Both the position numbers and the translations under genes were made by a program. The notes beneath the pieces are model-generated. The model was not told the origin of the DNA. It did no database searches and was given only the letters and a program-made list of their open reading frames with translations. Below are positions 1 to 64,000 of a stretch of DNA of 64,000 nucleotides, piece after piece. Every line of letters starts with the position of its first letter. Within the stretch, counting starts at the first letter, position 1. Source of the DNA: Chitinophagaceae bacterium. Its GTDB lineage: Bacteria > Bacteroidota > Bacteroidia > Chitinophagales > Chitinophagaceae. The stretch is from positions 310,001 to 374,000 of the forward strand of contig JAEUVD010000002.1 in NCBI GenBank assembly GCA_016787065.1, given 5' to 3'.

Positions 1-705
1 ACCGGCTTCGGTTACGCCTAAATGTAAAGGATAACATTCGCCAAATTCTTGTTGCATGTGTTGTACAAGCGTACGGTAGGCTTCTATCATAACTTGCGGG
101 TTACTGCTCTTCATACTCAACACAATTTGGTGGTAATCGAGAGCGCGAGCAATTCGTAAAAACTCCATGGCACTTTCTACCATTCCCAAGGCGGTGTCAC
201 CATAACGGCTCATGATTCGATCGCTGAGCGAACCATGGTTGGTACCAATGCGCATTGCCGTTCCGTGTTGCTTACATAAACGTACTAAAGGCGTAAAACG
301 TTGTTGAATGCGTTCAATTTCTTCTTGATAATCTGCGTCGCTATATTCTAGTTGTTCAAATTTCTTCTTATCTACATAATTACCCGGATTTACACGAACC
401 TTCTCTACGATGCCTGCGGCTATTTCGGCGGCATTGGGCGTGAAGTGTATATCAGCTACTAAGGGGGTACTATATCCTGCTGCGCGTAACGCATTTTTAA
501 TAGGCAATAGGTTTTCAGCTTCCTTTTTACTGGGCGCTGTTATGCGGACTAATTCCGCTCCGGCTTCAATACATCGAATACACTGTGCCACGGTTGCCTC
601 AGTATCCATGGTGTCGGTGGTAGTCATGGTTTGTATTCGTATCGGATGATTTCCTCCGATGATTAAATTTCCTATTTTAACCTCCCGTGTACGTAGTCGT
701 TGCAT
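1..705 (-). CDS. ispG: 4-hydroxy-3-methylbut-2-enyl diphosphate synthase (IspG/GcpE), C-terminus beyond window
   Basis: Reading the minus strand from the ATG at 705 gives 235 residues with no stop before the window edge, so only the N-terminal part is present. The start MQRLRTREVKIGNLIIGG, followed by IRIQTMTTTDT and the stretch GAELVRITAPSKKEAENL, is the typical IspG TIM-barrel N-terminus. IspG carries out the penultimate step of the MEP isoprenoid pathway, using a 4Fe-4S cluster to form HMBPP. The cluster-binding cysteines lie in the C-terminal part and cannot be seen here. Many Bacteroidota have a long IspG with an inserted central domain; the fragment does not show which form this is. The 90 bases to the L,D-transpeptidase gene hold its leader. 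Confidence 0.93.
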   Translation of the reverse strand, partial: MQRLRTREVKIGNLIIGGNHPIRIQTMTTTDTMDTEATVAQCIRCIEAGAELVRITAPSKKEAENLLPIKNALRAAGYSTPLVADIHFTPNAAEIAAGIVEKVRVNPGNYVDKKKFEQLEYSDADYQEEIERIQQRFTPLVRLCKQHGTAMRIGTNHGSLSDRIMSRYGDTALGMVESAMEFLRIARALDYHQIVLSMKSSNPQVMIEAYRTLVQHMQQEFGECYPLHLGVTEAG

Positions 706-795
706 GGCAACAAAAATAAGATTGAAAGTGGAAGAACGCCACTATGAAAGTTAAAGTAACATCAACTTGCTATTTAAAGTTCTTAGGGATTGGTA

Positions 796-1566
796 TTATT
801 TCAGAATCGAAATTTTCGTATAACCCGGTTTAACCAATTTAGCGAGTTCCTGTACATCGGCATTTTTAATGGAAATACATCCATCGGTCCAGTGGTGTTT
901 CAAATCAATCACATTGTCGCCATTAAACCAAATACCATGAATACCGATATTACCCCCGATTCGGGCGTTTTGAGAAATATCGCCTTTGAGTTTTAGTTCT
1001 TCGAAATTCTTTTTTGATTCCTCATTCGGATAGTCTATCAGCATGAAGTATTCCCATTTCTCATGTTTGTGTACATCACTGATGGTGAAAATACCTTCGG
1101 GTGTTTTTCGGTCGCCCTCCTGTAATTTCTGTCCTTCCCAATTCGGGCCGAAAACGCATTTGTAGGCCGTTAAAATTTGTCCTTTATGATACACGAATAA
1201 ACGCAATTTCGATTTCACCACTTTCAGAAAAACGGAATCTACATTAATGGTGTCCATGCTGAATTTACGATTTAGTATAGGCGGTTTTTTAATAGTCGTT
1301 GTAATTACCGTGGTACCATCAGCCTTCTTAACTTCTTCCACCTTATTCCCTTTACTATCATACGATATAACGGCTGCAGTACTTTGTTTATACCTTGCCA
1401 ATTCAAGTGAATCGCGTTGTCGTTTGGCTTTAAATTTTTGTTCCTGATTAAATTTTTCTTGTTTAACCCGCATTGAATCGGGCATACGACTTTGTGCTTG
1501 AGCTGCGCCACATGCGAACATGAAAAACAGCATTAGAAGAAAGACTATTAATTTTTGCACGTTCAA
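796..1566 (-). CDS. secreted L,D-transpeptidase (YkuD family)
   Basis: A 256-residue protein with an N-terminal hydrophobic signal segment (about residues 5-25). The YkuD catalytic domain fills the C-terminal half. It shows GDRKTPEGIFTI, an HGIWFNG histidine motif and TDGCISIKN, with the probable nucleophile at Cys230. Such enzymes make 3-3 cross-links in peptidoglycan or attach proteins to it, in the periplasm. The region at residues 30-110 is charged and carries no recognised domain. The start is a TTG directly abutting the stop of the upstream methylase gene, which suggests translational coupling; a GTG two codons further in is an alternative. The family assignment is firm, the exact substrate is unknown. 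Confidence 0.88.
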   Translation of the reverse strand: MNVQKLIVFLLMLFFMFACGAAQAQSRMPDSMRVKQEKFNQEQKFKAKRQRDSLELARYKQSTAAVISYDSKGNKVEEVKKADGTTVITTTIKKPPILNRKFSMDTINVDSVFLKVVKSKLRLFVYHKGQILTAYKCVFGPNWEGQKLQEGDRKTPEGIFTISDVHKHEKWEYFMLIDYPNEESKKNFEELKLKGDISQNARIGGNIGIHGIWFNGDNVIDLKHHWTDGCISIKNADVQELAKLVKPGYTKISILK

Positions 1567-2151
1567 TTAAGTGTTGCGAATGTAAGAGGTTCCTGGAGAT
1601 TTGAGAAAAAGGGGTTCCGCAAATTTCCAAAGAATAATACCTGCACTAACGGCAATATTCAAGGAGTGTTTGGTACCAGCCTGTGGAATTTCAAGCGCAA
1701 GATTGCTTAAATTTAAAACTTCGTCTTGTACCCCAAATACTTCATGGCCAAATACAATGGCATATTTTTTTTCGGCTTGGGGTTGAAATTGTTCTAATGA
1801 AATACTTCCATGTGTTTGCTCGATGGCTACAATTTCATAGCCCATCTGCTGAAGCTCTGTTATAGCTTCACGCGTGGTTTGAAAATGTTTCCACGGAATG
1901 GTTTCAGTTGCCCCTAAAGCGGTTTTATGAATATCGCGATGAGGAGGCTGTGGTGTAAGACCGCATAAATAAATAGCTTCGGCCGCAAAGGCGTCTGCAC
2001 TTCGGAATACGGAACCAACATTAGACATACTTCGCACTTCATCGAGAACAATAATTACTGCTAGTTTTTGCGCGCCTTGAAAAGATTCGGTAGTCATTCG
2101 TCCTAACTCCTCCATTGTTTTCCTTTGAAACATGTGGTAAAAGTAAGACAT
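1567..2151 (-). CDS. RNA 2'-O-methyltransferase, SpoU/TrmH family
   Basis: A 194-residue SPOUT methylase. The stretch VLDEVRSMSNVGSVFRSADA is the family motif 1 with its conserved Asn and Arg. IVFGHEVFGVQDEVL and the final LEIPQAGTKHSLNIAVSAGI form the knotted SAM-binding motifs 2 and 3. The length fits the short TrmH/TrmL type without an added substrate-binding domain. It methylates a ribose in tRNA or rRNA; the sequence does not say which. Met7 or Met13 could be the true start, because family members often begin close to the MEEL motif. It is the first gene of a two-gene unit with the L,D-transpeptidase, sharing no intergenic base with it. Confidence 0.88.
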   Translation of the reverse strand: MSYFYHMFQRKTMEELGRMTTESFQGAQKLAVIIVLDEVRSMSNVGSVFRSADAFAAEAIYLCGLTPQPPHRDIHKTALGATETIPWKHFQTTREAITELQQMGYEIVAIEQTHGSISLEQFQPQAEKKYAIVFGHEVFGVQDEVLNLSNLALEIPQAGTKHSLNIAVSAGIILWKFAEPLFLKSPGTSYIRNT

Positions 2152-2222
2152 GAAAAAGGAATGATTCTATCCGTTCAAATTTTCCGGAAGAAAATCAGAA
2201 GCGGGATTATATTTGAGGTTCT

Positions 2223-2744
2223 ATGTTAAAAAATCCGCTGTTGTACTTGAAGCGTCAGTATCCGGTACAAAAAAAGAACTTGGTTACCTTTCTGAAGAGA
2301 TTCGACAAACATTATATTCCAAAAATTCAAAAGCATATTGATGCTGCAAGCGATGAAACTTGGCAAGAAGTAGACTGCTTACGTTGTGCTAATTGTTGCA
2401 AGGTGATGACCCCAACCTTTACCAATTCGGATTTGAAACGTATTTCGGCACATTTTAAGATGACCGAAAAGGAGTTTTATGATAAATGGCTTGAAACCGA
2501 TAAAGACAATGGTGACAAGGTTAACAGAATACAACCATGTCAGTTTCTAGATTTAAAAACCAATATGTGCAGCATTTATGAAATTCGTCCGAAAGACTGT
2601 GCCGAGTTTCCTCATTTTAAGCGAAAACCATTTGCGGATTTCAATCATATTCATGAACAGAATTTAGAATACTGTCCGGCAACATTACTATTCATCAGTA
2701 AGATGCAGCAGCGCATTGAGGCGGAGTATGAGTGGGGGAATTAG
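2223..2744 (+). CDS. YkgJ-family Cys-cluster protein (putative zinc/iron chelator)
   Basis: A 173-residue soluble protein with the cysteine pattern of the YkgJ/CxxCxxCC family: DCLRCANCCKVM near residues 55-66, then QPCQFLD, MCSIYEIRPKDCAEFPH and a final YCPA. These cysteines are thought to bind a metal ion; the biochemical role of the family is unknown, and some members are near protein-modification or flagellar genes. The stop codon overlaps the end of the convergent hydrolase gene by four bases. Family membership is clear from the motif, function is not. Confidence 0.85.
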   Translation: MLKNPLLYLKRQYPVQKKNLVTFLKRFDKHYIPKIQKHIDAASDETWQEVDCLRCANCCKVMTPTFTNSDLKRISAHFKMTEKEFYDKWLETDKDNGDKVNRIQPCQFLDLKTNMCSIYEIRPKDCAEFPHFKRKPFADFNHIHEQNLEYCPATLLFISKMQQRIEAEYEWGN

Positions 2745-3385
2745 GCGAGTTCTTTTTCCAGTATGTCTGAAATTTTATCGGCATGGGTTAGAATCATAAA
2801 ATGACTACCATGTTTTAGCAAGTAATCGGGTTGTATGTATTTTGGTGGAAATAGTTTATCGTTGTTCCCATGAATATGTTTTAGCACCGGTATTTTTTCT
2901 TTTTGTTTCCAATGGAGAATAGCATTCAACGACCAAGATAAATAGTTGTCTGTTGTTTTTTTAATTTGTTGTTGCAGGTACGATTTTAGTTTACTTTGAT
3001 GCGCCCCGAAAGCCCAGTTTGTGAGCCAGGGCAGATGTGAAAGTAAATATATGAGGTTGAGTTTATGCAGGTGCAAAAAACCTGCTACGCGCAGGAAAGG
3101 GGAAAGCTGGTTGCTTTTATGCAAACTCGAAATGATAATGATTTTAGTAGCCGGGTACTGTTTATGAATTTCCTGGCAGATGATACCGCCGAAAGAAAGT
3201 CCGCACAGGATAAAAGGTTCTTGTAACGAGTGCTCTGCTATCATGCGCAAGGCATAGGTATTGAGCGATTCGTTTTTAAGCGGTTCGAGCCAGGGTAGAT
3301 AAATAGGTTTGACATGAGCCGGCCATTTTATTTTTTGGAATGCTTGTTGATCTGCACCGAGGCCGGAGATGAAGTAGAGAAGCAT
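2741..3385 (-). CDS. alpha/beta hydrolase
   Basis: A compact 214-residue alpha/beta hydrolase. Its start, LYFISGLGADQQAF, has the oxyanion-side loop of the fold. GLSFGG around Ser64 is the nucleophile elbow, GNNDKLFPP provides the acid Asp and HGSHFMI the catalytic His near the C-terminus. No signal peptide is seen, so it is probably cytoplasmic. The substrate cannot be predicted. It sits tail to tail with the YkgJ-like gene, and only six bases separate it from the upstream T9SS protein gene on the same strand, so the two may share a transcript. Confidence 0.82.
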   Translation of the reverse strand: MLLYFISGLGADQQAFQKIKWPAHVKPIYLPWLEPLKNESLNTYALRMIAEHSLQEPFILCGLSFGGIICQEIHKQYPATKIIIISSLHKSNQLSPFLRVAGFLHLHKLNLIYLLSHLPWLTNWAFGAHQSKLKSYLQQQIKKTTDNYLSWSLNAILHWKQKEKIPVLKHIHGNNDKLFPPKYIQPDYLLKHGSHFMILTHADKISDILEKELA

Positions 3386-3391
3386 GGGGGG

Positions 3392-4444
3392 TTAATTACC
3401 AAGTACTACCCTTATAGTTTGCACCGGCTTTCCTTTACAATTCATCTTTAAAAAGTAAATTCCTTTGGACATAGTTGAGGGTAAGTATACAAGATTAGAA
3501 AAACAATCAATACTGAATAAATATTTAGAATCAATTGTGAAAATTTCGATTTTTTCCGGAAACACATCCTGAAACCGAATATAATTATTGCCAATTTGAT
3601 ATTTGAAGTAACTGTTGTACGTAACATTCGAATTTGAATTAGGAAGATTCCAGCCCCACATATAATCGTATACACCCTGAATTTCATTGTTAGTTAATGC
3701 TCGGTTGAAAATTACAATTTCATCTATTGAGGCATTTAGCCAGTATTTATAAGGTGGATTTTGAGTTGCTCCAATGTATACGTCATGATTTGTGTTTCCT
3801 AAAGAATAATTAACTGTGTTAGTAAAATCAGGTAAAACATTTGAAATATGATTATTTGTATCCATTTTTATTTCGTAAAAGTCTGTCTTAACTCCATCAT
3901 ATCTAGTTACCAAACAATACCAAATTGAGGTGTCTAAATAGTTATTTTGTGGAGGTGTATAAAGGTAGTTTGGCGAACAGAACATTAGTTTGTTCACCTG
4001 TGGGTTATTTAAGCTACAGTTCATATCATTCTCAGCTATATACATCGCCCAACTTAGGTCGGAATTATAGTTGAATCCTTTATATACAATGTTGTTTCCT
4101 TGGCACAATCCATTGTAGAATTTGTTGAACTTAATCAACGAGAAAATAGTAATCTCGGAAGGGTTAAGTAGGTTATTATGTGGTATTTGTGCAAAACTTG
4201 AATTACCATCGAAACCTCCCGCCTTTCCCGATTTGTCTCGAAACCCTTTCACTGAACTTATGTTATTGGTAAATCCAGAATTTCCATTTCCACTTTGGTC
4301 TGTCAACTGAGAGAGCATGATAGTCTCTGTGGTATCAAATGTCCATCGAGCAATGCAATTGGAGGTTCCATTTGGATATAAATTTTGTGCTTGGGAATTA
4401 AAGATAAGAAAGCAAAGTAATGCCAATAAGTGCCAAGTTTTCAT
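3392..4444 (-). CDS. secreted LamG/concanavalin-A-like protein with T9SS type A sorting domain
   Basis: A 350-residue protein with signal peptide MKTWHLLALLCFLIFNSQAQ. Residues about 25-260 look like a LamG jelly-roll: WTFDTTET, DQSGNGNSG, DGNSSFAQIP and, near the end, ASIDEIVIFNRALTNNEI, which is a hallmark of this fold. The C-terminal 75 residues contain a sorting-domain pattern ending SKGIYFLKMNCKGKPVQT. The protein is probably exported by the type IX system and anchored or released at the cell surface. A ligand cannot be named. The gene is clearly AT-rich, like its neighbours up to about 7.4 kb. Confidence 0.8.
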   Translation of the reverse strand: MKTWHLLALLCFLIFNSQAQNLYPNGTSNCIARWTFDTTETIMLSQLTDQSGNGNSGFTNNISSVKGFRDKSGKAGGFDGNSSFAQIPHNNLLNPSEITIFSLIKFNKFYNGLCQGNNIVYKGFNYNSDLSWAMYIAENDMNCSLNNPQVNKLMFCSPNYLYTPPQNNYLDTSIWYCLVTRYDGVKTDFYEIKMDTNNHISNVLPDFTNTVNYSLGNTNHDVYIGATQNPPYKYWLNASIDEIVIFNRALTNNEIQGVYDYMWGWNLPNSNSNVTYNSYFKYQIGNNYIRFQDVFPEKIEIFTIDSKYLFSIDCFSNLVYLPSTMSKGIYFLKMNCKGKPVQTIRVVLGN

Positions 4445-4486
4445 AGAATGAATTTAAGGGGTAAAGGTAAGGAAATTCTAAATCCG

Positions 4487-5149
4487 TTAATTCCTTTTTA
4501 CAAAAACATACTCCGCGAAACCTAATAAATCCCAAAACGTATTCCCACTTGGTTTTTTCCACGTAAATAAATTATGAAGTAGTCTGAATGGTATTGCTGC
4601 AATACAATACCAGTTTTTTCTAGTGCCGGAAGAAATTACTTCACAATTATTGTTTAAAAAAATTGCTTCAGTTTCCGAAACACTGTAAATCCTCACATGC
4701 GTTGAATCATCATAAAAATTTAAAGTCCCGTTCATGGAAGGAAGATCGAGACTTCTATCACCAGGATATTCGATATAAAAATACCCCCCGGGTTTTAGCT
4801 TTTGTAAAAGTCCTTGTAATACTAAATCTCCATTATGAAGATGTTCCATAACATGCGCCATATTAATGTAGTCGAAATAGGCATTTGGAATCTCTTCGAA
4901 ATCCAATTTCGTTAAATCCATTTCATAAAATTTCTCCATTAGTTCAAAATCCCTACTAACGTAATTAGTGGTTTTATCAATGTCTAATCCAAAATATTCG
5001 CAAAAATTAAATAGAGATTTGATTTTAGTTGCAGAACCGTTTCCCGATCCAACATCTAACAGTTTAAACTTGTCCTTGTACGTAAATGCCTTTCTAATAA
5101 ATACAATTTTATTATTCAATTTACTACGTAATAATAATTTAATGTTCAT
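4487..5149 (-). CDS. class I SAM-dependent methyltransferase
   Basis: The glycine-rich SAM motif LLDVGSGNG sits close to the N-terminus, followed by an acidic strand end GLDID and the motif DYINMAHVMEHLHNGD. LKPGGYFYIEYPG is the post-II motif. This is the Methyltransf_23/11 type, often acting on small molecules or surface sugars. Starting at the ATG at 5149 gives 220 residues; a TTG at 5182 would add 11 residues and cannot be ruled out. No partner glycosyltransferases are nearby, so the substrate stays open. The gene is AT-rich compared with the core genes further on. Confidence 0.78.
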   Translation of the reverse strand: MNIKLLLRSKLNNKIVFIRKAFTYKDKFKLLDVGSGNGSATKIKSLFNFCEYFGLDIDKTTNYVSRDFELMEKFYEMDLTKLDFEEIPNAYFDYINMAHVMEHLHNGDLVLQGLLQKLKPGGYFYIEYPGDRSLDLPSMNGTLNFYDDSTHVRIYSVSETEAIFLNNNCEVISSGTRKNWYCIAAIPFRLLHNLFTWKKPSGNTFWDLLGFAEYVFVKRN

Positions 5150-5233
5150 GTTGGGTTTTATTCTGAAACAATGTTCGTGCAACTTAAATTAATTTGTTTG
5201 GATAGTAAAACTTTATAGCTAAATTAGCTTGCC

Positions 5234-8197
5234 ATGTCATTTATTAGAATTACACTTATTTTTAGTCTATTGACTTATTTTTCAACTAGTACCATTTCTC
5301 AAAAGATTTCTACCCCTTATTTTAATTACACCAAAAATGATGGTTTACCAAGTAATCTAGTTTATGGATGTATCTATGATAATGATGGTTTACTTTGGGC
5401 TTGCACCGATGCCGGTGTTATTCAATATGATGGAATAAACAGCACGTTACTTACCAAGAAAGATGGCTTACCAAGCAATGATATTTATCATATGTTTTGT
5501 GATAGTAAGAACAGAATATGGTTTACTTCTTTGGGAAACGATATTGCCTACTATCAGAACGGAATAATTCATAATAAGAATAATGATCCTATTCTTAATA
5601 AAGTTAAAACAACCTCCTTTTTTCCCCGATATTTTGAAACGAAACATGGAATTTGGGTTGATTTCAGCCCATGTGCCCTTTTTCTAATTAATAATGATAA
5701 AGTAGTAAATTACAAATTCTCCGAATTTCTTAAGTCCTCATTTAGAACATTTCCTTGGAATTCAGATTCTTTATTACTTATAGGTGAAGAATATTGTATT
5801 AAATATGATATTTCCAAAAACACCTATTGTTCCATTAAAAACATAGGATCAGAAATATATAATGGTTTGATTAGATCAGAAGGAAATCTAATCACTAGAA
5901 CAAAGGATGGAACGCTAGGAATTATAGAAAATAATGATGTTCTCAATGGTGTATTTCTAAATATTCGGAATGATCGCCTGTTTAAATTTGATACGTTGCT
6001 GTTCTCAATTGAAAATCATGGTATCAAAATATTTAATGAAAATAGACTGGAGAATAACAAACTACTTTATGGTGATATTGACTTTACTAGTGTTTGCTCG
6101 AATAAAAAGAATATCTGGGCAGGTACCTTTTCTAATGGACTTATAAATTTATCCTCCTATAAAAGTAGATTTATTAATTATGGCCAATCTGTTACAACAA
6201 TTGGTTCTAATGAATTATATCAAATCTATGGTACACGAAATGGAGATATATTTCAAACAGAATGGAAAACTGGCAGAACAAAGCATTTCCAAATTGAACA
6301 AAAAGGCGAATTTCTAAATAAAATAATTAAATTAATTTTATTTAATGACCATGTGGTTATTTTATCAGAACATGGAATATACATATTAAAAGATAATGTA
6401 ATAAATAGAATTAAATCCGTTGCACTGGTAAATGAAAGAAATGATTTCAAAAACATTGAAATAAGAGGAGAGGATACTATTTTAATGACAAGAGGTGGAA
6501 CTATTGTTATAAATAAAAAAGGAGTAGTTACATACAATAATGGAAAAAGGTCTTATTGTTATACTAGGTACAAAAATTTACAATTAATCGGAACTCAGGA
6601 TTCCATCTTATGTATTAATTCCAATTATCAATCTTACAGTGGTACTAGAATGTTATCACGAAGATTTACAGATATTAAATCTATTGACGACTATCTGATT
6701 TTATCAACATCAGACGACGGAATTTATATCTTTTTGAACGATAAAATTCATAAACACCTTACTACCGAAAATGGTCTTTGTAGTAATAATTGTGGTAAGA
6801 TGCTAATTTATGAAGGTAAAATATTTGTTTGTAGTGATAATGGAATTTCCATTATCAATTGGCAAGACTTTAATGTAAATGTAGTTACAGAATCCAATGG
6901 ACTCGTTTCTAATGAAGTTAATGAATGTGTAATAGCGCATGATACCCTACTTGTTGCAACTAACTCCGGAGTCTCTTTAATACCGCTACAAAATGTGTTT
7001 ACACAGTCAAGCCAAAATCTCTTCGTCAAACCATATTCAATTGGAACTGATACATTTTGGAATACGTGCAAAAAAATTATTGCCCATACAGATATTATTA
7101 TTGATCTAAAGGTAAATTATACAAGTTTACTTAAAATCTCAAAACGTAACCTTTATTATAAAATTGTTGGGGTTGACTCACAATTTAAGAAAACTGTAAG
7201 CAACAAAATTTCATTTACTATAGATAAAACTGGGTTTTATGTAATGGAAATTTATGGATTGAATAGTGCCGGTGAAAAAAGCAAACTTTTGCGAATACCA
7301 ATTGATATAATACCGAAATTTTATCAAACAAAAATTTTCATTTTTGGTTTGTCAATTATTCTAATAAGTTTAATGATTCTAATAGTTAAAGTCTATCAGC
7401 ACCAAGCCAAAATCAAAGAACAAAAAAAAGCAGCCGAAGAAAAACGTATCAGAGGACTCGAACTGGCGGCTTGGCGTGCCACAGTTAACCCACATTTCCT
7501 CTTCAATTCACTTAATGGTTTTCAAGCTTTCTTCAGAAGAAATGAATTCGATAAAGGTAATTTCTACCTCAGCACTTTTACTCAAATGCTTCGAAATACC
7601 GTCGATTCTAGTAGCGATATCACTATCACCGTTGAACAAGAAATTGAATTCCTTCGTGAATTCCTTGAATTCGAACAAAACAAAAAAGAAAAAATATTCA
7701 AGTTCAAAATAGAAGTGGATCAAGCTTCTACCCTTGATCTTTTCATACCCACTCTTTTAGTTCAACAAGTACTTGAAAATTGCATTAAACACGCTTTTCT
7801 CGATGATAAAGAAGGTTTTGTTCTCGTTCGGTTTTCTACCGAAAACGAACAACTTATCGCTCGTATTAGAGATAATGGACCTGGTTTACAAATCTCAGAA
7901 AAAGAAGCTAAAAAATCGGTTGGTATTGCTCTCATTCGATATAAAATGCGCATCGTTGAGAAACTAGTGAATAGTCCTACCGATTTTCTTATGAAAAATG
8001 TGATCGACAAAAAAGGTAATCCTGCCGGATTAGAAACTACTCTGGTTTTCCCGCTCATTACAAAACGATTGAAAATTGATATGCACGAACAACAAGAAGA
8101 TGAAAATACTGTTATTGAAATGATTGAAGACGATAATTTAAATCCAGAAAATGATGACGAAGAATTGAATTCCAGAAAATCTGAAAACGCCGATTAA
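5234..8197 (+). CDS. LytS-type sensor histidine kinase with Reg_prop beta-propeller sensor, orphan
   Basis: A 987-residue membrane protein. After a signal segment come repeats of the two-component propeller type (GLPSNLVYGCIYDNDGLLWA, GLPSNDIYHMFCDSKNRIWF) and further ones through about residue 590. A Y_Y_Y-like domain follows, then one membrane helix near 700-722 and a coiled coil. The kinase part contains TVNPHFLFNSLNGFQ with the phospho-acceptor His754, and HATPase motifs near VLENCIKHAF and RDNGPGLQI. An acidic tail closes the protein. No response regulator gene adjoins it. A TAGCTTG element lies at 5225-5231, only a few bases before the ATG, so the transcript may have almost no leader. 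The sensor half is much more AT-rich than the kinase half. Confidence 0.87.
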   Translation: MSFIRITLIFSLLTYFSTSTISQKISTPYFNYTKNDGLPSNLVYGCIYDNDGLLWACTDAGVIQYDGINSTLLTKKDGLPSNDIYHMFCDSKNRIWFTSLGNDIAYYQNGIIHNKNNDPILNKVKTTSFFPRYFETKHGIWVDFSPCALFLINNDKVVNYKFSEFLKSSFRTFPWNSDSLLLIGEEYCIKYDISKNTYCSIKNIGSEIYNGLIRSEGNLITRTKDGTLGIIENNDVLNGVFLNIRNDRLFKFDTLLFSIENHGIKIFNENRLENNKLLYGDIDFTSVCSNKKNIWAGTFSNGLINLSSYKSRFINYGQSVTTIGSNELYQIYGTRNGDIFQTEWKTGRTKHFQIEQKGEFLNKIIKLILFNDHVVILSEHGIYILKDNVINRIKSVALVNERNDFKNIEIRGEDTILMTRGGTIVINKKGVVTYNNGKRSYCYTRYKNLQLIGTQDSILCINSNYQSYSGTRMLSRRFTDIKSIDDYLILSTSDDGIYIFLNDKIHKHLTTENGLCSNNCGKMLIYEGKIFVCSDNGISIINWQDFNVNVVTESNGLVSNEVNECVIAHDTLLVATNSGVSLIPLQNVFTQSSQNLFVKPYSIGTDTFWNTCKKIIAHTDIIIDLKVNYTSLLKISKRNLYYKIVGVDSQFKKTVSNKISFTIDKTGFYVMEIYGLNSAGEKSKLLRIPIDIIPKFYQTKIFIFGLSIILISLMILIVKVYQHQAKIKEQKKAAEEKRIRGLELAAWRATVNPHFLFNSLNGFQAFFRRNEFDKGNFYLSTFTQMLRNTVDSSSDITITVEQEIEFLREFLEFEQNKKEKIFKFKIEVDQASTLDLFIPTLLVQQVLENCIKHAFLDDKEGFVLVRFSTENEQLIARIRDNGPGLQISEKEAKKSVGIALIRYKMRIVEKLVNSPTDFLMKNVIDKKGNPAGLETTLVFPLITKRLKIDMHEQQEDENTVIEMIEDDNLNPENDDEELNSRKSENAD

Positions 8198-8257
8198 AAT
8201 TTATACTTTACTTAAATGGTCTGTTTAAATGCACCAATTGTATTTACCCATTCACAC

Positions 8258-9571
8258 CTATCTTCTAATGGTTAAGCGAGCGCGTAACATTTGCGTTTTT
8301 GTTTTAGCACAGATCAAATACTCACCACTAGGATAGGATGCAACGGAGATTGAATTATTATTCGCCGCCTCATATTGCTGTAGTCGTCCTAAAATATCAT
8401 AAACCCATATTTTCTCAAGCTTGTCGTTGCATGAAATAGTTAAAATTTGATTGGCTGGGTTAGGAAAAATTGTCCATTCGCTTTCGTCCATTTGAATTGC
8501 TTCTAAATATAATGGCGCTGTTATTGCTCTAAACGTAACTTGGTAATTGTTATTCACGTCCATCGTATTTCTAAATCCAACTTTTACACTTCCGCTGTCA
8601 GGTACAACATCTGTAATAAAATCCAAACTAAATAGTAATGTGTCGCCAGGTGCTAATAGAACATTAATACTATCATCATTTGGCGAATAGCATACATCCG
8701 CACAAAAAGCAGTAAGCCAATTCGTAGGCAAGTTCTTCTGTAGTTTTTTGATACCAATATCAACCGATGCATTTGAGGTGTTGATTAACTTAGCATAATC
8801 GTACAATATAGTTCCCGGAGCACCAACAACCATTTGATTAACTAATTGTAGTTGAAAATTTCCATTGGCTTGATTATTACATAACCCACTTGTGGTTCCT
8901 AATAAGGAATCAATAGAACAAAAAATATTATCCGGATTCTTATGAAACCACCCATGTTTAGCCACTATCTTTCCGGATGTATCTATGAGATAAGCATTAT
9001 TTGGAGCCGGCCCAAAGGTCGACCACCAAGCATTGCAAGGACCGTCGATAAAAACCGGAACAGGAACTGTAGTCCAAAAACTCATGGTATCTACCATGTG
9101 CTTTCGCTCGCCGTAAGTATGGGGTTGAGAAAATAGAATACCGGCGTTCGTGTTTTGTGTTCCTACATTCACATATCCAAAATATACTGAGGTATCCGTA
9201 GGATGAGCTTCCAGGGTGTAGATAACAAAAACCTGTAACTGACTTCCATACGTATTTACTATTTGATTTATAGTTGCAATTTTATCTCGAAAAACAGGAC
9301 AGGTTAAACTCCCTGCAATTAACAACACGGGTTTACCATTAGCTAGTTTTTGTGATAACACTAAGGAATCACCATTGCTATCATATAATTTGAAATCGTG
9401 TGCGTAGCTACCCGCTGTTAATCCACTTGTGTAAAAACTTCCAAGATACCATGGTATAGTGCATATCGAAGTTGAATCCGGAGGTAAGCTATTCAATCCA
9501 ATAAACGATTGCAACTGTGCTTGAGCCGACAGAAAAATGATACAAAGGCAATTTGCCAAAATGTATTTCAT
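8258..9571 (-). CDS. secreted iodothyronine-deiodinase-like (thioredoxin fold) protein with T9SS type A sorting domain
   Basis: From ATG 9571 the protein is 437 residues; an upstream TTG at 9586 adds five. A signal peptide ending SAQAQ is followed by a thioredoxin-like domain with the motif AGSLTCPVFR (active Cys about residue 91) and then VIYTLEAHPTD. These two motifs resemble those of the iodothyronine deiodinase family, where the first holds selenocysteine or cysteine and the second reads EEAHPSDGW. A beta-rich region follows, and the last 80 residues, from WTIFPNPANQILTI to YPSGEYLICAKT, are a sorting domain. The likely role is a secreted thiol redox protein; activity on iodinated compounds is not implied. 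Confidence 0.75.
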   Translation of the reverse strand: MKYILANCLCIIFLSAQAQLQSFIGLNSLPPDSTSICTIPWYLGSFYTSGLTAGSYAHDFKLYDSNGDSLVLSQKLANGKPVLLIAGSLTCPVFRDKIATINQIVNTYGSQLQVFVIYTLEAHPTDTSVYFGYVNVGTQNTNAGILFSQPHTYGERKHMVDTMSFWTTVPVPVFIDGPCNAWWSTFGPAPNNAYLIDTSGKIVAKHGWFHKNPDNIFCSIDSLLGTTSGLCNNQANGNFQLQLVNQMVVGAPGTILYDYAKLINTSNASVDIGIKKLQKNLPTNWLTAFCADVCYSPNDDSINVLLAPGDTLLFSLDFITDVVPDSGSVKVGFRNTMDVNNNYQVTFRAITAPLYLEAIQMDESEWTIFPNPANQILTISCNDKLEKIWVYDILGRLQQYEAANNNSISVASYPSGEYLICAKTKTQMLRARLTIRR

Positions 9572-9698
9572 GTTATAAATATACAAACATTCTTACCATG
9601 TAAATTTCTGTTTTCGTTTAAGCCTACCAGTTTTTTTGCGTCACTAGGAGCGCTTAGGTATAATTTTTAGAATATTGGTTACAAATTCATTCGTATTG

Positions 9699-10703
9699 CT
9701 ACAAATGGTTATTCAAATAAAAACCTAACGACAACTGATTGATGATACCAATCTCAGGGCTTTCCTCCGGATGGTACTGCAACTTCCCTCGCCATGACAA
9801 ACGAACATACTTTAATAACGTTAGGTGTATCACATTATTCAGATCTAAGGTGTAGAAACGAGGCTGCATTAATTTATTCATCGGACTGAAAAAATTACAA
9901 TAGCTCTCCCAATACCATCGCTTGCCCAATTGCTTCACGGGTATGGTTGTTGTAATAACAATCCCAAATTCACTTTTCTTTCGTTGTCCTTTGTTCAACC
10001 CTGAAATAGTTTCCATTTGCCTTGAATCAAAAATAGATTGTCTTTTTATTTTAGTAACCTTACTACTCCCTAATCCTAGGTGTAAACTCCCATCTGTTTT
10101 AAATTGATAACTTACACCACCGGAATACGTTATCGTACCCGGACTCATATAGGATTCATATAAATAACGTTCGGTTTCTCCGTTGCTTCCCTCCCGAATT
10201 TTTTTGGTATTGAATAACGTGGTTTGCGTATTACTTTGTAGTGATAGTTGAACCTGATTCTTCCAAATCGGGTATTGAATACTATTTTTAAGCGTAAATA
10301 GATCTTGTGTTTTAATGGTTATGCTATCGAAATAATGACGAAGACCATAGTCGTTAAACAAATAAAACTCCCAGGTGGTTTTAAACAATTTGAAGGTGCT
10401 CTTTACATCTAAATTATAGTAGAGGTAGGCATTATTGGGTTCCGAAAGATTGGTCAATTGATAATTATGTAATGCCGTAACGGTAGTATAGAAATCATAG
10501 TAAAGAATGAAATGATACGAATACTTTGCAATTTTGTTTGAATCTACTACAACTGGTTTGTTGATGGTTTGTGAATCAATGCCAAGTTGAGAAACCTGAA
10601 AGCATGACGGTAACCACGAATGACCAGTAGTTCTATTCTTACTGAATCCAATAGTGTTAAAGCTAAGAAACAAGATTACTCCTATGAAGGTTCTCCATAC
10701 CAT
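9699..10703 (-). CDS. putative outer-membrane beta-barrel protein, unknown function
   Basis: A 334-residue protein with an N-terminal hydrophobic export segment (MVWRTFIGVILFLSF). The rest alternates short aromatic-rich strands typical of a barrel, such as TTWEFYLFNDYGLRHYF, KNQVQLSLQSNTQTTLF, GSLHLGLGSSKVT and, near the end, KYVRLSWRGKLQYH. It closes with hydrophobic residues, as barrels often do. The pattern recalls DUF481/DUF3078-type proteins but I cannot place it in one. It lies one base behind the gene at 10705-11085, so the two are very probably cotranscribed and coupled. Confidence 0.62.
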   Translation of the reverse strand: MVWRTFIGVILFLSFNTIGFSKNRTTGHSWLPSCFQVSQLGIDSQTINKPVVVDSNKIAKYSYHFILYYDFYTTVTALHNYQLTNLSEPNNAYLYYNLDVKSTFKLFKTTWEFYLFNDYGLRHYFDSITIKTQDLFTLKNSIQYPIWKNQVQLSLQSNTQTTLFNTKKIREGSNGETERYLYESYMSPGTITYSGGVSYQFKTDGSLHLGLGSSKVTKIKRQSIFDSRQMETISGLNKGQRKKSEFGIVITTTIPVKQLGKRWYWESYCNFFSPMNKLMQPRFYTLDLNNVIHLTLLKYVRLSWRGKLQYHPEESPEIGIINQLSLGFYLNNHL

Positions 10704-10704
10704 G

Positions 10705-11085
10705 TTAGTGCAGTTTAATATAAAAGCACTTATTCTTAAACACCAACAAACAGGGGCCTGATTTTAATTCTAAATTCCGTGGTAGTTTAAGGTATGTTCT
10801 ATCTTCTTCCGAAAGTTGAAAAGGTTCCGATAGCTGTATCTCTCGCTTACCAGTTAACAATTTTTCTAAAGCAGGGCGTTTTTTAATTTCCTCACTTGTA
10901 ACTTGAATCCACAATCCCAACATGCCGGACTCATTATATAGGAGGGTATAGGTAAAATTGCATGAACCACACCTTGTTCCGAAGCGTTGACAATCACGAT
11001 CAAGTAGTGCGCCGTTTTTCTCCTTCCTGCTGGCATAAGTGCAGATGGTAGTAAGTAAAACCAGAAGCAAAAAAATAGGTTTCAT
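10705..11085 (-). CDS. small secreted cysteine-containing protein, unknown function
   Basis: A 126-residue protein with a signal peptide (MKPIFLLLVLLTTICTYAS). Five cysteines remain in the mature part, three of them in DCQRFGTRCGSCNF and two near the C-terminus (GPCLLVFKNKCFYI). This suggests disulfide bonds in the periplasm or outside the cell. I recognise no family. It is the upstream partner of the putative barrel gene, one base away, so the two products may act together. Confidence 0.6.
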   Translation of the reverse strand: MKPIFLLLVLLTTICTYASRKEKNGALLDRDCQRFGTRCGSCNFTYTLLYNESGMLGLWIQVTSEEIKKRPALEKLLTGKREIQLSEPFQLSEEDRTYLKLPRNLELKSGPCLLVFKNKCFYIKLH

Positions 11086-11172
11086 AAAAATGTTGCTTTT
11101 AGTGTTATAAATAGTTTAAATAAAAGAAAGGGCAATAACCTGTTTATTTATTTTGGGATTTAATTGCCTTGC

Positions 11173-11691
11173 CTAATTTTTAAGAATTTCAAGAATTTCG
11201 TGTCGGTCTAAATAGCCATATTTATGTACCTCACCAGAATTAGTAAAAATGATGGTATAAGGAACGCCGATTTCATGTTCACGACAATCCTCACAAATAT
11301 CATTTCTGAACTGAAAACCCTTTACACGATCATCTAACCATTTCTCCCGATATATTTTCCTATCGATTAAATACACTTGGTTAATATTAGTGCCCGAATG
11401 TTTTACAAGTTGTTGTGTTAGTTTAGCATGCTTCTCTCTCGAACTACAACATAGTATTATATTGGTGTTGGTTACATGATTGCTTTCTATGAATTTAATT
11501 CTCTCGAACATTGATGTTGTTCCAATACATTTATTGGTAAAAATGCAAACCATGTGGTATTTGTATTCTGTTTTGGATTTGATTTCCTTGAACAAAATTT
11601 CCTTGTTGATTTTCTTAATTGATATTTCTTGTGCAAAAAGAATTTGAGAAGAGAAAAGAAAGAGAAATAGGATTGAGGGTATTATTTTCAT
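11173..11691 (-). CDS. secreted thioredoxin-like protein
   Basis: A 172-residue protein with signal peptide ending SQILFAQ. The order of elements fits a thioredoxin fold: strand and active-site loop YHMVCIFTNKCIGTTSMF, a helix, a second strand NTNIILCCSS, and a cis-proline motif GVPYTIIFTNSGEVHKYGYL. The active loop has one Cys where thioredoxins have CxxC (TNKCIGT), so it is unlikely to be an ordinary disulfide reductase. A second pair, DICEDC, lies before the cis-proline strand. It stands in a group of secreted proteins on the same strand. The substrate is unknown. Confidence 0.6.
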   Translation of the reverse strand: MKIIPSILFLFLFSSQILFAQEISIKKINKEILFKEIKSKTEYKYHMVCIFTNKCIGTTSMFERIKFIESNHVTNTNIILCCSSREKHAKLTQQLVKHSGTNINQVYLIDRKIYREKWLDDRVKGFQFRNDICEDCREHEIGVPYTIIFTNSGEVHKYGYLDRHEILEILKN

Positions 11692-11879
11692 AAAAACGAT
11701 TATTTACTAAAAGAGGTCATACATAAATTAAGGTCATGCTGCTTGTCGAAATCCATGCAGTATCAATTCTATGTAGACTGGTTGTTTAACTCTTTGAACA
11801 TACTGAAATGAAAAGATCATAGTCCCTTATCACATATTTCTTTTGGATTGTAAAGATCAAAATAATGTATTTCTATAAA

Positions 11880-12452
11880 TTACATCGGATCAAGGTTAAG
11901 TCCAATTACTAAAATATTCTTATTGTTTTTTTTAAATTCCGGTATCATTTTGGTTACTATTTCAGTTCTTTTTCTCATTAAACTAAATTGATTATATGCA
12001 GTAGCCCAACCAATTACTATTTTATATGAGTGGTCAAATTTATCTCTATGAAATTCTTCCCTTTTGTTTATTACTCTTTGACTGCTTAAAAAATCATTGA
12101 AGTTACATTTATAATATTTCGTATCTTCTAATGACTTGAAGCTAATCGAATCTTTCAAAAAATTCATTGCGTCAATTTCACAATTAACCCCTTCGGATAT
12201 TTTTAAGAGATTACCAATACTATCATAGATGTTAACAAACTGAACGCCATTCATACAATATTCAGGAATACGATTTATAGTTGAGTTATCTGAGGGTCTG
12301 ATAACAAAATCAAATTGTAATTCATTGTCCAATACATATTTCGTAATTTCTTCGTCTGTTTTTACTTCCACCTTAATTGTCCTCTTCATTAAAATGCATG
12401 AGCTTTGAATCATTACAAAGAGAATCAATAGATTTAATTGTTTTATCTGCAT
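11880..12452 (-). CDS. putative lipoprotein, unknown function
   Basis: A 190-residue protein whose N-terminus, LLILFVMIQSSCILMKRT, has a hydrophobic segment followed by a lipobox-like SSC at about residue 19, so it is probably lipid-anchored. The remainder is mixed alpha/beta with no motif I recognise; NKREEFHRDKFDHSYKIVIG and IPEFKKNNKNILVIGLNLDP are its most regular parts. A perfect hairpin separates it from the upstream gene, so it should have its own promoter. Confidence 0.55.
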   Translation of the reverse strand: MQIKQLNLLILFVMIQSSCILMKRTIKVEVKTDEEITKYVLDNELQFDFVIRPSDNSTINRIPEYCMNGVQFVNIYDSIGNLLKISEGVNCEIDAMNFLKDSISFKSLEDTKYYKCNFNDFLSSQRVINKREEFHRDKFDHSYKIVIGWATAYNQFSLMRKRTEIVTKMIPEFKKNNKNILVIGLNLDPM

Positions 12453-12465
12453 AAGAATTGATATT

Positions 12466-12496
12466 AAAGGGTTGAGAAGTTATTTCTCAACCCTTT
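12466..12496 (-). terminator. perfect 13-bp hairpin, probable terminator of the 12502-12948 gene
   Basis: Arms AAAGGGTTGAGAA (12466-12478) and TTCTCAACCCTTT (12484-12496) are exact reverse complements around a five-base loop. The hairpin begins six bases after the stop of the minus-strand gene ending at 12502. On that strand the 3' arm itself ends in TTT, but no long T-run follows. Confidence 0.7.
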
Positions 12497-12501
12497 ACTT
12501 T

Positions 12502-12948
12502 TTACTTGTTTAATTGAATTAAAAAATACCTATCGGATCTCGTAACGGTGTATTTTCCTGCTTTGAAAATGTTTGATCCCTTGTATCCTAATTTTAACAA
12601 AACTTCGGAAGGAATTGATTCCTCCGAATCCAGATCAAATGATCCTTTCATTAAGGTTTGATACTTTACTTCATCTTGAGCCTTTATTCTATCCACGTTT
12701 ATGGCCATAGAAATATTGCCTTCAGAATCAACAACCAGACCATGATTCCCACTTAAAATCATACCGTCTTTCACTGGTCCTACATTCCACGTTTTATTCT
12801 TCAAACAAATCCAAAACCCGTCACAACTTTTTCTAGGACGTCCAATATAAACATCAGCTCCTACCTCAATATGACCAACTGGCGTCCCGGCGAACACTTC
12901 CGGTAACATCATCACACTCATCACCATCATCAAAAAAATCTTTTTCAT
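12502..12948 (-). CDS. small secreted protein, unknown function
   Basis: A 148-residue protein with a clear signal peptide, MKKIFLMMVMSVMMLPEVFA. The mature part has two cysteines close together (SCDGFWICLKN), a region GNHGLVVDSEGNISMAIN and a C-terminal strand pair, KAGKYTVTRSDRYFLIQL. I know no family with this pattern. It is followed by its own hairpin terminator and precedes the lipoprotein gene on the same strand. It reads as a real gene because of the signal peptide and the terminator. Confidence 0.58.
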   Translation of the reverse strand: MKKIFLMMVMSVMMLPEVFAGTPVGHIEVGADVYIGRPRKSCDGFWICLKNKTWNVGPVKDGMILSGNHGLVVDSEGNISMAINVDRIKAQDEVKYQTLMKGSFDLDSEESIPSEVLLKLGYKGSNIFKAGKYTVTRSDRYFLIQLNK

Positions 12949-13319
12949 AATAATTTCGGTTTATCCAGAGCCGATATGGTTTCGTAAATAAATTAGCCCT
13001 TACTCTAGTATACGCCTTTTCAGGATTCTGCTCGCTTTCGAATGTTTTTAGTAGCACTAACGTTACGAATTCAGGTCGGGTTTGTATTGTTTTCATGAAA
13101 CCCCCTGCAGGTTTTAGTAAGCGTACTGTTTTAGTAGATGCGCATCTTGCTCGTTTTCTAAAAGCAATACAAACTTAATTCCCATCCTCCGTTTCCACCA
13201 AATTTTCTCAGGAATATTTTATTCCTGTTTCGTTTTCGTAAACCGCATAAAAACAGAATTTTCACAAGCCCTTTCCCCGCATCGTAACATACTTTCATCG
13301 GGAAGATTACCTTTGCGCC
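12949..13319. other. divergent intergenic region (371 bases)
   Basis: This stretch separates the minus-strand secreted protein gene from purF. It should hold both promoters. I see the purF promoter element at its right end (separate entry) and no RNA gene, repeat or convincing ORF. A 76-codon minus-strand frame at 12866-13096 overlaps the start of the neighbouring gene out of frame and looks accidental. Confidence 0.5.
13308..13315 (+). promoter_or_regulatory. TAnnTTTG promoter element (TACCTTTG) directly before purF
   Basis: TACCTTTG matches the Bacteroidota -7 consensus exactly and lies four bases before the ATG at 13320. Transcription would begin at or within a base or two of the start codon, so the mRNA would be leaderless or nearly so. 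I see no clear TTG at the -33 distance, which weakens the case. Confidence 0.45.
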
Positions 13320-15170
13320 ATGTCCGACGAAATCAAGCACGAATGTGGTATCGCCTTCCTGCGTTTGCGTAAACCACTTGCTTACTACCACCAAAAATTC
13401 GGTACCGCTTTTTACGGCCTCAATAAGTTATACCTTCTGATGGAGAAACAACATAATCGCGGACAAGACGGTGCCGGTATTGCTACCGTAAAACTGAATG
13501 TGAGTCATGGCAACCCTTTCATGCAACGTATTCGTAGTAACGTACAACAAAGTATCGCCGATATTTTTGCTAAAGTTCAGCAAGAACTTGAAACCCTCGA
13601 AAAACTGCTTCCCGATATTCAAAACCATCCCGACCTCCTAAAAGGTAACCTTGGCTATATGGGTGAGGTCATGTTAGGTCACCTTCGCTATGGTACTCAA
13701 GGTCGAAACAACATCGAGTATTGTCACCCCTTCATTAAAGCCGATATTCAACCCCATCGAAACCTCTGTCTTGCCGGAAATTTTAATCTCGTAAATACAC
13801 GCGAACTATTTCATACTATTCACAAAGATGAACTGGCTAACCTCAAAATGGATAGCGACCTTGCCGCGATGATGGAGGTAATTCATCATTTCTTAAAGGA
13901 AGAAGAAATCAAAGAAGGGGATTCTCTAAACTGGACACGCATTCTAACCGAAGCTTGTAAACTCTTCGACGGGGGTTTTGTGGTAGAAGGTATTTGTGGC
14001 AATGGAGATGCTTTTGTAATGCGCGATAAACACGGCATTCGCCCAGCTTACTACTACATTTCCGATGAGGTAATTAGCGTTGCCTCCGAACGACCTGCCC
14101 TCATGACGGCGTTTAAACTTTCGGCCAATGATGTGCAAGAATTACCCGCCGGCCATGCCCTTATTGTTTCCAATAATGGCGATTACAAATTAGAACGCAT
14201 AGCTGAAGAAGCTGAAAAAAAATCCTGTTCTTTCGAACGTATTTATTTCTCTCGCGGTAGCGACCTCGATATTTATAATGAACGGAAACAACTTGGTCGA
14301 CTTCTTTCTGAAAAAGTACTTAAAACAATTCAGTACGATTTAAAGAATACCATCTTTTCGTTCATTCCGAATACCGCCGAAACTGCCTTTTACGGTTTAA
14401 TTAAAGGTGCCGAAAAATACCTCAACGAAATTAAAATTGCCCGTATTCAAAGTTGGGATAAAAATTACGATGAGGAGAAGCTTCGCGAAATGATTGAACG
14501 ACGGGTTCGAATAGAAAAAATCGCCATCAAGGATGTAAAAATGCGCACCTTTATTACCGCCGAAAGTGCCCGTAACGAAATGGTACAACACGTGTACGAC
14601 ATTACATACGGTACCGTGCGTAGAGGCATTGATAGTTTGGTAATTATTGATGATAGTATTGTTCGCGGTACTACCCTGCGCGAAAGTATTATTCGTATGC
14701 TCGACCGCCTTGGCCCACGAAAAATTATTATCGTTAGTAGCGCTCCTCAAATTCGTTACCCCGATTGTTACGGTATTGATATGAGTAAGATGGGCGATTT
14801 TATTGCCTTTCAAGCTGCTGTTGAATTATTAAAGGCTTCGAATCAAAAACATGTTCTACTCGATGTATATGCTGAATGCCAGGCTGCTGAGAAGTCCGGG
14901 AAACTGCAATCACGCAATTTTGTAAAAACTATTTACAAACAATTTTCTGCCGATGATATATCTGCCCAGATTGCTAAAATGCTTCGCGCCGAAGATATCG
15001 AAGCAGAAGTTGATATCATTTTTCAAAGTATCGAAAATCTTCACGAGGCTTGTCCGAATAACCGTGGCGATTGGTATTTCAGCGGCGATTATCCAACACC
15101 GGGTGGTAATGAAGTGGTGAACAAAGCCTTTATGAATTATATGGAAGGAAAAGATGCGCGTGGTTATTAA
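13320..15170 (+). CDS. purF: amidophosphoribosyltransferase, long Bacteroidota form
   Basis: This 616-residue enzyme catalyses the first step of de novo purine synthesis, using glutamine and PRPP to form phosphoribosylamine. The glutaminase nucleophile is Cys9 (HECGIAFLR), which implies removal of an eight-residue propeptide. KQHNRGQDGAGIAT and GHLRYGTQG are further glutaminase motifs. The PRPP loop is IIDDSIVRGTT, with Asp444 and Asp445. The protein is over 100 residues longer than the usual 470-510; the extra length is spread through the phosphoribosyltransferase half and the C-terminus. Many Bacteroidota carry this long form, sometimes beside a standard PurF, so whether this is the main enzyme cannot be settled here. 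Confidence 0.88.
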   Translation: MSDEIKHECGIAFLRLRKPLAYYHQKFGTAFYGLNKLYLLMEKQHNRGQDGAGIATVKLNVSHGNPFMQRIRSNVQQSIADIFAKVQQELETLEKLLPDIQNHPDLLKGNLGYMGEVMLGHLRYGTQGRNNIEYCHPFIKADIQPHRNLCLAGNFNLVNTRELFHTIHKDELANLKMDSDLAAMMEVIHHFLKEEEIKEGDSLNWTRILTEACKLFDGGFVVEGICGNGDAFVMRDKHGIRPAYYYISDEVISVASERPALMTAFKLSANDVQELPAGHALIVSNNGDYKLERIAEEAEKKSCSFERIYFSRGSDLDIYNERKQLGRLLSEKVLKTIQYDLKNTIFSFIPNTAETAFYGLIKGAEKYLNEIKIARIQSWDKNYDEEKLREMIERRVRIEKIAIKDVKMRTFITAESARNEMVQHVYDITYGTVRRGIDSLVIIDDSIVRGTTLRESIIRMLDRLGPRKIIIVSSAPQIRYPDCYGIDMSKMGDFIAFQAAVELLKASNQKHVLLDVYAECQAAEKSGKLQSRNFVKTIYKQFSADDISAQIAKMLRAEDIEAEVDIIFQSIENLHEACPNNRGDWYFSGDYPTPGGNEVVNKAFMNYMEGKDARGY

Positions 15171-15721
15171 TTCCTTTTTAGTTGTGACGCATTCTCTTGA
15201 TGGTGGAGAATTTTTTGCATTAACTGAAGTTGTTGTGCCTGACTTTCAAAAAGTAATTTGAATTGTTCCTGAATGAGTAAATCCATTTTGCCATGAAGGG
15301 CCTGTATTTCCAGTTCGGCTTTTAGGTTAATCAGGTAGTCGTTTTCACTACGCTTTCGATCTTTTTCTTCTTGCCTATTCTGACTCATCATGATAACAGG
15401 AGCTTGTAAAGCTGCAATACAACTCAGAATTAGATTCATGAGAATAAAGGGATATGGATCGAATTTATTACTTAAAACTACGGAGTTGAGTATAATCCAG
15501 ATAACCAGTACCAGGAAGAAACTAATAATGAAAGACCAGCTTCCGCCAAAACGAGCCACTTTATCGGAAATCATTTCTCCGCGACTCAGTATTTCCTTGG
15601 GTGGATGTTGCAGGTTATCCGTCATTAATTCTTCTTTACGCATCGTTTCCTGAACAATAGTTCGCAACTTTTCGAGTTGCTCATGTTGCGATTGCATGAG
15701 GTGTTTAAGTTCCTGTTTCAT
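15167..15721 (-). CDS. DUF1003 family membrane protein
   Basis: A 184-residue protein. The motif DKVARFGGSWSFIISFF starts the first of two membrane helices, and LMNLILSCIAALQAPVIMMS is the second; together they are the DUF1003 signature. EKDRKRSENDYLINLKAELE then leads into a cytoplasmic coiled coil that includes HGKMDLLIQEQ. An amphipathic N-terminal helix (residues 1-40) precedes the domain. Function is unknown in the family. Its last four bases overlap the end of the convergent purF gene. Confidence 0.85.
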   Translation of the reverse strand: MKQELKHLMQSQHEQLEKLRTIVQETMRKEELMTDNLQHPPKEILSRGEMISDKVARFGGSWSFIISFFLVLVIWIILNSVVLSNKFDPYPFILMNLILSCIAALQAPVIMMSQNRQEEKDRKRSENDYLINLKAELEIQALHGKMDLLIQEQFKLLFESQAQQLQLMQKILHHQENASQLKRN

Positions 15722-15957
15722 TTCTTAAAAATACGCCTTTTGATGGAGAGTAAGCTTCTTGGCGCTGTGTTACTCAGGTACAGTAAACCCTGAACCAAAA
15801 AGTTTTCCCTTTGTGTCAAGTACATTTACGCACTTCCTTCATGTGAAAAATTTATCTCCTCACCGTTTTTCTTCTCCAACCACCAAGTACCTTATAACAG
15901 TCTATTAAGAAATAGTTAAGTTTTTTCCTATCTTTAAAGCGTAAACGGGTTACCATT

Positions 15958-18420
15958 ATGTTTCGATTGCTATATTCTATTTTCTTAAGTCTTGTTCTTA
16001 CGGCCAACTTTGCTAATGCTCAAAACTGGGTTTGGGCCCAACGTCTTGGAAATACTAAAAGTGATAAAGTTACCTGTATTAAAACCGATGGACAGGGCTA
16101 CATCTACATCGCCGGTTATTTCAGTACAGGTACCACCATCGGAACAAATGCTAAACCCCTTACCGTAACTGCGAATGCAACAAGTAAAGAGGCTTTTATT
16201 GCAAAACTAGATAGCACCGGATATTGCTATTGGACGCATAGCGGCGGACAATATTTTGATGATCGTGTTTTAGGAATGGATGTTGATAGCGCCGGCTATG
16301 CAACCATTACAGGCACTTTTTGGGAAGGTGCAGGAATTAATTTCAGTGGAACTATAATATCAGGCAGCGCGTTTGGATGGGGCGATCAGTGTTTTATTGT
16401 GCGCTACGACCCCAATGGAAATGTGGTTTGGGGGCGTTTTGTTTGCAGCAACGGTGGCGACGATCAAGGCCTTGATGTGGTTATGGATAAACATGGCAAT
16501 ACTTATGTTTGTGGTTTCATGACGGGTGGTACCCTTTATTGTGGAGGAAATACAGTTACAGCTACCAACCCCTATACCAATAACGACGATTGTTTTTGGG
16601 TAACTAAAATGGATGCAAGCGGTACCTTTCAATGGGCAAGAACTTTTGGTAATTTACCTTATGACCCAACTGCCTTTAAGTATGTTGAACGTGATATTGC
16701 CATTTGTGTTGACGACTCTGACGGTGTTTATATAACAGGTGGGTTTGATGGTAATAACCGTAAATTCGGAACGAATTTTTATAATACCTACGGTGGTCAC
16801 GACATTTTCGCGATTAAGTACGATTCCAACGGTAATTTCATGTGGTCAACTCATGGAGGAAGTGATAAAGATGATTGGAGTAATGGAATCTGTTCCGATA
16901 AAAATGGAAATATTTATATAACCGGTGAACATCGCGATTCATTAATTATAGATACCATTATTGTAAAAAATTATGATAAACGGGATGCCTTCGTTGTAAA
17001 ACTAGACGCCGCAACCGGAAAACCCTTTTGGGGTAAACGTGCCGGAAGTAATGATGGTGGCGAACGTGGAAATGATATTTGGGCCGATAAAAACTGTAAC
17101 GTTTACGTATGCGGTGATATTAATGTAGGTGCTAAATTCGGGGATGATATAACGATTCAAAATGGTTCGGGGTTAGATGCCTTCGTAGCGCGTATTTCAC
17201 CTAACGGAAAATGGATGTGGGTTGCTACCGGAGGTGGGGTTGACAGTAACGACCGTGGTAATGCCATAGCCAAAGGTTTGGGCCATCAGTTGTACACCGC
17301 AGGCTTCTTTCGTAGTGCTGCAACGTATGGCAGCACCGGTTTTTCTCCCGTTGGTTCAAGCGACGGTTTCTTTGCCCGATTACACGATTCCATGCTAAAC
17401 ATGGGAAGTTTATTTACCCTTAAAACACCATCTGATACGATATTATGTGAAGGTGAAACAACAGAGGTTAAAGTTCCCGACTTTGGCTATTTGCAAGTTA
17501 CGCCTATGAACGGTGTTACCTTCGATACCGATACATCAAAAATATTCTTCAATCCGAGCTCCACTACAACCTACACCATTAGTGGATATTCTGAAGGACT
17601 TTGTCCGGTGTACGACACGGTAACGTTTACCATTTACATTGGCGAGCCTAAAATTGTTTTGCCATCCTTTACGGATAGTTTATTCTGTGCTGGGGAATCG
17701 GTGGTGTTTAACATTCCACCTCATGATTTTCTGAATATCAGTCCGTCGCAAGGTGTACAAGTTAATGGCCCTCAAGATCAAGCTACGTTTACCCCTTCAA
17801 CAACAACTACTTACACGGTTATTGCCGGTAAGAACGGAGTTTGTCCGTCGAGTGATACCGTAATCGTAACGCTTCAAGTTCCACCGGCGCCCATAGCAGC
17901 TTTTAGCATAAATCCGGAATATGCGTTGATTCAAGATCCTACCTTCCATTTGCATAACGAATCACAACATGCAGCATATTATCAATGGAAGTATTTAGGA
18001 AATACATTTGCCTATACTCTTGATGCTCAACGTACCGAAACAAAAGCGGGATATTATTGTTATACCTTGGTTGCAGAATCACTCGCCGGTTGCGTTGATT
18101 CAGTTAGTCATTGTGCGTCAATCATTGAAGATGAAAAAGTATTCTTCCCGAATGCCTTCTCTCCGAATTACGATAACCTGAACGATCAGTTTGCACCGGT
18201 TCTCATTAATATAGACCCTGCGCTTATTAAAGATTTTAATTTTATAGTAGCTAATCGTTTCGGACAAATAATCTATCAAAGTAGTAATCCGTATTTTGGT
18301 TGGGACGGAAATTACAAAAGTGCGGCGTGTGAAATCGGTACCTACTATTACTACTGTTCCTTCAAAACACCTCGAGGAAAAGTGATAACCGAAAAAGGTG
18401 ATGTGAGTTTATTGCGCTAA
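15958..18420 (+). CDS. secreted SBBP-repeat protein with T9SS type B (gliding-type) C-terminal domain
   Basis: An 820-residue surface protein. After a signal peptide ending NFANAQ come repeats such as GQGYIYIAGYFSTGT, GNTYVCGFMTGGT, GVYITGGFDGN and NIYITGEHRDS. These are beta-propeller SBBP repeats, covering about residues 20-480. Two PKD/Ig-like segments with TTTYTI motifs follow. The last 90 residues, VFFPNAFSPNYDNLNDQF through RFGQIIYQS to FGWDGNYK, form the CHU_C/type B sorting domain. It is very likely exported by the type IX system; the binding partner is unknown. A TATCTTTA element lies about 30 bases before the start. The gene stands alone between convergent neighbours. Confidence 0.87.
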   Translation: MFRLLYSIFLSLVLTANFANAQNWVWAQRLGNTKSDKVTCIKTDGQGYIYIAGYFSTGTTIGTNAKPLTVTANATSKEAFIAKLDSTGYCYWTHSGGQYFDDRVLGMDVDSAGYATITGTFWEGAGINFSGTIISGSAFGWGDQCFIVRYDPNGNVVWGRFVCSNGGDDQGLDVVMDKHGNTYVCGFMTGGTLYCGGNTVTATNPYTNNDDCFWVTKMDASGTFQWARTFGNLPYDPTAFKYVERDIAICVDDSDGVYITGGFDGNNRKFGTNFYNTYGGHDIFAIKYDSNGNFMWSTHGGSDKDDWSNGICSDKNGNIYITGEHRDSLIIDTIIVKNYDKRDAFVVKLDAATGKPFWGKRAGSNDGGERGNDIWADKNCNVYVCGDINVGAKFGDDITIQNGSGLDAFVARISPNGKWMWVATGGGVDSNDRGNAIAKGLGHQLYTAGFFRSAATYGSTGFSPVGSSDGFFARLHDSMLNMGSLFTLKTPSDTILCEGETTEVKVPDFGYLQVTPMNGVTFDTDTSKIFFNPSSTTTYTISGYSEGLCPVYDTVTFTIYIGEPKIVLPSFTDSLFCAGESVVFNIPPHDFLNISPSQGVQVNGPQDQATFTPSTTTTYTVIAGKNGVCPSSDTVIVTLQVPPAPIAAFSINPEYALIQDPTFHLHNESQHAAYYQWKYLGNTFAYTLDAQRTETKAGYYCYTLVAESLAGCVDSVSHCASIIEDEKVFFPNAFSPNYDNLNDQFAPVLINIDPALIKDFNFIVANRFGQIIYQSSNPYFGWDGNYKSAACEIGTYYYYCSFKTPRGKVITEKGDVSLLR

Positions 18421-18435
18421 TTCGGATTAGATACG

Positions 18436-19428
18436 CTAACTAAAAATCTGTTCAATATCTTTAAATGTAGTTTTCGGATTTTCTTGCTTCCAAAGTATCC
18501 GATAAATAGCATCAGCAATAGGCAAATGATAATTTAATTTTTCTGCAATTTTACTTATACCCATAGCGGCATAATATCCTTCTGCAACCATATTCAATTC
18601 TAATTTAGCCGCATTAACCGAATATCCCTTACCAATAAAATTACCAAAGGTTCTGTTTCGGCTATGCATCGAATAACAGGTTACCAATAGGTCGCCGAGG
18701 TAAGCACTCGTGTTATAATGGTGTTGCGTTTGAGTACTTATTACCTCCATAAATTGTTGCAATTCCGAAAAGCAATTGGTGATATACACGCTTAAAAAAT
18801 TATCACCATAATCTAACCCATGAGCAATGCCTGCGCCCAACGCATAAATATTTTTTAGTACCGCGGCATACTGAACACCGAAGACATCATTACTTACTAC
18901 CGTTTTCATATAGTGATTATTAAACCGAATAGCTAACGAAGCTGCAAGGTTTTCATCTTGAGACGCGAAGGTGAGATAGGATAACTTCTCGGCGGCTACC
19001 TCTTCTGCATGACAAGGTCCAGTTATGCATGCATATTGATTTAGGTTTACCTGGAATACCTTGGCTAGGTATTCATTCAATAATACGGAACGTACGGGAA
19101 GAATTCCCTTGATGGCAGAGAGAATAATTTTATTTTGGAAGATAGTTAGAGGTAATTCTTTAAGCACTTCTTCTATAAATGCCGAGGGTGTACCTATCAA
19201 CACAATATCGGCCTCTCGAATCGCAGATTCTAAATCATGTTGAAGTAAAATTCGATGCATAGGATACTTTACCGAACTGAGATAATGCGGATTGTGACCG
19301 GTACGTTCTAAGGTTTCAAGTGCTTGCTTACTTCGCATCCACCAAGAAATTTCATGTCCGTTATCGGTTAACATTTTTGCCAGGGCCGAACTCCAGCTAC
19401 CATTTCCAAGGATTGTAATTTTATTCAC
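18436..19428 (-). CDS. gpsA: NAD(P)H-dependent glycerol-3-phosphate dehydrogenase
   Basis: A 330-residue cytoplasmic enzyme that reduces dihydroxyacetone phosphate to sn-glycerol 3-phosphate for phospholipid synthesis. The N-terminal Rossmann motif is ITILGNGSWSSALAKML. LIGTPSAFIEEVL, CITGPCHAEEVA and AVLKNIYALGAGIAHGLDYG are family motifs; the last one contains the catalytic lysine. The length is standard. It is followed within 16 bases by the convergent T9SS gene, and no operon partner is seen. Confidence 0.93.
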   Translation of the reverse strand: MNKITILGNGSWSSALAKMLTDNGHEISWWMRSKQALETLERTGHNPHYLSSVKYPMHRILLQHDLESAIREADIVLIGTPSAFIEEVLKELPLTIFQNKIILSAIKGILPVRSVLLNEYLAKVFQVNLNQYACITGPCHAEEVAAEKLSYLTFASQDENLAASLAIRFNNHYMKTVVSNDVFGVQYAAVLKNIYALGAGIAHGLDYGDNFLSVYITNCFSELQQFMEVISTQTQHHYNTSAYLGDLLVTCYSMHSRNRTFGNFIGKGYSVNAAKLELNMVAEGYYAAMGISKIAEKLNYHLPIADAIYRILWKQENPKTTFKDIEQIFS

Positions 19429-19685
19429 GTGTAATTGCTCGGGCTAATGTACTATTTCAAAAGGAAATCGTTGTTATTCCTCTTCAATAATAACGGGTTT
19501 ATTTAACAACAAGCTGATCATACATGGAGATTAAGGCAAACAATAATTAAGTAGAGCACCGTAAAGTTTTAGTTTTCACATAGGTGTTCTGTATAATTCA
19601 ACGGAATGTGTTACTTATTAACCGTTCATGGAATTTCTATTCTTCTGATGAAATTACAAGTATAGTTTCGATCCAAATTCCGATC

Positions 19686-21011
19686 ATGAAAAAACGATTC
19701 ACGTTAATTCTTCTCTGTTTTAATTCTATTCTCTTTGCTCAAAACAACATCAGTGCATTTGATAGTATTATGAACGCTGTAGATAAGTATCAAAAATTTA
19801 TGGGTGCTGTTTCGCTTTGTAAAAACGGGAATGTTATTTATTCCCGAGCGGTTGGGTTTTCTTCGATTGAAAATAAACGCCAGGCCGACGCGCAAACTCT
19901 TTACCATATTGGATCTATATCAAAGATGTTTACATCGGTTATAGTTCATCAACTCTTGGAAGAAGGAAAACTAAAGAACGATACCAAATTATCTGCCTTC
20001 TTTCCTAAGCTTCCGAATGCCGATAAAATTACAATAGCTCAACTACTCAATCATAGTTCAGGACTTTTCAATTTCACCCGTGATAGCAACTATTTGTCGC
20101 TTTGTTCAACCTATCATAGTAATGATTCTTTACTACGTATGTTTTCCCGTTTCAAACCTTCCTTTCAACCGGGAGAAAAAAACGACTATAGCAACACGGG
20201 TTATGTTTTGCTAAGTATGATTATTGAAGCCGTAAGTAAGCATCGATTGCAAGATGAAATAGAAAACCGAATTAGTGCGCCCTTGCACCTTAAAAATACC
20301 AGCATATCGCCAGCTATAAAAGATGATCAACGCATCGCCTCTTCGTATTCACGCGAATCGGATAGATGGCTAAAAGAAATTGAAACCGATATGAGTATTC
20401 CACAAGGCGCAGGTGCAATGATTTCAACTCCTGTTGAACTATGTACATTTATAACGCAGCTCTTTCAAGGCCGACTTTTAACTGATTCTGGATTAAAAAG
20501 TATGACCACCATGGAACGTGGTTACGGGCGTGGTATTTTTCAATTTCCTTATGGTAAACGAATTACGTTCGGTCATACCGGTGGTATAGATGGCTTTGTT
20601 TCCATGTTAGCCTATTTCCCCGACGATAGTGTTTCGGTGGCCATTACCTCAAATGGCATCGATATGAATAAGAACGATTTACTCCTTGCTTTATTAGGCG
20701 TTTATTACAAGAAACCATACTTTATACCGGGTTTACAAAAGCCTACACTTTCCGCAGCTTCTGCCAAAAGTATTTTTGGCAAATACCATAATAGTCAGAT
20801 AGGTATGACCATTACCATTTCCGAAAAAGACGGTAAGGTTATCGCACAAGCAGAAGACCAGGATCCTATTGTGATGGAAAAAGTTTCCGATCTTGAATAT
20901 GAATTTAAACCGGAAGCAATAAAAATAACTTTTAAGAAGGATTCAAATGGTGAAATGCGGTCCTTTATCTTAACTCAAGGACGGGATATTAATTTTGAAA
21001 AAATAGAATAG
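19686..21011 (+). CDS. secreted serine hydrolase, beta-lactamase/class C PBP family
   Basis: From ATG 19686 the protein is 441 residues with signal peptide MKKRFTLILLCFNSILFAQ. An in-frame start at 19584 would bury this signal behind 34 residues, so the internal ATG is preferred. Catalytic motifs are SISK (Ser77, Lys80), DYSNTGY with the YxN tyrosine, and FGHTGGIDGF in the KTG position. It therefore belongs to the beta-lactamase-like esterases and DD-peptidases. The last 100 residues form a separate small beta domain. It probably acts in the periplasm or at the surface on peptides or esters; antibiotic resistance should not be assumed. Confidence 0.85.
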   Translation: MKKRFTLILLCFNSILFAQNNISAFDSIMNAVDKYQKFMGAVSLCKNGNVIYSRAVGFSSIENKRQADAQTLYHIGSISKMFTSVIVHQLLEEGKLKNDTKLSAFFPKLPNADKITIAQLLNHSSGLFNFTRDSNYLSLCSTYHSNDSLLRMFSRFKPSFQPGEKNDYSNTGYVLLSMIIEAVSKHRLQDEIENRISAPLHLKNTSISPAIKDDQRIASSYSRESDRWLKEIETDMSIPQGAGAMISTPVELCTFITQLFQGRLLTDSGLKSMTTMERGYGRGIFQFPYGKRITFGHTGGIDGFVSMLAYFPDDSVSVAITSNGIDMNKNDLLLALLGVYYKKPYFIPGLQKPTLSAASAKSIFGKYHNSQIGMTITISEKDGKVIAQAEDQDPIVMEKVSDLEYEFKPEAIKITFKKDSNGEMRSFILTQGRDINFEKIE

Positions 21012-21018
21012 TGCGTTG

Positions 21019-22014
21019 CTATAGAACCTCGGAATAATAAGCGAGCAAGGAATCAAAAATCAATTCTATTTCCTCTAAACTATTGGCTTTAACTAGTTGG
21101 GCTCTAAACTCCTTTACATGTGATAAGCCCTTGAGATAAGAAGCATAATGGGGTCTCATTTCCAGAATCCCCTCGCGTGGTCCTTTCCACTCCAAGGCAT
21201 AAACCAAATGCTTTTTACAGGTTTTAACCCGGTCTTCAATGCTAGGCGGGGCCTTGGTTTCACCGGTTTGGATATAATGTTTGATTTCATTAAATATCCA
21301 AGGATAACCAATGGCTGCCCTTCCGATCATGATGCCATCTACCCCATATCTTTCTTTGTAAGTTACTGCCTTTTCTGGTCTATCAATATCGCCGTTACCA
21401 AAAATTGGTATTTTTATGCGGGGGTTATTCTTCACCTTTCCGATTAAAGTCCAGTCTGCTTCACCCTTATACATTTGTGTTCGTGTACGACCATGAATTG
21501 CTAAAGCTTGAATACCAATATCTTGTAATCGTTCCGCAACTTCTTCAATATTTCTAGAGTCATTATCCCAACCCAATCTTGTTTTCACCGTAACCGGAAT
21601 ATTCACTGCATTTACAACAGCTTTGGTTAAGGATACCATTTTCTCGATATCCTTTAAAACCCCTGCTCCAGCACCTTTACATACCACTTTTTTAACCGGA
21701 CAACCGAAATTTATGTCAAGTAAATCCGGTCCGGTGGATTCCACAATTTTTGCGCAAAGGCTGAGGGCTTCTTCATCGCCCCCAAATATCTGAATGCCGA
21801 TTGGACGCTCATAATCAAAAATATCGAGTTTCTTACGGCTCTTAATGGCGTCTCGAATGAGTCCTTCACTACTAATAAATTCCGTGTACATCAAATCAGC
21901 TCCATGCTCTTTACACACTGCACGAAATGGTGGGTCGCTAACGTCCTCCATGGGCGCTAACAAAAGTGGAAAGTCTGGCAAGGATAATGGACCGATGTTT
22001 ACCATGGGTCGCAA
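21019..22014 (-). CDS. dusB: tRNA-dihydrouridine synthase
   Basis: A 331-residue FMN enzyme that reduces uridines in the tRNA D-loop. It begins with LLLAPMEDVSDPPFRAVC; GADLMYTEFISSEGL, INFGCPVKKVVCKGAGAGVL (with the catalytic Cys), VKTRLGWD, HGRTRTQMYKG and FGNGDI follow in family order. The C-terminal helical tRNA-binding region (MRPHYASYLKG) is present. The overall pattern is that of DusB, the usual single Dus of many bacteria. It is divergent from the OmpA-type gene across 120 bases and convergent with the serine hydrolase, seven bases apart. Confidence 0.9.
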   Translation of the reverse strand: MRPMVNIGPLSLPDFPLLLAPMEDVSDPPFRAVCKEHGADLMYTEFISSEGLIRDAIKSRKKLDIFDYERPIGIQIFGGDEEALSLCAKIVESTGPDLLDINFGCPVKKVVCKGAGAGVLKDIEKMVSLTKAVVNAVNIPVTVKTRLGWDNDSRNIEEVAERLQDIGIQALAIHGRTRTQMYKGEADWTLIGKVKNNPRIKIPIFGNGDIDRPEKAVTYKERYGVDGIMIGRAAIGYPWIFNEIKHYIQTGETKAPPSIEDRVKTCKKHLVYALEWKGPREGILEMRPHYASYLKGLSHVKEFRAQLVKANSLEEIELIFDSLLAYYSEVL

Positions 22015-22071
22015 AAGTAGCTAGCTAAGAGGTTTCAATAAAATATTGAAGCATAATTTGAAAGAAATTAT

Positions 22072-22102
22072 TTGAATGTATAAAATAAAAACGCCTTCTT
22101 TG
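22072..22102 (+). promoter_or_regulatory. probable promoter of the OmpA-family gene
   Basis: TTG at 22072-22074 and CTTCTTTG at 22095-22102 are separated by 20 bases, the spacing expected for Bacteroidota -33 and -7 elements. The second element matches TAnnTTTG in six of eight positions. The ATG lies 32 bases further on. Confidence 0.4.
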
Positions 22103-22134
22103 TGGAAGTTTTTTAAAAACGAATAACCTACATC

Positions 22135-23481
22135 ATGAGTAAACTACTCGAACAATTGCATCAGTTTGCTGGAACTGATTTTATTTCGGCTGCGTCCAAT
22201 TCTTTCCATGAAAAGGAGGAAGGTGTTTATAAGGCCATTCAAACGATTTATCCAATTATCTTACATGCCTTTTCGGAACAGAATGGCGATCATTCTAATT
22301 CAATATCCCGAATACTTACTTCTGCTCATAACGATTACCAATATCCCGGCGATGCGATTCGATTAATGGAAGAAGGCCGACCCGATGATCCGGCTCAAGG
22401 ATTAGGAAGTCATTTCGTGTCGTTATTATTTAATCATAAACTGGCTGGTATCGGAAATATTATTTCCAATATTTCCGGCATCAATCCACATGCCTCACAA
22501 TCCTTAATCCAATTATGCGGTGGTATTACAGCGGCATTTTTGGGAAAGAAAATGGCGAACGAAGGATTAAATTTCAACGGGCTAATGAATTGGTTACAGG
22601 AAAACAAACGTAATTTCAGCCAGTATATACCTGAAATCATGAAAAACTATTTAGATATAAAACCCGACGCACATCCAGAACAAGAGCCAGTTACAGAGAA
22701 ATCGAAGGTTTTAGCGAATCTTGCTGATGATAAACTAAATGGTAAAGGCGGTGGGGCAAAATGGATTTTACCCATTATACTTCTTGGTTTACTTGGTGCT
22801 TTCTTGTGGTATTGGTTACAAGGTAGTAAGGCTGAAGATGGTGTTTTACCCCAATTAGAGGATAAAAAAACTATGGACACGTCTTTATCGGATTCTTTAA
22901 ATAACGCAGAAGTTGAAGCTAATTCCGGTTCTTTAGTGAAGGGAAAAATGAATAACTCGGGAGATTGGATTTTTGAAAAAGGCGATTCTATCTCCATAAA
23001 ACTAGATAATGGTGTTGAGATACCTACGTTTGCCGGTGGGTTCGAAGAGCTTCTTTATAATTTTATTAAAGATCCTTCCGCAAAAATTAATGATGAGAAA
23101 GGTGATTGGTTTGATTTCGAAGACTTGCTTTTTGAATCGGGTAAATCCAAACTTAAACCGGGTGGTGAGCAACAACTTAAAAATACAATACAGCTTCTCA
23201 GCGCCTTTCCAGCGTTAAAAATCAAAGTTGGTGGATATACCGATAATACTGGAGACTCTTTATCTAATATAAAACTATCAGAAGCGAGAGCAAAAACGGT
23301 GTATCAAACGCTACTTCGTTATGGTTCCTCGGAGGAGCTTCAACGCCCTGTAGATAAAAGTCAATTCGATGCAAAACACCCCTATGAAGGTTATGGTTCG
23401 CAATGGCCTAAAGCCGACAACCGTACAGAAGAAGGAAGAGCCCAAAACAGGCGAATTGCTATTCGGGTAATGGTAAAATAA
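22135..23481 (+). CDS. OmpA-family protein with DUF937-like N-terminal domain
   Basis: A 448-residue protein with no N-terminal signal peptide. Residues 1-190 are helical and resemble DUF937 (YidB-like), including a central GIGNIISNISGINPHASQSL. One membrane helix follows at about residues 213-232 (WILPIILLGLLGAFLWYWL). The C-terminal 120 residues are an OmpA peptidoglycan-binding domain (FESGKSKLKPGGEQQL, GGYTDNTGD, LSEARAKTVY). The topology would put DUF937 in the cytoplasm and OmpA in the periplasm, with the helix in the inner membrane. Its exact role is unknown. A bidirectional terminator follows 15 bases after the stop. Confidence 0.85.
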   Translation: MSKLLEQLHQFAGTDFISAASNSFHEKEEGVYKAIQTIYPIILHAFSEQNGDHSNSISRILTSAHNDYQYPGDAIRLMEEGRPDDPAQGLGSHFVSLLFNHKLAGIGNIISNISGINPHASQSLIQLCGGITAAFLGKKMANEGLNFNGLMNWLQENKRNFSQYIPEIMKNYLDIKPDAHPEQEPVTEKSKVLANLADDKLNGKGGGAKWILPIILLGLLGAFLWYWLQGSKAEDGVLPQLEDKKTMDTSLSDSLNNAEVEANSGSLVKGKMNNSGDWIFEKGDSISIKLDNGVEIPTFAGGFEELLYNFIKDPSAKINDEKGDWFDFEDLLFESGKSKLKPGGEQQLKNTIQLLSAFPALKIKVGGYTDNTGDSLSNIKLSEARAKTVYQTLLRYGSSEELQRPVDKSQFDAKHPYEGYGSQWPKADNRTEEGRAQNRRIAIRVMVK

Positions 23482-23496
23482 TATGAATCGTAGTCG

Positions 23497-23526
23497 AAAA
23501 AACCGGAGCGAAAACTCCGGTTTTTT
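23497..23526. terminator. bidirectional terminator between the OmpA-family gene and mnmG
   Basis: The arms AAAAAACCGGAG (23497-23508) and CTCCGGTTTTTT (23515-23526) are perfect complements around a six-base loop. A-runs and T-runs flank the GC-rich core, so it can end transcripts from both convergent genes. Confidence 0.9.
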
Positions 23527-25397
23527 TATCTTCCCATATAAATCATTAAAATTTGAACATCGGTTGGGTTTACGCCGCTTATTCTACCAGCTTGTCCGAT
23601 TGTTCTGGGCTTAATTTTTATGAATTTTTGTTTGCCTTCTGTTGAGAGCGACTTAACCTGCTCATAGTTAAAATCTGAAGGGATAATCATGTCTTCCAAT
23701 GCATGTGCCTTCTGAACCATTTCTCGTTCTTTATCAATATAAGTTTGATACTTTAATTGTATTTCTACTTGTTCCAAGGTTTCTTGAGGAACATCCTTTA
23801 TTACGTCTTGTAACTCTTGAGAACAAGAAGCTAACCCAAGTAACGTAACGGTTGGCCGCAAAAGCAATTTTATAGAATTCGTTTTCTCCTCTAACGGAGT
23901 TGTTCCTTCCTTTAAAAAATAGGATTCTACTTGATCGGGTCTCAGGCCGATGGTTTTCATTTTTTCTATCAATGCTTTCGTTCCTTCTTCCTTCTGTTTC
24001 ACGTGGAACAATCGTTCTTCCGAGGCCAAACCCAACAAAAAACCCTTAGGTGTTAATCGCAAATCAGCATTATCCTGACGAAGTAAGGTGCGGTATTCGG
24101 CCCTTGATGTAAACATGCGGTATGGTTCATCTGTTCCTTTGTTAATTAAATCGTCGATAAGTACACCAATATAGGCCTCATCGCGCTGAAGAACAAAAGC
24201 CTCTTTGCCGTGTACATTTTGATGTGCATTGATACCAGCGATTAAGCCCTGACATGCAGCTTCCTCATAACCTGTTGTTCCATTAATTTGGCCGGCAAAG
24301 AATAAGTTACGAATCAATTTGGTTTCCAAAGTATATTGTAACTGTGTTGGTGGAAAATAATCGTATTCAATCGCATAACCCGGTCGGAACATTTTCATAT
24401 TCTCCAAACCCGGAATTTGCTTCAATGCTTTATACTGGACTTCCTCCGGTAAGGATGTAGAAAAACCATTTAAATAGATTTCCACCGTATTCCAACCTTC
24501 CGGTTCTACAAATAATTGGTGTCGTTCTCTTTCTGCAAAACGGTTGATTTTATCCTCAATACTCGGACAATAGCGTGGTCCTGTTCCTTCAATTCTACCT
24601 TGAAACATCGGTGACTTATCAAAACCAGTTTTCAAGGTATCGTGAACCTTAGTATCCGTATAGGTTATCCAACAGGGAAGTTGCTCAATTTTTGCAAGTT
24701 CCTTCTGATTGCTTAAATAAGAAAAACCTACCACCTCCGTATCGCCATCCTGTCTTTCCATTTTAGAGTAATCCAAACTTCTTCCGTCTAGTCGTGGTGG
24801 TGTACCTGTTTTCAAGCGGTCACTTTCAAAACCTAATTCAACGAGTTGCTCTGTTATACCAGAAGCCTTACTTTCTCCGATTCTCCCTCCACCGAAATTC
24901 TTTTCGCCAATATGTATAACGCCATTAAGGAAGGTTCCATTAGTTAGTACAACCGATTTTCCATAAATGTTCATGCCTAATTGGGTCTTTACTCCTTCCA
25001 CTGTTCCACGTGAAACAATTAATCCGGTAACCGAATCTTGCCAAATATCCAGGTTATTCGTTTGTTCCAATACACTTCTCCAGGTGGAAGCAAACAAATG
25101 ACGGTCGTTTTGCGTGCGAGGGCTCCACATTGCTGGTCCCTTCGATTTGTTCAACATACGAAATTGCACCATCGATTTATCCGATACAATTCCTGAGTAA
25201 CCTCCAAGTGCATCAATTTCTCTAACTATTTGTCCTTTTGCTATACCGCCCATAGCCGGATTACAGCTCATTTGGGCAATCGTTTGCATATTCATGGTAA
25301 CCAAAAGGGTTCTTGAACCTAAGTTTGCAGCAGCAGCAGCAGCCTCACATCCTGCATGACCGGCTCCAACTACAATAACATCATATTCTGGAAACAT
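23526..25397 (-). CDS. mnmG: tRNA uridine-5-carboxymethylaminomethyl modification enzyme MnmG (GidA)
   Basis: A 623-residue FAD protein that, with MnmE, modifies U34 in the wobble position of several tRNAs. The N-terminal dinucleotide motif is DVIVVGAGHAGCEAAAAAAN. CNPAMGGIAKGQIVREIDAL, TNGTFLNGVIHIG, GQINGTTGYEEAACQGLIAG and RAEYRTLLRQDNAD are GidA signature motifs, in the right order. The C-terminal helical domain with ALEDMIIPSDFNYEQVKSLS, which binds MnmE and tRNA, is complete. It follows the PpiD-like gene but is separated from it by a terminator. Confidence 0.96.
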   Translation of the reverse strand: MFPEYDVIVVGAGHAGCEAAAAAANLGSRTLLVTMNMQTIAQMSCNPAMGGIAKGQIVREIDALGGYSGIVSDKSMVQFRMLNKSKGPAMWSPRTQNDRHLFASTWRSVLEQTNNLDIWQDSVTGLIVSRGTVEGVKTQLGMNIYGKSVVLTNGTFLNGVIHIGEKNFGGGRIGESKASGITEQLVELGFESDRLKTGTPPRLDGRSLDYSKMERQDGDTEVVGFSYLSNQKELAKIEQLPCWITYTDTKVHDTLKTGFDKSPMFQGRIEGTGPRYCPSIEDKINRFAERERHQLFVEPEGWNTVEIYLNGFSTSLPEEVQYKALKQIPGLENMKMFRPGYAIEYDYFPPTQLQYTLETKLIRNLFFAGQINGTTGYEEAACQGLIAGINAHQNVHGKEAFVLQRDEAYIGVLIDDLINKGTDEPYRMFTSRAEYRTLLRQDNADLRLTPKGFLLGLASEERLFHVKQKEEGTKALIEKMKTIGLRPDQVESYFLKEGTTPLEEKTNSIKLLLRPTVTLLGLASCSQELQDVIKDVPQETLEQVEIQLKYQTYIDKEREMVQKAHALEDMIIPSDFNYEQVKSLSTEGKQKFIKIKPRTIGQAGRISGVNPTDVQILMIYMGR

Positions 25398-25420
25398 CGT
25401 GTTACTTCTTTTTTAAACTA

Positions 25421-25448
25421 AAAACGCCTCTAAGTTAGAGGCGCTTTT
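25421..25448 (-). terminator. terminator of the PpiD-like gene, upstream of mnmG
   Basis: On the minus strand CGCCTCTAA pairs with TTAGAGGCG and is followed by a T-run (the A-run at 25421-25424). It lies 20 bases beyond the stop of the PpiD-like gene and about 25 bases before the mnmG start, so mnmG transcription must begin inside this short interval or depend on readthrough. Confidence 0.8.
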
Positions 25449-25468
25449 CAACTTAATTATTTTTATTT

Positions 25469-27580
25469 CTAGAAGAAATTACTTCGTTGATCTTTGATAT
25501 CAGCCTTCATTTTTAAAATATAAGGAATAGCTCCTTGCATTTGTCCTGTTAACTGCTGTAACAATTGTTGACGCTCTAAATCCATAGGCAATGATGCACG
25601 AGCAGCATCCACAGCATTCGAACGAACTACCACATAGAAAACTCCTTGTTCTCCGGTAATAGGGCCAACAAATTTATTCAGGTTTGATTTATTTAAGATT
25701 GCTCCTAATACACGATTCTCATACCCCAATTCATTTCCTCCATTCACACGTACCGAATCAAGATTCTTAATTTGCATTCCCGATGCGGTTGCTAAGGCTT
25801 CAAGGGAATTCTTTCCTTTATATTTTTCTGAAATTAAATCCGACTTCTTATCGCGCTTAACCATAGATTCCAATTGATTTCTAACATCCGCTGGTGCAGG
25901 AAATTCTCCTTTGCTTGTTCTTCCTGAAAGTAAGGCAATCACACATTTATCCGTTAGATTATAAATTGGTGATACAGCACCAATCTTAGCTTCAAATGCC
26001 CAACGGGTAATCTGACGCGCTTCTCCTAAACCAGGAATTTCAGCTTGTATTTTAGTTAAGTTCTCAGCCATACGCTTGTCTTTACCCATAGCCTTGGCAG
26101 CTTCTGTAAAGCTTTTAGCATCCTTAGCTTTCTTTAAAAACTCATTAGCCTGAGCGTAAACCTTATTGCTAGAAGCAGTACCTGTTTGTAGCAGTTTAGA
26201 AACTATAGCCAATTTAACAGCAGGGCGAAAACTCTTTTGGTCAACCACTTTAATGATATGATATCCGTAACTTGATTTTGCAATTTTAATACCTCCCTTA
26301 TCTGTACTAAACGCCGCATCCAAAAATTCAGGTACAAATGAAGTTTCCATAGAAATCCATCCTAAGTCGCCACCCTTAGCTTTTGAACCTTCATCATCCG
26401 AAACAGTTGCAGCAAGCATTTCGAGAGATGCTCCGCCTTTAATAGCCGCTTCCAAACTGTCTGCCATTTTTTTCGCTACATCATCACTTCTTTTCTCATC
26501 TACTTTAATAAGGATATGGGATGTTTTCACGCTATCAGGTTGTTGCTTTTTATCCAACACCTTCACCATTTTAAACGAACCATTCATAAATTGAGGTCCT
26601 AGAATAGTACCTGTTGGAGCAGCGATAACCTCTGCCGGGTTAGGCATTTCTATTTTATCTTCGGTAAGGTATTTAGGATTTAAGGCTTCATCAGAATTAT
26701 TTGCTACAAAGGACTCCATATCCTTTGTAGAATCAAATGCAGCACGGATCGTATTTAATACACCTAAACTCTTTGAACTATCCTCACTGGAAGGAATAAT
26801 GTCGAAAACAACATACTCTGCCTTCGCCATATCTTCTCTTGCCTTGAATACGTTAGGCATTTTCTCCATATACTTTTTAATATCCTCATCGGTTACCTTA
26901 ATAACACTATCCATGATAGAGGCATAAGGTACTTCTAGATAACTTACAGAAGCTATGGTTGTTTTTGTCAATTTATCTTGTTCGTAAACAAACTTTGGAA
27001 CATAAACTCCCTTTACTATAAGGTCTGTGTACTTTGAACGGAGTTTGTTATTAATAAGTTCTTCTTCAAAACGCTGCCATTGTTTTCTCTTTTCTCCGGT
27101 TTTGTCTTGAGGAAAGCTTGAAATATGCTGACTTACAGAGTTTGGATCAAAAACACCTGTTTTAGGATCTGTGAAGGCTTGACGAATTTGTGGGTCTACA
27201 AAAACAGGATTTGTTTCCATATCACGTAACTCCGGATCGGTTAATGATAAACCTAACTTTTCCATTTCTTCATTGAAAAGTATTTCATTTACCATATCAT
27301 TATAGGCTTGCTCACGAACCTGCTTTCTATCTTGTTCGGTAAGCTTGCCATCCTTACTATTACGAGTCATGTTTTCTTCATACAATGCCCGTTTTTCCTC
27401 AAACTTCTTATAATCAATACGATTACCATTCACATCCGCCATTAAGGTTTGATCGTCTCCCATCAACCCTCTGGTATTACTTTGCATGGCATCCATAATT
27501 AGAAAACCTATTAAGGCCACAACAATAGCACCTACAACTAAACCAATATACTTACTTCGAATGTTTTGAATTACCGACAT
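25469..27580 (-). CDS. PpiD/SurA-type peptidylprolyl isomerase, membrane-anchored
   Basis: A 703-residue periplasmic chaperone. One membrane helix at residues 13-31 (GLVVGAIVVALIGFLIMD) serves as an uncleaved anchor. A SurA_N-like chaperone domain runs to about residue 250. A parvulin domain lies at about 351-460, with TSHILIKVDE, GGDLGWI and SYGYHIIKVVD. A second, weaker isomerase-like segment and a C-terminal helical region follow. The architecture is that of PpiD, which helps secreted proteins fold as they leave the Sec channel. In Bacteroidota the long forms are common. It has its own promoter (27607-27638) and terminator. Confidence 0.9.
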   Translation of the reverse strand: MSVIQNIRSKYIGLVVGAIVVALIGFLIMDAMQSNTRGLMGDDQTLMADVNGNRIDYKKFEEKRALYEENMTRNSKDGKLTEQDRKQVREQAYNDMVNEILFNEEMEKLGLSLTDPELRDMETNPVFVDPQIRQAFTDPKTGVFDPNSVSQHISSFPQDKTGEKRKQWQRFEEELINNKLRSKYTDLIVKGVYVPKFVYEQDKLTKTTIASVSYLEVPYASIMDSVIKVTDEDIKKYMEKMPNVFKAREDMAKAEYVVFDIIPSSEDSSKSLGVLNTIRAAFDSTKDMESFVANNSDEALNPKYLTEDKIEMPNPAEVIAAPTGTILGPQFMNGSFKMVKVLDKKQQPDSVKTSHILIKVDEKRSDDVAKKMADSLEAAIKGGASLEMLAATVSDDEGSKAKGGDLGWISMETSFVPEFLDAAFSTDKGGIKIAKSSYGYHIIKVVDQKSFRPAVKLAIVSKLLQTGTASSNKVYAQANEFLKKAKDAKSFTEAAKAMGKDKRMAENLTKIQAEIPGLGEARQITRWAFEAKIGAVSPIYNLTDKCVIALLSGRTSKGEFPAPADVRNQLESMVKRDKKSDLISEKYKGKNSLEALATASGMQIKNLDSVRVNGGNELGYENRVLGAILNKSNLNKFVGPITGEQGVFYVVVRSNAVDAARASLPMDLERQQLLQQLTGQMQGAIPYILKMKADIKDQRSNFF

Positions 27581-27606
27581 CTTATTAACAAATTTTAAGA
27601 GGAGTG

Positions 27607-27638
27607 CAAAAATATAGGATTTGACTTGTTATTGCCAA
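27607..27638 (-). promoter_or_regulatory. Bacteroidota-type promoter of the PpiD-like gene
   Basis: On the minus strand TTG (27638-27636) and TATTTTTG (27614-27607) are separated by 21 bases. The second element fits TAnnTTTG exactly. The start codon at 27580 would leave a leader of about 20 bases. Confidence 0.65.
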
Positions 27639-27921
27639 TTTTTTTTTGAAAGAAGGCTTTTAACTTTTTCAGAAAGCAAAAAATAAGATGGTGACAACCA
27701 ATAAATAAATTGTGGATAATTCCACCTTCATCCACAGTAATGGAAGTTTACCTCCTTACTAAGGTGTATATCAAACCTGAAAATTGTAGCTTATACTTCC
27801 TTCTAAACCCATTCCACATTTAAAAATTTATTCCCTCCCTTCTTTTTACACAAACTCTTAATAAGTATAATAAATACAGCATAGCGCTAGATTTATAAAA
27901 ATATGATCTGTTAGTTTCCTC

Positions 27922-27948
27922 TTGATAAAGATAAAAGTTTCATTTTTG
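27922..27948 (+). promoter_or_regulatory. candidate nadA promoter
   Basis: TTG at 27922-27924 and CATTTTTG at 27941-27948 (seven of eight matches to TAnnTTTG) are spaced by 16 bases, slightly short of the usual distance. The leader to the nadA ATG would be about 80 bases. Confidence 0.3.
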
Positions 27949-28035
27949 CAACTGTATATTATTTTGTTTTACACAAATACACATACTTAATAATAACAGC
28001 CCTTTCTTTTTTTAAAAAAAAATTTTATAATTATT

Positions 28036-29037
28036 ATGACCGACTTGCATGTTCAAAAACTAGAACAAGAAGGATTTTTAGATATTGAAATAGACCCTAG
28101 TTTAGATTTATTTGAAGAAATAGAAAAATTAAAAAAGGAAAAGAACGCAATTATTCTGGCGCATTATTATCAAGAAAGTGATATTCAAGATGTGGCGGAT
28201 TATATTGGGGATAGTTTAGGATTAGCCAGAAAAGCACAAGAAACAACAGCGGATATGATCGTATTTGCAGGGGTTCATTTTATGGCAGAAACAGCAAAAA
28301 TATTGAACCCAACAAAAAAAGTAGTGCTTCCTGATCTAAAAGCTGGATGTTCTTTAAGCGACAGTTGTCCGCCAAGTTTATTTTCTAAATTTAAAGAGAA
28401 GAACCCTGATCATTTGGTAATATCCTATATCAATTGTAGTGCTGGCATTAAAGCGTTGAGCGATATAATCTGCACGAGTAGCAATGCTCAGGCTATAGTT
28501 GAAAGTTTACCCCAGGATCAAAAGATCATTTTTGCCCCGGATAAAAATTTAGGAGCGTACATTAATAAGCAAACAGGAAGAAACATGCTGTTATGGAATG
28601 GTGCTTGTATGGTACATGAAATATTTAGTTTAGAGAAAATAGTAAAACTGAAAGTACGTCATCCTGAAGCGCAATTAATAGCACATCCTGAATGTGAAGA
28701 AGCGGTTTTACAACAGTCAGATTATATTGGATCTACCTCACAATTACTAGAATATGTTGCCCAAAATGAAGCCAGCAGTTTTATTGTTGCAACGGAAACA
28801 GGTATTCTTCATCAAATGATTAAACGCGCACCAAACAAAACATTTATACCGGCGCCACCTAACAACGCCTGTGCTTGTAACGATTGTCCCCACATGAAAC
28901 TAAATACGTTAGAAAAGTTATATCTCTGTATGAAGTACGAATTACCGGAACTCATTATGGATGAAGAACTACGACTCAAAGCAAAAAGGCCTATTGATAG
29001 AATGCTCGACTTAAGTAAACAACTAGGAATTAAGTAA
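28036..29037 (+). CDS. nadA: quinolinate synthase A
   Basis: A 333-residue 4Fe-4S enzyme that condenses iminoaspartate with dihydroxyacetone phosphate to quinolinate in NAD synthesis. Typical motifs are [20 protein letters not shown] and [14 protein letters not shown]. The three cluster cysteines lie in [19 protein letters not shown] and the [13 protein letters not shown] region. The length is that of the short bacterial form. nadB and nadC are not in the window. Confidence 0.95.
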
Positions 29038-29146
29038 AACCTATTAAGGCTTCATCATAAAATTTATTGGAATCGTCGTTTTTGATGATTATTAAGAAGT
29101 ATAAAGAAGGGAAAAAGTATATTTGTGCTTCATCAGGAATAAATAC

Positions 29147-30733
29147 ATGAGAGTAACACTACTCCTAAGTGTCTTTTTGCTAGTCACAAAGGTTTCATTT
29201 TCCCAGGGAAGTTTATCTGGAAATTTTAAAGCGAATATTAATTTTTTTGAAAGAGATAGTTCAATCAAAGCAGATAATAACCCCCTGTATGATCACCTTC
29301 TGAGTGGTGGTGAAGGATGGTTGAATCTCAGTTACAGTTACAAGGGATTTACAGGCAATGTTCGTTTTGATGCTTTCAATAATTCAAATCTACAAAATCC
29401 AACAACGGCGTTAACCGGAGCGGGATTGGGTATGTTTAGCTTAAAAAAAGAGATACAAGGTTTAACGGTTACTGTCGGTCATGTTTACGACCAAATAGGA
29501 AGTGGTTTTATTTTCCGCGCGTATGAGGATCGGGGCCTTTTGATTGATCAGGCTTTGTTCGGATTGCACTTAAAATATACCCTGAATAAACACCTTTGGG
29601 TAAAGGCCTTCACCGGTCAGAGTAAATTTTTATTCGATCGCTATAAACCTATTTTGAAAGGAGCCGTGATAGAAGGCAATTATGGTTTAAGAAAAGAAAA
29701 GATTCATATTACGCCCGGCATTGGAATAACAAACCGCACGATGGATGAAGAAAGTATGAGTAAGGTAATTTCTACTATTAATTCGATGCCCGAGAAAGAC
29801 CGTTTTGTACCAACCTATAATAATTATGCTGCCACAGTTTACAATACATTGAGTTGGGGCGATTTTACTTGGTATGCGGAAGGTGCCGCAAAAAGTAAAG
29901 AAACAATCAACAATAATGGAATCTTTGAAAATAAAGAAGGATACGCCGGATACACCACACTAGGTTTGGCAAAAGCGAAATTCGGAATTAACGCCTCCGG
30001 AAAATACACCAGTTATTTTGTGATGCGAACATCGCCTAATGAAATTCTAATTCGTGGTATTTATAATTGGCAACCGATTATCGCGCAAATCAGAACGCAA
30101 CGTTTAATTGGGCGTTATACACCGCCTTCGCAGGATATTTCTGAATACAGCGGTATACTAAACACCTATATTACGCCTTCGGAAAAATTAACCTTTAATG
30201 TTTCTTATACCCATATTAATCGTTTGGATAACGAGAAACTCTATCGCGAACTTTGGGTAGATGGAGAATATCATAGTGGTGAAACATGGACCATTCATTT
30301 AGGTGCACAATACATGGTGTATAACCAAGCGGTGTATCAACAAAAATTAAAAGCCGATTATCCGGATATTCACGCCATCACACCTTTTGCAGAGATAGTA
30401 TATAAACTGAATGCAAAAAAATCGCTTCGGACTGAAATTCAATACATGAGTACGAAACAAGATTATGGTTCTTGGGCATTTTTATTGTTGGAATATAATA
30501 TAGTACCAGGATGGAGCTTTGCGCTTACGGATATGTATAATATTCAACCAAATAAAACACATGTGAAAGAGGCAAAACACTACCCCAACGCCTTCGTAGC
30601 GTATACTAAAGGCCCACACCGCATTACAGCACAATACGTAAAGCAGGTGGATGGTATAAATTGTACGGGTGGAGTATGTAGATATGAACCAGCCTTTAGT
30701 GGTTTTAAATTAGGATTAACAACAAGCTTTTAA
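29147..30733 (+). CDS. DUF6029-like outer-membrane beta-barrel protein
   Basis: The ATG at 29147 gives 528 residues with signal peptide MRVTLLLSVFLLVTKVSFSQ; a TTG at 29123 would only lengthen the n-region. The mature chain alternates aromatic-rich strands (SYSYKGFTGNVRFDAF, LHLKYTLNKHLWVKAF, YTTLGLAKAKFGINASGKY) and ends in SGFKLGLTTSF, a terminal strand with a closing Phe, as in outer-membrane barrels. The overall pattern agrees with DUF6029 of Bacteroidota. It lies 11 bases upstream of the Omp28 lipoprotein gene; the two form a conserved pair, probably an outer-membrane unit. Transport or assembly is possible but unproven. Confidence 0.75.
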   Translation: MRVTLLLSVFLLVTKVSFSQGSLSGNFKANINFFERDSSIKADNNPLYDHLLSGGEGWLNLSYSYKGFTGNVRFDAFNNSNLQNPTTALTGAGLGMFSLKKEIQGLTVTVGHVYDQIGSGFIFRAYEDRGLLIDQALFGLHLKYTLNKHLWVKAFTGQSKFLFDRYKPILKGAVIEGNYGLRKEKIHITPGIGITNRTMDEESMSKVISTINSMPEKDRFVPTYNNYAATVYNTLSWGDFTWYAEGAAKSKETINNNGIFENKEGYAGYTTLGLAKAKFGINASGKYTSYFVMRTSPNEILIRGIYNWQPIIAQIRTQRLIGRYTPPSQDISEYSGILNTYITPSEKLTFNVSYTHINRLDNEKLYRELWVDGEYHSGETWTIHLGAQYMVYNQAVYQQKLKADYPDIHAITPFAEIVYKLNAKKSLRTEIQYMSTKQDYGSWAFLLLEYNIVPGWSFALTDMYNIQPNKTHVKEAKHYPNAFVAYTKGPHRITAQYVKQVDGINCTGGVCRYEPAFSGFKLGLTTSF

Positions 30734-30744
30734 GTATATACAGC

Positions 30745-31608
30745 ATGAAAAGAATAGCAGTTATTTTAATGGGAATCGTTTTTACCACTTCGTGTGTAAA
30801 GGAAAAAACACCCGGATCATTGATTCTGCACAATGAAATAAACACAAAAGACACTACCTATATTACCAATTCGGTTCCGGCGCCACAAACGCGTGTAATT
30901 TTATGTGAAGAAGCAACGGGGGTGCGCTGTAGTAATTGTCCGGATGGAGCCAAACAAATGAAAAGTTTGTCGGAACAAAACCCGGGAAAAATTATAGTGG
31001 CAGCGTTGTATTCTCATTTCCTCAATGAATTTTTACCACCATCAAAACACGATTTCAATAATAAAAAAGTAGATACCTTGGTAAATGCTATTTTAGGTGG
31101 AGATCCGTCAAAACCATCGTCAGCAATTAATCGTTTGCCAACGCAAGGTGTATTGCCTTACTTTTTTGACCAAACCTTATGGGCCGGTCAAATAAACTCC
31201 ATGCTTACGCAAAAAACTCCTATTCATTTAGAGTTAACCTCTATTCCGAATGGTGCTGAGTATATTTTAAAATCAAAAATAATCTTCACCGATACCTTCA
31301 CAGCGCCATTAGCTACATCGGTTTATTTAATGGAAGATAGTATTATCGATTATCAACTCGACAAAACAACGGATATCGACGATTACGTACACAATCATGT
31401 TGTAGCAAGTATATTAACTCCTATTGCCGGTGTTTCCTTTCTAAACGATATAACCCAGAAGGAAAAAGGTCGCGTATTCGAACGAAGTTTTGTGTTTAGT
31501 TTGCCGAGTAATGTAGTTGATAAAAAACATTGTAAACTATTATGCTTTGTACATAAAACCGGTAGCGACAAAGAGGTGATGCAAGTACAAGAAGTAGAGT
31601 TGGATTAG
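30745..31608 (+). CDS. Omp28-related lipoprotein
   Basis: A 287-residue protein with an SPII signal; TTSCVKEK provides the lipid-modified cysteine near residue 17. The mature protein opens with RVILCEEATGVRCSNCPDGA, the thioredoxin-like CxxC motif characteristic of the Omp28 family. LPTQGVLPYFFDQTLW and repeated beta strands follow. The family is found at the outer membrane of Bacteroidota, with unknown function; the CxxC suggests a thiol-redox or disulfide-stabilised fold. Close spacing behind the barrel gene implies cotranscription. Confidence 0.8.
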   Translation: MKRIAVILMGIVFTTSCVKEKTPGSLILHNEINTKDTTYITNSVPAPQTRVILCEEATGVRCSNCPDGAKQMKSLSEQNPGKIIVAALYSHFLNEFLPPSKHDFNNKKVDTLVNAILGGDPSKPSSAINRLPTQGVLPYFFDQTLWAGQINSMLTQKTPIHLELTSIPNGAEYILKSKIIFTDTFTAPLATSVYLMEDSIIDYQLDKTTDIDDYVHNHVVASILTPIAGVSFLNDITQKEKGRVFERSFVFSLPSNVVDKKHCKLLCFVHKTGSDKEVMQVQEVELD

Positions 31609-31783
31609 TAAAAAATGTAGCGGTTCATAATTTAGGTTTTCCTAGAGTAACTGCTTTAAGCCCTTTTTTTTCAGTCACCATCAAGCTCTGTCGCCGTCAC
31701 CGTTTAACGTATCGCATAATAGCAAAAGCCGCGTACATTGCTGTAACACGGCCGCTTGCTAACCTATTAAACCTAAACTGAAC

Positions 31784-32113
31784 TTATGATAGTGTTACAA
31801 ATTTTCTTCGAATCTGAAAGGCTTCCATATCCACTTTATGCGCTAAGGAATATTGCTTAAGTGGTTTCTCTAAAAGTAATCGACGCCATAATTCATACTT
31901 CGGAAGAAAAATTAATTCTTGTATGTCGGTTTGATACACACCACTCAAACGATTAATCATTTCGCTGGAAACCGGCAACATACCCTTTTCTAATTTGCAA
32001 TAAAACGACTGACTAATTCCCATTTGTTGAGCAATCAACTTTTGAGGCATCTGATTAAATAAAATCCGCAGGAGATAAAGATTGTTTTCTTTAGCATGTT
32101 TAATGAATTTCAT
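31784..32113 (-). CDS. XRE-family helix-turn-helix regulator
   Basis: From ATG 32113 the protein is 109 residues; a TTG at 32152 would add 13. An HTH of the Cro/CI type lies at about residues 20-70: MPQKLIAQQMGISQSFYCKL, EKGMLPVSSEMINRLSGVYQ. The C-terminal 35 residues carry basic helices (YELWRRLLLEKPLKQYSLAH) and no known effector domain. Two palindromes lie upstream at 32217-32260 and could be its operators. The regulon is unknown. Confidence 0.72.
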   Translation of the reverse strand: MKFIKHAKENNLYLLRILFNQMPQKLIAQQMGISQSFYCKLEKGMLPVSSEMINRLSGVYQTDIQELIFLPKYELWRRLLLEKPLKQYSLAHKVDMEAFQIRRKFVTLS

Positions 32114-32216
32114 AATGTTTGTTTTAATGAAGGTTGAGTTATTAAGAAACAACCATCAAGTGAATAAATGATTTTGTAACACAAAGAAAACGACCTCGTC
32201 AAAAAAATCAAAATTC

Positions 32217-32260
32217 CAGAATGAATAATTTATTCTGAAAGCAACCGAAATGAATTCGGT
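32217..32260. promoter_or_regulatory. two adjacent palindromes, candidate operators
   Basis: Bases 32217-32237 form a 21-base near-perfect palindrome (CAGAATGAAT against ATTTATTCTG, nine of ten positions pairing). Seven bases further, ACCGAA (32244-32249) and TTCGGT (32255-32260) form a second inverted repeat. They lie between the XRE gene and the divergent T9SS gene at 32411. Confidence 0.35.
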
Positions 32261-32410
32261 GTAGTTTTATTTCTATTAAAACAGAACGCATCCAATCGTA
32301 GAGAAGCCCTTATTATTCCTGCGTTTCAAACAATACGGCCCTCATCATGAAATAGTATTATTTTTGATTTAATATAGAAAAACAAGTTTTCTTTTACGAA
32401 ATTAGCCAAC

Positions 32411-33775
32411 ATGAAAAAACACTTTGTCATCGTAGCGTATTTGTTTTTAACCTTCGGATTAAATAATACACAAGCGCAATGGACCACCGTTTGCAATTCC
32501 GGAAACGGGTTCATAGATAATCTGGATACGTTTCAAAATAAACTTATAACAACCGGTTTTTATACAACGCTTTGTTCAAACAATGTCAATTATGTGTCGC
32601 AATATGATGGCACCTCTTGGCTTCCGATGGGTTCGGGGTTTACCGAAGCCGGACATCATTTATTTAATTATAATCAGACCCTACATGCGGTTACCTATCA
32701 ACCTGCTATAGATTCCAATTGGGTTTGGGTCTGGAATGGAAGTCAATTTGAGAAGAAGGGTGAAGGCGTGTACTTAAGCAATGCGGTTATTGGGTTTTCG
32801 CAAACAGCAAATCTGTATTATGTAACAAATTACAATGGAAACCTCGTGGCCTGTGGCGAATTTGATCGGGTGGGAAACAAAAACATTTCTGGTATCATGC
32901 AATGGAATGGTACCTCCTGGGATTCGCTGGGGGCGGGTTTATCGGGTTCTCTTCCGGGTGGAGCAACGGTTATGTATCCGCACTGTATGACGGTTATGGG
33001 GAACGATTTAATTGTTGCCGGTAATTTTAAATTGGCCGGCACACAAACCGTTAACGGTATAGCCCGATGGGATGGAACAGCATGGCACGCCATGGGAGCC
33101 GGTTTTAATGGAACCGTTTACGCAGTCAGTATGTTTCAAGGTGAACTCTATGCCGGCGGTGCTTTTACACAAAGCGGAAGCACACCCCTTTCCTGTTTAG
33201 CCAAATGGAATGGAACAGCTTGGGTAGATCCTGGTTTCAAAACGTTTTATAACGATGTGAGTGCGTATAGTTTTATTCATACCCTTAAAGAAATTAAGGG
33301 AAATTTGTTTTTCGCCGGCGGTTTCGATCGAATCGTTTTTAATTCGGATACCTTGCAATGCCAGGCCATTGGCGCCTTCACCGGAACAACTATGGATACG
33401 TTGTTTGGCGGACTGCCAGGATTTGAAGTAGAAGGTATCGCCTATTATCAAGGTGGGCTTTATGCATCTGGTGGCAGCAATAATAGCAATAGTTATATTG
33501 CAAGGTATCAGGGTCCTTTGGGAGTGGAAGGTATTTCTGAAAACAATAATGCCTTGCGTATTTACCCAAACCCTTCTCACGGATCGATACACGTTCATTC
33601 TAAAACACGAATAACAGAAATTATTGTATTCAACGCGGTAGGACAAACCATTGAACATCATTATCCGAATGCCAATCAAGCCGATCTAGATCTTAAAGAA
33701 CCAGGCAATTATTGGATTCAGGTTATAAGCAATGAAAAGCGCATTACGAAACGCGTTCAGATTGAACGTAACTAG
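32411..33775 (+). CDS. secreted beta-propeller-like protein with T9SS type A sorting domain
   Basis: A 454-residue protein with signal peptide ending NNTQAQ. Repeats of the form WNGTSWDSLGAGLSG, WDGTAWHAMGAGFNG and WNGTAWVDPGF, each followed by GxLYAGGxF-like strands, point to a propeller similar to kelch or delta-60 repeats over residues 25-370. The C-terminal 80 residues, LRIYPNPSHGSIHVHS to EPGNYWIQVISNEKR, are a type A sorting domain. It is a likely type IX substrate on the cell surface. Its ligand is unknown. Confidence 0.82.
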   Translation: MKKHFVIVAYLFLTFGLNNTQAQWTTVCNSGNGFIDNLDTFQNKLITTGFYTTLCSNNVNYVSQYDGTSWLPMGSGFTEAGHHLFNYNQTLHAVTYQPAIDSNWVWVWNGSQFEKKGEGVYLSNAVIGFSQTANLYYVTNYNGNLVACGEFDRVGNKNISGIMQWNGTSWDSLGAGLSGSLPGGATVMYPHCMTVMGNDLIVAGNFKLAGTQTVNGIARWDGTAWHAMGAGFNGTVYAVSMFQGELYAGGAFTQSGSTPLSCLAKWNGTAWVDPGFKTFYNDVSAYSFIHTLKEIKGNLFFAGGFDRIVFNSDTLQCQAIGAFTGTTMDTLFGGLPGFEVEGIAYYQGGLYASGGSNNSNSYIARYQGPLGVEGISENNNALRIYPNPSHGSIHVHSKTRITEIIVFNAVGQTIEHHYPNANQADLDLKEPGNYWIQVISNEKRITKRVQIERN

Positions 33776-33824
33776 AAAATTAAAATGAAAGCGGTAATCC
33801 CAAAAAGGTTGTTACTTTGAATAC

Positions 33825-34682
33825 ATGGGTATGAAGCGTGTTCTTCGCGATGGGTTATTTATTGTAAGTGGCGTGTGTTCAGCGGCTTTCGGCTTTAAGG
33901 GTTTTTTACTCACGAATCATTTCATTGATGGTGGTGCAACCGGAATTTCGTTATTGCTTTCAAACCTATTTTCCATTCCGCTCTATGTATTATTAGTACT
34001 CATAAACATTCCGTTTATTTTATTGGGAAGAAAAATTATCGGAAAAACGTTTGCCTTCAAAACAATACTGGCTATTGGTTTACTTGCACTTGTAGTTGCC
34101 CTCGTTCCTTTTCCGGATGTAACAAAGGATAATTTATTAGTAGCCGTTTTCGGCGGTTTTTTTCTGGGGGCGGGTATTGGGTTATCTATGCGTGGAGGCG
34201 CAGTTATTGATGGTACCGAGGTTCTCGCTATTTTTCTCAGTAGAAAATTTGGTACTTCCGTTGGTGATATAATTATCGTTATTAATGTGATTATTTTTTC
34301 TTTCGCAGCCTACTTTCTGTCTATAGAAATTGCACTGTATTCTATGATAACCTACTTGGCAGCCTCCAGAACGCTTGATTTTATTATTGATGGTATTGAA
34401 GAATACACAGGTGTTACCATAATATCGCATCAAAGCAATGCGATACGCAACATGCTTTCAGATAAACTAGGACATGGTTTTACAATTTACAAAGGAGAGA
34501 GTGGATTTGGTAAGAACGGGCAAACCGAAGAAATCAATATTATTTACACCGTGCTAACTCGACTTGAATTAAATAAACTGAGAAATGAACTTGAACAAAT
34601 CGACCCCAATGCTTTCATTGTGATGAGTAGCATTCGAGATACGCGAGGAGGTATGGTGAAAAAACGAGCCCTCGATCATTAG
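33825..34682 (+). CDS. YitT family membrane protein (DUF161/DUF2179)
   Basis: A 285-residue protein. Five or six hydrophobic helices occupy residues 10-200, including HFIDGGATGISLLLSNLFSI, GGFFLGAGIGLSMRGGAVID and GTEVLAIFLSRKFGTSVGD, which are YitT signatures. The last 85 residues are the soluble DUF2179 domain (GHGFTIYKGESGFGK, IDPNAFIVMSSIRDTRGG). Substrate and direction of transport are unknown in the family. It stands alone, followed by a hairpin. Confidence 0.88.
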   Translation: MGMKRVLRDGLFIVSGVCSAAFGFKGFLLTNHFIDGGATGISLLLSNLFSIPLYVLLVLINIPFILLGRKIIGKTFAFKTILAIGLLALVVALVPFPDVTKDNLLVAVFGGFFLGAGIGLSMRGGAVIDGTEVLAIFLSRKFGTSVGDIIIVINVIIFSFAAYFLSIEIALYSMITYLAASRTLDFIIDGIEEYTGVTIISHQSNAIRNMLSDKLGHGFTIYKGESGFGKNGQTEEINIIYTVLTRLELNKLRNELEQIDPNAFIVMSSIRDTRGGMVKKRALDH

Positions 34683-34707
34683 AAAACCATGGATTACATT
34701 ATGTTCA

Positions 34708-34749
34708 TTTTCCGCAGAGCTCTGGCACATAAGATGCTCTGCAGGAAAA
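34708..34749. repeat. 13-bp hairpin with one bulge downstream of the YitT gene
   Basis: TTTTCCGCAGAGC (34708-34720) pairs with GCTCTGC plus GGAAAA (34736-34749), leaving one bulged A and a 15-base loop. There is no T-run after it on the plus strand, so it may protect the mRNA 3' end rather than act as a standard terminator. Confidence 0.45.
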
Positions 34750-34930
34750 AAAACATAGGTTGATATGAGGTGTTAAAAGCAGATTTCAACGTGGCCCTTT
34801 ATTCGGAAATTGAAAAAGTACCGAAACCAAATTTTATGTCTTTTGATAATAACTTGGTTAGAGGTTAATGGTTCAAGATCTTAATAATAGCCAACACAAA
34901 TTTATAGCACACGGAAAGGACCGTAATAAA

Positions 34931-34987
34931 AAGTCGAAGAGTTCTACGTAAGAGTCGAAGAATGCCAGTTTTAAGTCGATAAGTTCT
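34931..34987 (+). promoter_or_regulatory. three direct repeats with 21-base period, candidate LytTR binding sites
   Basis: The units AAGTCGAAGAGTTCT (34931-34945), GAGTCGAAGAATGCC (34952-34966) and AAGTCGATAAGTTCT (34973-34987) begin exactly 21 bases apart. The shared core is AGTCGA. LytTR regulators such as AgrA are known to bind about 9-base direct repeats separated by 12-13 bases, a similar period of two helical turns. The array ends 65 bases before the start of the LytTR gene, which suggests autoregulation. Confidence 0.55.
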
Positions 34988-35040
34988 TTTTGATAAAAAG
35001 CACAACCTAATTTTTTTCATTTAAGTTTTGATCAGCTTGC

Positions 35041-35048
35041 TATCTTTG
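35041..35048 (+). promoter_or_regulatory. TAnnTTTG promoter element (TATCTTTG) before the LytTR gene
   Basis: TATCTTTG matches the -7 consensus exactly and is four bases before the ATG at 35053. The transcript would be nearly leaderless. A TTG at the usual upstream spacing is not evident, so activation through the repeats at 34931-34987 would make sense. Confidence 0.45.
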
Positions 35049-35052
35049 ACCT

Positions 35053-35793
35053 ATGTCTGCCCTAACCTATATTCTCGCCGATGATGAGCAAATCTACAGG
35101 ACCTGTGTGCAGCAATATCTTTCCCTCGATCAGGAAGTGGAGTGTTTACAGGCCTGTGAAGATGCTTTTCAGGTGGCTGAGGCTCTTCAAAAACATGAAC
35201 CGGATGTACTTATTTTAGATGTAGAAATGCCGGGGTTGAATGGCATTCAATTTGTAAAAACGCTAAAAAAGCAACCGCACATCATCTTTATCACATCGCA
35301 TAGTAAATATGCCATGGATGCCTTTGATGCCGATGCGGTAGATTTTGTAAAGAAGCCCATTCCCCCCGAACGTTTGTTACGTGCAATGAATAAGGTGAAA
35401 GAACTAATTCGTATTCGAAAAGCAGCTGAGGGCGAAGAGGTGTTCCGGAAAAATGATCAAGATAGTTTTTTTGTTCGACAAGACTATAGTTTGATACGTA
35501 TCAATTATGAGGATGTGTTATACATGGAATCGCTCAATGATTTTACTAAAATACACCTAGTTCACGGAGAAGAGAAACTGGTTTTGGTGAGTTTGAAAAA
35601 CATGGAAATTCAATTACCGGAACAGCGATTCGTGCGTATTTCAAGAACCTATCTTGTGAACAAACAGCATATTACTGCACTCAATAAAAATGAAATTCAT
35701 CTGAACAAAGTGGTTTTGGCAGTGGGTGTAACCTATGCCGATAAAATACAAGAATCCATCATCGGTTCAAAGGAAATTAAACGGCACCTATGA
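35053..35793 (+). CDS. LytTR-family response regulator
   Basis: A 246-residue regulator. The receiver domain (1-120) has the acidic pair ADDE, the phospho-acceptor Asp56 in LILDVEMPG and the KKPIPP lysine loop. The LytTR DNA-binding domain follows a linker: LIRINYEDVLYMESLNDFTK, FVRISRTYLVNKQHITAL and a final EIHLNKVVLAVG. The stop overlaps the sensor kinase gene by four bases (ATGA), so the two are translated together. Three 21-base-period repeats upstream are the obvious candidates for its own binding sites. Confidence 0.9.
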   Translation: MSALTYILADDEQIYRTCVQQYLSLDQEVECLQACEDAFQVAEALQKHEPDVLILDVEMPGLNGIQFVKTLKKQPHIIFITSHSKYAMDAFDADAVDFVKKPIPPERLLRAMNKVKELIRIRKAAEGEEVFRKNDQDSFFVRQDYSLIRINYEDVLYMESLNDFTKIHLVHGEEKLVLVSLKNMEIQLPEQRFVRISRTYLVNKQHITALNKNEIHLNKVVLAVGVTYADKIQESIIGSKEIKRHL

Positions 35794-37682
35794 GGAAAAT
35801 CATACTGCTTTTTTTATGTGTTGGTTTATTTAAACCGCCTCTGATTGCTCAGCAGAGTAAAGAATTAGATAGTTTGTTTTCGTTACTGGATGATTCAAAA
35901 ATGAATCAACAGCAAATGCTGGTCAATAGAGGTATCGCGCTGAAGTACCGCGATATTAATGTGAGTAAAGCGCTCGACTATTTCGAAAAATCGAAACAGC
36001 TAGCGGTAAAACTTAACGATGATGGTACTCTCGCCGATAACCTTAGCAATATTGGTTATTGTTATTATGGAAAGGCAGATTATAAAAAGGCTATTGATTA
36101 TTTTTTACAAGCCGTTCGTAAGTATGAAGCAATAAAAAACTTTCAAGATCTGGCAACAACGTATCTCTCAATCATTTCGGTATATAGAGATATGCACGAA
36201 ATGAGTAAGGCCCGTGATTATGCGCGCATGGCGGAAAAACTAATTGCGCAAACAAAAGATAGTAGTCAAATGGTGTTTGTTTATTCGCAATGGGGAGGCA
36301 TTTACTCACAAGAAGGTAAACAAGATTCAGCGGTTCACTTTATGCTCAAAGAGCTTGCAATAGCACGTAGTCTTAAAAACAAAAGTTATGAAAATATAAG
36401 TTTAGGAAACATCGGACTGGCTTATTACGATTGGGGGAAGTTTGATTTGGCGCTGCGGTATATCGACAGTTCCGTACTATTGGCCCATGAGCTGAACAAC
36501 GATATGGTGAACCTGGCAAGTACGCATAATAACCGTGCGTGTTTATATGTAAAATTGAAAGATTACAACAAAGCCCTTCAAGATTTCAAAGTAAGTATCA
36601 TGTATTGCGAAAAATCGGGGTATAATCATGCCTTGATGGAGAATTACCGAAACCTTTCGGATATGTATTATGAAACGAAAGATTTTCCTAACCATTCCTT
36701 CTACTTAAAGAAATACTATCAGCTACGCGATAGCTTAAATAATAATGAAAGCCGATCGCAGATACAACAACTCGAAACAGATTATGTATTGGGCAAAAAG
36801 GATTTGGAATTGGTAAAGAAAGATGCATCGATAAAACAACAACGGAACCAACGTAATATTTTTATTATTCTGGCACTAGCGGCTTTTAGTATTTTGGGTG
36901 CTGCGCTATTCTTCTATAAAAAAATAAAAACGAAAAATTCGAAACTTGAACATCAACAGGAACTTATTCTATCCCAAAAAAATGAACTCGAAAACCTCAA
37001 TCATGTAAAGGATAGATTATTCGGAGTTATTAGTCATGATTTACGCAATCCGCTCAACACCCTTCAAACTTATCTGATGCTTTCAGATAATGAAACGATG
37101 GATGCAGATAAACGTTTATTATTCAAAGACCAAACCGTACAAGCGGTAGCTCAAACAAGTAACTTACTCGATAATTTGCTTACTTGGGCTAACATGCAAA
37201 TTCGAGAAACAACGCCCGAAAAAACGCCCTATCCGATATTGGATTTAGTAGAGGATGTAACTTCTGTTATAAAGCCTCAGGCGCAACGAAAGGAAGTACA
37301 GATTGTATTGCATGTACAACAGGCAAAGGTTATTACCGATTATAATATTCTTTCCATTGCCTTAAGAAATATACTTACCAATGCGATTAAATTTAGTCGT
37401 GTACAACAGGAGGTTATAATTCAAGGGGTAGCGGAAGGCGCCATGTATAAACTTCAAATTATTGATTACGGATCTGGTATGCGCGAAGATCAAATACAAG
37501 CGATCCTTAATTACTCCTCGATACAATCGCTGTCGGGTACGCAAGGAGAATCAGGTACAGGACTCGGATTATTTCTTGTAAAACAACTGCTAGATAAGGC
37601 CGAGATATCTTTAAGTATTGAAAGTGAAGTAGGAAAGGGAAGTACGTTTACCATGATGCTTGATGTACACGGCAGACAATAA
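35790..37682 (+). CDS. TPR-domain sensor histidine kinase (HisKA type)
   Basis: A 630-residue protein. A signal peptide (MRKIILLFLCVGLFKPPLIA) is followed by about six tetratricopeptide repeats (for example NIGYCYYGKADYKKAIDYFL) through residue 330. A helix at about 352-372 crosses the membrane, and a coiled coil leads to the HisKA box FGVISHDLRNPLNTLQTY with His416. The HATPase domain has an N-box near ILTNAIKFS, the G1 box DYGSGM and TGLGLFLVKQLL. It is coupled to the LytTR regulator gene. The TPR part, outside the membrane, presumably senses a protein or peptide; the signal is unknown. Confidence 0.9.
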   Translation: MRKIILLFLCVGLFKPPLIAQQSKELDSLFSLLDDSKMNQQQMLVNRGIALKYRDINVSKALDYFEKSKQLAVKLNDDGTLADNLSNIGYCYYGKADYKKAIDYFLQAVRKYEAIKNFQDLATTYLSIISVYRDMHEMSKARDYARMAEKLIAQTKDSSQMVFVYSQWGGIYSQEGKQDSAVHFMLKELAIARSLKNKSYENISLGNIGLAYYDWGKFDLALRYIDSSVLLAHELNNDMVNLASTHNNRACLYVKLKDYNKALQDFKVSIMYCEKSGYNHALMENYRNLSDMYYETKDFPNHSFYLKKYYQLRDSLNNNESRSQIQQLETDYVLGKKDLELVKKDASIKQQRNQRNIFIILALAAFSILGAALFFYKKIKTKNSKLEHQQELILSQKNELENLNHVKDRLFGVISHDLRNPLNTLQTYLMLSDNETMDADKRLLFKDQTVQAVAQTSNLLDNLLTWANMQIRETTPEKTPYPILDLVEDVTSVIKPQAQRKEVQIVLHVQQAKVITDYNILSIALRNILTNAIKFSRVQQEVIIQGVAEGAMYKLQIIDYGSGMREDQIQAILNYSSIQSLSGTQGESGTGLGLFLVKQLLDKAEISLSIESEVGKGSTFTMMLDVHGRQ

Positions 37683-37685
37683 TTT

Positions 37686-37973
37686 CTACCAAAAAGAAAC
37701 AATAAATAGCGCTGAAAAAAGCAGCAGTAAATTTACAAGTAAGGCGGTTACAAAAAGAAAGCTACTATAACATGTAAGCACGAAAGCCAATTTAGAATGG
37801 TAACGATGCCCGGCTATAAACAAACTAAATCCACAAAGTAAATTAATACATGCCGCGGGTAATAGTACCGACAACACCGCAGACAACTCTAAATTCCAAA
37901 CAGCAGTACATAAGTATACATGCAATATGGGATGGGTAAAATGCAGTAATAGCAGAAGAAAGAAACGATGCAT
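37686..37973 (-). CDS. small multi-pass membrane protein, unknown function
   Basis: A 95-residue very hydrophobic protein with about three membrane helices (FFLLLLLHFTHPILHVYL, LSAVLSVLLPAACINLLCGF, VTALLVNLLLLFSALFIVSF). It starts one base after the stop of the radical SAM gene, which supports it as a coupled gene rather than a chance frame. Its overall pattern, with HxxHPxxHV near the start, recalls that of the 109-residue protein at 39400-39696 (VVTHPVITLVW), so the two may be related. No function can be assigned. Confidence 0.5.
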   Translation of the reverse strand: MHRFFLLLLLHFTHPILHVYLCTAVWNLELSAVLSVLLPAACINLLCGFSLFIAGHRYHSKLAFVLTCYSSFLFVTALLVNLLLLFSALFIVSFW

Positions 37974-37974
37974 C

Positions 37975-39387
37975 TTAACCTAAGGGCGGATAGTAAAGAG
38001 GTTGTTGTAAGGTGTTTGGTGATTCTTTTCTTCTTACCTCGCTTAAAATGGTTTCAAGCAAAGGAAGCATGGCATTCAAGCCTTTGGTTTTTATTATGAA
38101 ATTCCAAAGTCCTTCAAAACGTTTCCAACCTGCGGTATAAAAGAAATGTTTGGCCATGTGTTTTACCTGTTCGTGTTGCAAGGAGGCCTTCATAATATTT
38201 TGCCAACTATAAAATTCACGATAAGCCCAATCATAGCCCTCTTTAAGTTGTGCGGCGGTTAGTCCTTTGGTTTGATAAACTACTTGACGTGTATCATACA
38301 AATCCCATTGGTGATGCAGTATTCTTCCTGCGGCATCCATATCCTGAAATAATTTTGTGCCCGGGTAAGGTGTAAGAATGTGAAAGGTACATGTTGTAAG
38401 GGCTTGTTGTACGGCCCAATCTACGGTTCGTTTGAATACATCAACGTCATCATCATCTAATCCGAAAACAAAACTACCGTTAATCATAATTCCTAAATCA
38501 TGGAGTCGTTGTATGGCGCGTTGATAATCTTTACCAACATTTTGTTTCTTATTACTTTGTAACAAATTTCTTTCATTCATGGTTTCAAAACCAATGAACA
38601 CCGAACGCATACCGGCCTTGGCTGCACGTTCTATTAAATCGCCGCGCAGAATAGCTTCCACCGTGCTTGCTCCTTGAAACACGCGGTTCATGCCCTGCAT
38701 ACCATCGAATAGCGCTTCAGCAAACGGACGATTGCCTAATAGATGATCATCCAGAAAGTATAAGTGTTTACCGGGTAACCGATCTATTTCGGCTAAGGCA
38801 TCATCCACACGTTGCGTATAGAATCCTTTTCCACCTTCAAAGAAGGCATCCTTGTAACAGAAGCTACAATGATGCGGACAACCTCGTGTAACAACAATGG
38901 AGTTCGGTACCAAATACAAGGAACGTTTAATTAAATCTCTTCGTATGGGAGGCACACCATCCAGTGTTCTGTTTTTACTCCAGTACATTTTTTGCGCTTT
39001 GCCCAGTTTATAATCGTTTAGGAAGCGAGGAAAACTTTCTTCACCCGGACCAATAAATAAACTATCGGCATAGGGTATTGCTTCCTCAGGGAGTGAACTT
39101 ACATGCAGACCACCAAGACATACATAACAACCCTTCTTGCGATAATGAGAAGCTAATGCGTATGCACGAAAAGCATTGGTAATATAAACCTGAATAACAA
39201 CAATATCTGGTTGGTCGTGTGTAGACAATTCCTCAACATGTTCATCTTGCAATTCAATGCGATCATTCCGATCGCAATAGGCAGCGAGTGTGGCTAAACC
39301 AAGTGGCGGAAATAGCGAATATTTAATGGGCCGCCAATACGCACTTTTCGCTTCGGTAAGTGCGGGTAAAATGAATTTGATATGCAT
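37975..39387 (-). CDS. B12-binding-type radical SAM enzyme, unknown substrate
   Basis: A 470-residue protein. Residues 1-130 resemble a cobalamin-binding domain (SLFPPLGLATLAAYC, QPDIVVIQVYI, CYVCLGGLHVSSLPEEA, GPGEESFPRFL), though the DxHxxG cobalamin motif is absent. The radical SAM core starts at RGCPHHCSFC (Cys170, 174, 177), with FIGFETMNERNL and GSFVFGLDDDDVDVF as later motifs. A C-terminal region of 100 residues includes HHQWDLYDTRQVVYQTKGL, as in many B12-radical SAM proteins of unknown role. It is flanked by two small membrane protein genes on the same strand, perhaps an operon for modification of a lipid or membrane component (inference). Confidence 0.85.
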   Translation of the reverse strand: MHIKFILPALTEAKSAYWRPIKYSLFPPLGLATLAAYCDRNDRIELQDEHVEELSTHDQPDIVVIQVYITNAFRAYALASHYRKKGCYVCLGGLHVSSLPEEAIPYADSLFIGPGEESFPRFLNDYKLGKAQKMYWSKNRTLDGVPPIRRDLIKRSLYLVPNSIVVTRGCPHHCSFCYKDAFFEGGKGFYTQRVDDALAEIDRLPGKHLYFLDDHLLGNRPFAEALFDGMQGMNRVFQGASTVEAILRGDLIERAAKAGMRSVFIGFETMNERNLLQSNKKQNVGKDYQRAIQRLHDLGIMINGSFVFGLDDDDVDVFKRTVDWAVQQALTTCTFHILTPYPGTKLFQDMDAAGRILHHQWDLYDTRQVVYQTKGLTAAQLKEGYDWAYREFYSWQNIMKASLQHEQVKHMAKHFFYTAGWKRFEGLWNFIIKTKGLNAMLPLLETILSEVRRKESPNTLQQPLYYPPLG

Positions 39388-39399
39388 TGTAAATCTTAT

Positions 39400-39696
39400 T
39401 TAAGAATTGAAAAAGAAACCGATTGTAAAAAGAAGTATCAGGTTAAATATCCATGCACTCGCCCAAAGCAAAATACCGGTTGCGAAACTTAACCAAGGTT
39501 TCAACGACCAACGTTGAAGTATGTTAAACGAAGAAAGGCGATAATAGGTAAGTCCAAGAAAGAAGTTAACTATTGAACTTACAAGATAATAAAGTATGTA
39601 AAATAGCACTGGAATAGCCGTGTTATCGGCAAACCAAACAAGGGTTATAACGGGGTGCGTAACAACCAGTAAAAGCAAATAAAGCCCTACTTTCAT
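39400..39696 (-). CDS. small multi-pass membrane protein, unknown function
   Basis: From ATG 39696 the protein is 98 residues; a start at 39729 would add 11 and overlap creD by 25 bases. Three hydrophobic helices are visible: VGLYLLLLVVTHPVITLVWF, PVLFYILYYLVSSIVNFFLG and GILLWASAWIFNLILLFTIG. No known family is recognised. It lies between creD and the radical SAM gene on the same strand, with gaps of 8 and 12 bases, so it belongs to one probable transcript 41084-37686. Confidence 0.55.
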   Translation of the reverse strand: MKVGLYLLLLVVTHPVITLVWFADNTAIPVLFYILYYLVSSIVNFFLGLTYYRLSSFNILQRWSLKPWLSFATGILLWASAWIFNLILLFTIGFFFNS

Positions 39697-39704
39697 GATG
39701 GAAA

Positions 39705-41084
39705 CTAATTGTTTACCTGCTTGTTCCAATCAAGTTTTCGCGATACATACATGATGGATGCGAGGATCACGAATAAGCCAATACTACCAACAAGCAGCGC
39801 ACCATCTTCTAGCTGTATAAGAACAAAGATGAAGGCATATAATAAGGATAGAAAACCACCGAATACCAGTGCTGATTTGAATTGACCAAATACACTTTTG
39901 GTATATAATGAAATGAGTAGAATAGTTGCAAGGGCAGAAATTAAATAAGCTTGCACATAACCGGTATATTCCGAAATTGAAAGAAGTAAAGTGTAAAACA
40001 AACACAGCGCAAACCCGATGAGAACATATTGCATGGCGTTTACAAATTTCTTTTGAAAGAGTTCAATAAAGAAGTACACCACAAAGGTGAGCATGATAAC
40101 AAGAATGGCATATTTGATGGTGCGAGTAGTTTTGGCGTAATTGTCGAGCGGTTGAATAAGATTTACACCGAAGGCAGTGCGCCTCATATCTTTCAAACTA
40201 TATTTTTGTTGCGGAGGCATACTTCGGTACACATTCCAGTTGGCAGTAAATCCGGTGTCGGTGAGGGTATGTGCATCAGGAAGATAATTACCTTGAAAGT
40301 CGCGATCTTTCCAGTTAGCCCAAAGCGATGTTTTCGTGCTATTTCCTACCGGAACAACAAAGAGTTTTTCAGAACCACGAAGTTTCAATTCAAAATCGAA
40401 GTGATGTTCGGATGCAAAAAAAGAAGCATCTAAAGGAAGGTTCAAAACCAAACCTTCATTGTCGCGCGGTGTTTCTTGGTAAAGTGCGTCAGAAGCCGGT
40501 AACGCGGCATTGCAACCTACACCGCAATCGTTACCCGGTATAAACGATTTGGTTTGTCCGTCCCATTGTATCGAGGTTTCATCGGTTAAACCTTTGGTGT
40601 CGAAAACACCCACAATTAATTTGGCTTCTTGCCAAAGTAGGTTTTCTGGTTTTAAACCAAGTCGTTCCGGAAGTAAATTTTTATAACTACCTTTTACATG
40701 AATGGAAGCAGTATAAACCGGTACTTTAAAAATACTGCGGGCTTTTAATTCTGGTTGCAGTTTACCGTTTATTTCAAGCTTATCAGGCATGAAGTACGCA
40801 TAGTATTTCTTAACTGTTGGTTTCTTTTGATCGTCGAATGCGTTTTCAAGAAAGGGAACTACAAGCACCGGACCTGAAATCGTTTGTGCTTGGCTCCATT
40901 GGTTAGCGATAGATGTTTTTACTTCTTGGTTGCGTTCTTTACGTTCATCAATTAGGTTGGAGATGAAGAAGGTAGGAATCATAAGAGCAAGAATTAAAAA
41001 ACCGACAAAGCCTGCTTTAAATACTTGTCGGTTTCTTTTTAAAAATCCTTGTGATTCGTTTTCTTGATAGGGTGCTTGATCCAT
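39705..41084 (-). CDS. creD: inner-membrane protein CreD
   Basis: A 459-residue protein. One helix near the N-terminus (AGFVGFLILALMIPTFFISN) is followed by the CreD signature DERKERNQEVKTSIANQWSQ and SGPVLVVPFL. A large periplasmic domain runs to about residue 310, with SIHVKGSYKN and FDFELKLRGSEKLFVVPVG. Four or five further helices occupy the C-terminal 140 residues. In enterobacteria creD is regulated by CreBC and affects envelope stress and beta-lactam response. In Bacteroidota a winged-helix regulator gene often precedes it; none is seen here. Confidence 0.88.
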   Translation of the reverse strand: MDQAPYQENESQGFLKRNRQVFKAGFVGFLILALMIPTFFISNLIDERKERNQEVKTSIANQWSQAQTISGPVLVVPFLENAFDDQKKPTVKKYYAYFMPDKLEINGKLQPELKARSIFKVPVYTASIHVKGSYKNLLPERLGLKPENLLWQEAKLIVGVFDTKGLTDETSIQWDGQTKSFIPGNDCGVGCNAALPASDALYQETPRDNEGLVLNLPLDASFFASEHHFDFELKLRGSEKLFVVPVGNSTKTSLWANWKDRDFQGNYLPDAHTLTDTGFTANWNVYRSMPPQQKYSLKDMRRTAFGVNLIQPLDNYAKTTRTIKYAILVIMLTFVVYFFIELFQKKFVNAMQYVLIGFALCLFYTLLLSISEYTGYVQAYLISALATILLISLYTKSVFGQFKSALVFGGFLSLLYAFIFVLIQLEDGALLVGSIGLFVILASIMYVSRKLDWNKQVNN

Positions 41085-41182
41085 GGTATATGATTTTAAT
41101 TATTTAAAAGTACTTTGAAATACAAAGCTAATAAAGCAAATCAATCCAACGAATAAATGCCGTTAAAAAAATGGAAAAAGGA

Positions 41183-41626
41183 TTATTGAACAATCACCCC
41201 TTGAAAATTCAAGGTGTATTGCGTATGGTTGGAGTCGCTTCCATCATAACGCAACATCGAAGCGGTTAACGAGTTTTGTGTTAAAGTAAAAGTTTGACTT
41301 GCTTGATACGTGTTACTATTGGCAGTATAAATGTCTAAATTATTTCGGTTGAACGTAAATATCTGCTGAAACGATTTACAAGCATGTTGTTGTTCGCTTA
41401 TCGTAAACGTAACTGTGCCTGCGGCAATATCATGGTGAACATAAACTTTATCGAGATAGGTACTATCCCATGCCAGAGTATTGGTTCCGGAACTTTGCAC
41501 GGAAACCTGTTCTGAAATCGCATGTGCAGTACCGGCATACGTGTAATCGGTAACTACATAATCGCTTTTCTTTTTACAAGAAAATAGAACAACAAAGAGT
41601 GCTAAAAGAAGGTAATACCTTTTCAT
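41183..41626 (-). CDS. putative lipoprotein, unknown function
   Basis: A 147-residue protein with a clear lipobox, LLALFVVLFSCKKKSD, so Cys17 is probably lipid-modified. The mature part consists of beta strands (DYTYAGTAHAISEQVSV, VHHDIAAGTVTFTISEQQ, TQYTLNFQGVIV) and contains one further Cys. It looks like a small beta-sandwich outer-membrane lipoprotein. No known domain is recognised and no partner gene is adjacent. Confidence 0.6.
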   Translation of the reverse strand: MKRYYLLLALFVVLFSCKKKSDYVVTDYTYAGTAHAISEQVSVQSSGTNTLAWDSTYLDKVYVHHDIAAGTVTFTISEQQHACKSFQQIFTFNRNNLDIYTANSNTYQASQTFTLTQNSLTASMLRYDGSDSNHTQYTLNFQGVIVQ

Positions 41627-41988
41627 AGAATGAGGCGATGAAGATACTGGATATTTACAAGCTAACTATAGCGCAACGGTAAAATCCATTCTTTTAGCTG
41701 TAACAATCAATGGAGAAAGAGATAATAACCCTTTTCGGATGGAGCTGATAAATTAGGTAAGGGGTAATTTCTCAAAGGTTTTGTGTTCGAAAATTACAGC
41801 AACGAGATTCCCCGGTAACATATACCATACAACGGCAGCACTTCGAAAAAAGTAATACCGATATTCCTTCCTTATAATGTGAACACTTCAAAAAATTGAA
41901 ATGGGCTGATATTCCAAATCATCATACTTTCAATTTATTACCGGCATTAATATATTTTTGTTTACTTTGAACATTAAACACAACAAAC
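41627..41988. other. divergent intergenic region (362 bases)
   Basis: It holds the leaders of the lipoprotein gene and the zinc metalloprotease gene. TATTTTTG at 41953-41960 matches TAnnTTTG and is a candidate promoter element for the latter, followed by a 28-base leader. I see no ORF, hairpin or repeat of note in the rest. Confidence 0.45.
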
Positions 41989-42849
41989 ATGAAATGGCAA
42001 GGACGACAAGAAAGTGAAAATATTGAAGACCGCAGAGGTATTAGTGGCCGACAAGTAGCGGCAGGTGGTGGTGGATTAGCCATCGTTATGCTTATCATTG
42101 GTTTAATTATGGGCGGTGATCCGCAACAACTTTTGTCGGATTTCATGCAGAATAAATCCAAGCAAACACAAACAACACAGCGGGGCGCTGAATCGCAGGA
42201 AGAAAAAAATTTACGTTCGTTTGCGGGGGTTACCCTAGCGGATAACGAACAAATCTGGACAAAACTATTTGAACAAAATGGTATGCAATATCAAAAGCCA
42301 ACGATGGTAATTTTTGATAATGAAACACAATCGCCCTGTGGTGCCGCCAATGCTCAAACCGGCCCGTTTTACTGTCCGGCCGATCGCAAAATATACCTCT
42401 CGCTCAACTTCTTTAACGACCTCACACAGAAACTCGGTGCTAATGGCGATTTCGCTTTTGCGTACGTAATATCGCATGAAGTAGGTCATCATATTCAACA
42501 TCTTTTAGGCACAACCAATAAAGTGCGTCAGGCGCAAAGTCAGTTAGATGAAGCCGGTGCTAACCGTTATAGTGTTGCTCTTGAATTACAAGCCGATTTT
42601 TATGCAGGGGTTTGGGCACATTATAATCAACAATGGAATAATGCCTTAGAGCAAGGTGATATTGAAGAAGCGTTGAGTGCAGCCAATGCTGTTGGTGATG
42701 ATCGCTTGCAAAAACGGATGCAAGGGTATGTAGTTCCCGATGCGTTTACCCATGGTACCTCAGAACAACGCATGTATTGGTTTAAGAAAGGGTATGAAAC
42801 CGGCGATTTGAATCAGGGAAATACATTCGATGAAGTATTGAATCAATAA
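41989..42849 (+). CDS. ypfJ: YpfJ-family neutral zinc metallopeptidase
   Basis: A 286-residue protein. It starts with the conserved MKWQGRQESENIEDRRG, typical of YpfJ/KPN_02809 proteins. A membrane helix at about residues 24-42 follows, then the peptidase domain with VISHEVGHHIQHLLG, where His163, Glu164 and His167 fit a HExxH zinc site. ELQADFYAGVWAHY provides the third ligand and TSEQRMYWFKKGYETGD the C-terminal signature. Its natural substrate is not known. It ends in front of a strong bidirectional terminator. Confidence 0.9.
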   Translation: MKWQGRQESENIEDRRGISGRQVAAGGGGLAIVMLIIGLIMGGDPQQLLSDFMQNKSKQTQTTQRGAESQEEKNLRSFAGVTLADNEQIWTKLFEQNGMQYQKPTMVIFDNETQSPCGAANAQTGPFYCPADRKIYLSLNFFNDLTQKLGANGDFAFAYVISHEVGHHIQHLLGTTNKVRQAQSQLDEAGANRYSVALELQADFYAGVWAHYNQQWNNALEQGDIEEALSAANAVGDDRLQKRMQGYVVPDAFTHGTSEQRMYWFKKGYETGDLNQGNTFDEVLNQ

Positions 42850-42862
42850 GTTATCATCATAA

Positions 42863-42896
42863 AAAAAAGCCTCTCCAAAATCGGAGAGGCTTTTTT
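42863..42896. terminator. bidirectional terminator
   Basis: AAAAAAGCCTCTCC (42863-42876) and GGAGAGGCTTTTTT (42883-42896) are perfect complements around a six-base loop. It separates the convergent metalloprotease and T9SS genes. Confidence 0.92.
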
Positions 42897-42909
42897 ATGT
42901 TCATATAAA

Positions 42910-45168
42910 TTATTTACTCAATTTTCCACTTTGCAGCACATGTCCATCTTCAACTACTTGATAAAGATAGATACCCGAAGGCCACGGTTGGGTATTGTAT
43001 TCTTGTTTCAACGTTCCGGGTTGCCATGCGTCATTAATCAATAACCGACCGGCTAAATCGGAAATTTTGATTCGTATGTCTTGAACAAGGTTGGAAGGAT
43101 TGTATTCGATAACCAATTTATCCGACAAGGGGTTTGGATACACGCTAACTAGGGTTTCGGTTGCCATGTCTGCAGAACGCGCGTTAAAAGTATTATCTAA
43201 GGTCATGCCACTGATGGCCATCGTATTTCCTTCTGGTGTACAAACAGGGTTTACAATGCGATAACCCCATTCATAAACCACAGGCATTAAACCACTGATG
43301 GTAAAATTGCTAAACGGAAGCGAACCTGTAAATAGTGCCGAACTCCAAGGGGAAGGATCATAACATTCGTTATTCGGAAAATTAGCCATTTTCGGACGGT
43401 AATAAATTTCTACAGGAATGGGCATGCCTGGAGGAAAAAGACTTGGGTTGTAAACCAAGTTGATATTGGCTTGCGAAGGTGAAGGACGAAATACATTAAA
43501 AGCGGTTAAACGGTTTTGATCGCAGTAGTCGTTATAATGACAAGCGAAGAAACTATTATCACCTAAACCCGAACTAAGAAGGTTTACTTCACTGCCTGGA
43601 TGATTATAATTGAAGTGCATATTGGTAAGCACATTACCCGTTACCCAAACTTTATCACTTCCTGCAGGTTCAATGGCCACATTACTTCCTACAGAATATT
43701 CGCCATCGCATTCTCCAGTTATATCATCAGCCCAATCGAGTGTTCCGTTCTCATCGGTACGCGCCAGAAATAAATGATCATCGAACATCGGTGTGCCTCC
43801 GGTAGAATTCAATTGCGTTGTTCCGAAGTTGAATTGATTCCTATAAGATCCGGTTAAATAAACCGAATTCAATGAAGTTTTACTGGCCACAATACCATTC
43901 GCAAAATCATCGTACGGCCCCCCGGCTGTTCGTGCCCACTGACAAAGTCCGGTATTGAAATCGTAGCGAGCCACATAGATATCTTGGTTGAAGCTGGTTG
44001 CGCTCGATGTAATTCCATTGTTGTATGAAAGATTTACACTACTATGCGCGTTTCCGGTAACATACGGTGTGGTTAGGTATGACGAGTTAGAAATGGTAAA
44101 AGTTACAGCATTGGCTTTCACGTGATAGCCTGTAATATCATCAATCCATTTCAACGATGTATTATTAGGATTTATGCAACCTAAGAAAGCGTAATCGGAA
44201 CTGGTATTCGATAAAACGATGGATGTTCCCGTATGGAAAAAGCGGTTCGACCCGGTTGCATTTCCACAGAAATAAACGGCATTCGCATTGGTGTTCTGAG
44301 AAGTACGATACACACTTACTCCGGTAATTTCCGACTCACCAGATCCGCAACTTGACGGAAAGGCAACCCGTGCCCACATAGGCGAACCAGTACTTGAGTA
44401 CGCACATACAAAGCCACGTTTATTCGTATAAACATTAGGATATGCACCACATGGATCGTTAACGGAAATACCCGATGGAACGGAAATACCCGATGGTTGT
44501 AACACCTGCGTTCCACCATTACTAAAAATGGAATTGGTACAAGTATAACCACCAAAGATAACTAAGGGTGTACCGGTTGAATAATCTACAGCAACATCTA
44601 AACCGGCTGAATGATTGCTAACCACACTCATGTTACTATTATACGTGAATATTTCACGCGTCCAAGATGGATTTCCGCTCAAAGAGATCTTTGCAAAAAA
44701 AGCATGTTCAATACCACTCGCACTGCTTAAAAGCACCCTGTTTACATTCATGGAACTGCCATTGGTATTTACGAGTGTAGCTTGGTTGCCATCAAAAAAT
44801 CCGGTGATATAACAATTACCGTTCGACTCGCAGGCAACGCCTGTAATGCCATCATTGCCATTAGGTGAAGCTAATCGAACGGCATAAAGTAAGCCACCCG
44901 TTGTAGAAAACTTAGCAATAAAACCATCGGTACCTCCGACACTCGACAGGGAACCCAAGGTACCCGTAAACTCACCAACTACATACACATTACCGTTTAT
45001 ATCAACAGCTATATCTTTCGTAGTAATGTTGCTATTGTTCTGTAATAGGGTTGGAACAGGAACACGGGTATTTCCCGGTGTAGGGCCGGTATACCATTTC
45101 TGCGCTTGCACGCAAACAGATAAAAAAAGGAAAATTAGAGAAGAAGTGAAAAGAATGATTCGTTTCAT
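42910..45168 (-). CDS. secreted SBBP-repeat protein with T9SS type A sorting domain
   Basis: A 752-residue protein with a signal peptide ending SVCVQAQ. Propeller-like repeats are frequent: GNVYVVGEFTGTLGS, GNCYITGFFDGNQ, NAVYFCGNATGSN, NSVYLTGSYRNQF and KVWVTGNVLTN. An Ig-like segment follows at about 560-660. The last 80 residues, VSVYPNPLSDKLVIEY through DLAGRLLINDAW to WPSGIYLYQVV, are a type A sorting domain. Architecture is close to that of the protein at 15958-18420, but with a different sorting domain type. It is probably surface-displayed. Confidence 0.87.
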   Translation of the reverse strand: MKRIILFTSSLIFLFLSVCVQAQKWYTGPTPGNTRVPVPTLLQNNSNITTKDIAVDINGNVYVVGEFTGTLGSLSSVGGTDGFIAKFSTTGGLLYAVRLASPNGNDGITGVACESNGNCYITGFFDGNQATLVNTNGSSMNVNRVLLSSASGIEHAFFAKISLSGNPSWTREIFTYNSNMSVVSNHSAGLDVAVDYSTGTPLVIFGGYTCTNSIFSNGGTQVLQPSGISVPSGISVNDPCGAYPNVYTNKRGFVCAYSSTGSPMWARVAFPSSCGSGESEITGVSVYRTSQNTNANAVYFCGNATGSNRFFHTGTSIVLSNTSSDYAFLGCINPNNTSLKWIDDITGYHVKANAVTFTISNSSYLTTPYVTGNAHSSVNLSYNNGITSSATSFNQDIYVARYDFNTGLCQWARTAGGPYDDFANGIVASKTSLNSVYLTGSYRNQFNFGTTQLNSTGGTPMFDDHLFLARTDENGTLDWADDITGECDGEYSVGSNVAIEPAGSDKVWVTGNVLTNMHFNYNHPGSEVNLLSSGLGDNSFFACHYNDYCDQNRLTAFNVFRPSPSQANINLVYNPSLFPPGMPIPVEIYYRPKMANFPNNECYDPSPWSSALFTGSLPFSNFTISGLMPVVYEWGYRIVNPVCTPEGNTMAISGMTLDNTFNARSADMATETLVSVYPNPLSDKLVIEYNPSNLVQDIRIKISDLAGRLLINDAWQPGTLKQEYNTQPWPSGIYLYQVVEDGHVLQSGKLSK

Positions 45169-45330
45169 GACACATTATTTTTATTGTTAGAAACAACGGG
45201 TTTCTTAACCGCCTTACTTTGGATCGAGGGTGTTCAGGTTGTCCCTTTATTGGCTAAAGAGACGGAGATAAAAGACTGATTTAAACCCCTATGTAATAAG
45301 CGTGTAAACTCATGTAAAAGCTGTGTTGTT

Positions 45331-46050
45331 TTACTGAAAGGAATCTAGCAAATCATCCTTTTTACGTGTTGATACCTCAAGCGTTTGTCCGTTTTTTAGA
45401 ACAACATAGCCGCCACGACCTCGAATATATTTTTGTACGTAATGCAGATTCACAAGATAGCTATTATGGATACGAACAAACCCTTTGGCTTCCAATAAAA
45501 GTTCATATTCACCAATATTTTTGGAAACTAATTGCTTGATACCGTTGTTCAAATGAAAGCGCGTATAACGACCTTCTGATTCAGCATATAAAACATCTTC
45601 GGCATCTACAAAAAGAATACCTTCCATCGTGGATAAACTAATTTTTGATTTCCCGGCGGAAAGGGGTAATTCGGTAGGACGTTTTTGCTGAATTTGTTTT
45701 ACAACCCGATCTATGGCCATAAGTAATTCGGTTTTATTTACGGGCTTGAGAATATAATCGAATGCATGCGCCTTCACCGCTTCAATACCGAATTCATTAT
45801 GAGCAGTTACAAATATTACTTCAAAATCGCGTTGCGAACATTTCTGTAAAATATCAAAGCCCGTGCTGCCACCAAGCTCAATATCTAAAAATACCAAATC
45901 GGGCTTCAAACTAAAAATGGCCTCAAGCGCATCTTCCTCCGACTTTGCTTTGCCAATCACGTCAAGAGCTGGTGCGAACGACGTAATTAATGATTCCAGG
46001 TTTTTTAAAGAGATAGGTTCGTCGTCAACCAAGAGTGTTTTTATAATCAT
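45331..46050 (-). CDS. LytTR-family response regulator
   Basis: A 239-residue regulator. The receiver domain has LLVDDEPI, phospho-acceptor Asp56 in LVFLDIELGG and the KPVNK loop. The LytTR domain (about 130-239) includes ILFVDAEDVLYAESEGRYTR, FVRIHNSYLVNLHYVQKY and the final LEVSTRKKDDLLDSF. The ATG overlaps the stop of the sensor kinase gene by four bases, so this is the second gene of a coupled two-component operon. Its target genes are unknown; the adjacent T9SS protein gene at 42910 is one possibility. Confidence 0.9.
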   Translation of the reverse strand: MIIKTLLVDDEPISLKNLESLITSFAPALDVIGKAKSEEDALEAIFSLKPDLVFLDIELGGSTGFDILQKCSQRDFEVIFVTAHNEFGIEAVKAHAFDYILKPVNKTELLMAIDRVVKQIQQKRPTELPLSAGKSKISLSTMEGILFVDAEDVLYAESEGRYTRFHLNNGIKQLVSKNIGEYELLLEAKGFVRIHNSYLVNLHYVQKYIRGRGGYVVLKNGQTLEVSTRKKDDLLDSFQ

Positions 46051-48941
46051 AATTCAACCGACAATATAACGCGAGTTCCAATAGAATTATTGTTTTCCAT
46101 TAAATCATCTGTTCGAAGGGTTACCTTCTTTTTCATAAATTGTTCAAAGAGCGACAATTTTGATTTAGAAAGTTCATCGCCATGTGATCGATGCGAAACG
46201 AAATGCTGACTTTTTTGTAACGTCGATTGTTGTCTGCCGATACCGTTATCTTCCACTTCAACAAACAAGGTATTCTCTTTTTTGTAAAAGGAAAGTTTCA
46301 ATATTTTCTTTCCTTGTTTTTTAGGCTTCAACCCATGACGAATAGCATTCTCCACATGAGGTTGTAACACCATCGTTGGAAAAGGACATTGTTTATCTTG
46401 TTCACTTAACCAATCCTGCCATTGTAATTCAAAATCTTCTTCTTCAAAACGCAGCGATTCCAAGGCAACATAGGTTTGCAAATAGGCCATTTCATCTTTA
46501 AGTGGCGATGAAATTTCATTAGAGAAATCCAAGGTTTTACGAATAAGCTTCGACATTAAATCCAAATAGTTTCCGGCTTTTTCATTTTCACTATTTGAAA
46601 TGAAATATTGAATCGCGTTCAAAGTATTGAAAATGAAATGCGGATTGATTTGTGCTTTGATTGCTTTTAATTCGGTTTCGGTTATTTGCTTCAATAGGTT
46701 TTCTTGTTTTACTTTTTGATGATAACGGCGCAAGAAGAACAAATAAATACCATAAGCTGTTATTGCAATGAAGGCAATGAAAGCAGCAATGCGCACCCAT
46801 GTTAATTGCCACCAAAAAGGTAATACCTGAAATTTTAATGTAACACTACTTGCAGCTACTTTATGAAAGGCACCAAGCGATTGTATTTCTAACGTATACG
46901 TGCCCGGTTGCAAGCGAGCCAATTCAATGATGTTTTGTGTAGTATAGGTCCAGGAGGTATCTAAACCATTTACTCGATAGCGAATATGAAGATTACCAAA
47001 ACTGCGAAAGTCGAGAACAGATACCGTTAGTTTTAAGAGTTGTTCGCCTGGTTGTAACTTCAAGTCGCCCACCGGAAATACGGGTTTGTTGTTTACATAA
47101 ATATCGTGGATATCCAGCAAGGGTTCAATTTGTTCGTGATAAAAACGATCTAATGAAAAGGTGTTGATACCTTTTGAGCTTGTGGTGTAATAAGTATTTT
47201 CTATTTTAAATACATGACTAATATTGTTACTGGCTAAACCGTTTTTTGTTGTAAGATTTTCAACAACAGGTGAGGAGGTTAATCCATAAATAATATGGTT
47301 CAACCCCGAGGATGTGCTTGCCCAAATATGATGTGCATTTTCAATATAAACATACTTGCAATTGTTATCGGTTAGTCCGTTTGCGGTCGTAAGATGTTGT
47401 GTATCCTTTCCGCTCACAATATAAATACCTTGCTCAAAGGTGGAGAGAACGGTTATGCCATTCAGATGCTGAATGTCGGATATAATAGTATTCGGTAAGT
47501 TGGTTTTATTTACGAGTACAAATTCCTTACCTTGTTTTTCATACAACCGAAGATTATTAATTCCCGCCACAAGAATTTTTCCATCTTGAATTTTTCCGGC
47601 GGCCACTCCCCGTTCGCCAAAAAGTGGATACACTTGTAAGTTACTTACTTGAATGAAACCGCTTCTACTGGATGAGCAGTATAGTATACTATCCTTGGAA
47701 TAAGATGCAAGATGTTTAACGCTACCAATATTCGAAATCAGATGCGTTGTTCCATTATGTTTATTGTAAACTAACAGGTGCCCTTTACTATATCCGAAGA
47801 AAAGAAAATTACCATGAGCAAGAATACTCTTTACTTTCCCATAGGCAAACTTCTCCAAGTTAATTGGCAGCGTTTCAATTTCATGGTGTGCCAAGCGATT
47901 TACTTTACCCGTTACACCTACAGTGTAGAGCGTGTCTTGTAACATGGAAGCACAAGTAATATTTTGATTTACTAGTCCATCTTCTTCGGTGTAAAGTTGA
48001 ACTCCATTTTGAGGTAAATAATACACGCCATCGCCTTCGGTGCTTAACCAAAGATCATTTCGATTATCTAATAGAAAAGAAAAAAAGTGAATACCATAGG
48101 TGTTTCGTTTTCGCGAAGAGTCGATGCGTAAATCGGGTTTGATTGGAAATAGCGTACTATCCTCATACATCCACAGCTCTTGTTTGTAAAGAATAAGCTT
48201 ATTCTGCTGGAGGTAAGATAGTTTTTGATTTTGCAGATGCAAACGCTGGTGATGGATGCTCCCCAAAATAACCTGCATGTTGGTTTTAATAAGAAACGTG
48301 GAATCGCTTAATTTATAAACGGCATCAATGATTTCATTCGGATTATCCGTTTTAAAACTATCTACTTTTTTAAAATGGAAATCGTATAAGTATATTTTAG
48401 ATTTGGAAAACTTGATAGCATCGTTACCGCAGTAAAAATCAATATCCGGATGCTGTTTAAATTGTATCGTTCCATTTGGTTGAATGAAAACGGCATCCGG
48501 TTGGCTATTCACATGGAAAACGAGTGTATCCGCTCGGTAACCTAACAAACGCATGTACGATTTAAAGGTCATGAAATTCGTTCCCCCCCGACCGTTATGC
48601 AGCTTACCCCGTTCAATACACAGAAAATTGTTGTTATAACAAGCTATCCATATCCGACCAAGTTGATCTTCTTCTACTGAAAGAACATCATTGTCGGGTA
48701 AGCCATTTTCAGTACTGTAACGTGTGAAGTCTTTACCATCATACCGGAAAACGCCATTATCGGTTGCAAACCAGAGATAACCTTTTTTATCCTGTATCAT
48801 ATTGTACATGGTATTGGCGTTCAGGCCTTCCTCATGAGCGAAATGTTTAATTACAGGTACTTGAGCTAATAGAGACGAACAGCAAAGCAGTTGGAGTAAC
48901 ACCCAATGTATACACGGTTTGAATTTCAATTTTTTTGTCAC
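46047..48941 (-). CDS. LytS-type sensor histidine kinase with Reg_prop propeller sensor
   Basis: A 964-residue protein. A signal segment is followed by Reg_prop repeats such as GLNANTMYNMIQDKKGYLWF, GLPDNDVLSVEEDQLGRIWI and GLTDNNCKYVYIENAHHIWA. A Y_Y_Y-like domain sits near 640-710, then a membrane helix (WVRIAAFIAFIAITAYGIYL). The kinase part has AQINPHFIFNTLNAIQYF with His768, and HATPase motifs near VENAIRHGLKP and VEDNGIGRQ. It forms a pair with the LytTR regulator. The architecture equals that of the orphan kinase at 5234-8197. An inverted repeat lies 25-60 bases before its start. Confidence 0.9.
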   Translation of the reverse strand: MTKKLKFKPCIHWVLLQLLCCSSLLAQVPVIKHFAHEEGLNANTMYNMIQDKKGYLWFATDNGVFRYDGKDFTRYSTENGLPDNDVLSVEEDQLGRIWIACYNNNFLCIERGKLHNGRGGTNFMTFKSYMRLLGYRADTLVFHVNSQPDAVFIQPNGTIQFKQHPDIDFYCGNDAIKFSKSKIYLYDFHFKKVDSFKTDNPNEIIDAVYKLSDSTFLIKTNMQVILGSIHHQRLHLQNQKLSYLQQNKLILYKQELWMYEDSTLFPIKPDLRIDSSRKRNTYGIHFFSFLLDNRNDLWLSTEGDGVYYLPQNGVQLYTEEDGLVNQNITCASMLQDTLYTVGVTGKVNRLAHHEIETLPINLEKFAYGKVKSILAHGNFLFFGYSKGHLLVYNKHNGTTHLISNIGSVKHLASYSKDSILYCSSSRSGFIQVSNLQVYPLFGERGVAAGKIQDGKILVAGINNLRLYEKQGKEFVLVNKTNLPNTIISDIQHLNGITVLSTFEQGIYIVSGKDTQHLTTANGLTDNNCKYVYIENAHHIWASTSSGLNHIIYGLTSSPVVENLTTKNGLASNNISHVFKIENTYYTTSSKGINTFSLDRFYHEQIEPLLDIHDIYVNNKPVFPVGDLKLQPGEQLLKLTVSVLDFRSFGNLHIRYRVNGLDTSWTYTTQNIIELARLQPGTYTLEIQSLGAFHKVAASSVTLKFQVLPFWWQLTWVRIAAFIAFIAITAYGIYLFFLRRYHQKVKQENLLKQITETELKAIKAQINPHFIFNTLNAIQYFISNSENEKAGNYLDLMSKLIRKTLDFSNEISSPLKDEMAYLQTYVALESLRFEEEDFELQWQDWLSEQDKQCPFPTMVLQPHVENAIRHGLKPKKQGKKILKLSFYKKENTLFVEVEDNGIGRQQSTLQKSQHFVSHRSHGDELSKSKLSLFEQFMKKKVTLRTDDLMENNNSIGTRVILSVEL

Positions 48942-48965
48942 CTTGCTCCGTTGGTATTACTCGTC

Positions 48966-49001
48966 GTGTACGCTTGTCTTCTTCATCCGAAGTGCGTACA
49001 C
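48966..49001. promoter_or_regulatory. inverted repeat upstream of the LytS-type kinase gene
   Basis: GTGTACGC (48966-48973) and GCGTACAC (48994-49001) are exact reverse complements 20 bases apart. Their position in the short region before the kinase start suggests a regulator site or a structured leader. Confidence 0.35.
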
Positions 49002-49042
49002 TGCTACAAATGTAATTCAGCACGAAAGATATGGAGGAGTAC

Positions 49043-49738
49043 TTAGTACTCCTTATTGATACGCCTTATTTCGTTTAAAATGGAAGGCGCACTTTTTGGA
49101 GGTGGCGTTTTAATACTCGCTCCTGTTACCAGAACTCCTGCTCCTAGGCCTATACCGCTTACGCCACCTAGCATTAAGGTTTTACCTTCGGAATGCGAAA
49201 CTAAAACTTCTTCCAATGTTCCTACCAACGTTACAATAACACTTGCAGCGCACGTGACAATGCCACCGATCACAAGGCTAGCTTTACCTGCCTTTCGGCC
49301 GATGTTCGATCGTTCCATGTTTATCTTCATTCCAGGATAAATCAACGACAGGTTACGATAATTCAATGTTTGAAAGCTGCCAGTATCGCTCTGTTGCATA
49401 TATACTTTATGAGGGAAGGAGCCCCTTCGATAGCCAAGCGTATCACGAGTTGCACGAACAAACACATTCACCTTACCGCTTATAATTTGTTGCCACAACT
49501 GATGGTCAATAACACGATAGGTATTTCCATCGAGGTAAAGTGAATTTAGCTCAGCAACAGCATAGGTCGTGCTATCGTAGGTAATATGTTTCCATTGATA
49601 CGATTTCGAGGCATCCACTTCGATGGGCTTGTTCAACCAAACAGTATCCCTGTTGGTTGTTACCAAATAGCCTTGAGCCTGTACTTTTAGTGTAAGAAGG
49701 CAGGTTAAGAAAATTAAAAGATAACGATGTGAAATCAT
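49043..49738 (-). CDS. exported protein with glycine-rich hydrophobic segment, unknown function
   Basis: A 231-residue protein with signal peptide MISHRYLLIFLTCLLTLKVQAQ. Residues 22-130 are mixed strands with basic and aromatic residues (KSYQWKHITYDSTTYAVAEL). Two glycine-rich hydrophobic helices follow, KASLVIGGIVTCAASVIVTL and LMLGGVSGIGLGAGVLVTGA, then a proline-rich end. This layout is common in small Bacteroidota envelope proteins of unknown role. It has no obvious operon partner. Confidence 0.6.
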   Translation of the reverse strand: MISHRYLLIFLTCLLTLKVQAQGYLVTTNRDTVWLNKPIEVDASKSYQWKHITYDSTTYAVAELNSLYLDGNTYRVIDHQLWQQIISGKVNVFVRATRDTLGYRRGSFPHKVYMQQSDTGSFQTLNYRNLSLIYPGMKINMERSNIGRKAGKASLVIGGIVTCAASVIVTLVGTLEEVLVSHSEGKTLMLGGVSGIGLGAGVLVTGASIKTPPPKSAPSILNEIRRINKEY

Positions 49739-49801
49739 AAGTGTAAAAGCATTGAACGTATTGTAATTATACGACCAAACAGGACATAATGTGAGAAAAA
49801 A

Positions 49802-51622
49802 CTAAAAAGCTTCCACATCCGCTTTGTCGCCCCGCAATTTACGAAATGCTTTGCGTGCAGGCGTTACATAACTGCTACCGGGATATTTGGTAATCAGTTG
49901 TTCATATAAACGTTTGGCTTCATCTTTATTTTGAAAGAAGTCTTCATTAATCATAGCCAAATTATAAAGGGCATCATCGGCCAGCACATCCTCCGGGAAA
50001 TTGTTCACTATCGTTTGAAGTTGAAGAGCAGCTTCAGAATAATCTTGACGTTTATACGCAATGTCGGCTTTCTTCATTAAAATATTATCGCCTAATGGGT
50101 GTTTAGGGTATTCGGTGGCAATGCTATCTAATACAGCCAATGCATCATCATCTTTATTTTGAAACTCCAATAAATCGGCACGGGCAAACATGAGTAAAGG
50201 GGTTGAATTGCTATCGGCTATCGGGTTATTCTCCACAATTAAAACCGACAGGTTAAGCGCATCGTTTGCAATCAACTCCGAAGTAGATGCCTTCAGTACA
50301 TCGAGTTGTCCTTGTGCCCATTCAAAATCGCCGGTATAATAAGAGAGTCGGGCATTTTTAAATCGAGCTTCTTCTCCTAAGGCATCTTGTTTAAATTCTT
50401 TATCTACCTGAGAGTATAAGAGGGTACTTTCCCAAACGTCGTTACGTATTAGTTCATAATCACCCATATCTAATTTACAACGCCCTTTAAACAGACGATC
50501 GGGGTTATTAGGTTGAACCGCTTCTTTTAGTAAATCTATGGCTTTTGCCACGTCGTGTTTGTAGCGCACTTCGAGGTCGGCATACTCCCGAATGGTTTCG
50601 CGCTGTTTAAACAAAGGATAATCGTTTAGTAAGGCATCATATTCTTTTTCCAACTTGGTAATATCCTCCAGCGTGTATTTCGGGTTTCTGCGAAGCTGAT
50701 CTTTCATGCAGGTTAAGCGTTCACTCAGGCAGGTTTGGTAGTAAGGAAAATCCTTCCCTTTTTCAATCACAAAATCATAAGCTTGAATGGCGGCTACATA
50801 TTCGCGTTCACGAAAGGCGGCTCGGGCGAAACCCAGAACGCGTCTACCCTGTTCATCTAACTTGGTATCAATTTCTTTAATTTGTTGAAAAGCACCGGAG
50901 TAATTCTTTTGCTGAATCATAAGCCAGGCGAGTAAATCAGGATAAGCCATAATATCCGGATTCTTTTTAGCTTTTTCCTGGGTGTTTTTTTCAAAAGCGG
51001 TCATTTTTTCCGGCTTGTCTAAAAGTCGTAACAGGGTTCCTTTAACCATATCCGATTTTTCCGGAACCGAGATATAAACTTCCATCAAACTATTAATGGC
51101 TTTTTCTTCATCCCCCTTCTTGGCATATAAAACGGCCATTTCATCGGCATAGAGGTAAGGAAAATCGGTAGTTAGTGAACGACCTTTTTCGTAGGTAGTA
51201 ATAGCCCTGTCGAGCATACCATCTTTTTCAAAACGGGTTGCCAAATTGCGCACATCATCATCGAGGGGAGCAAGTTTATCTATTATTTCCTGAAACAATT
51301 TATCGGCTTTCTTTTGGTCGCCATTGGCATGGTACACTAAACCGAGTTCATAATTGAGCGGATGGCTTTTATCTTTTTTAATCGTTTTCTTGAGCACTTT
51401 TTCTGCTTCGTTATACGACTTCAACCCCATTAAACATTGAATATAGCCGGTAATTATTTCTTGATCGTTTTCGTTGTATTCGAGCAATTGTTTATAGAGT
51501 GGAGTAGCTTTTTCAAAGTCGCCACTCAATAAATATTGTTTTGCAACCGTAGCTAATTGCTCTTGGGCATGTAGGATACCGGAGAGAAACACCCATAAAA
51601 TTAGTAGAATTAGTTTACGCAT
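49802..51622 (-). CDS. TPR-repeat exported protein
   Basis: From ATG 51622 the protein is 606 residues with signal peptide MRKLILLILWVFLSGILHA; a TTG start at 51631 would add three. It is built of TPR-like helical repeats throughout, for example LLSGDFEKATPLYKQLLEYN, LVYHANGDQKKADKLFQEII, SYYTGDFEWAQGQLDVLKAS and MINEDFFQNKDEAKRLYEQL. The last 150 residues resemble the YbgF/CpoB-type repeats that follow a protein-fold rhythm of 34-36 residues. It probably acts as a periplasmic scaffold. Partners are unknown. Confidence 0.78.
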   Translation of the reverse strand: MRKLILLILWVFLSGILHAQEQLATVAKQYLLSGDFEKATPLYKQLLEYNENDQEIITGYIQCLMGLKSYNEAEKVLKKTIKKDKSHPLNYELGLVYHANGDQKKADKLFQEIIDKLAPLDDDVRNLATRFEKDGMLDRAITTYEKGRSLTTDFPYLYADEMAVLYAKKGDEEKAINSLMEVYISVPEKSDMVKGTLLRLLDKPEKMTAFEKNTQEKAKKNPDIMAYPDLLAWLMIQQKNYSGAFQQIKEIDTKLDEQGRRVLGFARAAFREREYVAAIQAYDFVIEKGKDFPYYQTCLSERLTCMKDQLRRNPKYTLEDITKLEKEYDALLNDYPLFKQRETIREYADLEVRYKHDVAKAIDLLKEAVQPNNPDRLFKGRCKLDMGDYELIRNDVWESTLLYSQVDKEFKQDALGEEARFKNARLSYYTGDFEWAQGQLDVLKASTSELIANDALNLSVLIVENNPIADSNSTPLLMFARADLLEFQNKDDDALAVLDSIATEYPKHPLGDNILMKKADIAYKRQDYSEAALQLQTIVNNFPEDVLADDALYNLAMINEDFFQNKDEAKRLYEQLITKYPGSSYVTPARKAFRKLRGDKADVEAF

Positions 51623-51856
51623 GAAGGCCAAATATCTGTATTAATGCGCGATAAGACTTTAAAAATGTTGTAAAGAATTTCTTCTTTCGACATTGTTTTA
51701 TTTAACGCTTCATTAAACCAAAGGTTACGAGCGTGAGATTACCTTCGTGAACCAAAATTTTTTCGGATAGGGTTTGAATTCTACGAATTAAATTTATACA
51801 TTAGAGTTGTCGTGATCGCAACGAAGCGCGTTACGATACAAACAGGGAAATAAACT

Positions 51857-54085
51857 ATGGCAAAAGCAAAAAAGGCAGGAGGCATTGACCTCAAGAAAGC
51901 CTTACGTGAACAATTCGGCTTTGATAACTTCAAAGGCGATCAGGAAGAAATTATACAAAGCATTCTATCAGGAAAGGACACCTTCGTGATTATGCCAACC
52001 GGCGGTGGGAAATCGCTGTGTTACCAATTACCGGCACTCATTAGTGAAGGCATTGCAATCATTGTTTCACCCTTAATTGCCCTGATGAAAAATCAGGTGG
52101 ATTTGGTGCGTAGTTATAGTGAGTTAGAAAATGTTGCCCATTTCTTGAACTCCTCGCTCAATAAAGGACAAATTAAAAAGGTGCGTGAAGATCTTTTGAA
52201 TGGAAAAACAAAAATGCTTTACGTAGCCCCGGAAACATTAACCAAAGAAGAGAATGTAGATTTTCTGAAAGAACTTAATATTTCCTTTTTTGCGGTTGAT
52301 GAAGCCCACTGTATTTCGGAATGGGGCCATGATTTCCGTCCGGAATACCGTAAGATTCGAGATATTATCAATAGTATCAACCCTAAATTAAGTGTGATTG
52401 CCTTAACAGCCACCGCCACGCCTAAGGTTCAGGATGATATTAAAAAGAATTTGGTATTGAATAAACCGAATGTGTTTGTTTCTTCCTTCAACAGAAGTAA
52501 TTTGTATTATGAAATAGTACCAAAAGGGAAGAAGGATCAAACGGTTAAGCATATCGTTAAATTCATTCAGCACAATCGCGGAAAGAGCGGCATTATCTAT
52601 ACCCTCAACCGAAAAACGACGGAAGATTTAGCACAATTATTAGTAGCGAATGGAATTACGGCGGTTGCTTATCATGCAGGGTTAGATAGTAAAACACGTG
52701 CCGACCGTCAGGATCAATTTTTAATGGAGAAGGTAGATGTAATCGTAGCTACGATTGCATTTGGTATGGGAATCGACAAGCCAGATATACGGTTTGTAAT
52801 GCATTATAATATCCCTAAGTCTATTGAGAATTATTATCAAGAAACGGGTCGTGCCGGACGGGATGGTTTAGAAGGAAAGTGCTTACTTTATTTCTCCTAT
52901 AAGGATGTTCAGAAATTAGAACACCTCATGCGCGATAAACCACTGACCGAGCGAGAAATGGGTGCCCAGTTAATTGGTGAAACCCTTGCTTATGCCGAAT
53001 CGTCGATATGTCGTCGTCGTGTATTATTACACTACTTTGGAGAGGAATATGATAAGTCGAACTGTGGCATGTGCGATAACTGTTTACATCCGAAAGAGAA
53101 GATAGAAGTGAAGGATACGGTATTCTCGGTATTGGAAGCCATTCGTCAGCTCAAGGAAATGTTCGGAATAGATTATGTTATTAATGTGGTGCTAGGGCGG
53201 ATAAATACGCAAATCCAAGCCTACAAACACGATAAGCTGAAGTGTTTCAGTATGGGGGCGCATTTCCAAATGGACGATCATTTCTGGTACTCTTTAGTAC
53301 GACAAATGATGGTGGAGGGCTTGATACGTAAGGATATTGAAGAGTATGGCTTATTGAAAATTACCGATAAGGGTAAGGCCTTCTTGAAGAAACCGTATTC
53401 GCTTAAGTTATCGCTCAATCATAAATTTGAAGGTGCCGACGGTGATGATGATGAATTGGCTGGCGGAGCTGGTGGCGGACAATCGGCTACCCTTGATCCT
53501 CAGTTACTGGAAATGCTGAAAGATGTACGTAAGCAAGTAGCGCGACAGCACAATTTGCAGCCATGGATTATTTTTCAGGAGAATTCACTGGAAGAGATGG
53601 CCACTATGTACCCGACCGAATTGAAAGAGTTAGAGAATATTCAGGGTGTAAGTAAGAGTAAGGCGATTAAGTACGGAAAGAAATTTGTGGAGTTGATTGC
53701 GAAATATGTGGAAGATAATGATATAACCAAGGTAGACGAGTTTATCATGAAAAGCGTGGTAAACAAGAGCGGATTGAAAGTGTTTATTATTCAGAATATT
53801 GATAAGAAGATACCGTTGGAAACCATTGCCAAGATGAAGGATATTAAGATGGTAGATTTACTACAAGAAATGGAAACCATTGTGGCAAGCGGTACTAAGT
53901 TGAATTTAGATTACTGTATTAATGATTATATTGATGAATATGATCAGGAAGATATGGTAGATTTTTTCCAAACCAGTGAGAGTGGAAATATCGAAGAAGC
54001 GGTGGAGGTTATGAAGGAGAACAACTTGAATGACGAGCAATTCAGGCTGATGAAAATTAAGTTCATGAGTGAGTATGCAAACTAA
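51857..54085 (+). CDS. recQ: ATP-dependent DNA helicase RecQ
   Basis: A 742-residue 3'-5' helicase that takes part in recombination repair. The Walker A motif MPTGGGKS lies near residue 46, the DEAH box at 148-151 (VDEAHCISEWGHDFRP). YYQETGRAGRDG is motif VI. The zinc module has CRRRVLLHYFGE and CGMCDNCLHP. A winged-helix RQC and an HRDC domain (LKELENIQGVSKSKAIKYGK) follow, and a C-terminal extension of about 100 residues resembles HTH_40. The form with this extension is usual in Bacteroidota. No operon partner other than the overlapping mini-ORF at its 3' end is seen. Confidence 0.95.
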   Translation: MAKAKKAGGIDLKKALREQFGFDNFKGDQEEIIQSILSGKDTFVIMPTGGGKSLCYQLPALISEGIAIIVSPLIALMKNQVDLVRSYSELENVAHFLNSSLNKGQIKKVREDLLNGKTKMLYVAPETLTKEENVDFLKELNISFFAVDEAHCISEWGHDFRPEYRKIRDIINSINPKLSVIALTATATPKVQDDIKKNLVLNKPNVFVSSFNRSNLYYEIVPKGKKDQTVKHIVKFIQHNRGKSGIIYTLNRKTTEDLAQLLVANGITAVAYHAGLDSKTRADRQDQFLMEKVDVIVATIAFGMGIDKPDIRFVMHYNIPKSIENYYQETGRAGRDGLEGKCLLYFSYKDVQKLEHLMRDKPLTEREMGAQLIGETLAYAESSICRRRVLLHYFGEEYDKSNCGMCDNCLHPKEKIEVKDTVFSVLEAIRQLKEMFGIDYVINVVLGRINTQIQAYKHDKLKCFSMGAHFQMDDHFWYSLVRQMMVEGLIRKDIEEYGLLKITDKGKAFLKKPYSLKLSLNHKFEGADGDDDELAGGAGGGQSATLDPQLLEMLKDVRKQVARQHNLQPWIIFQENSLEEMATMYPTELKELENIQGVSKSKAIKYGKKFVELIAKYVEDNDITKVDEFIMKSVVNKSGLKVFIIQNIDKKIPLETIAKMKDIKMVDLLQEMETIVASGTKLNLDYCINDYIDEYDQEDMVDFFQTSESGNIEEAVEVMKENNLNDEQFRLMKIKFMSEYAN

Positions 54086-54200
54086 ATGGCATCTTCTGGA
54101 AGGTATAGGCTATTTGGCTTGGTGTAAGGTGTGGTTACCTTTGGTGTTGATTTGGTTTGTGTTATTGATTTTGTTTTTTAGAAAGCGGAAGAAAAAATAG
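54075..54200 (+). CDS. possible 41-residue single-pass membrane peptide
   Basis: An ATG at 54075, inside the last codons of recQ in another frame, opens 41 residues. They begin MQTKWHLLEGIGYLAW, continue with a strong hydrophobic stretch (LPLVLIWFVLLILFF) and end in a positively charged tail, RKRKKK. A single helix with basic cytoplasmic end is a typical small membrane protein. The 11-base overlap with recQ suggests translational coupling. It ends 65 bases before tRNA-Phe. Without homologues this remains a candidate. Confidence 0.4.
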   Translation: MQTKWHLLEGIGYLAWCKVWLPLVLIWFVLLILFFRKRKKK

Positions 54201-54265
54201 TTGGCAGAAAGAGCAGAATGTTTATTTTTGCCAACCAATTTTGAATCAGGTATTCAGAATTAACC

Positions 54266-54338
54266 GGTGCGGTAGCTCAGTTGGTAGAGCAAAGGACTGA
54301 AAATCCTTGTGTCGGGGGTTCAATTCCCTCCCACACCA
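54266..54338 (+). tRNA. tRNA-Phe (GAA)
   Basis: The 73-base sequence folds as a cloverleaf: D-stem GCTC/GAGC, anticodon stem AAGGA/TCCTT around the loop CTGAAAA with anticodon GAA, and a T-arm with TTCAATT. The 3' CCA is not fully encoded (A73 followed by CCC). The acceptor stem GGTGCGG/CCACACC has a C5-A68 mismatch, which is unusual. It stands at the border of the accessory segment. Confidence 0.92.
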
Positions 54339-54447
54339 CCCACAAACAAAGGCTTTCAGAGAAATACTCGGGAAGCCTTTTACTTTTGCTACAACAATAC
54401 TACAACATAAGGAGTATATGTGTATTGTTTATACTATATAATATAGG

Positions 54448-54972
54448 TTATAGAATTTCTAAATTTATTAGCCTAAACGTCATAGCGGAAATACTAACAT
54501 TAAAACTCTTAGCAAGTATTTGAAGATTCTTGTCATCACTAAGGTCTAAGTGACGGTTTTCAATTTCCTTTATTATAAACTTTTTTGGCATTAGAAGTGC
54601 TGCTGCAAATGCATTAGCTTCCTTTTCATTTTGCATTTCACCAGTAGAAGAATCTTCATTTCTAAATGCTACTTTGAATTGTTTATCAACAAATAAAGTA
54701 CTTCTTTCCGTTGGGTTATAATGTAACTCATAATGTCCAAGTTCGTGAGCGATAGTAAATCGCTGCCTAACCTTCGAATCATTAAAATTGTAGCCTATAA
54801 ACCCTTCTCCATCCTTTATTACGAGCACACCAGAAACGGTTTCCCCCAAGTCGTATGGCTTTACTTCCAACCCCCTGTTCTTGGCAATTTCCCTAACCGG
54901 TATAGGAATTCTTTCAACAGCATAATCTTCCAATAACTTTGATGTTATTGTCTCAATCCTTTTGTTAATCAT
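54448..54972 (-). CDS. ImmA/IrrE family metallo-endopeptidase
   Basis: A 174-residue protein. The zinc motif is HELGH (residues 76-80) in RFTIAHELGHYELHY, and the third ligand is in NEKEANAFAAALLMPK (Glu118 region). Such peptidases cleave or inactivate a partner XRE repressor, often in response to DNA damage or phage-related signals. It overlaps the XRE gene by four bases (ATGA), which makes the pair an ImmA-ImmR type module. The gene lies on the opposite strand from the ubiquitin-like operon, in the first part of the accessory segment. Confidence 0.9.
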   Translation of the reverse strand: MINKRIETITSKLLEDYAVERIPIPVREIAKNRGLEVKPYDLGETVSGVLVIKDGEGFIGYNFNDSKVRQRFTIAHELGHYELHYNPTERSTLFVDKQFKVAFRNEDSSTGEMQNEKEANAFAAALLMPKKFIIKEIENRHLDLSDDKNLQILAKSFNVSISAMTFRLINLEIL

Positions 54973-55319
54973 GAGGTTTGTTTTTTGACGTGAATTTGCT
55001 CAATAAAACCAAGTATTTTTTCTTTACTACTTTTGTCATTAGTTTTTGAAGAAATCATTTCCTTCCATTTTGAATTTGGAGCCTCAGCAATTTCAATTGT
55101 CGGAATTAAAGATTGAAACTGAATGTTTAATATTTTTGATATTTCCCAAAGCAAATGAACGGAAGGCCGCTGCCTGCCCATTTCAATATTAACCACTGAA
55201 GACCTAGATAAATTTAGTAACGAAGCAAAGTCTTCTTGCTTGTAATTCGCCTTTCTTCTCTCGGACTTAATTATTGTACCAATAGATAAATAGAAATTTA
55301 ATACATCTGATTCGCTCAT
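54969..55319 (-). CDS. XRE-family regulator, partner of ImmA/IrrE peptidase
   Basis: A 116-residue protein. The helix-turn-helix occupies about residues 14-70: IIKSERRKANYKQEDFASLL, NLSRSSVVNIEMGRQRPSVH, LLWEISKILNI. The C-terminal 45 residues are a flexible charged region that could hold the ImmA cleavage site. It is the first gene of the minus-strand pair. A palindrome (55364-55378) overlaps its own -33 promoter element, so autorepression is likely, and the same site could affect the divergent ubiquitin-like operon. Confidence 0.85.
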   Translation of the reverse strand: MSESDVLNFYLSIGTIIKSERRKANYKQEDFASLLNLSRSSVVNIEMGRQRPSVHLLWEISKILNIQFQSLIPTIEIAEAPNSKWKEMISSKTNDKSSKEKILGFIEQIHVKKQTS

Positions 55320-55338
55320 AGAATATTAAAATTTACAG

Positions 55339-55369
55339 CGAAGGTAATCTTCAATGTTGAATATTGCAA
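55339..55369 (-). promoter_or_regulatory. promoter of the XRE-ImmA pair
   Basis: On the minus strand TTG (55369-55367) and TACCTTCG (55346-55339) are spaced by 20 bases. The second element matches TAnnTTTG in seven of eight positions. The ATG is 19 bases downstream. Confidence 0.5.
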
Positions 55370-55378
55370 ACGTTGCAA
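55364..55378. promoter_or_regulatory. palindromic operator candidate TTGCAA-N3-TTGCAA
   Basis: TTGCAA is self-complementary and occurs at 55364-55369 and 55373-55378, giving a 15-base inverted repeat. It covers the -33 element of the XRE-ImmA promoter and lies about 78 bases before the ubiquitin-like gene. Confidence 0.5.
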
Positions 55379-55430
55379 ATACTATACATAATAAATTAGT
55401 TTGTTTAACTCTACATGTCAAAAATTCAAT

Positions 55431-55438
55431 TATCTTTG
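55431..55438 (+). promoter_or_regulatory. TAnnTTTG promoter element (TATCTTTG) of the ubiquitin-like operon
   Basis: TATCTTTG fits the -7 consensus exactly, 17 bases before the ATG at 55456. The nearest upstream TTG (55401) is 27 bases away, longer than usual, so the promoter may be weak or need an activator. Confidence 0.5.
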
Positions 55439-55455
55439 TCAAAATTTTTTAGAAA

Positions 55456-55770
55456 ATGAGTAATAAACAAAATGTATTAGGAGGCAACCCAACTCTCAAT
55501 TCCTATAACCTCAATTTTATTATTGAAGGAGATTTATTTACGGGTCAATATGATGCAAATAAAACATTAAGAGAGGTGCTTGAACATGCCCTTAATAAAA
55601 GCCAACATACTGGACGACCAGTTGATGACTGGCAGGTAAAGGTTGCGGGAATCACCTTAGATGTGAACCAAAAATTAAGTAATCTAGGATTATCTGATGA
55701 AGTCAAATTAGTGGTTAGTTTAAAAACCGGTGCTGGTGGAAATAGTAATTGGTATGAATTTGGAATATGA
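55456..55770 (+). CDS. ubiquitin-like protein with C-terminal Gly-Gly and tail (BilA-like)
   Basis: A 104-residue protein. After a flexible N-terminus the order strand (NLNFIIEGDLFTGQY), helix (TLREVLEHALNKSQ), strand (DDWQVKVAG), turn and strand (EVKLVVSLK) is that of a beta-grasp fold. It ends in TGAGG (Gly94-Gly95) and nine more residues, NSNWYEFGI. Removal of that tail would expose a Gly-Gly terminus as in ubiquitin. The neighbouring JAB peptidase is the natural candidate for this. It has one beta-grasp domain; the characterised Bil protein has two. The last 17 bases overlap the next gene. Confidence 0.78.
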   Translation: MSNKQNVLGGNPTLNSYNLNFIIEGDLFTGQYDANKTLREVLEHALNKSQHTGRPVDDWQVKVAGITLDVNQKLSNLGLSDEVKLVVSLKTGAGGNSNWYEFGI

Positions 55771-56359
55771 TGTTTCTAGCCAATATGTAGAGCCCGCTGT
55801 CTCTAAAGAAAAATTTGATCGAGAGTTGAATTTATTTCTATCGAACAAAGGTGAGTATATTAAACGGGGCATAATTTTGGTCGATGCAATTTTTCCATCA
55901 ATAGATTTCATTTTTTTAGCTCAAAAACTGACTCCCATGGCAGTAGTTTTTGCAGTTAGAGTAAATTTCAATAATTATGATGTTGAACCGCCTTCCGTGA
56001 CTTTCATTGACCCGTTATCAAAACTTCCGATTCCAGCCATGAAATGTTTAACGCATTTTCAAAAGAGAATCGGTCTTGACCCTAATGGACAAATTCAAAC
56101 ACAAGCATTATTACAATTTGAAACTCCGTTTTCAAAGCCTTTTCTGTGCTTTGCAGGAATTCGTGAATACCATAATCACCCTTTTCATACGGGCGATTCC
56201 TGGTTGTTGTACAGAAAAAGGGGTGAAGGGACTTTAAGTTTTATCATTGAGGCACTTTACAATTATGGAATTGCTCCTATAGAAAGTTATAACCTTCAAG
56301 TGCAAGTCCAATCGCCAATAGTCCAATTAGGGCAAAACCCAATAAACATTTCGGAATGA
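55754..56359 (+). CDS. E2-like protein with Cys-Glu-His-His motif (BilB-like)
   Basis: From ATG 55754 the protein has 201 residues. Residues 62-95, MAVVFAVRVNFNNYDVEPPS then VTFIDPLSKLPIP, resemble the strand-flap region of the E2 (UBC) fold. Next comes PFLCFAGIREYHNHPFHTGD with Cys132, Glu138, His140, His142 and His145. This C-E-H-H pattern is that of a family described as a predicted metal-binding domain (Metal_CEHH, as I remember it) in bacterial ubiquitin-like operons. Cys132 is the best candidate for the thioester-forming cysteine. The start lies inside the coding sequence of the Ubl tail, and the stop overlaps the JAB gene by four bases. Confidence 0.7.
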   Translation: MNLEYDVSSQYVEPAVSKEKFDRELNLFLSNKGEYIKRGIILVDAIFPSIDFIFLAQKLTPMAVVFAVRVNFNNYDVEPPSVTFIDPLSKLPIPAMKCLTHFQKRIGLDPNGQIQTQALLQFETPFSKPFLCFAGIREYHNHPFHTGDSWLLYRKRGEGTLSFIIEALYNYGIAPIESYNLQVQVQSPIVQLGQNPINISE

Positions 56360-56847
56360 TATTGCTTAATAAAATCGAACGGATTTTGCTTCCGTTTTCT
56401 CAAATTGAAATTGTTTATAAGCACTTACGAAATGTTGGAAGTCAAGGCTATGAGGGTGTTGCTCTTTGGATTGGAGTATTAATATCCGAAACAGAATTTG
56501 AAATTACAGAGACGATAATACCACAGCAAAAATTATCAAATAGTGAAGAAGGGCTATTATACCTTGTGGAAGCATATGCCCTTGAAAAACTTAATTGGTA
56601 TCTATACGAAAATAAACTTACCCTGCTTTCTCAAATACATAGTCATCCTAATAGAGCATATCACTCTGAAACGGATGATAAATACCCAATTGTAACAAAG
56701 CTTGGAGGATTTTCAATTGTAGTGCCAAATTTTGCCAAAGCTCCCTTTCAACTTAAGGATTGGGCTATATTTAGACTTCAAGGGAATCAAGACTGGCGTG
56801 AATTAGATAAGATCGAATCTTCCGATATTTTTAATATTATATACTAA
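56356..56847 (+). CDS. JAMM/JAB-family isopeptidase (BilC-like)
   Basis: A 163-residue Mov34/MPN-type metalloprotease. The JAMM residues are Glu33 (GYEGVALWIG), His95 and His97 (SQIHSHPNR), Ser104 and Asp107 (YHSETDD). All five are in place, so it should be active. It lacks an added domain. In bacterial ubiquitin-like systems such proteins process the precursor and remove it from conjugates. The gene overlaps its neighbours on both sides by four and one bases, which implies a balanced translation of the operon. Confidence 0.88.
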   Translation: MILLNKIERILLPFSQIEIVYKHLRNVGSQGYEGVALWIGVLISETEFEITETIIPQQKLSNSEEGLLYLVEAYALEKLNWYLYENKLTLLSQIHSHPNRAYHSETDDKYPIVTKLGGFSIVVPNFAKAPFQLKDWAIFRLQGNQDWRELDKIESSDIFNIIY

Positions 56848-58403
56848 TGGCATTAGCAAATTTCTTCGATAAAAGCGTACTAAACGCATCTCAAGTTTTA
56901 AATGAATTTGAGATAACGGAATTTGAGAGTATTTTGAATTCGCAATATGTTGGAATAGCCTACGATCATAGCATAAATAATTCGAAAGAGGGGGTTAAAA
57001 CTTTAGACCTGCTGATTCGGATATTGGCTAGACTATATCCCAATTTGCAAATTATTAATATTTGCAATTCAAATACTGCGGTAGAAACTAGGTTAAAAAA
57101 TATTGCACTAGAAATAAATCCTAAAATAAATTTAAGCACAGAAATTTCTCCAACAGTTTGTATTATTGTCGGCAATAGTGAACATCAACCAGCAAACTGC
57201 AAATGTTTTTATATCGGCTCTAAAGGATGGATTTTTAAATTATCCACTACTGCCCCTGTCGAATCCGGACATTCTAATAACCCTTTGGGAGCTGGCGCGG
57301 CCGCTTGCTTAGGAGCAGCCAACGTGTTTAGATATATATTCAAGGATAAATTAAATAATGCAGACAACGACAGCGAGCTTTGCTTTTCCTTATTCGATTT
57401 TAATACTACAGAAATAAATATCGAAAATGACTATGGCGATTCAATAGAAAATTTTCAATTCGGAGAGGCCACACTAGTTGGGATTGGCGCCATTGGTAAT
57501 GCGGTTTTATGGACTTTAAGAAACATTGATTCTGCAACAGGGAGAATAACTGTTATTGATAACGAGAAAATATCGCTGACTAACCTTCAACGTTATGTTC
57601 TAACTTCACAAAGTAATATTAGCCCGAACGAGATTTATAAAGTTGACCTAGCAAAAGAACAATTAAAGGCTACAAAAATAAAGGTGATGCCAATCAAACT
57701 AAATTGGCAAGAATTTTTTAGCCAAGCAAAGAATAAAAAGAGTGAGAAAATATTAGTAGCTGTGGATTCTGCTAAAGCAAGAATTGAAATACAAAGTGGG
57801 CTTCCAAAAAAAATATTTAACTCCTGGACACAACTTTCAGAGTTAGGAACTTCCTCTCACTTAAATTTTTTAGATGAAAAAGCCTGTCTAATGTGTCTTT
57901 ATATACCAGATCGTAAAGTAAAAAGTAAATCGGAACTAATTTCTGAGGCGTTACAAATTCCACAATATGAACCTACCGTAAGAAAGTATCTTGCATTGAA
58001 TCTACCTTTGGATAAATCACTTCTTAATATTATCTCGCTAAGTATAAATGCATCTCATGAAAAGTTGGAGGCTTATATAGGGAAGCCTCTCGAAATATTT
58101 TATTCAGAAGTCGTATGTGGTGGTGTTTTAATGCAACTTGCCGGAAAGACAATTAAACAAAAACAAATAGAGGTACCGACAGCATTTGAATCTGCATTAG
58201 CCGGAATATTATTAGTATCAGAATTTATAAAGGATGCATTAGGTAGTACTAATATTCAAGAATCAAACAAGGTTAGACTTAATCTTCTCCGGCAATTTAA
58301 TCCGAAAACAATACTTGATCTTGAATTGAAAAGACCGCATTTTAAATGTATTTGTCAAGATGATGACTTTACCAATTCGTATAAGAAAAAATGGAATTTA
58401 TAG
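56847..58403 (+). CDS. ThiF/E1-like ubiquitin-activating enzyme (BilD-like)
   Basis: A 518-residue protein. Residues 1-200 form a domain of unknown kind with the conserved-looking NPLGAGAAACLGAANVFRYI. The adenylating domain follows: GIGAIGN (212-218), VIDNEKISLTNLQRY with Asp238, Asn246 and Arg249, Lys265, and AVDSAKAR with Asp307. Cys347/Cys350 and Cys501/Cys503 may bind zinc. Cys424 (VVCGGVLM) is a candidate catalytic cysteine. The ATP-binding residues agree with the MoeB/E1 pattern. It is the last gene of the operon; no terminator hairpin is obvious behind it. Confidence 0.87.
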   Translation: MALANFFDKSVLNASQVLNEFEITEFESILNSQYVGIAYDHSINNSKEGVKTLDLLIRILARLYPNLQIINICNSNTAVETRLKNIALEINPKINLSTEISPTVCIIVGNSEHQPANCKCFYIGSKGWIFKLSTTAPVESGHSNNPLGAGAAACLGAANVFRYIFKDKLNNADNDSELCFSLFDFNTTEINIENDYGDSIENFQFGEATLVGIGAIGNAVLWTLRNIDSATGRITVIDNEKISLTNLQRYVLTSQSNISPNEIYKVDLAKEQLKATKIKVMPIKLNWQEFFSQAKNKKSEKILVAVDSAKARIEIQSGLPKKIFNSWTQLSELGTSSHLNFLDEKACLMCLYIPDRKVKSKSELISEALQIPQYEPTVRKYLALNLPLDKSLLNIISLSINASHEKLEAYIGKPLEIFYSEVVCGGVLMQLAGKTIKQKQIEVPTAFESALAGILLVSEFIKDALGSTNIQESNKVRLNLLRQFNPKTILDLELKRPHFKCICQDDDFTNSYKKKWNL

Positions 58404-58491
58404 TTTACGATTATTCTCCTATCGTTAATAATTAATGAAACACACGCGTAATTTTTACACTTTAATGCTTCACTAATTACCTACATTAAGA

Positions 58492-58761
58492 ATGGAAATT
58501 ATTTGTATAGAAGATACTACGTTTTATTCCCTTATTGAAAAGGTAATAGACCGCATTAAAGAAAAACATGATATAAAAACGAACAAGATGATTTCCGGTG
58601 AGGAAGCTATGAGATTACTCCGTATAACAAGTAAAACCACACTTCAAAAACTCAGAGACGAGGGTAAAATTCTTTTCACACAACCAGAAAAGAAAATTAT
58701 TCTATATGATACAGATTCAATAAATGAATATCTCAAAAAAAACATTAAAGCCCCATTCTAA
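58492..58761 (+). CDS. HTH_17/excisionase-like DNA-binding protein
   Basis: An 89-residue protein. After a 30-residue helix (TFYSLIEKVIDRIKEKHDIK) comes a winged helix typical of MerR/excisionase types: MISGEEAMRLLRITSKTTLQ, KLRDEGKILFTQPEKK and ILYDTDSINEYLKKN. Such proteins are common in Bacteroidota accessory DNA and often accompany integrative elements, though no integrase lies in the window. It is 89 bases behind the E1 gene and three bases before a decayed small gene. Confidence 0.75.
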   Translation: MEIICIEDTTFYSLIEKVIDRIKEKHDIKTNKMISGEEAMRLLRITSKTTLQKLRDEGKILFTQPEKKIILYDTDSINEYLKKNIKAPF

Positions 58762-58764
58762 CAC

Positions 58765-58982
58765 ATGAACCAAGAACAGCAATTTATTAAAGGCTTTAAC
58801 AATGGCTACCTGCTTGCTAAGCTCTAAAGCAACTACTCACAATTAATAAGGATAACAACGATTATCTAAAAGGCATAGCCTCGGGTAAAAAGGAGCATGA
58901 TATAGAGAAGATGAAAAAAAGATTAAACACCGTTTCGAAAAATCAAACGACACCAAAAAAAATTATTACCATTGAACGATAA
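58765..58982 (+). pseudogene. frameshifted remnant of a small accessory protein gene
   Basis: An ATG at 58765 opens MNQEQQFIKGFNNGYLLAKL, which stops at 58825. A different frame picks up soon after, from about 58853, with NKDNNDYLKGIASGKKEHDI, EKMKKRLNTVSKNQTTPKKI and a stop at 58980-58982. Put together they resemble a small Bacteroidota protein I know in outline (FIKGFNNGYLLAK at the start, YLxGLxSGKKE later). One frameshift and one stop break it, unless these are sequencing errors. It lies immediately behind the HTH_17 gene. Confidence 0.5.
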
Positions 58983-58986
58983 CCTA

Positions 58987-59178
58987 ATGTACCTCGTTAT
59001 GAAAAGTAGAACTTATAACACGCAGTTTAGTGGTGCTATTGAAAGCTGCAAGAAAGCCCTTTCCAATTTGGGGTGCGATTTATCTACACCAATATACTCA
59101 ATTACTCAAATGAATTCATGGGAAGTTAATTATTGGGAACTCGAACTTTACTTCAAAGAAATTAAGTACAGTATATGA
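58987..59178 (+). CDS. short unknown protein
   Basis: From ATG 58987 there are 63 residues, MYLVMKSRTYNTQFSGAIES onward, without hydrophobic stretch, signal or motif. A TTG at 58972 would add five residues. It begins five bases after the remnant gene. The coding status is uncertain; I keep it because it fills the gap in the right direction and has no competing frame. Confidence 0.3.
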   Translation: MYLVMKSRTYNTQFSGAIESCKKALSNLGCDLSTPIYSITQMNSWEVNYWELELYFKEIKYSI

Positions 59179-59290
59179 AACCCAACACCACTTCTGTTAT
59201 TTAAATCTCGAAAAGTTTGTATTTTACCTTGACTTTAGTACCAAAGTACCGTTTTTGATTACAATAGGTATAATTAGAACATCAGATGAC

Positions 59291-59358
59291 CATGAATCAA
59301 ATTCATGAAATTAAAAATTAATATTTCAAAATAATATTTGTTAATGTTTTGAAATATT
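59291..59358. repeat. two inverted repeats upstream of the large T9SS gene
   Basis: CATGAAT (59291-59297) and ATTCATG (59301-59307) are a perfect palindrome with three-base centre. AATATTTCAAAA (59320-59331) and TTTTGAAATATT (59347-59358) are a perfect 12-base inverted repeat with a 15-base loop. Both lie within 110 bases of the ATG at 59399. Confidence 0.5.
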
Positions 59359-59398
59359 GCAAAACTCATAGTTACCTTTATTGACTAAAATCAATTTT

Positions 59399-62300
59399 AT
59401 GCACCTGACTAAACCTTTAAATGGAAGACGTTCTAGAACATCTTTCGAATTTTCCGCCAAAACATTAGTTTCCACAATTTCTGCGATCTTCAAATCAGTT
59501 ACACCTATCATCACCTTTCTTGTTCTTTTAATTACTTCTGTTACAATGTACTCCCAAAATAAATCAAGTAAAGATCTTTCCAAAAAAATTCAGAATGCGC
59601 AGTACTATATTGCTAACAAAGGTCAATGGCCTAATGAAGTACTTTTCTTGGCAAAATCAAATAACTTGAACTATTGGATAACACGCCATGGGGTAGTGTT
59701 TGACTATTACAAAATTCAAACCGGATTGTCAAAAGTACATACCAATGAAAGAACGTGCGCTAATTTAGAGGATAAGTCCATTGAAGGACAAGTTATCAAA
59801 ATGGAAATTGACGGATCAAATTCTAACCCTGAAATAGAAACCTCAAATCCGATTAATACGAAGATAAATTACTTATTAGGAAATGATAGGAGTAAGTGGA
59901 AAACAAATTTGGAAGCTTACCAAGAGGTTATTTTAAAAAATACAATAACCGGAATTGATTCGAGGTACTATTTCGACCATGGAAATCTTCGCTATGATTA
60001 TGTGGTGAAGCCTGATGGAGACTTAACTAAACTAAAGTTTAAAATTGATGGGGCTACGGATCACTTTGTTAACAGCTCAGGTGAATTAATATTTAAAACA
60101 AGGTTTGGTGATATTAAACAGGCGGATTTATTTACTTATCAGATGAAGGATGGTTTGAAAAAGGAGATAAAAAGTAAGTTTGTTCTTGCCAAGGACGGAG
60201 AAGTCAAATTTGAAGTGGCAAACTATGATAAATCCCAAAACTTAATTATTGATCCAATTATTTGGGGATCTTACTTAGGTGGGGCTAATCTTGATATGGG
60301 TTTGTCTATTGATGTAGATGAACTTACCCAAAGCGTATATGTTGCTGGTACTACTTCGTCAACTAATTTTCCAACAACCACAGGTCTTTACAGCAGTTCA
60401 AATGCAGGTTCTACTGATGGTTTTGTAAGTAAATTAAGTTGGGATGGAACAACGTTGTTAGCAAGTACCTATATCGGAGGATCATCGGGTGAAGAATTTA
60501 CGAGTATTAATGTAAATAAATCTTCACATAACGTTTATATCACAGGTAGCACTTACTCCTCAAACTTTCCAACCGAGCCATCGACGAATACTTCATCTTA
60601 TCAAGGAACTCAAGACATAGTTGTAGTAATTTTAGACCAAAACTTGGATGGACCGAATAATAATATGGTATATTCTACTTACTTCGGAGGTGCAAATTAT
60701 GAAAGATCTAGAAGGATCATTTCTGACCAATCAAGTACAGATAATGCATATTACATCTGTGGAACTTCAAATTATAATTCTGCCTCTTTTGGCACCATTT
60801 CAAATCTGACACCTTTACCAGCAAACAATCATAAAAGTGCATTTGTTACTAGAGTTGATTTATCCACTCCAGCAAATTCTTGGGTACGTTATTTTTTTGG
60901 TACTAGTACTGATGGTGAAATAGCAACAAGTTTGTGCAGACCAGAGGAAGATATTCTTTATGTAGTAGGGGAAACTTTTTCAACAGATTTAGAGGCTGAC
61001 GGCATTTCGGGAAATTATACTTTTGTTACCCCAGGAACCAATGATAGAAACGCATTTATTAGCAGATTCGACAACACAGGAGGTGTTGTTTACTTAACCC
61101 TAGATGGGGGCTCTTATTCAGATCAATTTTTAGATGTAGCGGCAATAGGATCCTTTGCATGGGCAGTTGGTCAAACTAGAAGTGACGATTTGCAAAGTGC
61201 CATTGGAAGTTTGTCAACAGCCCCTTTTTTAGATACTGCAGATATTCTTATTTCATCGTTTGATTTATTTGGTGACCTAACAACGAATAGATACTACGGG
61301 GGTAATACTACGGATATTGGAAATGGTATTAAATTAACACCAACGGAGGTGATAATATCTGGTGGCGTTACCCATTATAATTTTAGCACAACCCAGTGTA
61401 ATATTCCTGGTAATTTGACCTATAAGGATGCTATAGTTGCTACTCTAGATCCAACACTAACTACGGTAAACTACAGTAGAACTTTTGGCGGAGCATCATA
61501 TGAAGATTATGCATATGGTTTAGCCATAGCCAACGATAATGACATTTTTATTGCAGGCTATACAACATCTGTATCCTCTCCCAATTATACATTTCCTGTA
61601 ACATCTAATGCTTATGACAATTCGTTTAATAGCGGAATTTCAGATGCCTTTGTGATGAGACTTAATGCGTTACCTATAAACATTACTTGTTCATCTTCAA
61701 TGCCTAATGTTTGTCCAGGGTATAATACTGTATTAACAGGTCATGGAGCAGATGTTTATACCTTTTATGATGGTACAACCCTTTCCTCACCATCTTCTAG
61801 TCCTTTTGCTACGCCTAACTTAACTTCTACTACAACATATACTGTTACAGGTTATGATGCTTTGGATTTGTCATGCCAAGGGCAAACTACTATTACAATT
61901 AATGTTGGATGTGATTGCCCTAATGCACCCCCCGGAGCGACTCTTTACAACAACCCTGTAGCTACCACCAACTCATTAACTTCAATTACCTCGCCGATTA
62001 TCATAAATGGAACATTTACTGTTGATGATCCCACAACAATAATAAATAATCCTGACATTTATTTACTGCCCGGTGCCTTAATAGATATTACAGGAACAGG
62101 AACACTTACAATTGACAATAGTACTTTAGAAGGATGCTTAGTCCATTGGGATGGAATTAAGGTAAATGATGGTAATACGCTGGTTGTTTCAAATGGATCA
62201 AATCTAAAGCATATGATTAATGGAGTACAGGCTGTTGGTACTGCGGCGATAGTACATCTTAGTGAATCAAATTTCATAGATAATGCTAATCAATCGGTGT

Positions 62301-64000
62301 ATTTAGAGAATGCGGATTTTAGCTCCTCCTCAAGCTTTATTGAAAAAAATGTATTCAAAACCACGGTTTCACCTGGCTTATGGGCGCCGTACAATGCAAA
62401 TTTGCAAAGTAGATGCGGAATTTATATCAATGATTGTTATGATGTAAAAATTGGTGATTTAACTAATGGCAGTTCTGGTAATGATTTCCAATACTTATAC
62501 AATGGAATCTATGCCCTATGGGGATTTAACAATTCAATTTCCAATGTTGGAATTTATAACAACAGTTTTTTAAAAATAGAGGATGTTTCACTCAGCGGAC
62601 CTCTTGCAGGAAGTACGGTACTTAATCAGGCTTTCACAACTCCGAAAGGGGCCTGTATTTTTGGTGAGGCCATATATTCTAATCCTGGGTTAAATGAACT
62701 AAATTTAGACGTTCGAAATATTAATGGTACACCAACATCGTTTTTCACAAACTCTGACAAAGCAATTGTCGGAAATCAAGTCAATTTAACCGCGAAAAAA
62801 CTGAGAATTAATAATTGTATCCTTGGTATAGTGAATAATTCAAATGAGAATATTTATGATATTCAAGAAAATTGGATAGCTTGGGGGCATTTAGGAATAC
62901 ACATTAATAATAATTATTCTCAAGCAACTATCGATTACAACGATGTATGGGTGATTAACCCTATTTTGTATTCAACATTTCCGTCTCTTTATCGAGCTCC
63001 AATTGGAATAAGATTAACTGATGCGGTTACAAGTAATCCAACTCTTAGTTATATAAGATTTAATAATATTAGATTATACTCTATCGCAGGTATTGGAATT
63101 GATAATAATCATGGGAAACCAGGACAGGTATTGGATCAAAATACTATTGATTTTTATACTACAAGTTCAGCTCCAGCTTCTGGTTGGGATAACGATATGC
63201 TTTGGGGCATTCGAAATTACCATTGTGATGAACTTGTGTTAACTGAAAATAGGGTTAATGGTATAGATGAAAATTCTTATCCATCCGCTTTCTACGATAG
63301 AAAATCTCTTGGATTCTTTTTTGATAAATGTCCTAATTCCTTTATCATGTGTAACAAAGTAAGATATACTGGATATGGATTTTATGCAATTGAAAACAAT
63401 ACCGGTAGTTATGTTCATCAAAATAAGTGTAGAAACAATATTTGGCCATGGTGGTTTGATGGAACTACAGCTAATTATAATTCAACATTTGGGACCATTG
63501 GTGGTAGCTTGGTCGATGATGCGAATGATTTTTTATTTGGTGCTAATAGTTCTTTAACATCTCCAACCACCGCAATTCCAACGAACCCTAATGCTTTTAA
63601 AGTATTTAGAAACATTTGCACAGGTACAGCCGGTGTAATTTATACTAAAATTGGGTTGTTAGATCCTTTGGAATCCAGTGCCACTGCACCACTAACTGAA
63701 TATGCTGTTAGTAACAATAATTTAATAGGGACCGATGATTGCAATCCTGATGCCACTTTTGGTATGAAAGCTTCTTCTAATTTATTCAGTTCAGAGGAAA
63801 TTCAACAATTTATAAATATTGCAACAAATCAAATTTCGTACAGTAATTACGTCGATGTCGGCAAATGGATGGATAATTTGAAACTGTTTGAAATTATTTG
63901 TGACAATCCAGATTTATTATCCTACAGCGAATTACAGACATTTTATACCAATATGCAGAATTCAAACGTTCATAAATTTTACATTATAAGCAAAACTATC
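59399..64000 (+). CDS. large surface protein with DUF7948-like domain, SBBP repeats and beta-helix, C-terminus beyond window
   Basis: An open frame runs from ATG 59399 to the window edge (1534 codons, no stop). The N-terminus has an unusual 35-residue extension before the hydrophobic export segment (PIITFLVLLITSVTMYSQ). Residues 60-300 (YYIANKGQWPNEVLF, RYYFDHGNLRYDYVV) look like the N-terminal domain found before SBBP repeats. Propeller repeats (SVYVAGTTSSTNFPTTTG, NVYITGSTYSSNFPTEPS, DIFIAGYTTSVSS) follow to about residue 750. Beyond the GDCPNAPPG-like linker, repeated short strands with Asn turns suggest a parallel beta-helix. A sorting domain would be expected past the window. Confidence 0.85.
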   Translation, partial: MHLTKPLNGRRSRTSFEFSAKTLVSTISAIFKSVTPIITFLVLLITSVTMYSQNKSSKDLSKKIQNAQYYIANKGQWPNEVLFLAKSNNLNYWITRHGVVFDYYKIQTGLSKVHTNERTCANLEDKSIEGQVIKMEIDGSNSNPEIETSNPINTKINYLLGNDRSKWKTNLEAYQEVILKNTITGIDSRYYFDHGNLRYDYVVKPDGDLTKLKFKIDGATDHFVNSSGELIFKTRFGDIKQADLFTYQMKDGLKKEIKSKFVLAKDGEVKFEVANYDKSQNLIIDPIIWGSYLGGANLDMGLSIDVDELTQSVYVAGTTSSTNFPTTTGLYSSSNAGSTDGFVSKLSWDGTTLLASTYIGGSSGEEFTSINVNKSSHNVYITGSTYSSNFPTEPSTNTSSYQGTQDIVVVILDQNLDGPNNNMVYSTYFGGANYERSRRIISDQSSTDNAYYICGTSNYNSASFGTISNLTPLPANNHKSAFVTRVDLSTPANSWVRYFFGTSTDGEIATSLCRPEEDILYVVGETFSTDLEADGISGNYTFVTPGTNDRNAFISRFDNTGGVVYLTLDGGSYSDQFLDVAAIGSFAWAVGQTRSDDLQSAIGSLSTAPFLDTADILISSFDLFGDLTTNRYYGGNTTDIGNGIKLTPTEVIISGGVTHYNFSTTQCNIPGNLTYKDAIVATLDPTLTTVNYSRTFGGASYEDYAYGLAIANDNDIFIAGYTTSVSSPNYTFPVTSNAYDNSFNSGISDAFVMRLNALPINITCSSSMPNVCPGYNTVLTGHGADVYTFYDGTTLSSPSSSPFATPNLTSTTTYTVTGYDALDLSCQGQTTITINVGCDCPNAPPGATLYNNPVATTNSLTSITSPIIINGTFTVDDPTTIINNPDIYLLPGALIDITGTGTLTIDNSTLEGCLVHWDGIKVNDGNTLVVSNGSNLKHMINGVQAVGTAAIVHLSESNFIDNANQSVYLENADFSSSSSFIEKNVFKTTVSPGLWAPYNANLQSRCGIYINDCYDVKIGDLTNGSSGNDFQYLYNGIYALWGFNNSISNVGIYNNSFLKIEDVSLSGPLAGSTVLNQAFTTPKGACIFGEAIYSNPGLNELNLDVRNINGTPTSFFTNSDKAIVGNQVNLTAKKLRINNCILGIVNNSNENIYDIQENWIAWGHLGIHINNNYSQATIDYNDVWVINPILYSTFPSLYRAPIGIRLTDAVTSNPTLSYIRFNNIRLYSIAGIGIDNNHGKPGQVLDQNTIDFYTTSSAPASGWDNDMLWGIRNYHCDELVLTENRVNGIDENSYPSAFYDRKSLGFFFDKCPNSFIMCNKVRYTGYGFYAIENNTGSYVHQNKCRNNIWPWWFDGTTANYNSTFGTIGGSLVDDANDFLFGANSSLTSPTTAIPTNPNAFKVFRNICTGTAGVIYTKIGLLDPLESSATAPLTEYAVSNNNLIGTDDCNPDATFGMKASSNLFSSEEIQQFINIATNQISYSNYVDVGKWMDNLKLFEIICDNPDLLSYSELQTFYTNMQNSNVHKFYIISKTI

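What the first reader, a model, noticed from the sequence alone, without database searches (positions are those of the whole stretch)
55456..58403. Four-gene ubiquitin-like conjugation operon (Ubl, E2-like, JAMM peptidase, E1) in an accessory segment
The sequence shows four genes on one strand with overlaps of 17, 4 and 1 bases: a beta-grasp protein with Gly-Gly, an E2-like protein with Cys-Glu-His-His, an intact JAMM protease and a ThiF/E1 enzyme with complete ATP site. Established knowledge: operons with Ubl, E2, DUB and E1 in this order (Bil, ISG15-like; related Bub systems) conjugate a ubiquitin-like protein to phage structural proteins and protect bacteria. Inference: this is such a defence system, but it differs from the characterised Bil in having a single beta-grasp domain, a free tail and an E2 of the CEHH type. 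It sits beside an ImmA/XRE pair and next to a tRNA, the usual setting of a defence island.
Basis: partly seen in the sequence, partly recalled or inferred. Interest (0 to 1): 0.92.

Follow-up and report, generated by a model that had tools for sequence, protein, structure and literature searches.

The report
Ordinary Bil ubiquitin-like operon, rare lineage
This is a bacterial version of the ubiquitin tagging pathway, an ordinary and apparently intact copy of the known 'Bil' phage-defence operon in a Chitinophagaceae-family (Bacteroidota) bacterium where it is rare, next to a two-gene switch of the type that turns such defences on after DNA damage.

Summary
In detail: four intact genes on the + strand (55456-58403), overlapping by 17, 4 and 1 bases, encode a ubiquitin-like protein (Ubl), an E2, a JAMM peptidase and an E1. 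The interpretation as a Bil-type conjugation system is right. The claimed differences from Bil are not. All four proteins match the solved Bil complex 8TYX/8TYZ/8TZ0 (E1 over its full length, E=2e-106). The solved E2 carries the same CEHH motif, the solved Ubl also has one beta-grasp domain, and removal of a C-terminal tail by the peptidase is part of the known pathway. The type was catalogued in 2006 as operon class 6c (prototype pNGR234a). The divergent neighbours are CapH/CapP-like (XRE repressor plus ImmA protease), a class of DNA-damage switch used by such operons. The operon is accessory: absent from the other sampled genomes of its genus, and its E2 family is found in about 2% of its family. 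Verdict: a new member of a known kind. The most unusual thing lies in relatives: in three Hymenobacteraceae genomes, in two separate lineages, the Ubl and E2 are one protein, so the Ubl should be inert until the peptidase cuts it free.

The parts
55456..55770 (+). bilA: ubiquitin-like modifier, one beta-grasp domain (DUF2604), 104 aa. Predicted mature end is Gly95 (codon 55738-55740), followed by a 9-residue tail NSNWYEFGI
   Evidence: Pfam DUF2604 1.2e-18; 8TYX_A BilA 1.2e-7, aligned ...SLKTGAGG/...SLKAGVAG; AF2 model with beta-beta-alpha-beta-beta order, pLDDT 77.5; best Foldseek hit 8TYX_A, TM 0.70/0.88
55754..56359 (+). bilB: CEHH-type E2, 201 aa; predicted catalytic Cys132 with E138, H140, H145 (alternative GTG start at 55730)
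   Evidence: Metal_CEHH 3e-47; BilB 8TYZ_C 4.4e-40; residues invariant in 20 sequences; AF2 pLDDT 90.2, best Foldseek hit 8TZ0_C, TMt 0.92
56356..56847 (+). bilC: JAMM/JAB deconjugating and processing peptidase, 163 aa; E33, H95-x-H97, S104-x2-D107
   Evidence: BilC 8TYX_B 4.4e-40; PADLOC BilC 8e-17; E33, H95, H97, S104, D107 invariant in 18 loci
56847..58403 (+). bilD: E1, 518 aa; inactive N-terminal adenylation domain (the stretch Pfam calls Prok-E2_C), active ThiF domain, predicted catalytic Cys424, paired cysteines C347/C350/C501/C503
   Evidence: BilD 8TYZ_A 1.8e-106 over residues 1-516; PADLOC BilD 2.8e-19; Pfam Prok-E2_C and ThiF; residue table
54969..55319 (-). CapH-like XRE repressor, 116 aa, divergent from bilA
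   Evidence: HTH_3 3.6e-12; PADLOC capH 8e-7, with a better hit to HTH_VI 7e-14
54448..54972 (-). CapP-like ImmA/IrrE metallopeptidase, 174 aa, with HELGH; overlaps the XRE gene by 4 bases
   Evidence: Peptidase_M78 5.8e-22; PADLOC capP 4.4e-36
55320..55455 (.). Shared intergenic control region: TATCTTTG (55431-55438), a Bacteroidota -7-type element, 17 bases before the bilA start; TTGCAAACGTTGCAA (55364-55378), a candidate operator
   Evidence: TAnnTTTG also precedes several relatives' operons; the TTGCAA motif is the only copy in the window but about 0.7 near-matches are expected by chance: weak
54266..54340 (+). tRNA-Phe; with recQ before it, the conserved left border of the accessory segment
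   Evidence: recQ-tRNA-Phe kept in the genus; sequence similarity stops at or just after the tRNA

Best explanation
A complete Bil (bacterial ISG15-like) ubiquitin-like conjugation operon of the class-6c type, under a CapH/CapP-like switch. Proposed working: the XRE repressor keeps the operon low; on DNA damage or infection the ImmA protease cleaves it and the operon is transcribed. BilC cuts the 9-residue tail off BilA to expose Gly95. BilD adenylates the glycine and takes BilA onto Cys424, BilB receives it on Cys132 and transfers it to lysines of target proteins, probably virion proteins, so that progeny phage are defective. BilC can reverse the conjugates. Shown here: gene order, homology, folds of the Ubl and E2, and intact catalytic residues. 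Inferred from characterised homologues: the chemistry, induction, targets and phage protection.
For: All four proteins hit the chains of one solved system (8TYX/8TYZ/8TZ0): BilA 1e-7, BilB 4e-40, BilC 4e-40, BilD 2e-106 over the whole length. The models match the same entries best. E2 C132/E138/H140/H145 correspond to the CEHH motif reported for BilB; E1 C424 aligns with the published catalytic Cys417. Same order and single-domain Ubl on rhizobial plasmids. The E1 lies among other Bacteroidota Bil E1s. An adjacent XRE + ImmA pair, separate or fused, recurs at many Bacteroidota Bil loci. In a same-family relative (G578, L102) the Bil operon lies beside a DRT8 defence reverse transcriptase (1e-156) and a WYL regulator. 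CapH+CapP and CapW are found at many Bub operons, and CapK+CapS at Bub, CBASS and some Bil operons, as DNA-damage switches (PMC13373217).
Against: No phage assay exists for this operon, nor for any Bacteroidota member known to me. The primary Bil papers were not in the library, so function rests on a review (PMC11354881) and on memory. BilA is only weakly similar to the solved Ubl (31% identity in the structural match). The CapH assignment is weaker than the CapP one. No promoter or operator was demonstrated.
Confidence: 0.87

Rival explanations
1. A sulfur-carrier system (ThiS/MoaD plus ThiF/MoeB plus JAB, as in thiamin, molybdopterin, siderophore or cysteine pathways): BilD adenylates BilA to load sulfur, not to conjugate it.
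For: The adenylation domain is a ThiF relative, and JAB peptidases occur in sulfur-carrier operons (Iyer 2006 classes 4a-4e).
Against: The E1 scores 360 bits against BilD but only 27 against MccB and 19 against MoeB. It has the N-terminal inactive domain and a conserved C424. There is a dedicated E2 with the BilB fold. I saw no rhodanese, ThiG, MoaE or cysteine synthase gene in the locus.
Confidence: 0.02
2. A Bub-type (diverged, oxyester-based) ubiquitination-like operon rather than Bil.
For: CapH+CapP is often found at Bub operons (219 of 544 had CapW or CapH+CapP; PMC13373217).
Against: All four proteins match BilA-D as best or only significant solved relatives, and the E1 and E2 active-site cysteines are present. 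That Bub uses serine/oxyester chemistry is from memory; the paper was not held.
Confidence: 0.02
3. A Bil operon that works as a general stress-response conjugation system (for example after DNA damage) rather than mainly against phages.
For: The CapH/CapP-like switch responds to DNA damage in its known relatives; PMC13373217 notes that the line between stress and immune pathways is blurred. No phage data for this clade.
Against: Patchy, accessory distribution (E2 family in 9 of 396 family genomes; E1 absent from 13 genus relatives) and a relative sitting beside DRT8 fit defence better.
Confidence: 0.07
4. A decayed or silent remnant.
For: AT-rich accessory DNA (31-36% GC against about 40% on the recQ side).
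Against: Four intact overlapping ORFs with every catalytic residue kept, at only about 40-46% identity (enzymes) to relatives.
Confidence: 0.02

Closest known systems
Structurally characterised BilABCD (8TYX, 8TYY, 8TYZ, 8TZ0)
   Same: Four proteins, CEHH E2, JAMM peptidase, two-part E1 with catalytic Cys, single beta-grasp Ubl; same gene order in its close rhizobial relatives
   Different: Sequence about 31-40% identical in the Ubl and E2 structural matches; longer Ubl tail (9 residues against 0-1 in rhizobia); XRE/ImmA pair upstream, not seen at the rhizobial loci
Iyer et al. 2006 operon class 6c, prototype plasmid pNGR234a (L015)
   Same: Same E1 with Prok-E2_C domain, JAB and 'predicted metal-binding' CEHH protein
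   Different: Described only from alphaproteobacteria; row 6c lists no Ub-like protein and the CEHH protein was not recognised as the E2
Bil with multi-domain BilA (e.g. Methylobacterium brachiatum, PDB 8U38)
   Same: Conjugable C-terminal DUF2604 domain and CEHH E2
   Different: BilA there has extra N-terminal Multi_ubiq domains; the window protein has one domain
CapH+CapP regulators of CBASS, Bub and related operons
   Same: Overlapping XRE and ImmA-protease genes divergent from the operon; PADLOC capP 4e-36
   Different: The CapH match is weak; cleavage and induction untested

Membership tests
Bil (BilABCD) | Contiguous Ubl, E2, JAMM peptidase and E1 genes on one strand in that order | tested here: met
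   same order in rhizobial loci
Bil (BilABCD) | E1 with inactive N-terminal and active C-terminal adenylation domains and a catalytic Cys | tested here: met
   By sequence: full-length match to 8TYZ_A, 1.8e-106; C424 aligns with Cys417; ATP-site residues kept
Bil (BilABCD) | E2 of UBC-like BilB fold with Cys-Glu-His-His | tested here: met
   C132, E138, H140, H145 invariant; model best match 8TZ0_C
Bil (BilABCD) | JAMM peptidase with metal site | tested here: met
   E33, H95, H97, S104, D107 present; BilC 4.4e-40
Bil (BilABCD) | Beta-grasp Ubl ending in glycine, with or without a removable tail | tested here: met
   Model and Foldseek...GAGG|NSNWYEFGI
Bil (BilABCD) | ATP-dependent conjugation of BilA to target lysines | not testable with these tools
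   Needs biochemistry
Bil (BilABCD) | Protection against phage by modifying virion proteins | not testable with these tools
   Needs plaque assays and proteomics
Bub (oxyester-type) | Serine instead of cysteine as E1/E2 nucleophile (recalled, source not held) | tested here: not met
   Cysteines C424 and C132 conserved
Sulfur-carrier ThiS/MoaD systems | E1 of ThiF/MoeB type with sulfur-transfer partners and no E2 | tested here: not met
   Dedicated E2 present; E1 far closer to BilD than to MoeB
CapH+CapP switch | XRE repressor gene next to an ImmA-type protease (HExxH) gene, divergent from a defence operon | tested here: met
   HELGH in the translation
CapH+CapP switch | Repressor cleaved by the protease upon DNA damage | not testable with these tools
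   Needs a reporter assay

The most novel reading that the evidence does not exclude
In Bacteroidota, Bil is built as a gated cascade: the Ubl is made as an inactive precursor, with a short tail here and fused to the whole E2 in Adhaeribacter aquaticus, A. soli and Hymenobacter lucidus, so that BilC is an obligatory activating protease that also sets Ubl and E2 in equal amounts, in the manner of eukaryotic ubiquitin-ribosomal protein fusions. I found no report of this fusion in the papers searched, but the primary Bil papers were not held.
Probability: 0.4. Interest if true: 0.5.

Novelty: new member of a known kind. Interest (0 to 1): 0.33.

Why it matters
It extends a characterised bacterial ubiquitination-like defence into the Chitinophagaceae with its parts intact and with a likely DNA-damage switch beside it, which makes induction of Bil testable. 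The relatives show the Ubl and E2 fused in two lineages, an easy system for testing whether the peptidase gates the pathway. It does not change what is known about how Bil works.

Tried and rejected
Sulfur-carrier reading: rejected on E1 and E2 similarity. Bub reading: rejected on active-site cysteines and best relatives. Mobile element with tRNA-derived att sites: no copy of the tRNA-Phe 3' end in the next 61 kb to the contig end, no long flanking direct repeats; a systematic integrase search was not made. TTGCAA-N3-TTGCAA as operator: not clearly above chance. A full consensus -33/-7 promoter: only the -7-like element was found. Bil on phage records: no E1 match in the phage collection. First genome-contig scan with the single E1: nothing confirmed; repeating it with the alignment gave 61 loci. 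A search of the family of L066 for more fusions was not possible with that handle. The primary Bil and Bub papers were not held.

Full report
Observation. The E2 could also start at GTG 55730, but ATG 55754 fits the relatives better. Pfam names the products DUF2604, Metal_CEHH, Prok-JAB (below the cut-off) and Prok-E2_C + ThiF.

Identity. Each protein was compared with all solved structures. The first hits BilA of 8TYX/8TYZ (1e-7), the second BilB (4e-40), the third BilC (4e-40) and the fourth BilD over its whole length (2e-106). AlphaFold2 models from alignments of relatives have a beta-grasp fold for the Ubl (pLDDT 77.5) and a confident fold for the E2 (pLDDT 90.2). Their best solved matches are again 8TYX_A and 8TZ0_C. 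Beyond BilB, the E2 model resembles eukaryotic E2s only weakly (Foldseek E above 0.1). The E1 and the peptidase were not modelled; they rest on sequence.

Active sites. E2 C132, E138, H140 and H145 are invariant in 20 relatives and correspond to the C138/E144/H146/H151 motif reported for BilB, with C138 catalytic (PMC11354881). E1 C424 aligns with the reported catalytic Cys417, and the ATP-site residues and four paired cysteines are kept. The peptidase keeps E33, H95, H97, S104 and D107. The crystal form of BilC was an E33A mutant, and the window protein has Glu at that position.

The three 'differences' from Bil are not differences from the solved Bil. Its Ubl is also one beta-grasp domain (98-residue chain), as are the rhizobial Ubls (97-101 aa); Methylobacterium BilA has two further Multi_ubiq stretches. 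CEHH is the Bil E2. Tail removal by BilC is described for BilA. What is different is modest: the tail is nine residues here, against none or one in rhizobia; Bacteroidota relatives have tails of up to about ten residues, or none.

History. Iyer et al. 2006 listed this operon type as class 6c, with the NGR234 plasmid as prototype. They called one product a predicted metal-binding protein and read the N-terminal part of the E1 as an E2 domain (PMC1779556). In the solved structures the CEHH protein is the E2 (8TYZ_C), and the review describes the N-terminal part of the E1 as the inactive adenylation domain.

Distribution. One copy in the genome. The family PF14455 is in 1 of 395 phylum genomes, 4 of 398 order genomes and 9 of 396 family genomes; the counts include the window genome and, in the last two, distant members. 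None of 13 genus relatives has an equivalent E1. Flavisolibacter (L072) appears to be the same record as same-family genome G573 (L080/L103), and L069 the same as G911 (L117), which places the window in the Chitinophagaceae (inference from matching sequences). A scan with an E1 alignment gave 61 loci, mostly rhizobia, with Methylobacterium, Sphingomonadales, Rubellimicrobium, an Acidobacteria MAG and six Bacteroidota. In the E1 tree the window lies among Bacteroidota; the closest E1 is 44% identical (L039).

Setting. recQ followed by tRNA-Phe is conserved in the genus and similarity ends at or shortly after the tRNA. No repeat of the tRNA end was found downstream. The segment is poorer in GC (31-36%) than the recQ side (about 40%). 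So it is accessory, but how it entered is not shown. Among the neighbours checked I found no second defence system in the window. A Fic gene about 8 kb downstream of the operon, just beyond the window, matches the PADLOC SoFic model (4e-47).

Switch. The divergent pair at 54448-55319 is an XRE repressor and an ImmA/M78 protease with HELGH. Among Bacteroidota Bil loci, separate XRE + M78 genes also occur at L039, L114, L115 and L116, fused ones at L066 and L067, WYL regulators at L069/L117 and L102, and a different pair at L072 and L077. No matching CapH/CapP-like pair was found next to the operon at the rhizobial loci. CapH+CapP, CapW and CapK+CapS are known switches of such operons in response to DNA damage (PMC13373217). 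In L102 the Bil operon is next to a DRT8 reverse transcriptase, the best independent sign of a defence role in this clade.

A side finding. In L066 (4485-5462), L067 (4296-5462) and L077 (4576-5493) the Ubl and E2 form one ORF: DUF2604, Gly-Gly, a linker of about 14-20 residues, then Metal_CEHH. L066/L067 and L077 are on separate branches, and the nearest relatives of L077 (L069, L072) are unfused, so fusion probably arose twice. All three keep an intact BilC active site. Since an E1 needs a free C-terminal glycine, the peptidase should be required to start the pathway. These loci come from records whose titles name strains, but no reads were checked.

Verdict. A real, complete and apparently functional Bil operon with a probable damage-responsive switch: a new member of a known kind, of moderate interest.

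Noticed in passing
L066:4485-5462, L067:4296-5462, L077:4576-5493: Ubl (DUF2604) and CEHH E2 are one open reading frame in Adhaeribacter aquaticus, Hymenobacter lucidus and Adhaeribacter soli, with the E2 directly after the Ubl Gly-Gly; two separate branches of the E1 tree.
   Followed up: partly
L104:6066-8836 (- strand) and L105:5200-7902: A second, divergent conjugation operon type in the same family: coiled-coil plus Ubl-like protein ending GGGGYE, a distant CEHH E2, JAB and a 455-aa E1, also with an XRE/ImmA pair upstream. It may be a separate Bil-like subtype.
   Followed up: partly
L102:1994-9638: Bil operon with a WYL regulator next to a DRT8 defence reverse transcriptase (PADLOC 1e-156).
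   Followed up: partly
L016:6265-7623: TIR-domain and caspase-family genes directly downstream of the Bil operon on a Rhizobium plasmid (record annotation).
   Followed up: no
L072:3110-4457 and L077:3097-4435: An unidentified divergent two-gene pair (about 240 and 212 aa, the latter with a weak HTH_36 hit in L077) in the place of the XRE/ImmA regulators.
   Followed up: no
window 58492-58761: Small HTH_17 (excisionase-like) gene just downstream of the E1, followed by short broken-looking frames to about 59200.
   Followed up: no
window 59372 to beyond the window end (frame open to 64636 in contig): Large DUF7948/SBBP-repeat protein gene, probably secreted.
   Followed up: no
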